Shown here: positions 1 to 33,400 of the stretch, piece by piece | Position numbering within the stretch: position 1 is the stretch's first letter | How the letters are laid out: each line of letters opens with the position of its first letter | Source: Promethearchaeota archaeon | GTDB taxonomy: Archaea > Asgardarchaeota > Lokiarchaeia > Sigyniarchaeales > SOKP01 | Direction of reading: 5' to 3' | Assembly: GCA_016839765.1 (NCBI GenBank) | Contig: JAEOTP010000020.1 | Location: forward strand, 1 to 33,400 | Length of the DNA stretch: 33,400 bases | Notes under the pieces: generated by a model | Told to the model about the DNA's origin: nothing | The model's database searches: none | The model's input: the letters and a program-made list of their open reading frames with translations, nothing else | Translations under genes and position numbers: made by a program

Positions 1-1101
1 ACTAATATTTCCTTGATTCTTTAAACTTTTTTCAAACTCACTTTTTAAATAACTGTAAGGATAAAAGTATCCTAACTCTGAAAAATAACCATTTATATGC
101 TTTAACTTTAATAAAGTTTTAACTATATATTTTAATTCTAATTCGGATTCGATGACACTTAGAAAATCTTTAATTTCTTGTATTGAAATTCTTTTTTCTT
201 GCTCGAAAAAGTTGATTAATTTTTGCTTTTCAATTTCATAAAAATATATTTCATTGGTTTCATTATTTTTCATGTAAAAATAAATCTCTTCCTTCCCAAA
301 ACGAGAATTTTTAACCTTTTCTATGAACTCCTTTAATTGAATATCATTTTGCCTGCTTAAATCTGTAAAATTGAATTTTTTTATGATTAATCGGTTATGG
401 ATTAATTCATAAATTTTTTTAATACTTAAATCTTCAAGGTTGAGATTTTTAAACGGCCCATAAAATTTTTTACAGAGTCCTACCAATGTATTATGAAAGA
501 TTGATTCTTTTTTTCCAGAAAATAGTGTAGATATTTTATTTAGTCCTTTTCTAAACCAAAATATCTCATTAAAATAAAAAGTATCACATTCACTAAGAAA
601 TTCTAAAAGCGAATATAGATTGACTTCATCCTGCTCCTCTAAAAGAGCCCTAAATATATGTTCTTTATAATTACATAGTATTTTAGGTTTCATTTTTACG
701 ATCTCTTGAAGAAAGTAATAAGCATTCCCTTTTATATCTGAATTTTTATCTTTTAGAGCCAGAATAAAATCTAATAAATAATTATTAATATATTCTGGAT
801 TTGTAATCATTGCAAAACCTAATATAATTACAACGTTTAATCTTAACTTTAATTCAGGAGAATTTAGAAACTCCTGAACCTTTTCAATTATATCTTTAGA
901 TACAAATTTAAAATTCTCTTCTGCTAAAACACTTAGAATATAGGTTACTGGAACAACCACACCATCCTCATTTAAAAGACCTTTTAATTCCTCAACGAGT
1001 TTAAGTACTTTCTCAACTTTATTTTTGCTTAAATATTTATTCAATCTCCCAACGATGCTCTCAAGGATAGGATTATCCTTAAATTCTTCCAGATTAAACA
1101 T
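1..1101 (-). CDS. Helical-repeat (HEAT-like) protein with C-terminal winged-helix-like segment, partial
   Basis: An open frame of 367 codons starts at an ATG at 1101 and runs off the left edge without a stop, so the C-terminus is missing. Residues 1 to about 180 look like an alpha-solenoid: short amphipathic helix pairs such as KVEKVLKLVEELKGLL and VQEFLNSPELKLRLNVVIIL, in the manner of HEAT/ARM repeats. Near the visible end a segment beginning RISIQEIKDFL and reaching GYFYPYSYLKSEF reads like a winged helix, and the last codons (QGNIS) could begin a second such unit. The gene lies 19 bases downstream of the HAD gene on the same strand, so the two are probably cotranscribed. Function is not recognised. 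A scaffold or adaptor role is inference. A distant similarity to the tandem winged helices of UFL1 came to mind but is not established. Confidence 0.7.
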   Translation of the reverse strand, partial: MFNLEEFKDNPILESIVGRLNKYLSKNKVEKVLKLVEELKGLLNEDGVVVPVTYILSVLAEENFKFVSKDIIEKVQEFLNSPELKLRLNVVIILGFAMITNPEYINNYLLDFILALKDKNSDIKGNAYYFLQEIVKMKPKILCNYKEHIFRALLEEQDEVNLYSLLEFLSECDTFYFNEIFWFRKGLNKISTLFSGKKESIFHNTLVGLCKKFYGPFKNLNLEDLSIKKIYELIHNRLIIKKFNFTDLSRQNDIQLKEFIEKVKNSRFGKEEIYFYMKNNETNEIYFYEIEKQKLINFFEQEKRISIQEIKDFLSVIESELELKYIVKTLLKLKHINGYFSELGYFYPYSYLKSEFEKSLKNQGNIS

Positions 1102-1120
1102 TATTACGTTTTTTTAATAC

Positions 1121-1846
1121 TTAATCTAATATGAATTTTTTGAATGGTTCAATATCCAAAAGAGTTTTAATTTCTTGAATAATAATTGTTGGTTTAGATT
1201 CTTCCAAATCCCCTTTAACTCCATGACCACTTAATAAAGCAATACTATTGATTCCAGCATTTTTTGCAGTTTTAATATCTGTTGGGAGGTCTCCTATGAA
1301 GTAAACATTATCCCTTATAATTGGAACCTTAAATTTCATTTTAATATACTTTAAAGCCAATAATATAGGGTAGGGATTAGGTTTTCTATATGGGGTGTTA
1401 TCTCTAGAAATATAAATTGAAAAATAGTTATCTAAATCTAATTTTTTCCTAAAGAAATTTAACCGGGCCTCACTAGTGTTCGAAACTATTCCTAAAGGAA
1501 ATCCGTTTGCCTTTAACTTTACCAAAACCTTTTTTAAATCATGTTTTAAAGTCTCATATTTTTCATACTTAGGATAAGAACGTCTATATTTCATAAAAAA
1601 GAAAATTCTTCTCCACCTACTTGGTATATACTTCTTATATACTTTATAGGCACGAATTAAAGCCTTGATTCTATTTTTAGAATCTGCTTCTTCAAAAAGT
1701 CGTGCAAAGTCTATTAATCTTAGATTTTCAATGTTTTTAAATCTATAAAATCTTTTTTTTAATAACTTTAAGGCTGCATATTCAAGGGCTTTCTGTGTAA
1801 TTACAACACCATCAAAATCAAATAACAATATTGGAATATGCGACAT
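1121..1846 (-). CDS. HAD-superfamily hydrolase (phosphoglycolate-phosphatase-like)
   Basis: A soluble phosphatase-type enzyme of the haloacid dehalogenase superfamily. All four motifs are visible. Motif I is LLFDFDGVV, with nucleophile D10 and acid/base D12. Motif II is GIVSNTS, with Ser122 in the phosphate-binding position. Motif III lies in RKPNPYP, with Lys155. Motif IV is GDLPTD, with metal-binding Asp186 and Asp190. The helical cap between motifs I and II (about residues 15-100) is the C1 type found in phosphoglycolate phosphatase and related enzymes; it is unusually basic and aromatic here. The 241-residue length is normal. The start is an ATG followed at once by the motif I strand. The substrate cannot be read from the sequence. 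The helical-repeat gene follows on the same strand. Confidence 0.88.
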   Translation of the reverse strand: MSHIPILLFDFDGVVITQKALEYAALKLLKKRFYRFKNIENLRLIDFARLFEEADSKNRIKALIRAYKVYKKYIPSRWRRIFFFMKYRRSYPKYEKYETLKHDLKKVLVKLKANGFPLGIVSNTSEARLNFFRKKLDLDNYFSIYISRDNTPYRKPNPYPILLALKYIKMKFKVPIIRDNVYFIGDLPTDIKTAKNAGINSIALLSGHGVKGDLEESKPTIIIQEIKTLLDIEPFKKFILD

Positions 1847-2044
1847 TTGTATTACTTAAAATTTAATTTTATTCTTAAATCTAATCATTCAATTAATCGT
1901 ATGATTGAAATATTCTTACATCGAAAAAAACAGAGTTCTAGTTAATCTAAAAGTTTTCTATTGAAGATATTATTTAAGGTATAAGAAGGTTTTTTAAATA
2001 GAATTTCTATATATATTGTTAATAACTCCTTTTTTTAATAAAAA

Positions 2045-2055
2045 TTAATATATAG
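2045..2055 (+). promoter_or_regulatory. Candidate TATA box for the PH-like membrane protein gene
   Basis: The stretch TTAATATATAG lies about 30 bases before the ATG at 2082 and would place transcription initiation a few bases upstream of that codon. A second TATATATAT run sits at about 2009-2017. In DNA this AT-rich the match is weak evidence. Confidence 0.3.
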
Positions 2056-2081
2056 CAAAAAAAAGTAGCAAAAAAAAGTGT

Positions 2082-2753
2082 ATGTTAACAATGTCTGAAA
2101 AAAAAACTAAAGCTATAAATGAAATTAAACTCAGATCATATCCGAAGGTAATCTTTTTATATCCCTTATTGATTGCCAGTTTCTTCCTTTGGATTTTGCA
2201 AATGGTTTTTGGAGAACCAGAAGCATGGTTTGGAAATATTTGGATGATAATATTCTTTGTTAATTTGTTTATAATGGCTTTTGACTTCTCTTCAACGAAA
2301 TTTTTTTTACTAATATTAGCTGTGGTAATTATTATATTATTATTGGTATTTTTATTACCTGGTGGTATTTTGCCTGCGGGAACATTTGATTTTAATATAG
2401 GATTAACTGCTGAATTTTACTTTGTAGTGACCATTGTATTAGCATTTATTTTGGGATTAGTGGTTATTAGTGCTCAATTTGACTACTGGAAGATTGAAAG
2501 AAACGAAATGTATCATAAAAAAGGGATATTTACTTCTGCTGAACGAATTCCTACTAAAGGTTTAAGAATTTTAAAAGAAATACCTGATGTATTTGAATTT
2601 TTTGTATTAAGAGCAGGTTCTATTACACTTATGCCAGGACACGGTGATGTCATTCCTTTAACCACTGTTTTAAATGTAAATAAAAAATCAGAACAAATTG
2701 ATTGGCTTCTAAGTCATATTAGTATGGAACCTGATGAGTTAGACAATCATTAA
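2082..2753 (+). CDS. Membrane protein with C-terminal bacterial-PH-like domain
   Basis: Four hydrophobic segments are visible at about residues 22-43, 50-69, 73-93 and 110-132. They are followed by a soluble tail of about 90 residues. The tail begins YWKIERNEMYHKKGIFTSAE and contains alternating strands such as FFVLRAGSITLMPGHG and DVIPLTTVLNV. This resembles the bPH2/YdbS-type PH-like domains, which commonly follow transmembrane helices. The function of such proteins is poorly known. Two in-frame ATGs, at 2082 and 2091, both fit; the second gives a protein beginning MSEKK, typical of an exposed N-terminus, and may be the real one. The gene stands alone between minus-strand neighbours. The domain call is from pattern only. 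Confidence 0.65.
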   Translation: MLTMSEKKTKAINEIKLRSYPKVIFLYPLLIASFFLWILQMVFGEPEAWFGNIWMIIFFVNLFIMAFDFSSTKFFLLILAVVIIILLLVFLLPGGILPAGTFDFNIGLTAEFYFVVTIVLAFILGLVVISAQFDYWKIERNEMYHKKGIFTSAERIPTKGLRILKEIPDVFEFFVLRAGSITLMPGHGDVIPLTTVLNVNKKSEQIDWLLSHISMEPDELDNH

Positions 2754-2780
2754 GGTATAAGAAATCAATTTGATAAATAA

Positions 2781-2800
2781 CTTTTATTTTTTATTTTTTT
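2781..2800 (+). terminator. T-rich transcription terminator candidate
   Basis: A thymine-rich tract (runs of four, six and seven T broken by single A residues) begins about 28 bases after the stop of the PH-like membrane protein. Archaeal RNA polymerase terminates at such non-template T runs without a hairpin. The call rests on position and composition only. Confidence 0.45.
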
Positions 2801-2844
2801 ATGATTTTCACTATAAATCAATTAAAAAGCAATTAGTTTAAGAA

Positions 2845-3597
2845 TTAAAAATACTGCCAGATAGATTGTACCATTCTGTAAGAAAGAGCTATTTGTTGAT
2901 TTCCTTGGTTGCTTATTCCCATATGACCAGGAAGTAGATATTTTACATCTAAATTATTAGCAAATTTGATTGATTCTGTTAAAATTTTTAAGGAGCCTCC
3001 GGGGAAGTCATAACGACCAAAACTTCCTCCAGTAAATACCAAATCACCAGGAATTAATATTTTTTTACTTGACTCGTAATAAGATATTGAACCTAATGAA
3101 TGTCCAGGTGTATAAAATATTTGAAACTTAAAATCTTTATTCACATTTATGGATTTTAAATCAATTAAGTCTTTTACTTGTAAAGGAACAACACTGACAT
3201 CAAACATACTAGGTCCTATACCAAGATTGCCAGGAAAAATTTTTGATTCATCTCCCTTCTGCAGAATTTTGGCAGTTTCTCCATATGCATAAATTTCTGG
3301 AGGTTCATCTTTTAATAAATTCATTAAAGGATAAAGACCAAGAACATGATCGACGTGTTCATGAGTTAAATATATTTTTCTTACATTTTTAAGTTCTAAA
3401 TTTAACTCTTCCATTCCTTCTATTAATCCCCTTAAAGAAATCCCATTTCCCGCATCAAAAAGCGTCAAAGCATTGGATTCAGAATCTTTAATTATATATT
3501 GATTACAATCCAACATAGGATTTTCATTGAAGTAGTATAAATTTTCAATGACTTCCTTGCCTGTTTTTTTTGAACTACTTATTCCGGAGAAAAACAT
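2845..3597 (-). CDS. Metallo-beta-lactamase-fold hydrolase
   Basis: A two-metal hydrolase of the glyoxalase II-like part of the metallo-beta-lactamase superfamily. From the preferred ATG start the metal-binding signature THEHVDH places ligands at about His79, His81, Asp83 and His84. Further ligands lie in YTPGHSLGS (His), IPGDLVF (Asp) and LLPGHMG (His). The strand pair ending in TLFDAGNG is the usual N-terminal half of the fold. The 250-residue length is normal, and no extra substrate-defining domain is present, so thioesterase, lactonase or phosphodiesterase activity cannot be told apart. A TTG two codons upstream (3603) is also possible. The gene diverges from the ModE-like regulator, with about 100 AT-rich bases between them. 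Confidence 0.88.
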   Translation of the reverse strand: MFFSGISSSKKTGKEVIENLYYFNENPMLDCNQYIIKDSESNALTLFDAGNGISLRGLIEGMEELNLELKNVRKIYLTHEHVDHVLGLYPLMNLLKDEPPEIYAYGETAKILQKGDESKIFPGNLGIGPSMFDVSVVPLQVKDLIDLKSINVNKDFKFQIFYTPGHSLGSISYYESSKKILIPGDLVFTGGSFGRYDFPGGSLKILTESIKFANNLDVKYLLPGHMGISNQGNQQIALSYRMVQSIWQYF

Positions 3598-3701
3598 ATT
3601 CAAAAACTCGAAGTTTGCAAAAATAAAAATCTCTTTCTTTTAATGTTTTTCCTTTCAGAATTATAAAAAATAATTAATTTTAAAAAAATCAATTATTAAT
3701 T

Positions 3702-4112
3702 ATGAAAAATGGATCTTCCTATTACGAAAATATAGAGGATTTAAAATCAAAAATTGGATTTGGAATAAAGTTTTGGTTAGAATTTCAAAATGATAAACGT
3801 AAAAATATATTAGGTTCAGGATGGGCAAAATTGTTGGAAAATATTGATAATACACAAAAAAATGAAACTAAGTCTTTAACTTTAGCTGCAAAAGAATGTG
3901 GATATTCATATAAATATGCTTGGAATATTATAAAAAGGATTGAAGATAGAACAGGCATGTCTCCTGTAGAAACCAGTAAAGGAGGCCGTGGAGGTGGTGG
4001 TTGGGTTAAATTGAATGAATGGGGTAAATATCTATTAAAAACTTATCGAAATTTACTTTTTGAATTAATAGAAATTGAGAAAAAACTTGAAAAATCCTTT
4101 AAAATAGATTAA
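3702..4112 (+). CDS. ModE-type winged-helix DNA-binding protein, effector domain absent
   Basis: A 136-residue protein whose middle matches the N-terminal DNA-binding domain of ModE and related LysR-like helix-turn-helix proteins. The recognition region reads LAAKECGYSYKYAWNIIKRI, and the wing is glycine-rich (KGGRGGGGWVKL), followed by the long amphipathic dimerisation helix. ModE binds molybdate through C-terminal MOP domains. None is encoded here, so this is a stand-alone DNA binder or an oxyanion-independent regulator. The first 50 residues (FGIKFWLEFQNDKRKNILG) form the usual strand-helix leader of the fold. It is divergent from the hydrolase at 2845-3597 and about 95 bases upstream of the CBS protein, either of which could be its target. 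Target and signal are unknown. Confidence 0.75.
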   Translation: MKNGSSYYENIEDLKSKIGFGIKFWLEFQNDKRKNILGSGWAKLLENIDNTQKNETKSLTLAAKECGYSYKYAWNIIKRIEDRTGMSPVETSKGGRGGGGWVKLNEWGKYLLKTYRNLLFELIEIEKKLEKSFKID

Positions 4113-4206
4113 TAATTAAATTTTAATTTTAACAATTATTATTTAATTTAAGAAAGTTGATAATCTTTCTCATTTTATATCAATAAGCACTTAATAGGAA
4201 AATTTT

Positions 4207-4632
4207 ATGGAAGATAAACTCCAAAAATTTAATGAAGTAAAAGTTACTGAATTCATGATAAAGGATCCATTATATACAAGCCCTAATGAGAAAATAAGTA
4301 CTACTGAGCTTTTAATGTTAAGAAAAAATGTAGGTTGCCTTCCTGTTGTTAATAATTCTAAAAGCAAGAAAGTAATTGGAATAATAAGTCAGAGAGATAT
4401 TCGATTAGCTCGATTTGCTATGAATTTGGAATCTCCAAACACCAGAGTAAGAGATTTAATGACTCCCGATCCTATTATTGCTAAAAAAACAGATTCATTA
4501 ACTCAAATATTGGAAAAATTAGTAAAACATGATATCGAGCGATTACCTGTTATAAACGATAATGAAGAATTAATTGGTTTCATTACAAAACAATCGATTA
4601 TTGAAACAATTTACAAATATCTAAAAGAGTAG
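4207..4632 (+). CDS. CBS-domain-pair protein
   Basis: A small cytosolic protein made of two tandem CBS motifs (about residues 12-75 and 80-141), the minimal Bateman module that binds adenosine nucleotides. Each repeat shows the family pattern: VTEFMIKDPLYTSPNEKIST then GCLPVVNN and IGIISQRDI in the first, and VRDLMTPDPIIAKKTDSL then ERLPVINDNEELIGFITKQS in the second. The length equals that of the stand-alone archaeal members. No catalytic domain is attached, so it probably senses adenylate charge and acts on a partner. It lies just downstream of the ModE-like gene on the same strand, with its own AT-rich leader; the partner is not identifiable. Confidence 0.9.
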   Translation: MEDKLQKFNEVKVTEFMIKDPLYTSPNEKISTTELLMLRKNVGCLPVVNNSKSKKVIGIISQRDIRLARFAMNLESPNTRVRDLMTPDPIIAKKTDSLTQILEKLVKHDIERLPVINDNEELIGFITKQSIIETIYKYLKE

Positions 4633-4730
4633 ATTAATTAATCAAAATAAGTCATCTAAAGACTTAATTAAGACGTTATCTTTTTAAAAAAAAAACACAT
4701 ACATTTTTTTATTACAATCAATACTTTGTG

Positions 4731-4773
4731 TTTATAGGAAATATTGTTCAAAAAAATTAAAATAAATGTGATC
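4731..4773 (+). promoter_or_regulatory. TATA box and Shine-Dalgarno site before the actin-related gene
   Basis: TTTATAGG at 4731-4738 lies about 40 bases before the ATG. GTGATC at 4768-4773 is complementary to the archaeal 16S 3' end (which contains GATCACCTCC) and lies four bases from the ATG at 4778. The second site supports the chosen start of the actin-related gene. Confidence 0.5.
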
Positions 4774-4777
4774 TAGT

Positions 4778-6304
4778 ATGGCAATACCCCTTTCTGGAAC
4801 ACCGGTAATTCTCGATATCGGGTCTGCCTACACCAAAATAGGCTTTGCTGGTGAACCAGGCCCGCGTTTTATCTTTCCCACAATTACTGGAACTGAGAAA
4901 TATAAAGCTGTAATGGTGGATGTGAGTGCCAGAAACATATATGTTGGTAATGATGCTGCAAAAATGCGTGGAGTTTTGAAGATCAAACGCCCTATTGAAA
5001 GGGGAGCAATAATGGATTGGAACGATTTTTATGAAATTTTAAATTATTGCTTTTATTCACTTTTAAGAATTCCTGATGTTTCTCAGTATCCTGTTTTATA
5101 TACAGAGCCCCCTTTTTTACAGAAAGAAACTAAAGAATATGTTGCACGAGTATTGTTTGAAACTCACAGAGTTAAAAGCCTTATAATGGTTCCTACGCCT
5201 ATATTGTCTATGTTTAGTGTAGGATTAACTTCAGGTTTAATTATTGAAAGTGGAGATGGTATTACTTGGATTTGCCCAATCATTAATGGGCAAATTGTTG
5301 ATCAATCAGTACAAAAGTTAACATTAGGAGGTACTGACGTTAATCAATATCTGAAAAATCTGCTAATGAGAGAAGGTATTCATATAGAATCTAGTGCAGT
5401 TGATGAGATTATAAAAGATATGAAGGAAAAGAATTGTTATTTTGTATTGGATCCAAAAAATCCTCCAAAAAAAGATGAAAGGTTTAGCATTGCTATGCCA
5501 GATGGTTCTACTATAAGTATTCCACATTATATTTTTCATGAGGCACCTGAAGTACTATTCCAACCTAATTTAGTGGGATATCCGATAAGTAATGTACCTC
5601 AAGCTATTATTACAAGTCTCCAAGGGATTGATAAATATTATTGGAGTGAACTATTATCACATGTGGTTATTTCAGGTGGTAATTTGTCATACTCTGGTTT
5701 TGAAGAAAGGTTAAGAATAGAATTAAAAAAGCTACTTCCTCAATTAGGAAAAATACCTAAACCAAAAAGACAGAGCCCTAAGACTAAAGAAAAGGCTAAA
5801 CTGAAATCTATTGAAGGTTCGAAGAAAAAGCAAGATAATTGTCCTCATTGTGGCGTCCTTTTAGATTTATCTGATGAAAAAGAATTGTGTCCTAACTGCG
5901 GTGGTAGAATTGTGCTACCAGAGCTTTCTATTAATATAAATACCTCTAGTAAAAAGGCTCCTGTCATTGATGGTAAACTCTTATGTCCTCATTGTGGAAA
6001 GGAAATAACTGATATTGACTCTCTCTTTTGTCCATATTGTGGAAAAAACGTAGAATCACCCGATTTAGAAGAGATATCGAAAAAAGTTATTGATGAACCA
6101 CCTCCAGCTAAAGAATTTGCTGGTTTTTACGAGTCCTCAGAAGAAATTCTTAAATTCTTTGTTCCTGATAATCTTCAATACGCCATTTTTAGTGGAGCAA
6201 CAATTTTAGGAACGCTTCCTTCGTTTCAAAGGTTATTTATTACCCACGAGCAATTTCTTTCTAATAGTGATCTTTTATACAAAGATATAAGTGAAATTTT
6301 TTAA
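4778..6304 (+). CDS. Actin-related protein with two zinc ribbons inserted near the C-terminus
   Basis: The protein aligns with eukaryotic actin almost end to end. Phosphate loop 1 is LDIGSAYTKIGFAGEPGPR (Asp13, Lys20). Other matching stretches are RPIERGAIMDWND, PVLYTEPPF, ESGDGITW (157-164), KEKNCYFVLDP, APEVLFQPNLVG, VVISGGNLSYSGFEERL and the C-terminal FSGATILGTLPSFQRLFITHEQF. A D-loop of actin-like length is kept. Between residues about 325 and 435, where actin has only a short loop, a basic linker leads to two zinc ribbons: C355/C358/C371/C374 and C403/C406/C418/C421. Actin Gln137 corresponds to Thr140 and His161 to Trp164, so ATP hydrolysis is probably weak or absent; Asp154 is Glu157. 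Without the insert the length is near 400, close to actin. It starts a plus-strand run that includes a longin-like protein and a GTPase. An Asgard actin-related protein rather than a filament-forming lokiactin is the best reading. Confidence 0.9.
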   Translation: MAIPLSGTPVILDIGSAYTKIGFAGEPGPRFIFPTITGTEKYKAVMVDVSARNIYVGNDAAKMRGVLKIKRPIERGAIMDWNDFYEILNYCFYSLLRIPDVSQYPVLYTEPPFLQKETKEYVARVLFETHRVKSLIMVPTPILSMFSVGLTSGLIIESGDGITWICPIINGQIVDQSVQKLTLGGTDVNQYLKNLLMREGIHIESSAVDEIIKDMKEKNCYFVLDPKNPPKKDERFSIAMPDGSTISIPHYIFHEAPEVLFQPNLVGYPISNVPQAIITSLQGIDKYYWSELLSHVVISGGNLSYSGFEERLRIELKKLLPQLGKIPKPKRQSPKTKEKAKLKSIEGSKKKQDNCPHCGVLLDLSDEKELCPNCGGRIVLPELSININTSSKKAPVIDGKLLCPHCGKEITDIDSLFCPYCGKNVESPDLEEISKKVIDEPPPAKEFAGFYESSEEILKFFVPDNLQYAIFSGATILGTLPSFQRLFITHEQFLSNSDLLYKDISEIF

Positions 6305-6460
6305 TTTGATTTAGAAAATTTTCCTAAAATTTCCCTGTTCATTTTTCCTAAAATTTTATCCAAAAATTCTGACTTGTCTCTATTAATATAGTTAATTTTT
6401 AATTTCAAGTTAAATTAAAAAAATTAAAACTTATTTAAGACTATATTGAGGTTTTCTTAA

Positions 6461-7567
6461 TTGAAAAATAAACAACGTAGCTTAACAATAATAACTTTAA
6501 TGTTTACGGTATTTTTAATGTTTATTCCAGTAGTTTCAGCGAAAACAAGACAGAGCTACTTAGCAGATTTTCTTTTTCAAAACCAAATAGGAAATGAGAA
6601 ATTTGGTAATTCATATAAGGATACCTCATATGCTTTAGAAATAATTGATTATTATGATTTGTATGAAATTCAGGGATTATTTGGGCCTGAAACTAAAGTA
6701 GATAAACCAACTTTTATTGAAAATTTAGAAACAAAAGTAGAGGAAATGTTTGATGATGGAGAAATAGACTTATATGATTTATATTATTTATTAAGTTCAT
6801 TAGATATCTTAAATGGATCAGTCGCATTAGATTCAAATTACAAAGATAAGGTACATGAATATATTAATCAGACGGAGCAAATTTCTGGAGGTTATGCTAT
6901 AACTAATACATCTGCATCAGCAAATTTGGTTTCAACATATATTGTATACAATATATATACTTTATTAGATGAACCCATTTTCAATCAAACAACTCATTTA
7001 AATTGGATTTTATTGTGTAATAATACAGATGGTGGTTATGGAGGAAATCAAACATTACCTTCTACAATATTAACAACCTATTGTGCAGTATATTTAGTCA
7101 GTAAATTAACTACCGTAGATGATCTTGATAATAAAACTGCTACTTTAAATTACATACTTTCATTCTATTGTGATGATTCGCTTGATTCAGATAATTATGG
7201 AGGATTTCTGCCCGATTTAATCACAAATAATGCGCTATTAAGTAGTACTTATTACAGTATTGAATCTATAGAATTAATTGATGATTCAATATTAAATCCC
7301 GCAGCAACTATAGCCTGGGTATTATTTCGTCAAAATTTTCAAGACGGAGGATTTGTAGATGATCCTAGCGAGCATGAAGAAGGACTCTCCTCTATACCTG
7401 CAACTTTTCATGCATTTAAAATATTACATATCTTAAATGCTCTTGATAATTTAAATCAAGATATCTTTATGGTAGAATTCAATTATATAATTTTGATTAT
7501 AGTACTTTCGGTTATTGGTATAATAGCTGTAATAATTGTATTTATTTGGAGAAAAAGAAGATTATAA
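6461..7567 (+). CDS. Secreted, membrane-anchored alpha/alpha-toroid (prenyltransferase/terpene-cyclase-like) protein
   Basis: A signal peptide is clear: basic KNKQR, a hydrophobic stretch to about residue 25, then VVSA. One C-terminal transmembrane helix (about residues 341-362) is followed by RKRRL, giving an outside-facing domain held in the membrane. The ectodomain repeats the glycine-rich turns typical of the alpha/alpha-toroid fold of protein prenyltransferase beta subunits and squalene cyclases: ISGGYAIT, DGGYGGNQT, NYGGFLPDL and QDGGFVDDP. No DxDD or DCTAE-type catalytic motif of cyclases is visible, so a binding or structural role is likelier than catalysis. The start is TTG, chosen because the signal peptide needs it. 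It follows the actin-related gene by 156 bases. Several N-x-S/T sites are consistent with surface glycosylation. Confidence 0.75.
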   Translation: MKNKQRSLTIITLMFTVFLMFIPVVSAKTRQSYLADFLFQNQIGNEKFGNSYKDTSYALEIIDYYDLYEIQGLFGPETKVDKPTFIENLETKVEEMFDDGEIDLYDLYYLLSSLDILNGSVALDSNYKDKVHEYINQTEQISGGYAITNTSASANLVSTYIVYNIYTLLDEPIFNQTTHLNWILLCNNTDGGYGGNQTLPSTILTTYCAVYLVSKLTTVDDLDNKTATLNYILSFYCDDSLDSDNYGGFLPDLITNNALLSSTYYSIESIELIDDSILNPAATIAWVLFRQNFQDGGFVDDPSEHEEGLSSIPATFHAFKILHILNALDNLNQDIFMVEFNYIILIIVLSVIGIIAVIIVFIWRKRRL

Positions 7568-7640
7568 CCCTTCCTCTATATTTAATAATCATCTAATAAT
7601 ATTTAATTAAATCTTTGATTAACAATTTCATATATTGACT

Positions 7641-7648
7641 TTTATATT
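7641..7648 (+). promoter_or_regulatory. TATA box for folD
   Basis: TTTATATT lies about 35 bases before the ATG at 7680 and would set initiation around 7671, inside the longest possible reading frame. This argues for the internal ATG at 7680 over the upstream TTG at 7635. Confidence 0.45.
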
Positions 7649-7679
7649 CATAAAATTAATTTGTACAATTAGATTAACC

Positions 7680-8540
7680 ATGGAAAAAATCCTTGATGGA
7701 AAAAAATTAGCAGAAAAACTTAATTCTGAGTTAAAACAAGAAATTAACAATATTTTTGAAAAAACTGGAGTAAAACCAAAATTAGCGGCAATATTAGCAA
7801 ATGAAGATCCTGGCTCAGAGATATATGTAAATATGAAGAGGAAGAAATGTGCTGAGGTTGGCATTGAATCAATCTTGATTAAATTAGAAAAAGACATTTC
7901 AGAAAATACATTATTGGAAGAGATAAATAAACTCAATAATGATAATACTGTTCATGGTATTCTTTTGCAATTACCTCTTCCAACTAAATTAAAAGAGAGT
8001 ACAAATAAGTTTATAGAAAAAATTTCTCCCCTTAAAGATGTAGATGGTTTTAATCCTATTAATAAAGGTTTGCTTTTTGATTATAACGAAGAATTAGCAC
8101 CATGTACTCCCAAAGGAATAATTGCCCTGCTTGAATACTACAGCATAGAACTTAAGGGAAAAGACGTAGTTATCATTAATCGTTCCAATTTAGTGGGGAA
8201 GCCTCTTATTTTCATGCTTTTAAAGCGAAATGCAACTATAACGGTTTGTCATACATCAACAAAGAATATAGATAAGCACTTAAAAAGGGCGGATATATTA
8301 ATAGTTGCTGTAGGGAAACCTAAGTTTATAACAAAAGAAAAAATTAAAGAAGGCGCTATTATTATTGACGTGGGACAAAGTAGAGTTGAAGGGAAATTAT
8401 TTGGAGATGTTGATTTTGATCAAGTTTTTGAAAAATGCGGAGCGATTACCCCAACACCTGGGGGAGTAGGACCACTTACAGTAGCATTTTTACTCCAAAA
8501 TACCTTTATCGCATATAAAAAACAATTAAAAATTAACTAA
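7680..8540 (+). CDS. folD: Bifunctional methylenetetrahydrofolate dehydrogenase/methenyltetrahydrofolate cyclohydrolase
   Basis: FolD interconverts 5,10-methylene-, methenyl- and 10-formyl-tetrahydrofolate in the cytosol, using NADP. The protein starts MEKILDGKKLAEK, the normal FolD N-terminus. The catalytic YVNMKRKKC motif has Tyr49 and Lys53. Further signatures are GILLQLPLP, the dinucleotide-binding VVIINRSNLVGKPL, and the C-terminal TPTPGGVGPLTVAFLLQNT. The 286-residue length is typical. A longer frame from a TTG at 7635 adds 15 residues not seen in the family and overlaps the TATA box. In archaea FolD marks use of tetrahydrofolate as a C1 carrier, as reported for some Asgard lineages. 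It sits between genes of unrelated theme and has its own promoter. Confidence 0.95.
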   Translation: MEKILDGKKLAEKLNSELKQEINNIFEKTGVKPKLAAILANEDPGSEIYVNMKRKKCAEVGIESILIKLEKDISENTLLEEINKLNNDNTVHGILLQLPLPTKLKESTNKFIEKISPLKDVDGFNPINKGLLFDYNEELAPCTPKGIIALLEYYSIELKGKDVVIINRSNLVGKPLIFMLLKRNATITVCHTSTKNIDKHLKRADILIVAVGKPKFITKEKIKEGAIIIDVGQSRVEGKLFGDVDFDQVFEKCGAITPTPGGVGPLTVAFLLQNTFIAYKKQLKIN

Positions 8541-8651
8541 TAACTTTTGAAAACAATTTATATTAAGAATTTATAATAATAATATACAATATTACAAATT
8601 TTTAAATGTATATTGTAAGAGTATTATATTCTTTTACAGTGAGAAAATATA

Positions 8652-9104
8652 ATGGCTATTCTTGAAGTTGGAATAAATTTGGGAGTACGTAATCTTATTG
8701 AAATTAAATATTATTCTTCCTCAGATAATTTATTAGATCCAAACCTCAGAGCAGGATTTCTTTCCGCATTAGAATCATTTACAAATGAAGTATTTGGAGA
8801 TGACATAAATGTCGTTTCTTTAGCCTCATTTAAACTTGTATGCTATTGTGATTTAGTTGCTTTACCTAATGATCCTTCAAATAGCCAACCATTATTATCA
8901 TATGCAATTATTGAAAAAGAAACAGATGCAGAAATAGTAAAAAAACTTTTAAGCCAATTAAATTCACACTTTTTAAATAGATATTCTCTAAACGATATTT
9001 TTTCAAAAAAAGATAAATATTTTAAAATATTTGCTGATAGAATAAATGCAATTCTCGGAGATTTAAGATTAAAAACTGAAGATCGATTTAGATCGATTTT
9101 TTAA
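8652..9104 (+). CDS. Longin/roadblock-like small protein
   Basis: A 150-residue protein with the strand-rich N-terminal half and helix order of longin-type domains. GVRNLIEIKYYSS is followed by LDPNLRAGFLSALESFTNEVFGD, then strands INVVSLASFKLVCYCD and LLSYAIIEKETDAE, and a long C-terminal helical part. The 'sGFlsAlesFt.evFg' pattern is one I associate with longin-like proteins that are abundant in Asgard archaea; the assignment is from pattern, not a search. In eukaryotes such folds serve as platforms for small GTPases. The next gene downstream, 72 bases away, is a GTPase, so a partner relationship is a reasonable inference. A TATTATATT element about 26 bases before the ATG and a GTGAGA near the start support this start codon. 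Confidence 0.6.
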   Translation: MAILEVGINLGVRNLIEIKYYSSSDNLLDPNLRAGFLSALESFTNEVFGDDINVVSLASFKLVCYCDLVALPNDPSNSQPLLSYAIIEKETDAEIVKKLLSQLNSHFLNRYSLNDIFSKKDKYFKIFADRINAILGDLRLKTEDRFRSIF

Positions 9105-9176
9105 AAAGAAAAAGTCAAAAGTAAAATCTAATTATTTTAATACTTGATAAACATAATTCTATGGTGTTTTAGGTTT

Positions 9177-10379
9177 ATGAGTTCGAATATTGGACCAGAA
9201 GCAAAAGCGGCTTATCAAAAATATTTGGATGCTTCTACTTTGGAAGAAAAAATTAATCGCTTAGAAGAATTTATATCCCTTATTCCTAAACATAAAGCAA
9301 CTGAGAATATTGTAGCTTTAAATAAATCTCGTCTCGCAAAGTTAAAAAGAGAACAAGAAGATCAAAAGACTCGAAAAAAAGTTACAGCAAAATTAATTAG
9401 CCCCTTTTCGATTAAAAAAGAAGGTATTCAAGTTATTTTAATAAGTGATTATTACACACCTGGTGTGGGTAAAACATCATTATTAAATTTATTAACAGGG
9501 GCAGCAGAAGAAAAAATAGGTAAATTTACTCCCATACCAGAAATTGGCATTTATGAGTATAATAAAATTCGTTTTCAAATTGTTGACATGCCTTCAATAA
9601 TGAAAGGTGCGTCAACTGGAATGGGTAATGGTAAAGAAATTCTCTCACAATTACGATCCTGTGATTTATTATGTTTTTGTATAGATTTATCTCGAAATTA
9701 CGAGAACCAGATGAACATACTATTAAATGAGTTAGATTATGCTAACATTCGAATCAATTTTTCACCTCCGCCCATATCAATTGAAAAAACTGGGTCTAAT
9801 AAAGTTCAAGTTTTTTATCTTACAAGTGAAGCAAAAGACACCGAAAAATTTGAAGAATTAACGGAGAGAATAAAAGAACTGGTTAATGCGAGTGGTATGA
9901 GAAATGCTATTGTAAAAATTTATGGTGAAATAACCCTCACTGATATAGTCGATGCATTGAATCCATCTGTTGTATATAAAAAGGCAATAATTATAGGAAC
10001 TAAGGGGGATCTTCCTCAAACAGAGAAGAACTTTGAAAAATTAAAAAAATCCTATTCAAATATGTTCCCAATTATAATAGGAACGAGTGTAAAAAAAGCT
10101 GAAATGCCAGAGAACTTTGGAGAAATAATTTTAAAATTTTTAGGAAAAATTAAAATATATACTATGCATAAAGGAGTCATTGCCCAGAAACCACTGGTAA
10201 TAGATTCAGAATCTAATGTGCCACTAATTAAAGATGTTGCTTTAAAAATTCATAAAAGCTTCTATGACCAATTTGATTATGCTGTAGTTATTAGAGAATC
10301 AGATCGTCAAAAGCGTAAAAAAGTAGGTTTAGATTATGAAGTAAAAGATAATGATATTATTGAATTATTTACCAAATAG
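9177..10379 (+). CDS. Diverged DRG/Obg-family GTPase with C-terminal TGS domain
   Basis: Related to the DRG subfamily of Obg GTPases, which act on ribosomes. The helical N-terminus STLEEKINRLEEFI...KATENIVALNKSRLAKLKRE matches DRG proteins. The G domain follows at about 80-320, and residues about 325-400 (IKIYTMHKG...VGLDYEVKDNDIIELF) are a TGS domain. Nucleotide motifs are altered. The P-loop is YTPGVGKT (93-100), with Tyr where the first Gly belongs. G3 is DMPS (137-140) instead of DxPG. G4 is TKGD (275-278) instead of NKxD. Lys-Thr of the P-loop and the Asp of G3 and G4 remain, so binding may persist with unusual hydrolysis. The ATG at 9177 is preferred to a TTG at 9144 because the DRG-like sequence begins just after it. 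It follows the longin-like gene and probably works with it. Confidence 0.82.
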   Translation: MSSNIGPEAKAAYQKYLDASTLEEKINRLEEFISLIPKHKATENIVALNKSRLAKLKREQEDQKTRKKVTAKLISPFSIKKEGIQVILISDYYTPGVGKTSLLNLLTGAAEEKIGKFTPIPEIGIYEYNKIRFQIVDMPSIMKGASTGMGNGKEILSQLRSCDLLCFCIDLSRNYENQMNILLNELDYANIRINFSPPPISIEKTGSNKVQVFYLTSEAKDTEKFEELTERIKELVNASGMRNAIVKIYGEITLTDIVDALNPSVVYKKAIIIGTKGDLPQTEKNFEKLKKSYSNMFPIIIGTSVKKAEMPENFGEIILKFLGKIKIYTMHKGVIAQKPLVIDSESNVPLIKDVALKIHKSFYDQFDYAVVIRESDRQKRKKVGLDYEVKDNDIIELFTK

Positions 10380-10448
10380 TTGCTTTATTTTAGTTCTCTC
10401 TCTTAACCTAAAATTTTCTCATTTTCAATTTAGAGAATTAGATAGTCT

Positions 10449-13142
10449 CTATTCATAAATTTGAGTACTTTTTATACGACCAACAATTAGAGGTATTTTA
10501 TCTAATTCTTGTTCATATTTAGAATCTAATTTTGGAATACCCTTTAAAATGTTTAAGATGGCTTCAAAAGAATAGATAAGATTCTCTAGATAGTCAATGA
10601 TATCACCTTTAAATATTAAAATTTTATATTCTTCTTCAAAAAATTGACTAATTTCGTCAATTGAAAATCTATCATCAATTCTTAAGGATAGTAATAACTT
10701 TTCCAAATTTTTTCTTCCACATTCACAATAAGGGTTATCTTTACAAGTGCAATTAAAAATGTCCCTAACCCATTTTGTAATATATTCAATAAATTCATTA
10801 GAAAATTTCTTCCTTTTTTTTACATATTCAGCGTCCATCAAAGATAAAACACTCGCACTAAAAAAATTATTACTAAAATATTTCATATTAATATTTTTAG
10901 ACAAATCCGCTACGACCTTTTTTGATAAGTAAACATTTTTCAATGGTTTTAATTCAAGCACTATATCTATTAATTTTTCTGACTTTAGTTTTAAGGTATT
11001 AATAATTTCTAAGCTTTTATCAATTGTTAAAAAGGATTTAGCAATTGCCTGTCCCAATTCGGATACATAATATGCTGAATTATCATTTATTAAAATCAAT
11101 TTTAAAGTTAATAATTTTTTAAGAAATAAGTCTAAATTATAATCCGCATTTATTAGTTTTTGATTGAATTCATAAATCTGCTCTATATTTATACCCTCTC
11201 TGAACATTGAAATAAAGGCAAGTAATTCTGTTATTGATTTATCTTCATTTGGTTCCAATTCGAAATCCTTTATTTTTCCATTTAATAATTTAATCGCTAT
11301 ATCTTCTTCAGTAATTTTCATTTTAGGCATATATATTTTATTAGGCTCAACCAATACATATGCTAAACCAATTTCATGTTTCCCCAATCTACCAGCTCGT
11401 CCTAACATTTGTTCAAATTCTGCTACTGTTAGAATTTTTATTCCCATTGCCAGAGACTCAAAGATAACTTGCTTTGCAGGAAAATCCACTCCTGCGGCTA
11501 ATGCAGCAGTAGCAACTACAGCTGAAATTGTTTGTTTTTGGAACTCCATTTCGATTAATTTTCTTTCTTCACTTGTTAACCCAGAATGATACGCTTGTAC
11601 TTTAATTCCTTTTGTACGTAAATATGATGATAAAGATTCACATTTTTTTCGTGAATTAGTAAAAATAATAGATTGACCTCTAAACCCATAGGTAGATTTC
11701 TTAGAAAAAGCTGATTGAATTAATTTTACCATAAATTTTTGTTTTAAGGATTCGTTCAAACATAAAATTAAATGACGTTCAATAGGTACAGGTCTATTAT
11801 TATAGTTAATTAAAATGCAGTCTAACTTTTTAGCTAAAATTTCTGGGGCACCAATAGTCGCACTTAAATATAAAAATTGAACAAGTTTAAAATTAGACTT
11901 TAATCTTGCAATAAGACCATCCAATAAGTAACCTCTTTCAGAGTCTATAAGAGTTTGAATTTCATCAATTATTATTGTTCCAATTGTCCCTAATTTATCT
12001 TTATTTCCACTTCGCAAAAGGTAATCAATGGCTTCATATGTAGCAATAATAATATCTGCATCGATCAAATCGTCTAATTCAAGATTTTCAAAATTATCTA
12101 ATAGTGATTCACCTATCTTTTTAACAACCTTTAAATTCAACTTTCTATATTTTTTTTCAAATTCTTCCGTTCTGACATTTGCTAAAGCAACAATAGGTAC
12201 TAAATATAGCATTTTTAGCTTTTGTTGTAATACTTTTGTAATCCCTGCTATCTCTCCAATTAAGGTTTTTCCTGAAGATGTAGGCGCCATAACAATTTGA
12301 TTATTATTGGACTCTAATAATCCGTTTTCAATTGAAATTGCTTGAATAGGTAATAAGGTTTGAATTGCTTGTTCCTTTAACAAATATTGAAATTCATGAG
12401 GTATTAAAACCTCATCAATAGAATAGTATAAGTACTTTTTACTTAATTTAGGGCTTTTTTCAATATCATATAGTGTGATATCTCTATTTCTTACTGGATT
12501 AAAATCTGCTTTAAAAGCGACTAATACTTTATCAATATTTTTAAACTTTAAGAGCAGATGATTGAAAAAGTTTTTTAGTTTTGGGTTGATCTTTTCAGTT
12601 GAAATCAAACCAGTAAGTTTAGCACGGTTTAGAACAATCTCTAAAGCACATTCAGAACAAATAATTTGGTTTTTGAGTGATTTTATTTGTTGATTTTTGT
12701 TTAATATATTAAATTTATTATTTCCCAAGCAGACTCTGCAAAAAGTCAAATCAATTATGCTTTCAGTGTTTATATGGAAATTTTTAAACATTTTCTTTAT
12801 ATTTAAAAGATCTTGTGAATCACTATGACTTGGAAATGCAATAAATTCATTCTTATCTGAAAGTAGGAACTTTCTAAAGAGTTTTGGATCGATTGGCTCT
12901 TTAATACCATCTTTTAATATTTTTACAAAAGATAATGGACGAATTTTATTTTTAAAATCTAATCCAAAAAGAATTATTCCCCTAAAAAAGGGCTTATTAA
13001 CATAAGTAATTGTTTTGGATTTTCTGTTAAATGATTTCAAGTAAAAGAAATTTATATTAAACAAAAGTTCTTTTTTACTTTCATTATTTCTATCTAATAC
13101 AATAAAAAATCTTCTTTTAATTATACTCAATAGAAGAATCAC
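10449..13142 (-). CDS. Ski2-like superfamily 2 helicase with N-terminal zinc finger (ASH-Ski2-like)
   Basis: An RNA or DNA helicase. Motifs in order are: Q-like LLPIQAISIENG (272-285), Walker A APTSSGKT (286-293), DEIQ (393-396), SAT (427-429), VVATAALAAGVDFPA (542-556) and QMLGRAGR (578-585). DEIQ and the GRAGR context place it in the Ski2-like group. Ahead of the helicase core, C135/C138 and C162/C165 form a zinc finger, as described for archaeal ASH-Ski2 helicases linked to RNA decay. A second cluster, CTC...CEC (C798, C800, C806, C808), lies near the C-terminus and is followed by a helical tail. The GTG at 13142 opens the frame. However, its GTGAT also reads as a ribosome-binding site for a TTG at 13130, which would give a start MSIIKRR. 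A small protein gene lies just upstream on the same strand. Confidence 0.88.
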   Translation of the reverse strand: MILLLSIIKRRFFIVLDRNNESKKELLFNINFFYLKSFNRKSKTITYVNKPFFRGIILFGLDFKNKIRPLSFVKILKDGIKEPIDPKLFRKFLLSDKNEFIAFPSHSDSQDLLNIKKMFKNFHINTESIIDLTFCRVCLGNNKFNILNKNQQIKSLKNQIICSECALEIVLNRAKLTGLISTEKINPKLKNFFNHLLLKFKNIDKVLVAFKADFNPVRNRDITLYDIEKSPKLSKKYLYYSIDEVLIPHEFQYLLKEQAIQTLLPIQAISIENGLLESNNNQIVMAPTSSGKTLIGEIAGITKVLQQKLKMLYLVPIVALANVRTEEFEKKYRKLNLKVVKKIGESLLDNFENLELDDLIDADIIIATYEAIDYLLRSGNKDKLGTIGTIIIDEIQTLIDSERGYLLDGLIARLKSNFKLVQFLYLSATIGAPEILAKKLDCILINYNNRPVPIERHLILCLNESLKQKFMVKLIQSAFSKKSTYGFRGQSIIFTNSRKKCESLSSYLRTKGIKVQAYHSGLTSEERKLIEMEFQKQTISAVVATAALAAGVDFPAKQVIFESLAMGIKILTVAEFEQMLGRAGRLGKHEIGLAYVLVEPNKIYMPKMKITEEDIAIKLLNGKIKDFELEPNEDKSITELLAFISMFREGINIEQIYEFNQKLINADYNLDLFLKKLLTLKLILINDNSAYYVSELGQAIAKSFLTIDKSLEIINTLKLKSEKLIDIVLELKPLKNVYLSKKVVADLSKNINMKYFSNNFFSASVLSLMDAEYVKKRKKFSNEFIEYITKWVRDIFNCTCKDNPYCECGRKNLEKLLLSLRIDDRFSIDEISQFFEEEYKILIFKGDIIDYLENLIYSFEAILNILKGIPKLDSKYEQELDKIPLIVGRIKSTQIYE

Positions 13143-13150
13143 TAAAATCT

Positions 13151-13163
13151 ATCTTAATAAGAT
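13151..13163. repeat. Short palindrome before the helicase start
   Basis: ATCTTA-A-TAAGAT is a perfect 6-base inverted repeat around one central base, 9 bases upstream of the helicase GTG. It could be an operator or chance in AT-rich DNA. Confidence 0.3.
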
Positions 13164-13248
13164 AATAAATGAAAAATATTAATTCAACTTTTCTCTAAAT
13201 AAATTATATAAACATTTTAAAAATGAAAGAAGGAAAAAGAATTAAGAA

Positions 13249-13410
13249 TTAAAAACCAAAAACTTGTTTTATTTTATCATAAATTTCCTTGATCTGTTTA
13301 AGTTTTGTCTCATCTCCTTGGTTTAGAAAGTGTTCAATCCATTGTTGTAACCCACCTTGCTGAATCCATTGCAGAAAATACTCAACTGCTTGGCGTTCGT
13401 CAGCAGACAT
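13249..13410 (-). CDS. Small helical protein, 53 residues
   Basis: A frame from ATG at 13410 to TAA at 13249 encodes a 53-residue protein starting MSADERQAVEYFLQWIQQGG and ending DKIKQVFGF. It looks real. The codon choice and amino-acid mix resemble a folded soluble protein, with two or three amphipathic helices and repeated W-I motifs (QWIQQ, QWIEHF). It also has an N-terminal acidic cap, and AT-rich sequence with a TTATAATTATAAA-like TATA element lies about 30 bases upstream on its strand. It precedes the helicase by about 107 bases on the same strand and diverges from the DnaJ zinc-finger gene. No family is recognised. A helical adaptor or accessory protein is possible but is inference. 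Confidence 0.6.
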   Translation of the reverse strand: MSADERQAVEYFLQWIQQGGLQQWIEHFLNQGDETKLKQIKEIYDKIKQVFGF

Positions 13411-13544
13411 TTTTCTCTCTTAGTTTTTTTTGTTTATAATTATAATTTATTTCTATATAAAATTATAAATTATTCTATTTTATATTTTTATAATTTTAAT
13501 CTAATTAATTAAAAGGATATTAAAAAAAATAAAGTGAGATCTTT

Positions 13545-14504
13545 ATGCCAGATGTAAGAATTAAAACTCCAAATTTGGATGATATTTTCGAAAAGTGGAA
13601 ACAAGGGGCTGTTAGAAAGGATCGGAAGCATATGGAAAAACAATTTGGTACAAAAGGAGCTATCTTTTCCTTAGACGTTATATCTGCTGCGGAGTACGTT
13701 AAAGACACTATGAAAGAAGCAGCTATTTATTTTGCAGTTAAAAAAACTCTTGGACCCGCACCAATAGGTAAAGAAGAAAATGTTTTATTACCACCAAAAC
13801 TAGCTAGATTATATTTTTATTCTTTTAAGGGGTCCGGAAAAGTTGATAAAGAAACTTGGAAGGGTGATGAATTAGTGCCAATTTATGAATCTATTCAACC
13901 AGTATCTTGTAAGCGTTGCGGAGGAAAAGGATATATAGAAGAAAAGTGTAAGACCTGTAATGGAAATGGTAAAATTGAAGAAAATATAATCGTTTATGTA
14001 GGAGAAGAGCAAAAAAAAGAAAAGAAACCTTTTTCTTATTCATGTAATGTTTGTTATGGAACAGGAAGTCGCCGTAATCCATGTAAAGAGTGTGGAGGTC
14101 ATAAAAACCTATACAAATATGAAATTCTACCCGTTCCATTTAAGACAGTAGTTACAGGAGTCCCAGTACTTCATAGTAGTGCCCAAACTAGATACGAGAA
14201 GGAAATGGGAGAAGATCTTCACAAAATGCTTGAAGATGTCGAGGGAATTAAATTCAATGAATTTAAAGAGTTAGAGTCAAAAGCAGAAGCTTCCTTGGGT
14301 TATTGGAATAAAAATATAAAAAGGACTATTAGTTCAGCTGGGAGTGATCATAAAAGTTATCAAAAAGACAAAGATGTGCAGATAACGACACAGATCTATC
14401 TATTTCCACTAATTCAAATGTTTTGTGAAACTAAAAAAGGAAAAAAATTCGAGATCTATAGTCTAGGCTCAGCAAATAAATTTATGATCTATTCGAATTT
14501 TTAG
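13545..14504 (+). CDS. DnaJ-type zinc-finger protein lacking a J domain
   Basis: The central region carries four CxxC motifs of the DnaJ cysteine-rich type: C122/C125 (CKRCGGKGY), C135/C138 (CKTCNGNGK), C167/C170 (CNVCYGTGS) and C180/C183 (CKECGGHKN). They would bind two zinc ions and grip unfolded chains. The J domain that recruits Hsp70 is absent. The N-terminal 110 residues are an unrecognised mixed segment (KHMEKQFGTKGAIFSLDVIS), and the C-terminal 130 residues do not match DnaJ substrate-binding strands that I recognise. The start at ATG 13545 is preceded by GTGAGATC, a Shine-Dalgarno-like match. It diverges from the 53-residue gene. A zinc-dependent chaperone or protein-binding platform is likely; the client is unknown. 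Confidence 0.75.
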   Translation: MPDVRIKTPNLDDIFEKWKQGAVRKDRKHMEKQFGTKGAIFSLDVISAAEYVKDTMKEAAIYFAVKKTLGPAPIGKEENVLLPPKLARLYFYSFKGSGKVDKETWKGDELVPIYESIQPVSCKRCGGKGYIEEKCKTCNGNGKIEENIIVYVGEEQKKEKKPFSYSCNVCYGTGSRRNPCKECGGHKNLYKYEILPVPFKTVVTGVPVLHSSAQTRYEKEMGEDLHKMLEDVEGIKFNEFKELESKAEASLGYWNKNIKRTISSAGSDHKSYQKDKDVQITTQIYLFPLIQMFCETKKGKKFEIYSLGSANKFMIYSNF

Positions 14505-14524
14505 TTTTTCCAAAATATCAAATA

Positions 14525-14576
14525 TTTTTTTTAAAATTATTTAAATCTTAGAATGATCTTAATCAAAAAAAAAAAA
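14525..14576. terminator. Convergent terminator tracts
   Basis: Eight T residues at 14525-14532 follow the plus-strand DnaJ zinc-finger gene. Twelve A residues at 14565-14576 are a T run on the minus strand just after the kinase remnant. Together they look like back-to-back archaeal T-tract terminators. Confidence 0.5.
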
Positions 14577-14588
14577 TCACTTAAAAGT

Positions 14589-14846
14589 TCATTTGGAGAC
14601 GGCTTTATGTAATAATATAATAAAATTACTTCCTTTTCTATAATCACCTTTAACTTTATCTTCAACCCAGATTGAGCCATCAAAAGTAGTTATTATCTTT
14701 TTAACTAGAGAAAGACCTAAACCTAATCTTGAAAAGATATTTTTGTTTTGTTCATCAATTTGAAAAATTAATTTTTTCTGTTCATCAGGAATCCCTAATC
14801 CGTTATCAATAAATTCTATTTTTAAATAAATCTGAGATCTTAACAT
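14589..14846 (-). pseudogene. Histidine-kinase ATPase-domain remnant
   Basis: An 85-residue frame holds only the C-terminal half of a GHKL/HATPase_c domain. The G1 box DNGLGIPDE (14-22), an F-like segment KKLIFQ, the G2 box GLGLSLVKKI (42-51) and the final strands GSIWVED and GSNFIILL are present. The N box with its Mg-binding Asn, the dimerisation/phospho-acceptor His domain and any sensor are missing. In-frame extension upstream reaches a TGA at 14895-14897 after 16 codons without supplying them. It cannot be a working kinase alone. The ATG at 14846 sits at a sensible distance from the palindromic TATA region at 14877-14900, so the remnant may still be transcribed. Confidence 0.7.
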
Positions 14847-14876
14847 AAAATTTATAAGTAAATCCCCGATATCTAG

Positions 14877-14900
14877 GTTTGAGCTTATATAAGTTCAAAC
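14877..14900. promoter_or_regulatory. Near-perfect palindrome centred on a TATA box between divergent starts
   Basis: The left half is GTTTGAGCTTAT (14877-14888) and the right half is ATAAGTTCAAAC (14889-14900). Eleven of twelve base pairs are symmetric; the exception is one G opposite T. The centre, CTTATATAAG, is a TATA box readable on both strands. It lies about 39 bases before the ECF-component ATG (14927) and about 42 bases before the kinase-remnant ATG on the other strand (14846). This fits a bidirectional promoter covered by a dyad operator. Confidence 0.6.
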
Positions 14901-14926
14901 TTATAAATATTAAAAATGTGATTAAG

Positions 14927-15541
14927 ATGTCCCAAAATAAAAAAATATCAAAAAGTAGAAACTTTTTTGGATACTTATTACCTCAAAATCCTTTAATTAT
15001 CTCAATCATTGCCATTTTTGCAGCATTAACATGTGTGTTGACTTTAGTAATTAGAGTACCAGTTCCAACCACATCAGGATATATTAATATTGGTGATATA
15101 GCTGTAATGTTTACTGGGTTATTATTTGGGCCAATAATTGGAGGAATTGCTGGGGGTATAGGTCCAGCAATAGCAGATTTAATTGGTTACCCTCTATTTA
15201 CTATTCCTACTCTAATAATTAAAGGATTAGAAGGATTTGTTGTAGGACTAATCTCGAATCCAAGAGATAAAGAACTTAGAGTTGACTATCGAGATATTAT
15301 TGCTGTTGTGATTGGTGGTGTTATTATGGTATCAGGATATTTTTTAGTTGAGGCTTATGTATTCGGGATGGGTATTGGGGTAGCGTTGAGTGAAGTTCCT
15401 GGGAATCTCTTTCAATTTTTATTTGGAATAATTGGTTCTATTTTACTCATAAGTATCATGCGTAAAAATGTGATAGTTAACCTACCACATATTTTCAATA
15501 AAGTTTTTATATTTGAGTCTTTAGAAACATCATCAGAATAA
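14927..15541 (+). CDS. ECF transporter S component (vitamin-type substrate-binding membrane protein)
   Basis: A membrane protein of 204 residues with five or six hydrophobic helices. It has the family signature GYINIGDIAVMFTGLLFGPI, then the glycine-rich GGIAGGIGPAIADLIGYP, and IIKGLEGFVVGLI. In energy-coupling-factor importers this S component binds a vitamin or precursor and docks on shared T and A components. None of those is encoded in this window. The sequence best fits the COG4720/HmpT-like group, whose members have been linked to riboflavin, thiamine precursors and other cofactors; the substrate here is undetermined. The ATG at 14927 is preferred to a TTG at 14879, which would lie inside the palindromic promoter; GTGAT seven bases before the ATG supports this. 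The last nine bases overlap the convergent threonine synthase gene. Confidence 0.85.
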   Translation: MSQNKKISKSRNFFGYLLPQNPLIISIIAIFAALTCVLTLVIRVPVPTTSGYINIGDIAVMFTGLLFGPIIGGIAGGIGPAIADLIGYPLFTIPTLIIKGLEGFVVGLISNPRDKELRVDYRDIIAVVIGGVIMVSGYFLVEAYVFGMGIGVALSEVPGNLFQFLFGIIGSILLISIMRKNVIVNLPHIFNKVFIFESLETSSE

Positions 15542-16945
15542 ATTAATAAGAGTTTCTAAAGCCTCTAATACTTTTTTTCCACTATCCATTATGGTATAGT
15601 ATACATTTTTCCCACTTTTTTCTCTGGATATTAATTTTTTTTCTTCTAACTCCTTTAAATGTTGATAAACAGCAGCTACACTAATTGATCCTAGCATATC
15701 TTTTATTTTAGTTCCATAAATACCTTTTTTACCTGCTAAAGAAATCTGAGTTAATATTTTCAATTTTGTACTTAATAAATTACCCATTCCAGCGGTTTTA
15801 GTTCTAGAGGAGAGTGCTTCTAAAACATAGGGTGCTTTTAATCCACTACCAGTAATAAGACAAACTATTTTTTCACTAGAATCAAATAATTCTTGCTGAT
15901 TTAAAATTTGAACTGCAGCTAAGGTTAAAGCAGAAGCAGGTTCAGCAAAAATACCTTCATTTCTAATTAATTCATCAATTGAATTTAAAATCAAATTTTC
16001 TGGAACAGCTAATGAAGTACCGTTACTTTCTTTTATAAATTTGATTGCTAAATCTTTATATGCAGGGTTTTTTACGAAAATACCTAATGCCAATGATTTT
16101 AAAATTTCCTTTTCTTCTCTTATTTTATGTTTTTTATGAAGAAACCCATCTACTATAGGAGCAGATATTTGAGATTGCACACCAATTAATTTTGGAACCT
16201 TTTGAATAATATTTGCTTCTTTAAGTTCATTATAGCTTTTCCATAAACTTACTAATAATTCCCCGCTTCCCATTGGAATTACTATCCAATCAGGAAGCCC
16301 TATTTGTTGATAAATCTCAAATCCAATTGTTTTTTGAGCTTCAATCGTAAGGGGGTTATATTCAGTAGTACATTGGTAATACTCTTTGTATTTAGAATCT
16401 AAAGCTAATTTAATAGCATCATCAATCAATTCCCCATCTACTATTATTTCAGAATTATAAGCAATCATCTGGGCTCTTTTTCCGATATCAATTTCACTTG
16501 GTATGATATTCACGCATTCTATTCCTTCTAATGATGCATAGGCAGCAATAGAAGCTCCTTGATTTCCATTAGAGGCACAAACCACTTTATCATATTCCCA
16601 ACTACGTGCGTGAGAAATTAATAATGCTGCAGGTCGATCTTTAAATGAATTGGTAGGATTTAGTGTTTCATCCTTGAAAAATAAATTTTTAAGTCCTAAA
16701 ATCTGTCCTATTTTTTCAGATTCCTTACATGGAGTACCACCTTCTCTTTTATCTAAAGAAACAAGAAAATCCTTTTCTATTTGTGGAAATGTAAAGTAAA
16801 AATCCCAAAAAGTATTAAGAGATTTGGAAAAATTACGTCGGTAGCTCTGAATATTTGTTTTAAACCACAAAAAACTTCCACAATGAGGGCATATATACTC
16901 AACTTTAGTAAATTTATATTCTCTGCTACAGTTAGTACAATTCAA
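15533..16945 (-). CDS. Threonine synthase-like PLP enzyme fused to a C-terminal winged-helix domain
   Basis: A pyridoxal-phosphate enzyme of the threonine synthase family, which converts O-phosphohomoserine to threonine. Residues 1-25 are a zinc ribbon (C3, C6, C19, C22). The PLP lysine is in NPTNSFKDRPAA (Lys102), and the phosphate-binding loop is ASNGNQGASIA (from 124). IPMGSGELLVS and CLITGSGLKAP fit the PLP cradle. Residues about 393-465 form a winged helix: KILTQISLAGKKGIYGTKI, then AAVYQHLKELEEKKLISREK and a wing VYYTIMDSG, in the style of ArsR/PadR regulators. The fusion suggests DNA binding tied to enzyme state, or a regulatory tail. The start is TTG, immediately before the zinc ribbon. 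Its stop overlaps the end of the ECF gene. Confidence 0.85.
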   Translation of the reverse strand: MNCTNCSREYKFTKVEYICPHCGSFLWFKTNIQSYRRNFSKSLNTFWDFYFTFPQIEKDFLVSLDKREGGTPCKESEKIGQILGLKNLFFKDETLNPTNSFKDRPAALLISHARSWEYDKVVCASNGNQGASIAAYASLEGIECVNIIPSEIDIGKRAQMIAYNSEIIVDGELIDDAIKLALDSKYKEYYQCTTEYNPLTIEAQKTIGFEIYQQIGLPDWIVIPMGSGELLVSLWKSYNELKEANIIQKVPKLIGVQSQISAPIVDGFLHKKHKIREEKEILKSLALGIFVKNPAYKDLAIKFIKESNGTSLAVPENLILNSIDELIRNEGIFAEPASALTLAAVQILNQQELFDSSEKIVCLITGSGLKAPYVLEALSSRTKTAGMGNLLSTKLKILTQISLAGKKGIYGTKIKDMLGSISVAAVYQHLKELEEKKLISREKSGKNVYYTIMDSGKKVLEALETLINLF

Positions 16946-17124
16946 AAAAATGGGTTCCCGAATTACAAACTAACCTCGATAATATTAATTCTCTCAAAAA
17001 AAGTCTCTATATTTAATTATGGGTAATTTAATTTAATAAATTCTCTGCAAGAAAAAACAATATAAATAGATTATTTTAAGAAATTGCTATAAAGCTGAAG
17101 AAAAGTAAAAATAATTAAGTTCCT

Positions 17125-17607
17125 TTATTTTTTTATTATGTCATTAGAGGCATAAGCAGCAAGAATTTCGCCAAAAAATAAATTATGAATCGATAAATCA
17201 CCAGATTTATCAATATGTCTTACCTTACACTCATAACTTAAGATACAATCCTTAATCGTAGGTATTTTAATTCGTTTTCCTGGGATAATATCTAATCCAG
17301 CTTTATTAAATTTATCAACATCTCTTCCAGAATAATCTCCCGCTATTTCAATTGCTCTTATAATTTTATTAGAAGGAATATTTACGGTAAATTCATCTAT
17401 ATTTTTAGTTAATAATTCAAAAGAATAACGTGAAGGAGCGACACCAACAGTAATTATAGGAAGCCCCCACATTTCACCAATCATTTTATATAATAATGCC
17501 ATAACATTTGGCTTATTATTTTTATCTATTGTTACCAAGAGTGCAGCTTCAGACATAAAATACTCTATATAGTCATATGGTTGAATTTCATGACGTTTTT
17601 CTGACAT
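17125..17607 (-). CDS. Flavin reductase-like FMN-binding protein
   Basis: A split-barrel FMN-binding protein of the flavin reductase-like family (DIM6/NTAB type). The order matches the family: an early strand AALLVTIDKNNKPNVMAL, the aromatic-proline strand PIITVGVAPSRYSFELL, IDEFTVNIPS, then AIEIAGDYSGRDVDKFNKAGL and the barrel strands CILSYECKVRHID and HNLFFGEILAAYA. It would use reduced flavin made with NAD(P)H; the acceptor is unknown. The 161-residue length is normal for the single-domain form. ATG at 17607 is preferred to a GTG three codons upstream. The small zinc-ribbon gene lies upstream on the same strand, about 40 bases away. Confidence 0.85.
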   Translation of the reverse strand: MSEKRHEIQPYDYIEYFMSEAALLVTIDKNNKPNVMALLYKMIGEMWGLPIITVGVAPSRYSFELLTKNIDEFTVNIPSNKIIRAIEIAGDYSGRDVDKFNKAGLDIIPGKRIKIPTIKDCILSYECKVRHIDKSGDLSIHNLFFGEILAAYASNDIIKK

Positions 17608-17648
17608 TAAATTCACATAAGTATATTATTTTAATTCGGTTTCAATTT

Positions 17649-17888
17649 TTAGGGTTTAAAAGGTTGATCATGGATAATCTTATCGATTGCTTCCATGCAC
17701 GCTTCTTCCCAATCGTTATCTGGATCTATATTTTTACTACAATCCGGACACCAATCTTCAGAATATCCTTCATCCCAATCATCATCTTCTAAATCGCCGT
17801 TTAAGGTGCTTCCACAATATAAACAAACACCATCATCATACCTATCTAAAATTTCTGAAATTAGTTTAATTTTTTTTTTGGAATTCAT
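17649..17888 (-). CDS. Small acidic zinc-ribbon protein
   Basis: A 79-residue hypothetical protein. C22 and C25 (CLYCGS) with C47 and C50 (CPDCS) give a four-cysteine zinc ribbon, separated by a very acidic stretch (GDLEDDDWDEGYSEDW). The flanks are a basic N-terminal helix (MNSKKKIKLISEILDRY) and a C-terminal amphipathic helix. The charge pattern is unlike a DNA-binding ribbon and suggests a protein-protein adaptor. Its ATG at 17888 is about 85 bases before the NMO gene's end, all on the minus strand, so the three genes at 17125-19008 may form one transcription unit. No family is recognised. Long plus-strand frames over it are shadows of its composition. Confidence 0.65.
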   Translation of the reverse strand: MNSKKKIKLISEILDRYDDGVCLYCGSTLNGDLEDDDWDEGYSEDWCPDCSKNIDPDNDWEEACMEAIDKIIHDQPFKP

Positions 17889-17973
17889 TTGATTTCAACT
17901 TTTTAATATAATCAAACTAATCATCATGTTATAATATAATAAAAAAAAGGGGTTTAAAAGATTATTTCCTTGA

Positions 17974-19008
17974 TTATTTAATTATTTGTTTTGTATTCAC
18001 TAAATATTTCTCAGCAGTTTTTACAATATTATTAATTATATCTTTAACACTCTCTGTTGAATTTATAAGTCCAATACTCTGCCCCAATAATACTGCTCCA
18101 TCTTCTATATCACCATTATATATCATCTCATAGCGTTTATTTTCTTCAACTAACTTTTCTGCTGTTAATTCTTCCTCTAATGCTAATTTTTCTTCTTTAC
18201 TAGATACTGGTTTATGAGCTAACGCATAATCGTTTTTCCATAGACGAATTGGTCCTAATACACCTAGACAATACATTGTATCACTTGCTTTAGCAGAGGG
18301 AACGACATTTTTATAATTTTCATGAAATTCACTTTCTTTTGAAGCAATAAATCTAGATCCCATTGCAATTGCTCCTGCACCCATAGCTAAAGCTCCTGCT
18401 AAACCTTCCCCAGTAGCAAATCCCCCACAAGCAATTAATGGAGTATCTGGAAATTTCTGTTTAACTTGCTGTATAAGAACTAAGGTACTTACCTTTTCGT
18501 AAGATTGATGCCCTCCTCCTTCCCAACCTGTAACAACCATACCATCTACTCCTGCGGTAACACATTTACCTGCAAGCCATAAGGCAGGAGCTACATGAAA
18601 ATGTTTAATATTTGAACCACTTTCTTTTAGTTTTTCAAATGATCTATTATGAATCATCTTAGGAGTACCAGCACTTGTGAGGACATAAACACATTGCTCT
18701 CTTATTTTTTGATTTTCCCTAATAAATCTAGGAATTACTCTGCAAAGAGTAGGAGCGTCAACCTGTAATCTAGCAGTTCTAATATTGAACCCGAAAGGTT
18801 TATCTGTATGTTCTACTACATATTCCATGTTTTTCTTCATTTCATCTATACTGCTTTTTCCAAAGAGATTTGTATGACTTAAAACACCTAATCCTCCCGC
18901 CTCGGAAACAGCAACCGTCAGTTCAGTTGTATAAAATGGACCCATAGGAGCGGCAATAATTGGATATTTAATCCCTAACATTTCTGTTATATTAGTTTCT
19001 AATACCAC
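17974..19008 (-). CDS. Nitronate monooxygenase / 2-nitropropane dioxygenase-like flavoenzyme
   Basis: An FMN-dependent TIM-barrel enzyme of the nitronate monooxygenase group, which also contains FabK-type enoyl-ACP reductases. The N-terminus MLGIKYPIIAAPMGPF and AVSEAGGLGVLSH are characteristic. So are the central DGMVVTGWEGGGHQS, with the conserved His, and the FMN-phosphate loop PLIACGGFATGEGLAGALAMGAGAIAMGSRF. Archaea lack type II fatty-acid synthesis of the bacterial kind, so FabK activity is unlikely; detoxification of alkyl nitronates or another flavin oxidation is more probable. The start is GTG. The 344-residue length is usual. The zinc-ribbon and flavin-reductase-like genes follow on the same strand. 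Confidence 0.88.
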   Translation of the reverse strand: MVLETNITEMLGIKYPIIAAPMGPFYTTELTVAVSEAGGLGVLSHTNLFGKSSIDEMKKNMEYVVEHTDKPFGFNIRTARLQVDAPTLCRVIPRFIRENQKIREQCVYVLTSAGTPKMIHNRSFEKLKESGSNIKHFHVAPALWLAGKCVTAGVDGMVVTGWEGGGHQSYEKVSTLVLIQQVKQKFPDTPLIACGGFATGEGLAGALAMGAGAIAMGSRFIASKESEFHENYKNVVPSAKASDTMYCLGVLGPIRLWKNDYALAHKPVSSKEEKLALEEELTAEKLVEENKRYEMIYNGDIEDGAVLLGQSIGLINSTESVKDIINNIVKTAEKYLVNTKQIIK

Positions 19009-19418
19009 TTTTCTAACCCAATTTTCCCTTTTTAATTTATATTTATTATATTATTAAACGTAGTAGAATTTAAAATTTTAATAGGTTTAAAAAGAGATTT
19101 CAACTAAAGGGGAATTTTTTTTTCATTATAAATATAATTATAAGTATTCTTTCCAAGAAAAGTAATGTTAGATAAAACGAGATTTGAAAATATTTCTATA
19201 CTCTATTACAATAGTTACAGCTCCCCTTGCTTTATTTTTAGTTGTTTATAATATAATAGTTATGTTAAAACGTATTTACACGTATTTAAGGGAATTTAAA
19301 CTTGGAGAAAGTTAATTACTTTTGATTATTTTTAATGATCCAATTACTAATTATTTTTTAATAATATCAGTGCTTTATTCTTAATAACATCTCTAATGAT
19401 TAATTTCATCGAGCTATT
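19009..19418. other. Intergenic region of 410 bases between divergent genes
   Basis: AT-rich spacer between the divergent NMO and sugar-kinase genes. It contains one possible small membrane-protein frame (19184-19315, listed separately) and a tandem ACGTATTTA pair within that frame. TATA-like tracts are present, for example TTATAAATA near 19129 and TTTATAATATAA near 19245. No RNA gene or repeat array is seen. Confidence 0.5.
19184..19315 (+). CDS. Possible 43-residue single-span membrane protein
   Basis: A frame from TTG at 19184 to TAA at 19315 would encode a short hydrophobic helix (IVTAPLALFLVVYNIIVML) followed by a basic, tyrosine-rich tail (KRIYTYLREFKLGES). That is the pattern of a tail-out micro membrane protein. 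A TATA-like TTATAAATA lies about 55 bases upstream. There is no strong ribosome-binding site, and the start is a guess. Short hydrophobic frames arise by chance in AT-rich DNA, so this is tentative. Confidence 0.3.
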   Translation: MKIFLYSITIVTAPLALFLVVYNIIVMLKRIYTYLREFKLGES

Positions 19419-20375
19419 ATGTATCCAGATATAATTTGTGTAGGGGAATTATTAGTTGAAATAATGCGAAAAGATATTGATAATCCTCATGGAAAGATTG
19501 GTACTATATATAAAGGACCCTATCCAAGTGGTGCTCCCGCTATTTTTATTGACTCGGCAGCTCGTATGTCTAAACCATTTAATTTTTCAACAGGACATAT
19601 TGGTGTTGTAGGCAACGATGAATTCGGGGAGTGTATTATAGAAAAACTTCAAATGGATGGTGTTGATATTTCGCAGATTCGAATTATTAGTAACGAAACA
19701 ACGGGAATTGCTTTCAATCAATATAATTTTGATGGAACTCGTAAGTTTATTTTTGCAGTGGGAGCGGCAGGTAAAACTTCATCAGATGATATTAGAAAGG
19801 ATTACTTTTCAAACATAAGGGCTTTACATATCACGGGTAGTGCCCTTTCTATTAGTGAATCCTCTCGGGATGCTTGTTATAAGGCAATAAGAATGGCTAA
19901 AGAGACGAACCCGAATGTTACCATTTCATTTGATCCAAATTTGCGCCCTGAAATGCTTGATATAGGAATTATATTAAAAATAACTGAACCAGTATTAAAC
20001 AACACCAACATTTTATTACCTAGTGGGGAAGAAGCAGAAATGTTGGCAGGCATAAAGGGTGAAATTAAAGCATGTAAGTTATTATTAGAAAAAGGCCCTA
20101 AAATCGTAATTTTAAAACAAGGAAGTAAGGGATGTACAATATTTTCTGCGAAATATGAAGAAGGTGTAAAAGTTCCAAGCTTTAATGTTAAAGAAATAGA
20201 TCCAACTGGTGCAGGAGATTCATTTGGGGGTGCTTTCATTGTGGGATATTTGGCTGGATGGCAATTAATTAGAGCTGCAAAATTTGCTAATGCTGTTGGA
20301 GCTCTTAAAGTTCAAAATTTTGGGCCCATGCCAGATACAACCTATGAAAAGGTTGAAATTTTTATGAAGAATTAA
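19419..20375 (+). CDS. PfkB-family carbohydrate kinase (2-keto-3-deoxygluconate kinase-like)
   Basis: A ribokinase/PfkB-fold sugar kinase. The N-terminal strand IICVGELLVEIM and the GIAFNQYNFDGTRKF lid region fit. The two family signatures are HIGVVGNDEFGE near the start and DPTGAGDSFGGAF at 261-273, with Asp267 as catalytic base and the GAGD anion hole. The early PSGAPAIFIDSAARM segment and the length of 318 resemble 2-keto-3-deoxygluconate kinases of the archaeal Entner-Doudoroff branch. A ribokinase-, fructokinase- or nucleoside-kinase-type substrate cannot be excluded. It starts at ATG 19419 and is alone on this strand. Its final 14 bases overlap the end of the convergent metallophosphoesterase gene. 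Confidence 0.85.
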   Translation: MYPDIICVGELLVEIMRKDIDNPHGKIGTIYKGPYPSGAPAIFIDSAARMSKPFNFSTGHIGVVGNDEFGECIIEKLQMDGVDISQIRIISNETTGIAFNQYNFDGTRKFIFAVGAAGKTSSDDIRKDYFSNIRALHITGSALSISESSRDACYKAIRMAKETNPNVTISFDPNLRPEMLDIGIILKITEPVLNNTNILLPSGEEAEMLAGIKGEIKACKLLLEKGPKIVILKQGSKGCTIFSAKYEEGVKVPSFNVKEIDPTGAGDSFGGAFIVGYLAGWQLIRAAKFANAVGALKVQNFGPMPDTTYEKVEIFMKN

Positions 20376-22368
20376 AATTTTTAAAATGCAGAGAAAATAC
20401 TTTCACTTTCGTGATCTGATTGTTTTTTATAGAATAAAACCTAAATCCAGGAGGCTTATACTTGAAGTGTGCGGATAATGGACCCAATGCATTACATTGA
20501 AATACAAAAGGCTTATTTACGTCAAACCATATTTTTAAATCAGAAGGGTCTTTAAAAGTATCGAACTTTTTACGATAAGTCGATGTATATACTTCACAAG
20601 GAACTTCAATATAAATTGGAAAGAACCAAAATCCAAAGTTAATTTTTTCAGTTTCTTGTGCTTCTTTTAATCGATATTCCTTTAATGTATGGGTATGGCC
20701 ACACAAGATAAGGTCTACTTTTCTTCTGATTATTTTATCAGAACCAGTAACTATTCTAAGTAAAGTAGCCCAATTATACATAATTGTTTGATACTTTAAA
20801 TTTAACATTTGATCTATTCGTCCTGTCATATTTATATTCTTTAAGTTATCTTCATGGAAATCAGACCAATCTAATTTTCTATTTTTTATTCCTAATTGCT
20901 TTTTATATTTTCTTCGTTTAGAAGTGCTTAAATTTGGAGATATTGGAGGAGTATGCATAACAATGATGATCTTTTCATTATGTGAAAGTTTAATATATGT
21001 CCTTAATAAATCAACTTGGTAATCTTTAATACCCTTAGTGCTTGGTCCACCTGTAAGTAAGTCATGGAGATCAGCAACTGAATCTTGCCCAGTATCAAGA
21101 AAAATAAAAGTATAATTATCTCCAATTCTCAACCTAAAATTAAGATTTGGATTAATATATCTAAAATAATCTATTATATATTTATCTTTAGACTTAAGAG
21201 CCGTTAAATAATTGAAAAATTTGATGTCATAATATCCTTTAATATCAGAATTCGTCATACCAAATATTTTATGAATTTGACTAAACCTCATACCGTAATG
21301 TTCCTTACGGTAGTCATGATTTCCTATTGTTGTGAAAATTGGAACTAAAATTTCTTTTTTATTAATATATTCAGAATCTTTTCCTAAGTATGGAGGTTTA
21401 TCTAAACCCCTGTTCAAACCTAGTAGAATTTCAATAAAAACATGAAAGTTATTCTCATATTGATAATTTCCCCTGGCTATATTAAGATAATCAATTAAGT
21501 CACCAGTCATTAAAATAAAATCTAAATCATTTTGTATAGCTTTTCTATTTACAAATTCAATAAAAAGTCTTAAACTATAATTGAAATTATACTTAGCATA
21601 TCTCAATTCTTCATATTTTTCTTCCTGAAAATCTTCTCGAAATTCAAAATCTCTTGTTAAAACGGATGTATCAACTTTATTAATTTTCTTCCTTCTTTTT
21701 TTATAGTTCTCCAATTTAGCTCTTGCTTTTTCTTTAAGAAAGTTTAAGATAAAATCATTTCTACGAGCTATATGGAAATCTGAAGCATGAATAAACTCGA
21801 AACTTTTCCAATCCTTATTAAATATAGCAATACTATGGTAATTTACCTTATTATCGCTCCTATTAGGGATATCATGAACGATATCGAATAATAAGAAGTT
21901 TCTTTTTATTTCCTTTAGCAATTGCTCAATTTGTTTCACAACAGAAATTTCTATTTCAAATTTTACATGATATAACTCCTTTCTTTTTCCGAATATATTA
22001 TCTAATTGTAAAACGCTATTGTATATGTCCCAAATAATACAATTTTGTTCCTCCAAAATAGGTTGATCTCTAAAATCTAAGTTTTCAATTTTAGAAATCT
22101 CAGCCAATTTAATAGGATATAAATCCCCTCTTCTTTGTTGAAAACTTCCCTCATCCTTTAGTATTGGCTGAATAAATAGATTTAAATGAAAATATTCTAA
22201 AATTCTTTTGATAGAATGTGATGGTTTAGTGATTATTAGAGAATCAAATACGATACTTCGATTATACTCATTTGCTTTATTCTTAAAATCTCTTAAATTG
22301 AGTAAAATAGGTTGCCCTAAATTTGGCTTTATTATTATTGGAAAACTTCCTTCAGATAAATCTAACAT
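20362..22368 (-). CDS. Large calcineurin-like metallophosphoesterase with unrecognised N-terminal domain
   Basis: A dinuclear-metal phosphoesterase. The five motifs are all present: IHASDFHI (Asp197, His199), LMTGDLIDY (Asp290), TTIGNHDYR (Asn350, His351), VMHTPPIS (His472) and LCGHTHTLKEY (His558, His560). Residues 1-190 precede the catalytic core and match nothing I recognise; they read as a mixed alpha/beta domain. The core has long basic inserts (for example NYKKRRKKINK, about 221-231, and STSKRRKYKK, 481-490). The last 90 residues are beta-rich. At 668 residues it is well above the usual 250-350. No signal peptide is visible, so it is cytosolic. The substrate could be a nucleotide, lipid or protein phosphate. 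Its 3' end overlaps the sugar kinase by 14 bases. Confidence 0.82.
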   Translation of the reverse strand: MLDLSEGSFPIIIKPNLGQPILLNLRDFKNKANEYNRSIVFDSLIITKPSHSIKRILEYFHLNLFIQPILKDEGSFQQRRGDLYPIKLAEISKIENLDFRDQPILEEQNCIIWDIYNSVLQLDNIFGKRKELYHVKFEIEISVVKQIEQLLKEIKRNFLLFDIVHDIPNRSDNKVNYHSIAIFNKDWKSFEFIHASDFHIARRNDFILNFLKEKARAKLENYKKRRKKINKVDTSVLTRDFEFREDFQEEKYEELRYAKYNFNYSLRLFIEFVNRKAIQNDLDFILMTGDLIDYLNIARGNYQYENNFHVFIEILLGLNRGLDKPPYLGKDSEYINKKEILVPIFTTIGNHDYRKEHYGMRFSQIHKIFGMTNSDIKGYYDIKFFNYLTALKSKDKYIIDYFRYINPNLNFRLRIGDNYTFIFLDTGQDSVADLHDLLTGGPSTKGIKDYQVDLLRTYIKLSHNEKIIIVMHTPPISPNLSTSKRRKYKKQLGIKNRKLDWSDFHEDNLKNINMTGRIDQMLNLKYQTIMYNWATLLRIVTGSDKIIRRKVDLILCGHTHTLKEYRLKEAQETEKINFGFWFFPIYIEVPCEVYTSTYRKKFDTFKDPSDLKIWFDVNKPFVFQCNALGPLSAHFKYKPPGFRFYSIKNNQITKVKVFSLHFKNFNSS

Positions 22369-22502
22369 TTCTAATATAAATATCTCAACTTTAAATGGAT
22401 AAAATTAGCTTAATAATAATTAGTTGATTTTTTCAAATAAAAGAATTTATTTATTATTTTTATTCATATTAGAAATCTAAATGGTTTTTAGTAAAAATAT
22501 TT

Positions 22503-22528
22503 GGATAATCTAACTTTTTTAATTATCC
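22503..22528. repeat. Inverted repeat GGATAAT...ATTATCC
   Basis: Two perfect 7-base arms (22503-22509 and 22522-22528) flank a 12-base loop containing six T residues. It is the only G/C-bearing hairpin in this spacer and could be an operator, a transcript hairpin or chance. Confidence 0.35.
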
Positions 22529-22757
22529 TTATATATAAATTTATCTATTGAATTCTTTCCTGTGTTATAAAAAAATCCAATAAAGTCAAAGATTTAAATA
22601 TATGAAAATTGTATATCTTATAAGAATCTTAAATTGGATGTTTAAAATGAAAGATTATTTAATTAAACGTCTATTTGAACAAAACGAAATTCATTTTTCG
22701 TATTTAAATAAAAATTAAATTTTAAATTACAAATTCTACTTTTAATTTAATAAAGAG

Positions 22758-22770
22758 TATAAAATATAAA
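22758..22770 (+). promoter_or_regulatory. TATA box for the coiled-coil membrane protein gene
   Basis: TATAAAATATAAA is centred about 26 bases before the ATG at 22788. That spacing would give a leaderless or nearly leaderless transcript, a common archaeal arrangement. Confidence 0.5.
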
Positions 22771-22787
22771 AGTCAAAATTCAGCAAT

Positions 22788-24278
22788 ATGACGGATGAAC
22801 TAAGGGAAGACGAGGAAAGTAAGTCGGAAAGCAAAGTGGAAAAAGATGATGATAGAGTAGATAAGGAATTTTTAAGCAAAGCAAAAGATTCAAGAGACTT
22901 AATAGATAAAAAGTTAAGGAGTTTTGAAAATAGCATTGAAGATATTTCTGATACCATTAAGAATGGTGAAACTGAAGAGGAGCCAAGGAAAAAAGAGGAA
23001 ACTCAGATAGAAGAATTAAGTGATGAAATTAAGAGCGAACAAGAAAAACTTGATCAAATTAAGAAAAAAATTGATGATAAAGAAGATTATCTAACTGCTA
23101 TTGAAGAAACAATAAAAGCATTAGAGGATCGATACAATCGGAAAAATGAAGAAATGCAAAACTTAGATGAGAGAATAGAGATTACCACTGAGAGTAAAGA
23201 AACATTAGAAGAGGAATATAAGGAATTAATAAAGAATAATGAGCAATTAATCAAAACATATGAAGCTAGGCAGGTAGATTTAATAGTACTAACTGATAGT
23301 GTAAAAGAAAAAGTCACAACCCAAGACGATTTAAGATCAAAAATAGCTAAAATTAATCAGGAATTTCAAGAAAAAGAAGAACTCTTAGAAAAACAGAGAG
23401 AAGAAGCAGAAGCTTTAGATAAGAAAATAAAAAGCCTAACAGCAGAAAATGAGACTTTAAAAGGTTCAATTGGAAAAAATAGGTTTGAATTAGACCATAC
23501 GAATAAAGAAATTGAAGCTAAAGAGGAAGAAAAAAAACTACTATCGGAACAGTTAGAGAAAAAAGAACAGAGAATAAAAGTCATAGAGCAACATATTGAA
23601 GATTATAAAGAAGGATTTCCTGAGATGGAACAACAAAGACAAACATATGAAGAACTTTTAGCAAAATATAAAGTTCAATTAACTGAAAAACAACAACAAT
23701 TAATTGATGTTGAATCAAGGATTCAAGGTCTCAACGATAATTTAGAGTCTTTTGATGAACAAATTTCTAAAAAAGAAACTTTAATTGAAGCTAATGAGAA
23801 AAGAATAGATGATTTGAAAAAAGATATTGATATTAGCAATAAGGAATATATTGAAAGAGAGGAGCGGTTAAATTCTCTTACAGAAAAATTAGAATATATG
23901 CAAACTGAGCATGATAAACTTGTTAAGTCAAAAGATGTGATTGAAAACAGCACAAATGAATCTAAAGCATTACTTCAAAAATTAAAAATAGAATTAGAGA
24001 ATCAAGAAGAAGAAATAAGAGATAAAGAAAGTAGAATTCATAGATTAGAGACTTTATCATTCATCTATAGACTTTCAAAATTCTTTGGTGGGATATTAAT
24101 TGGTGTAGGGATTTTCTTTATTATTCTTGTGATAGGTGATATGTTTAATTTTATCAATTTTGGAGACGTTCAGATTATAAATTTTGGTGAGTTCAGTTTG
24201 GGGGTTCTAAGTTTATTATTATTGATAAGCGCTATATTTTCAATTATTTCTGGAATATTTCACCTCGAGAAATCTTAA
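22788..24278 (+). CDS. Long coiled-coil protein with C-terminal transmembrane hairpin
   Basis: Residues about 15-420 are an almost unbroken coiled coil. They are rich in Glu, Lys, Gln and Leu with heptad spacing and lack proline except at two short breaks (near 'EEEPRKKE' and 'GFPEMEQQ'). The last 70 residues contain two hydrophobic helices at about 433-451 and 469-490, separated by a short loop, so the rod projects from the membrane by its C-terminal end. No enzymatic domain is seen. Sequence similarity to SMC-like or golgin-like proteins would be compositional. The C-terminal anchor plus rod is the architecture of eukaryotic membrane tethers, and this genome region also carries longin-like and actin-related genes; a tether or scaffold role is inference. 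The permease gene follows after 55 bases. Confidence 0.8.
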   Translation: MTDELREDEESKSESKVEKDDDRVDKEFLSKAKDSRDLIDKKLRSFENSIEDISDTIKNGETEEEPRKKEETQIEELSDEIKSEQEKLDQIKKKIDDKEDYLTAIEETIKALEDRYNRKNEEMQNLDERIEITTESKETLEEEYKELIKNNEQLIKTYEARQVDLIVLTDSVKEKVTTQDDLRSKIAKINQEFQEKEELLEKQREEAEALDKKIKSLTAENETLKGSIGKNRFELDHTNKEIEAKEEEKKLLSEQLEKKEQRIKVIEQHIEDYKEGFPEMEQQRQTYEELLAKYKVQLTEKQQQLIDVESRIQGLNDNLESFDEQISKKETLIEANEKRIDDLKKDIDISNKEYIEREERLNSLTEKLEYMQTEHDKLVKSKDVIENSTNESKALLQKLKIELENQEEEIRDKESRIHRLETLSFIYRLSKFFGGILIGVGIFFIILVIGDMFNFINFGDVQIINFGEFSLGVLSLLLLISAIFSIISGIFHLEKS

Positions 24279-24333
24279 AATTAATAGTTTTTGATAACTT
24301 CTAATTTTAAAAAATATTAACTGACGATTAAAA

Positions 24334-26184
24334 TTGACTGAATCTAAAAAGGAAGAGATTTTACCAAAAAGAACCCTAAAAGTATCTCAAGCAATAATAT
24401 ATGGAATAGGTTGTGGAATAGGAGGCTCAATTTTTATTCTTTTAAGCGATGGAATTGCATTTGCAGGACCTGGAATTTTAATAAGTTTGATTCTATGTGG
24501 AATTCTTATTTTTTTTACTGGTCTTAATTATTCAGAATTATCTACAAGTTTACCGATCGCTGGAGGCGCTTATAATTTCACTAAAGAAGGTTTAGGTGGC
24601 TTTTTAGCATTTATTATTGGGTTTTTTTTTTGGATTGCTAATATTGCTGCATGCTCATTTTCGGCACAAACTTTTGCTTTAGTAATTGACCAAGTTTTAG
24701 GGGGTATAGACCCTCTATATATAGGTCTTATAAGTATTTTACCCTTATTATTAACAAGTCTTGTAATCTTTAGGACACAGAAAATTGCCATTAGGGCCTT
24801 ATTAATATCTACTCTTATTCTTATTGGAATGTTTATATTCTTCATATTTTCGGGATTGATAATATCTCCAATCTTTCAAACATCAAGTTTTAGCTCCGAT
24901 TATTTATTTTCAGGTACTAGTTTCTTTGGGGTTATCTCAGCATTCTCCTTATTATTCCTTTTATTTACATCAATTACCTCTAACTTGGCATATTTGAATG
25001 CGGATTTGAAAAACCCTTCTAAAAATGTTCCAAAGACAAACATTTATGCAATTTTAATAACATTAGGTATATATTTATTAATAACTATAACGGTTCTACT
25101 AAACATAGAAGTAGGCTCAACAGGAACGCCAGTTTTACTAGCTGACGTTCTAGGTAACATTCTGGGGCCTTTTGGATTTTATTTTATGGCTGCTGCTGCC
25201 TTAATCTCCACAACAATAGCTATCAATGCCGCTCTTGGGTCAGCAGTAAGTGTGATAACTGCATTAGCAAGGGATAGGTATATTCCAAAAAAAATTCGAG
25301 CAGTAAAGAAAAGAACTGATATGCCCGTACTAGCTTTAATGATTACCGCCTTTTTGGCAATTATTTTCACAGTTTTTGCGAGAATAGGATTAACAGCTGA
25401 GACTACAAATCTTATTTTTTTTATTGGTTTAGCTTCAGTTAATTATGCTGCTGTTAAATTAAGGCATAAAAGAAAAGAATTAGATCGCCCATTTAAAGCC
25501 CCGTTTTTCCCTTTTCTTCCGATTTTATTATTTATCTGCTTTTTAACCTTTGCGGTTTTATTTGGAATTATTTGGATTGAAGCCCTTTTTTTAGCTATAA
25601 TTATTTCTATTATTGGTGTGGTGTATTATTTATTATCACTTGCGGATAAACCCTCGATTTCATTAACTTTAGCCGGAATTAAGTTTTTTATAGCTATCGT
25701 GATTGGGTTTATTGTTTGGATTGTAAACAATTTCTCAAGTGTTAGTTCCATCACCGTTTCAATGAATAGGATATTGATAATTATTGGCGTTTTTACGATT
25801 GGAACCATCATTTTTGATCTATTCCCTCTTCGTCAAGTTATATATTATTTTATTAGAAAAGTGGATAAATCAAAAGTGGCAATCAGATTTGGTAATGCGC
25901 AAATAATTGAATTAGGAAAAAAAAGATCAAAAATTATACATGTAGTAGATATCATAATAACATTATTACAATTTGTATCTGTCATTTCTATCTTTTCTAT
26001 TGTTTATCTATTACTGAATAATATAATAGTTATTGAAGAAATAAATCTTGGTACAACAATAATATCTAAAGAAGCTGGAAGATTTCTCTTTATTTCAATT
26101 TTAATATTTTTTGGTATAGTCCTCTTTTTTAGTACAGTTATATTATGGTATAGAAATAGAGAACTAAAAAAACTCGGAATTTAA
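24334..26184 (+). CDS. APC-superfamily amino-acid permease with extended C-terminus
   Basis: A polytopic membrane transporter of the amino acid-polyamine-organocation superfamily. The first helix contains the family's broken substrate-binding motif GIGCGIGGSIFILLS. GLNYSELSTSLPIAGGAYNF and the later ITALARDRYIPK/PVLALMITAF are also typical. About 12 hydrophobic segments fill residues 15-470, then further hydrophobic segments appear at about 485-500, 545-570 and 585-605. These extend the protein to 616 residues, against about 450-500 for simple members. Between them is a soluble stretch (VDKSKVAIRFGNAQIIELGKK). The start is TTG (MTESKKEE); the next hydrophobic segment requires it or a start very near. 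Substrate unknown. Confidence 0.88.
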   Translation: MTESKKEEILPKRTLKVSQAIIYGIGCGIGGSIFILLSDGIAFAGPGILISLILCGILIFFTGLNYSELSTSLPIAGGAYNFTKEGLGGFLAFIIGFFFWIANIAACSFSAQTFALVIDQVLGGIDPLYIGLISILPLLLTSLVIFRTQKIAIRALLISTLILIGMFIFFIFSGLIISPIFQTSSFSSDYLFSGTSFFGVISAFSLLFLLFTSITSNLAYLNADLKNPSKNVPKTNIYAILITLGIYLLITITVLLNIEVGSTGTPVLLADVLGNILGPFGFYFMAAAALISTTIAINAALGSAVSVITALARDRYIPKKIRAVKKRTDMPVLALMITAFLAIIFTVFARIGLTAETTNLIFFIGLASVNYAAVKLRHKRKELDRPFKAPFFPFLPILLFICFLTFAVLFGIIWIEALFLAIIISIIGVVYYLLSLADKPSISLTLAGIKFFIAIVIGFIVWIVNNFSSVSSITVSMNRILIIIGVFTIGTIIFDLFPLRQVIYYFIRKVDKSKVAIRFGNAQIIELGKKRSKIIHVVDIIITLLQFVSVISIFSIVYLLLNNIIVIEEINLGTTIISKEAGRFLFISILIFFGIVLFFSTVILWYRNRELKKLGI

Positions 26185-26241
26185 AATAATTCTTTCAAAG
26201 ATTTAACTAAAAATCAAAAATTATGATTCTTTTTTAAATGT

Positions 26242-26976
26242 ATGGCCTTTCCTAGGTTAAACTTACATATTCATTCAAAGTATTCAGATGGAGGAAATAG
26301 TATAAAGCAAATAGTAAGAGAATCAATAGAATATGGATTGAATTATATAGCTATAACGGATCATTTCACAAATTCATGGAAAGCAAGCGTTATACCGACT
26401 TTAAACTCTAAAGAAAAACTTACTAATTATATTCTAGAGATTAAACAATGTCAAAACTATTTAAAAAGGAAAAACATTAATTTAAGATTATTTAAGGGTA
26501 TAGAAATTGATATTAGTAGTTCAGAAAGTTATATTTTAAACCATATAAATCCATATAAATTTGATATAATCCTTTTCGAATATCTCGAGAGCCCTGAAGG
26601 TATCGCTTTTATAAAAAATATTCTTAAATCTTGGAAAAAAAAAAATCATCCGAATAAAAATTTCCCAATATTAGGTTTAGCTCATTTTGATCCATCATTT
26701 TTTATTTATAGTTATTTTGACGTCTTAATACCTTTCTTAAAAGAATATAATATTTACTTCGAATTTAATTCCAGTTATTCGCAATATTATGCACGTAAGT
26801 TCCAAGATTTTTTTTTAAAATTAAAAGAGAGTAGCATTTTAGTAGCTATTGGATGCGATTCTCATAATTTGTTAGATCTAATGAATATTGAAGAACCATT
26901 CAATAAGATAAGAGATTATGAGCTTGAAGATAATTTAGGAAAATTAATTAACCTTCTTGAATCGAGAGAGGATTGA
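26242..26976 (+). CDS. PHP-domain phosphoesterase
   Basis: A metal-dependent phosphoesterase of the PHP (polymerase and histidinol phosphatase) superfamily. Motif I is NLHIHSKYSDGG with the HxH pair and Asp. Motif II is IAITDHF with the conserved Asp-His. A mid-sequence Glu lies in KGIEIDIS. A His lies in LAHFDPSFF, and the C-terminal GCDSHNLLD supplies the last Asp and His. The 244-residue length fits stand-alone PHP enzymes. HisJ-type histidinol phosphatase is possible, but no histidine-biosynthesis gene lies near, so the substrate is open. The ATG at 26242 begins directly before the first metal-binding strand. It is 57 bases after the permease, on the same strand. Confidence 0.82.
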   Translation: MAFPRLNLHIHSKYSDGGNSIKQIVRESIEYGLNYIAITDHFTNSWKASVIPTLNSKEKLTNYILEIKQCQNYLKRKNINLRLFKGIEIDISSSESYILNHINPYKFDIILFEYLESPEGIAFIKNILKSWKKKNHPNKNFPILGLAHFDPSFFIYSYFDVLIPFLKEYNIYFEFNSSYSQYYARKFQDFFLKLKESSILVAIGCDSHNLLDLMNIEEPFNKIRDYELEDNLGKLINLLESRED

Positions 26977-26994
26977 TTTTTAACTAAAAGAAAA

Positions 26995-27339
26995 TTACAT
27001 TCTTAATTTATTTATATATTCCATGTAATATTTGAAAGCCCGTTCAAACATAATATCCAATAGTATTTCATTTTGTTCTTTAGGTTCATTTAACATTGTT
27101 TTCAATTCTCTTTTTCCGATATTGAAAATCTCTTTAGCAGCGATAATCCTTTTACTCATTGACATATTAGTTATTTCAGTAATTGTTTTATTATATTTCC
27201 TCTGCCATTCGCTCAGCGCATGCCAAATTATGCCTCTCATAGCCAGAATAGATACATTGATAAGTTCACATAAACCTTTAGCAATATTTTGAATCACTTT
27301 TAATTGGACAGGATTAAAATTTTCTTTAATATATTCCAT
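26995..27339 (-). CDS. Hypothetical all-helical protein
   Basis: A 114-residue soluble protein with no recognised family. The sequence is helical throughout. A first amphipathic segment (FNPVQLKVIQNIAKGLCELI) is followed by a hydrophobic stretch VSILAMRGIIWHALSEWQRK and a charged C-terminal helix pair. There is no cysteine cluster, membrane span or nucleotide motif. The start is an ATG, with a direct-repeat pair in the upstream spacer. It converges on the PHP gene, and its own upstream gene, the sirtuin, is divergent. The frame is supported by length and by a sensible amino-acid mix; the antisense frame over the same bases looks less protein-like. Confidence 0.6.
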   Translation of the reverse strand: MEYIKENFNPVQLKVIQNIAKGLCELINVSILAMRGIIWHALSEWQRKYNKTITEITNMSMSKRIIAAKEIFNIGKRELKTMLNEPKEQNEILLDIMFERAFKYYMEYINKLRM

Positions 27340-27360
27340 TTCAGTATTTCTTAATGCATT

Positions 27361-27430
27361 TTCGTTAAAATTAACTACGTATGTAATAGGTTCCTCAACC
27401 CAATCTTTTTATTATTAATTCGTTAAAATT
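27361..27430. repeat. 12-base direct repeat upstream of the helical gene
   Basis: TTCGTTAAAATT occurs at 27361-27372 and again at 27419-27430, 58 bases apart. The pair lies between the divergent helical protein and sirtuin genes. It could be a pair of regulator sites; chance is possible given the composition. Confidence 0.35.
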
Positions 27431-27600
27431 GTATATAAAACTTTAGGTATAAATAATCCCAAATAGAAAATTATAATTAATATTTTTAAAATACACTATT
27501 TAGTTTTAGAAATCTGTAGACTTATTTTGACAAATTAAATCAGAATTTATAAATTATTCTTAAATAATCTAAGCTAAATTAAATAAATTATATAATTAGC

Positions 27601-27608
27601 TTTATATT
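27601..27608 (+). promoter_or_regulatory. TATA box for the sirtuin gene
   Basis: TTTATATT is centred about 27 bases before the ATG at 27632, which predicts a leaderless transcript. No Shine-Dalgarno match precedes this ATG, in agreement. Confidence 0.5.
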
Positions 27609-27631
27609 TTCAATTAGTTTTTTATTTAAAT

Positions 27632-28387
27632 ATGAGCCTTGAAGAGAAAATTAATCTAGCAGCAAAATGGATAGTTGATTCAGAAAGATTAGTTGTGTTT
27701 ACCGGAGCAGGAATATCCACTGATTCAGGCTTACCAGATTATCGTGGGCCGGACGGAGTATGGACAAGGCGCGATAAAGGACTGCCTCCGCCTAAAACAC
27801 CCCCATGGGATCAAGTAAAACCGAATCCTAACCATTACGCAATTATAGAGTTAATGGAAATGGGAAAACTAAATTATCTGATTTCCCAAAATATAGATGG
27901 GTTACATGCTAAATCAGGCATCCCATTTGATATGCTCAGTGAGCTTCACGGAAATTTATATTTCATGAAATGTATGTCGTGCAACAGGAAGATGACATTT
28001 GAAGAAGCAGGGTGGGATAAAGCAAAATGGGGTCCTGGATATAGAACAAATCAAGTTCAAAAAGACCAACCTGATTGTCCTTATTGTGGTGGTAGAATCA
28101 TTTCAAGTATTGTAAACTTTGGCGATCCATTACCCTATGACGAATTAGAAGAGTCAATCAAGCGATCTACAGACGCGGATGTATTTTTTGTAATAGGTTC
28201 ATCTTTAGTTGTAACACCGGCAGCTAACATGCCGGGTATTGCCAAAAAAAATGGAGCAAAATTAATAATTTTAAATAAGGGGGAAACTCCTTATGATTAT
28301 GCCACAGATTTAAGATTTGATAATTATATCGAAGAAGTTATTCCTCCTATTTTAGAAAAAGTTAAGGAAATGCTAAACGAAAGTTAG
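27632..28387 (+). CDS. Sir2-family NAD-dependent protein deacylase, SIRT6/7-like
   Basis: NAD-dependent removal of acyl groups from lysine. The Rossmann motifs FTGAGISTDSGLPDYRGPDGVW (23-44) and SQNIDGLH (85-92) are intact. The catalytic base is His106 in ELHGN, and the zinc is held by C114/C117 and C149/C152. The stretch DYRGPDGVWTRRDKGLPPP, the NPNHYAIIELMEMGKLNYLISQNIDGLHAKSG block and the ending LPYDELEESIK...DVFFVIGSSLVVTPAANMP resemble SIRT6 and SIRT7 (class IV) more than the bacterial CobB or archaeal class II/III types. This is my recollection of those sequences, not a tree. The 251-residue length is a minimal catalytic core. It stands alone on the plus strand. Confidence 0.92.
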   Translation: MSLEEKINLAAKWIVDSERLVVFTGAGISTDSGLPDYRGPDGVWTRRDKGLPPPKTPPWDQVKPNPNHYAIIELMEMGKLNYLISQNIDGLHAKSGIPFDMLSELHGNLYFMKCMSCNRKMTFEEAGWDKAKWGPGYRTNQVQKDQPDCPYCGGRIISSIVNFGDPLPYDELEESIKRSTDADVFFVIGSSLVVTPAANMPGIAKKNGAKLIILNKGETPYDYATDLRFDNYIEEVIPPILEKVKEMLNES

Positions 28388-28421
28388 CTTGTCAATAAAG
28401 TTAAATTTAATTCAAGAATGA

Positions 28422-30071
28422 TTATTTTAATTTCCCATATAAAACTTTATTTCTATTATACTCTTTTAGAACTTTTTTTCCCTCTTTCGTTGATAATGAT
28501 AAAGAGATATCGCTATTCCGACTTAATGAACCAGTAAAAATCTGTTGATTATCAGTAAAAACAATAATATTACTACTAGCATATTCTGGATCAGCTTTTA
28601 GAACTATTTTTTGTCTTTGGACTTGTACATCTAGTTGAATTTTTCCTTTAATTGATTTTTTCTCTTTATAGAAGCTATTAAGTTTTTTATATTTTTCTGA
28701 TCTTATTGGATTAATAGGATTCACGACAATATCCTGTCCAAAAGAATACATTTCATATTCTAACTGTCTTGTTTTATAATCTCTTACTTCTACAACTGGT
28801 CTAGCAAGATCTTTATCTCTAAAGCCATGGGGAACTTTTACTGTCATTTTTATCGTTAAGACTCTTGAAATATCTCCATCTTCAATAAAAATGATAGTAT
28901 CTATTATTGAGGGGAGCATACCAAGTTCTATCCTGCCGATAAATCTCTGAATTGCATCAATTGCTGAAGATGAATGCACAACGCCTACCATACCAACTCC
29001 AGATAATCGAAAATCTGCATAAATTTGAAAATCTTTTGTTGTTCTCACTTCATCAAATATTGTAAAATCAGGTCGCACCAAAAGTAGGATGTCTGCTGAA
29101 TTTTCAAGGCTTCCTTCAAGCTTAGTATATTGTGTGATTTCAGGTTTAACTTGTAAATCTCTCACACTTTCTAATGTTTTTACAACCTTATTTTGGCGTA
29201 AATAGTAATTTGCTAATGCTGCTGAAAAAGTGCTCTTACCAGCTCCAGGTGACCCAGCGACAAGAATTCCCTCTGCTTTTTCTAGACGATTGCGGAGTCT
29301 TGAGTCGATGCTGTAATCTGATAACGTCAAATTAACGAGTGGGCGTACTGCAGTTATTTCAACATCATTAGAAAAAGGAGGGCGCGTAATTACGATTCTA
29401 AATTCTCGCAATTGGGCTACAACAGCACCAAACTTTTCAATTTCAACGAAGGAATGAGCATCTTCCCGTACAAATTCTATAATTTCCATTGCTATTTCTT
29501 CAATTTGATTTTTAGTTATTATATCGTCTCTTACTCTTTCTAAATACCAATTACCCGGGCTTCCTTTTTTCGCATAAGGAGGCAATCCTTGCTTTAAATG
29601 GACACTCATTGTATTTTCATCAAAAAATTCAATTAATTTGAGTGAAACTGAAGTAACTTCTGTTGGTGCTACTTTTTCCTTTACTGACATTACTTTAATT
29701 CCTTCAAAAATACCTACATCTCCTTGAATTCTATCTGATGTAATTAATACAGCCTCGTTTTCATGAGCACTTTCTCTAATTAACGCATCTAATTCTCCAC
29801 CAGGGGCCATTTTAATTTCTTCTCTAGTAGGTCTTTTTCCAATTATATGTAACTTTATTTTATTTTCCTCATGATACTGTCTAAGTCTTTTAAGGACATT
29901 TAAACCCAAAAATCCAATTTCTTTTTGAATATTTGTTCTGTATTCTACTTCAGCAACAACTACACTGGAAATGAAAATCTCTGGATATTCGCCCAGTTCT
30001 CCATCTTCAATCAAATCTAAAATGAGACCATTAAAAATAACCGATGTATCACATGCGAATTTATCTGGCAT
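28422..30071 (-). CDS. PIN-domain ATPase with C-terminal KH-like region (COG1855 type)
   Basis: A conserved archaeal protein of three parts. Residues 1 to about 130 are a PIN domain (FACDTSVIFNGL, SSVVVAEVEY, GGELDALIRESA, VLITSDRIQGDV, carrying the acidic metal-binding residues). A linker leads to a PilT/type-II-secretion-like ATPase with Walker A GSPGAGKST at about 273-281 and the acidic FTIFDEVRTT segment as Walker B region. The C-terminal 75 residues look like a KH-like RNA-binding region. The likely role is RNA handling; the substrate is not known. ATG at 30071 (MPDKFACD) is preferred over one at 30089 because the PIN strand starts there. It overlaps the end of the upstream tRNA-endonuclease-like gene by 11 bases, so translation is probably coupled. 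Confidence 0.85.
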   Translation of the reverse strand: MPDKFACDTSVIFNGLILDLIEDGELGEYPEIFISSVVVAEVEYRTNIQKEIGFLGLNVLKRLRQYHEENKIKLHIIGKRPTREEIKMAPGGELDALIRESAHENEAVLITSDRIQGDVGIFEGIKVMSVKEKVAPTEVTSVSLKLIEFFDENTMSVHLKQGLPPYAKKGSPGNWYLERVRDDIITKNQIEEIAMEIIEFVREDAHSFVEIEKFGAVVAQLREFRIVITRPPFSNDVEITAVRPLVNLTLSDYSIDSRLRNRLEKAEGILVAGSPGAGKSTFSAALANYYLRQNKVVKTLESVRDLQVKPEITQYTKLEGSLENSADILLLVRPDFTIFDEVRTTKDFQIYADFRLSGVGMVGVVHSSSAIDAIQRFIGRIELGMLPSIIDTIIFIEDGDISRVLTIKMTVKVPHGFRDKDLARPVVEVRDYKTRQLEYEMYSFGQDIVVNPINPIRSEKYKKLNSFYKEKKSIKGKIQLDVQVQRQKIVLKADPEYASSNIIVFTDNQQIFTGSLSRNSDISLSLSTKEGKKVLKEYNRNKVLYGKLK

Positions 30072-30678
30072 TCTCTTCCCCATCAGCATCTAACTTGCTA
30101 ATTATTTCAAACTTATTAACACTATAATAAATTGGTTTAGATAATCGATCAACTGTAGCAACAATTAAATCCTTTCGAGAGCTCATTGCCACTCGAGACA
30201 TTTTATCTAAATCTTTTAATTCAATTGGAGATCCTTCAAAAATCGGGTAAATTAAATATTTAGCAGCATTTTTCTCAAAATCTGCCCCCCTCTTATATAC
30301 ACGAAAATCAAGACCATCACCGTATCCAGCTCGTACAACATAGCCCCTTTTACGTAAATCCATATAAATTATATATTTTTGCCATAATCTTGGATCATAC
30401 TGAGTGAAAAATGTTAATAAATTTTCAAAATCATATATTTCATTACTTTTATCATTATCTCTCCATAATAAAATCCTATTTCTTTCACATAAGAGAAGAA
30501 CTTCTATTGGTTCCAAAATAAGCTTCTGTTCTCCATTATCACTCTCTTCTAAGGTACCAATATAGGAATTGCTGTAAAATTCTTCGATAGCTTTTTTATC
30601 ATAAATAAAGACTTTATCTTCCTCGAGAACTGCTTCGAACTGACTTTTCTCTACCTTTTCATCAGCTTTTTCTGTCAT
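30061..30678 (-). CDS. tRNA-splicing endonuclease-like protein lacking the catalytic histidine
   Basis: Homologue of archaeal EndA, which removes introns from tRNAs at bulge-helix-bulge sites. The C-terminal catalytic fold is clear: YMDLRKRGYVVRAGYGDGLD then FRVYKRGADFEKN, AAKYLIYPIF, and SRVAMSSRKDLIVATVD. Of the Tyr-His-Lys triad, Tyr128 and Lys169 are kept, but the His of the usual E-H-A-K-Y sequence is Ala138 (N-A-A-K-Y); I read this directly from the codons. It may be a structural subunit of a heteromeric enzyme, as in alpha2-beta2 endonucleases and eukaryotic Sen15/Sen54, or an enzyme with altered chemistry. The N-terminal 90 residues are the usual mixed domain. The PIN-ATPase gene overlaps its 3' end, so the two are one unit. 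Confidence 0.85.
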   Translation of the reverse strand: MTEKADEKVEKSQFEAVLEEDKVFIYDKKAIEEFYSNSYIGTLEESDNGEQKLILEPIEVLLLCERNRILLWRDNDKSNEIYDFENLLTFFTQYDPRLWQKYIIYMDLRKRGYVVRAGYGDGLDFRVYKRGADFEKNAAKYLIYPIFEGSPIELKDLDKMSRVAMSSRKDLIVATVDRLSKPIYYSVNKFEIISKLDADGEENAR

Positions 30679-30820
30679 TTTCCAATTTATTATAGTATTT
30701 TATGTTTAATGAATTTAATCATAATAAGAAAATAATATCTATCTTATATTAATTAGAAAAAATCATTCCTTGATCATTTAATTTTTTATTAAGGAATAAA
30801 TATTTAAGAAAAATAATTTG

Positions 30821-31702
30821 CTAGCTTAGTCGAGATATTATGAAATTTACTAATTTACCAAGGTTTTTAACGTTTTCATAAATTTTTGGAGCCTTTTCTT
30901 CTAAATAGTCTTTAAAAACCTCCCAATTCTCTTTCTTTCCCGAAGGTGCCCCAGCTAATAATTTTTTAACTTCGTTAAAGTCATAGGTAAAGATTAGAGC
31001 ATTATCAACTCTATTAGCATCATCACTTAGTAGGAAAATATAATAATCATTTAAATCCCAAGGATTTAATACATAATCTGGTTTATTTCCATCCCCTGCG
31101 CTTTTTCCTCTCAATAAACGTGTATCCACCTGTGTTGGTAATACCATATTAAAAGTGATATTTTCGTTCTTATATTCTGCTGCCATAGATTTTTGCATCC
31201 CTACAACAGCAAATTTACTTGCTACATATGCAGTAAGTCTTATGGGAGCAATTGGATATGCTTGGCTTCCAGTAAATATAAATCTCGCTTTATTCTTTTT
31301 ATCATCTTTTTTCATATATGGATAAGCCGCTTTAAATGTAAAAAACACCCCTAATATATTAATATTTAAAATTTGGGAGAATTTTTCATTATCAAATTCA
31401 TGTGTTGCCCACATTCGTGAATAACCAGCATTTGCAATTATTCCATTTAATGGACCAAGTTCTTCATAAAAAGTTTTAAATGCTTCTGTAATTTCATCAT
31501 ATTTGGTAATATCTGCAATCTTTACGACTACTTTCGTATCAATTCCATGAGAAATAATTTCTTCTTTAGTTTGAGTTAATTCTTCAAGAGTTCGAGATAC
31601 TAACCCTATATTTGCTCCTTCTTTAGCACAAGCAATTGCAATAGCTTTACCAATTCCCCTTCCAGAACCAGTAATGACTATATTTTTATCCTTTAATATC
31701 AT
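30821..31702 (-). CDS. Short-chain dehydrogenase/reductase
   Basis: A Rossmann-fold NAD(P)-dependent oxidoreductase of the classical SDR family. The cofactor loop TGSGRGIG lies at 11-18, and VSRTLEEL follows strand 2, where Arg favours NADP. The NAG motif is at 91-93. Catalytic Ser146 (FTGS), Tyr159 and Lys163 (YVASK) are intact, with Asn in ILNINILGVF. The length of 293 is slightly above the classical 250, owing to a C-terminal helical tail after VLPTQVDTRLLRGK that includes EEKAPKIYENVKNLG. The substrate is not readable; a ketone or 3-oxoacyl/ketosphinganine-like type is possible. It stands alone on the minus strand, with about 140 AT-rich bases to the endonuclease gene's start. Confidence 0.88.
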   Translation of the reverse strand: MILKDKNIVITGSGRGIGKAIAIACAKEGANIGLVSRTLEELTQTKEEIISHGIDTKVVVKIADITKYDEITEAFKTFYEELGPLNGIIANAGYSRMWATHEFDNEKFSQILNINILGVFFTFKAAYPYMKKDDKKNKARFIFTGSQAYPIAPIRLTAYVASKFAVVGMQKSMAAEYKNENITFNMVLPTQVDTRLLRGKSAGDGNKPDYVLNPWDLNDYYIFLLSDDANRVDNALIFTYDFNEVKKLLAGAPSGKKENWEVFKDYLEEKAPKIYENVKNLGKLVNFIISRLS

Positions 31703-31822
31703 AATAAAATCAAAATTTAGTAGAATATAAGATTTACTTTTAAATGATTAAAAATCCACTTTTAATAAACGTAATGCTGAAAATAAAAGTTAATTTAGAG
31801 TATCTTCCTTATTCAATTGATC

Positions 31823-32398
31823 ATGAAAGAATTGTATGAAAAAATTCTGAGTAAACTGTTTGAAGCAAAAAAAATAGTATTTATGGGAATTGGAGAGGAG
31901 AAATTAACTGACGATGGAGTAGGTCCATATATTATCAGCGAACTATTATCGTATTCAAATAATAAAATTATATTTATAAACGCTGGAATAGATCCTATGG
32001 CTCGAATCGATGAAATAATTGATTTTTTCCCTACCCATTTAGTCATATTAGATACATGTACTCTAAATGAGCCGCCTGGAACCGTTGCACTAATAGAAAG
32101 AGAAATGATATGTGATTCTGTTCCAATTTCAACCCATACAATCCCGGTTCATATTGTAATTGATTTAATCCTAGAAAAATTACCTGATTTAAACGTATTC
32201 ATGATTGGATTTGTTCCAGAAAGTCTTGAAGGTTTTAATGATTTGAAATTATATAAAGGTGATAAAATCAATTTTGATGACTTAGGCGAGAATATTGATC
32301 TCCCTTTTTTTGAAATTAATTTAACCAAAAAAATTCAACAGGCCGCCTTACAAGTAATAAAAATTATAAAAAGATTGGTTAATGAATTCAAAACTTAG
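31823..32398 (+). CDS. Hydrogenase maturation protease-like protein (HycI/HyaD family)
   Basis: Resembles the endopeptidases that clip the C-terminus of [NiFe]-hydrogenase large subunits after nickel insertion. The N-terminal signature MGIGEEKLTDDGVGPYI matches the family's G-N-x-L-x-x-D-D-G-x-G, here with Glu-Glu in place of the Asn region. LVILDTCTLNEPPG supplies the second acidic ligand, and ISTHTIPVHIVID holds the conserved His of the nickel site. The 191-residue length is a little above the usual 150-170, the rest being a C-terminal helical tail. ATG at 31823 is preferred over the TTG two codons earlier. No hydrogenase subunit gene is in the window, so the partner lies elsewhere. The gene diverges from the SDR and converges on the DUF362 ferredoxin gene. 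Confidence 0.78.
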   Translation: MKELYEKILSKLFEAKKIVFMGIGEEKLTDDGVGPYIISELLSYSNNKIIFINAGIDPMARIDEIIDFFPTHLVILDTCTLNEPPGTVALIEREMICDSVPISTHTIPVHIVIDLILEKLPDLNVFMIGFVPESLEGFNDLKLYKGDKINFDDLGENIDLPFFEINLTKKIQQAALQVIKIIKRLVNEFKT

Positions 32399-32422
32399 CC
32401 ATAAATAGATAAATAGGTCCCG

Positions 32423-33400
32423 CTAGAAAACCCAGATTGACAAAAAAATAACAAGTATTATAATTAGGATCAAACTAATGCATGGCCATGAAAATAAAGC
32501 ATTTTTAACATAATTCAATTTAAAATCAACAGCTTCATGGGGACACAATTCCACACAACAATAGCATGTTATACATTTTTTTTTAATCCATTGTGGGATA
32601 TTCCCTTTTTTTATTTCAGGTGGAGGTATAATTGCATCTCCAGGGCAATTGCTCCAACATGTTGAACATAATTTGCATCTTTCCCTACTAAATTTAACAC
32701 TAGCTTTAAAAATAGTTTTACCTACGTAATCTGCTAGCCATTTTGGCAATGGCATTGAAATTGGACGCTTTTTAGGACGCTTGAAATCTCTCCTAATATT
32801 TTCAACTTTTTCCCCTAAAATTTCCATATTTTCTAAATTAGTAGTTCCTAATCCTTTTTTCTCCGCTTTGGCCAAATATATAATTTCATCTGGGTCAAAA
32901 CCAATAATTTTACATACAATTGTATCCAAAGCAATTCCATCAAAACCGGCTAAAATTAAATCTAAATTCATAACATCTCCTTGAGATGGGCCTTTCCCTT
33001 CTTGACATAAATATCCATCTATTAAAGTTAATTGAGGATTCGAAACAGAATAAATATCTGCTAATGCTGAACTAAACCTTTCTAGCGTAGGAAATTGAGC
33101 ATGAGTTTTTGCCTTATTGCCTAAAAGCATAGTACCAAACATATTTTTAATGCAACAGGTAAGGAGACACTGCCAATGCGTCTTAATTTTTGGAATATTT
33201 ATAATAAGGTCTGCGGTTTTTAGCAAATGAGAACTAGTGAATTCTTTCAATTCAAGAGGTTCTGGTACATCATAATGTTCTCTCTCAGTTTTTTCAAAGG
33301 GTATACATTCTACGCCTTCATTTTCACAGATAGCTTTAATTCCGCTTTCTTTCATAGCGGTTTCAGTAATTCCTGGTTTTTGACCTCCTGCAGAGTCACA
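32423..33400 (-). CDS. DUF362 iron-sulfur protein with C-terminal membrane helix, 5' end outside window
   Basis: The visible 326 codons are open to the right edge, and the in-frame sequence DSAGGQKPGITETAM before the first internal ATG (33355) fits the family, so the true start lies beyond 33400. The N-terminal region is the DUF362 domain (for example LLKTADLIINIPKIKTHWQC and CCIKNMFGTML). It is followed by two 4Fe-4S ferredoxin motifs, CKLCSTCWSNCP and CITCYCCVELCP, each CxxCxxCxxxCP. A hydrophobic helix (CISLILIIILVIFLSIWVF) ends the protein, suggesting a membrane-associated electron carrier. DUF362 proteins occur in anaerobes and often accompany other redox enzymes. Its 3' end faces the maturation-protease gene. 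Electron partner unknown. Confidence 0.85.
   Translation of the reverse strand, partial: CDSAGGQKPGITETAMKESGIKAICENEGVECIPFEKTEREHYDVPEPLELKEFTSSHLLKTADLIINIPKIKTHWQCLLTCCIKNMFGTMLLGNKAKTHAQFPTLERFSSALADIYSVSNPQLTLIDGYLCQEGKGPSQGDVMNLDLILAGFDGIALDTIVCKIIGFDPDEIIYLAKAEKKGLGTTNLENMEILGEKVENIRRDFKRPKKRPISMPLPKWLADYVGKTIFKASVKFSRERCKLCSTCWSNCPGDAIIPPPEIKKGNIPQWIKKKCITCYCCVELCPHEAVDFKLNYVKNALFSWPCISLILIIILVIFLSIWVF

What the first reader, a model, noticed from the sequence alone, without database searches (positions are those of the whole stretch)
4778..6304. Actin-related protein with two zinc ribbons inserted in a C-terminal actin loop
Seen: actin-like sequence on both sides of an insert at about residues 325-435 that has two complete four-cysteine ribbons (C355/358/371/374 and C403/406/418/421) on a basic linker. 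Known: in actin this position is a short loop on the outer face near subdomains 1 and 3. Inference: the ribbons could recruit a nucleic acid or protein partner, so this would be a signalling or scaffold actin-related protein rather than a filament former. I do not know a described actin with this arrangement.
Basis: partly seen in the sequence, partly recalled or inferred. Interest (0 to 1): 0.85.

Follow-up and report, generated by a model that had tools for sequence, protein, structure and literature searches.

The report
Zinc-ribbon actin-related protein of Lokiarchaea
One order of Asgard archaea carries a conserved actin relative with a flexible arm, bearing one or two zinc-binding modules, spliced into the actin fold where the human branching proteins Arp2 and Arp3 also carry extra pieces; it almost always sits beside one particular cell-surface gene, which makes it a testable, undescribed cytoskeleton component.

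Summary
ORF 4778-6304 (+, 508 aa) is an actin-family protein whose fold is interrupted between actin residues ~323 and ~327 by ~135 aa carrying two C4 zinc ribbons. It is not an assembly artefact. Single-copy orthologues occur in 71 of 79 genomes of its order (Lokiarchaeia/Promethearchaeia) and, among 228 Asgard genomes searched, nowhere else. The four cysteines of ribbon 1 are invariant (42/42); ribbon 2 is missing only from one family (38/42). The basic linker is not conserved. The insert site is not unique: Arp2 and Arp3 have shorter inserts at the same loop. The protein is not their orthologue; its sister is another Lokiarchaeal ARP (100/100 support). It keeps ATP-binding residues but lost the hydrolysis pair Q137/H161. 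Its pointed-end face resembles lokiactin while its barbed-end face is eroded, the reverse of Arp1-4 (modest statistics). New: the next gene, a signal-peptide/alpha-alpha-toroid/one-TM surface protein, lies directly downstream in 65 of 66 genomes where both share a contig. Best reading: a non-filament-forming accessory ARP that docks on lokiactin filaments and recruits a partner through ribbon 1. No published description was found. The full-length structure prediction failed (shallow alignment).

The parts
4778..6304 (+). Zinc-ribbon actin-related protein (Zn-ARP), 508 aa, ATG start
   Evidence: start and length conserved in orthologues
4799..5752 (+). Actin fold, N-terminal part (residues 8-325)
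   Evidence: Pfam PF00022 E 3.3e-66; PDB actins and Arps
5753..5839 (+). Variable linker 1 (residues 326-354), basic here, not basic in many relatives
5840..5905 (+). Zinc ribbon 1 (C355, C358, C371, C374), universal in the family
   Evidence: 42/42
5984..6049 (+). Zinc ribbon 2 (C403, C406, C418, C421), absent from one family
   Evidence: 38/42
6050..6148 (+). Variable linker 3 back to the actin fold
6149..6301 (+). Actin fold, C-terminal strand/helix (residues 458-508; actin ~327-375)
   Evidence: second HMMER stretch to actin C-terminus; alignment
6461..7567 (+). Partner gene: signal peptide, alpha/alpha (prenyltransferase-type) toroid, C-terminal TM, short basic tail; 368 aa
   Evidence: PF00432 E 1.4e-17; conserved directly downstream
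3702..4112 (+). ModE-like winged-helix regulator upstream, conserved in families f1 and f2
   Evidence: TIGR00637 2.4e-14, below cut-off; synteny
4207..4632 (+). Two-CBS-domain protein, between regulator and Zn-ARP in part of family f1 only
7635..8540 (+). FolD-like gene, next downstream in families f1-f3 (identified from sequence; probably unrelated in function)

Best explanation
Zn-ARP is an accessory actin-related protein of the Lokiarchaeal actin cytoskeleton. It binds ATP but is expected to hydrolyse it slowly or not at all, so it behaves as a nucleotide-stabilised subunit and not as a treadmilling filament former. Its lokiactin-like pointed-end face lets it dock on the barbed end of a lokiactin filament (or dimerise with lokiactin); its remodelled barbed face, from which the zinc-ribbon arm projects on flexible linkers, disfavours adding another actin. 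Ribbon 1, and usually ribbon 2, recruits a partner, most likely a protein. Near-obligate linkage to a single-pass surface protein suggests the complex works at the cell membrane. Shown: architecture, conservation, phyletic range, loss of catalytic residues, gene linkage. Inferred: zinc binding, filament docking, polarity, partner recruitment, membrane role.
For: Actin fold on both sides of the insert. Single-copy orthologues in 71/79 genomes of the order. D11, G13, K18, G156, G182, E214 and G302 kept, K213 19/21; Q137 changed to S/T/A in 21/21 and H161 changed in most, while lokiactins keep both in 10/10. Pointed face more lokiactin-like than random positions (upper 5%), barbed face less (P 0.047); difference +0.28, permutation p 0.027, positive in all 21 members and opposite in sign to Arp1, 2, 3, 4 and the sister ARP. 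R62 and P243-D244-G245 21/21 and M44 20/21; Y169, V287, R290 largely lost. Ribbon cysteines invariant amid drifting linkers. Toroid gene downstream in 65/66 and missing together with Zn-ARP in G015 and G028.
Against: Interface statistics are modest and the contact lists come from my knowledge of F-actin, not a structure of this protein. Arp2 and Arp3 also carry inserts here yet present their barbed faces to daughter filaments, so an insert alone does not block that face. Two genomes (G084, G085) keep Zn-ARP without the toroid gene. The toroid protein's cytoplasmic tail is only a few basic residues, so direct binding is not obvious. No usable full-length model. No biochemical data.
Confidence: 0.35

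Rival explanations
1. A scaffold ARP in a nucleic-acid-linked complex, analogous to nuclear Arp4/Arp8 in chromatin remodellers: the fold is a monomeric scaffold and the ribbons bind DNA, RNA or a transcription component.
For: Ribbons of this class resemble RNA polymerase subunit P and Nop10 ribbons (weak hits); ModE-like regulator upstream in f1/f2; ATP binding kept without hydrolysis residues, compare yeast Arp4.
Against: Linker charge is not conserved; Arp4 loses the pointed face completely while Zn-ARP keeps it; no remodeller gene was recognised in the neighbourhood; the constant neighbour is a surface protein.
Confidence: 0.2
2. An Arp2/Arp3-like nucleation subunit: the alphaK/beta15 insert anchors other subunits, and the ARP templates a filament together with its sister ARP (own genome L003), whose barbed face is the conserved one.
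For: Same insert site as Arp2 and Arp3; inserts in Arp3 are reported to control filament interaction and attachment of a non-actin subunit (PMC4947185); Zn-ARP and its sister have complementary faces.
Against: Tree places it with the sister ARP, not with Arp2 or Arp3; the Arp2/3 pattern (pointed face lost, barbed kept) is reversed; ARPC subunits were not searched for.
Confidence: 0.15
3. An independent filament former, or a subunit that copolymerises throughout lokiactin filaments, with ribbons decorating the filament side.
For: D-loop, R62 and the hydrophobic cleft residues I345, L346 and L349 largely kept.
Against: Barbed contact residues Y169, V287, D288 and R290 changed; catalytic pair lost.
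Confidence: 0.15
4. Ribbons act as a zinc- or redox-responsive switch or as a ubiquitin-type protein binder unrelated to actin filaments.
For: Zinc ribbons are promiscuous in this genome (43 DZR-profile hits, 9 above cut-off).
Against: No specific evidence; the best ubiquitin-binding finger model match is weak (E 0.054).
Confidence: 0.1

Closest known systems
Lokiactin / Asgard actin (own genome L001, L002; HC1 actin 9wc4)
   Same: Actin fold, ATP-binding residues, D-loop and pointed-face residues; about 36-38% identity over the core
   Different: Lokiactin has no insert, keeps Q137/H161 and the barbed face; Zn-ARP has 104-175 aa inserted and lost the hydrolysis pair
Arp2 and Arp3 of the Arp2/3 complex
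   Same: Actin-related proteins with inserts at the same alphaK/beta15 loop (24 and 27-29 residues between actin 320 and 333, against 13 in actin)
   Different: Their inserts carry no zinc ribbon in the sequences compared; not sisters in the tree; opposite face conservation
Lokiarchaeal ARP clade of own genome L003
   Same: Sister clade with 100/100 support; slightly lengthened loop at the same site (17 residues)
   Different: No ribbons; barbed face kept and pointed face eroded, the mirror pattern
Yeast Arp4 and other nuclear Arps
   Same: Inserts in an actin core; catalytic residues lost
   Different: The large Arp4 insert lies elsewhere, before actin ~275; its 320-333 stretch is 15 residues; pointed face lost. 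Arp5, 6 and 8 not tested

Membership tests
Actin superfamily (PF00022) | Whole-fold homology above gathering score | tested here: met
   224 bits vs cut-off 27; C-terminal strand recovered after the insert
Actin superfamily (PF00022) | Nucleotide-binding residues (P1, P2, adenosine) | tested here: met
   D11, G13, K18, G156, G182, E214, G302 kept in 21/21 and K213 in 19/21
Conventional actin / lokiactin | Hydrolysis residues Q137 and H161 | tested here: not met
   Q137 replaced 21/21; H161 replaced in most members, H in 2/21
Conventional actin / lokiactin | Clusters with lokiactin or eukaryotic actin | tested here: not met
   Separate clade (97.3/99), sister to the L003 ARP clade
Conventional actin / lokiactin | Polymerises | not testable with these tools
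   Needs purified protein
Arp2 or Arp3 | Phylogenetic placement with Arp2 or Arp3 | tested here: not met
   deep nodes weak, but the Zn-ARP + L003 clade has 100/100
Arp2 or Arp3 | Extended alphaK/beta15 loop | tested here: met
   Same site, much longer
Arp2 or Arp3 | Companion ARPC1-5 subunits | not tested
   Not searched
Double zinc ribbon (PF12773) | Two C4 knuckle pairs above cut-off | tested here: met
   30.5 bits vs 27.3; ribbon 2 absent in family f4
Double zinc ribbon (PF12773) | Binds zinc | not testable with these tools
   Inferred from cysteine conservation

The most novel reading that the evidence does not exclude
Zn-ARP is an actin-derived barbed-end cap: an actin relative that uses its intact pointed face to terminate lokiactin filaments and its zinc-ribbon arm, in place of the next subunit, to tether the filament end to a membrane complex containing the toroid surface protein. 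Its sister ARP with the opposite intact face would mark the other filament end.
Probability: 0.13. Interest if true: 0.85.

Novelty: new variant of a known kind. Interest (0 to 1): 0.62.

Why it matters
Asgard genomes carry several actin-related proteins beside lokiactin whose roles are unknown: three of the four actin homologues of Ca. L. ossiferum are unexplained ARPs (PMC9834061). Here one ARP gets a conserved architecture, a phyletic range, a sister ARP and a near-obligate partner gene. That makes the question of what Asgard ARPs do, and whether ARP-based control of filament ends predates eukaryotes, directly testable. A single-contig genome of the order (G042) carries the pair.

Tried and rejected
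AlphaFold2 full length with the ten admissible sequences failed (mean pLDDT 36.5, pTM 0.20); treated as no information, since the alignment was ten sequences mostly 71-74% identical to the query. AlphaFold2 of the insert gave two ribbon-like segments at pLDDT ~60-70 with a ~45 linker (pTM 0.31), too weak for a fold search. A viral-contig scan for actin relatives to deepen the alignment found none. Assembly error or gene fusion: rejected, the architecture holds in 70 genomes. Insert present in other Asgard orders: rejected for 228 genomes at the sensitivity used; hits elsewhere match only the ribbon part or only the actin part of the profile. Nucleic-acid binding through a basic linker: weakened, charge not conserved. 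Toroid homologues of other orders were checked for an adjacent actin gene: none in L115, L116, L118. Literature: no held paper joins Asgard, ARP and zinc ribbon; Da Cunha 2022 on asgardactins is not held.

Full report
OBSERVATION. The ORF at 4778-6304 (+) encodes 508 aa. Pfam finds Actin at residues 8-325 (E 3.3e-66) and zinc ribbons at 355-424, including DZR above its cut-off. A phmmer search of the PDB aligns residues 4-326 to actins and Arps (best 9wc4, HC1 actin, 240 bits) and recovers residues ~458-495 as the C-terminal actin segment.

NOT AN ARTEFACT. Of the five actin-family genes in this genome only this one carries the insert. Orthologues with the same architecture (about 490-566 aa) occur across four families of the order. 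With a profile of the C-terminal half, 70 of the 79 genomes of the order give E < 1e-27; one more (G047) has an N-terminal fragment at a contig end. Among 228 Asgard genomes none outside the order has it. Eight genomes of the order lack it, six of them 61-78% complete, the others G015 (92%) and G028 (100%). The record titles of close relatives read Candidatus Lokiarchaeota or Lokiarchaeia.

ANATOMY. In 42 orthologues ribbon-1 cysteines are invariant (42/42); ribbon-2 cysteines are 38/42, the four exceptions being the family f4 members that lack the whole ribbon. Ribbon 1 is as conserved as the actin core (mean top-residue frequency 0.72 vs 0.73), linkers are not (0.39-0.45). Insert length is 104-175 aa.

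INSERT SITE. Between actin residues 320 and 333 actin has 13 residues, Arp1 12, the sister ARP 17, Arp2 24, Arp3 27-29, another Asgard ARP (L110) 36, and Zn-ARP 115-145 (Arp sequences from PDB alignments). This is the alphaK/beta15 loop of subdomain 3 (name and its barbed-end location from my own knowledge). Inserts there are therefore known. [quoted passage not shown] that one of them is this loop is from memory. Zinc ribbons there are what is new.

TREE. With own paralogues, other Asgard actins and eukaryotic actin, Arp1, Arp2, Arp3 and Arp4, Zn-ARPs form one clade (97.3/99), sister to a second Lokiarchaeal ARP clade (own genome L003) with 100/100 support; lokiactins are separate. Deep nodes are weak, so the relation to eukaryotic Arps is open, but it is not a member of Arp2 or Arp3 as sampled.

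ACTIVE SITE AND FACES. ATP-contact residues are kept. Q137 is S/T/A in 21/21 and H161 is replaced in most members (H in 2/21); lokiactins keep both in 10/10. Using F-actin contact lists written down from my own knowledge before the test, similarity to lokiactin is high on the pointed face (random sets lower in 95.7% of draws) and low on the barbed face (P 0.047). The difference is +0.28 (permutation p 0.027, or 0.045 without residues 322-325) and positive in every one of 21 members. Eukaryotic comparators go the other way: Arp3 -0.51, Arp1 -0.49, Arp4 -0.72, Arp2 -0.25; so do the sister ARP (-0.26) and conventional eukaryotic actin itself (-0.28), which shows that pointed-face drift from lokiactin is common and that Zn-ARP is the exception. 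The members are related, so the p-values describe positions, not independent lineages. These are leads, not proof.

PARTNER GENE. Directly downstream on the same strand is a signal-peptide / alpha-alpha-toroid (PF00432) / single-TM protein with a very short basic tail (topology from a simple hydropathy scan). It is adjacent in 65 of 66 genomes where both genes lie on one contig; in G004 it is 2.2 kb away. In G006 and G023 the two are on different contigs, with Zn-ARP at a contig end. G084 and G085 keep Zn-ARP but have an MFS-transporter-like gene in its place. G015 and G028 lack both genes, as do the less complete G044, G061 and G062. A ModE-like winged helix precedes the pair in f1 and f2. 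Homologues of the toroid protein in other orders are not beside actin genes in the loci read.

STRUCTURE. The full-length prediction failed for lack of alignment depth and says nothing for or against the fold. The insert model shows two ribbon-like segments joined by a low-confidence linker, weakly in line with two separate ribbons.

INTERPRETATION. The evidence favours an accessory ARP of the lokiactin system: nucleotide-bound, poorly hydrolysing, able to offer a lokiactin-like pointed face, with a zinc-ribbon arm emerging from its altered barbed face, and coupled genetically to a surface protein. Docking, polarity and recruitment remain inference. The nucleic-acid scaffold and the Arp2/3-like nucleator are live rivals.

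NOVELTY. No held paper describes it. The key paper on asgardactins (Da Cunha 2022) and most subscription journals could not be read, so an earlier mention in a supplementary tree is possible. Rated as a new variant of a known kind: a defined ARP family with a new domain insertion and a linked partner gene.

Noticed in passing
6461-7567: Signal peptide / alpha-alpha toroid / TM surface protein next to Zn-ARP throughout the order; replaced by an MFS-transporter-like gene in G084 and G085 (L121, L120).
   Followed up: yes
L115 3893-4981; L118 2956-4053: In other orders of the class, homologous toroid-TM proteins lie near genes resembling ubiquitin E1/ThiF (L115) and an E2/RWD-like protein with a RING-like cysteine cluster (L115, L118), a possible link between this surface family and ubiquitin genes.
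   Followed up: no
L003 and L100, L112, L114: The sister ARP clade keeps the barbed face and has an eroded pointed face, the mirror image of Zn-ARP.
   Followed up: partly
L110: Another Asgard ARP with a 36-residue stretch at the same alphaK/beta15 site, no zinc ribbon: the loop is an insertion hot spot.
   Followed up: no
15533-16945 (-): Threonine-synthase-like protein with an N-terminal zinc ribbon and what reads as a C-terminal winged-helix domain.
   Followed up: no
13545-14504 (+): Protein with DnaJ-type CxxCxGxG cysteine repeats but no evident J domain.
   Followed up: no
14589-14846 (-): 85-aa ORF that reads like the C-terminal ATPase end of a histidine kinase, possibly a gene remnant.
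   Followed up: no
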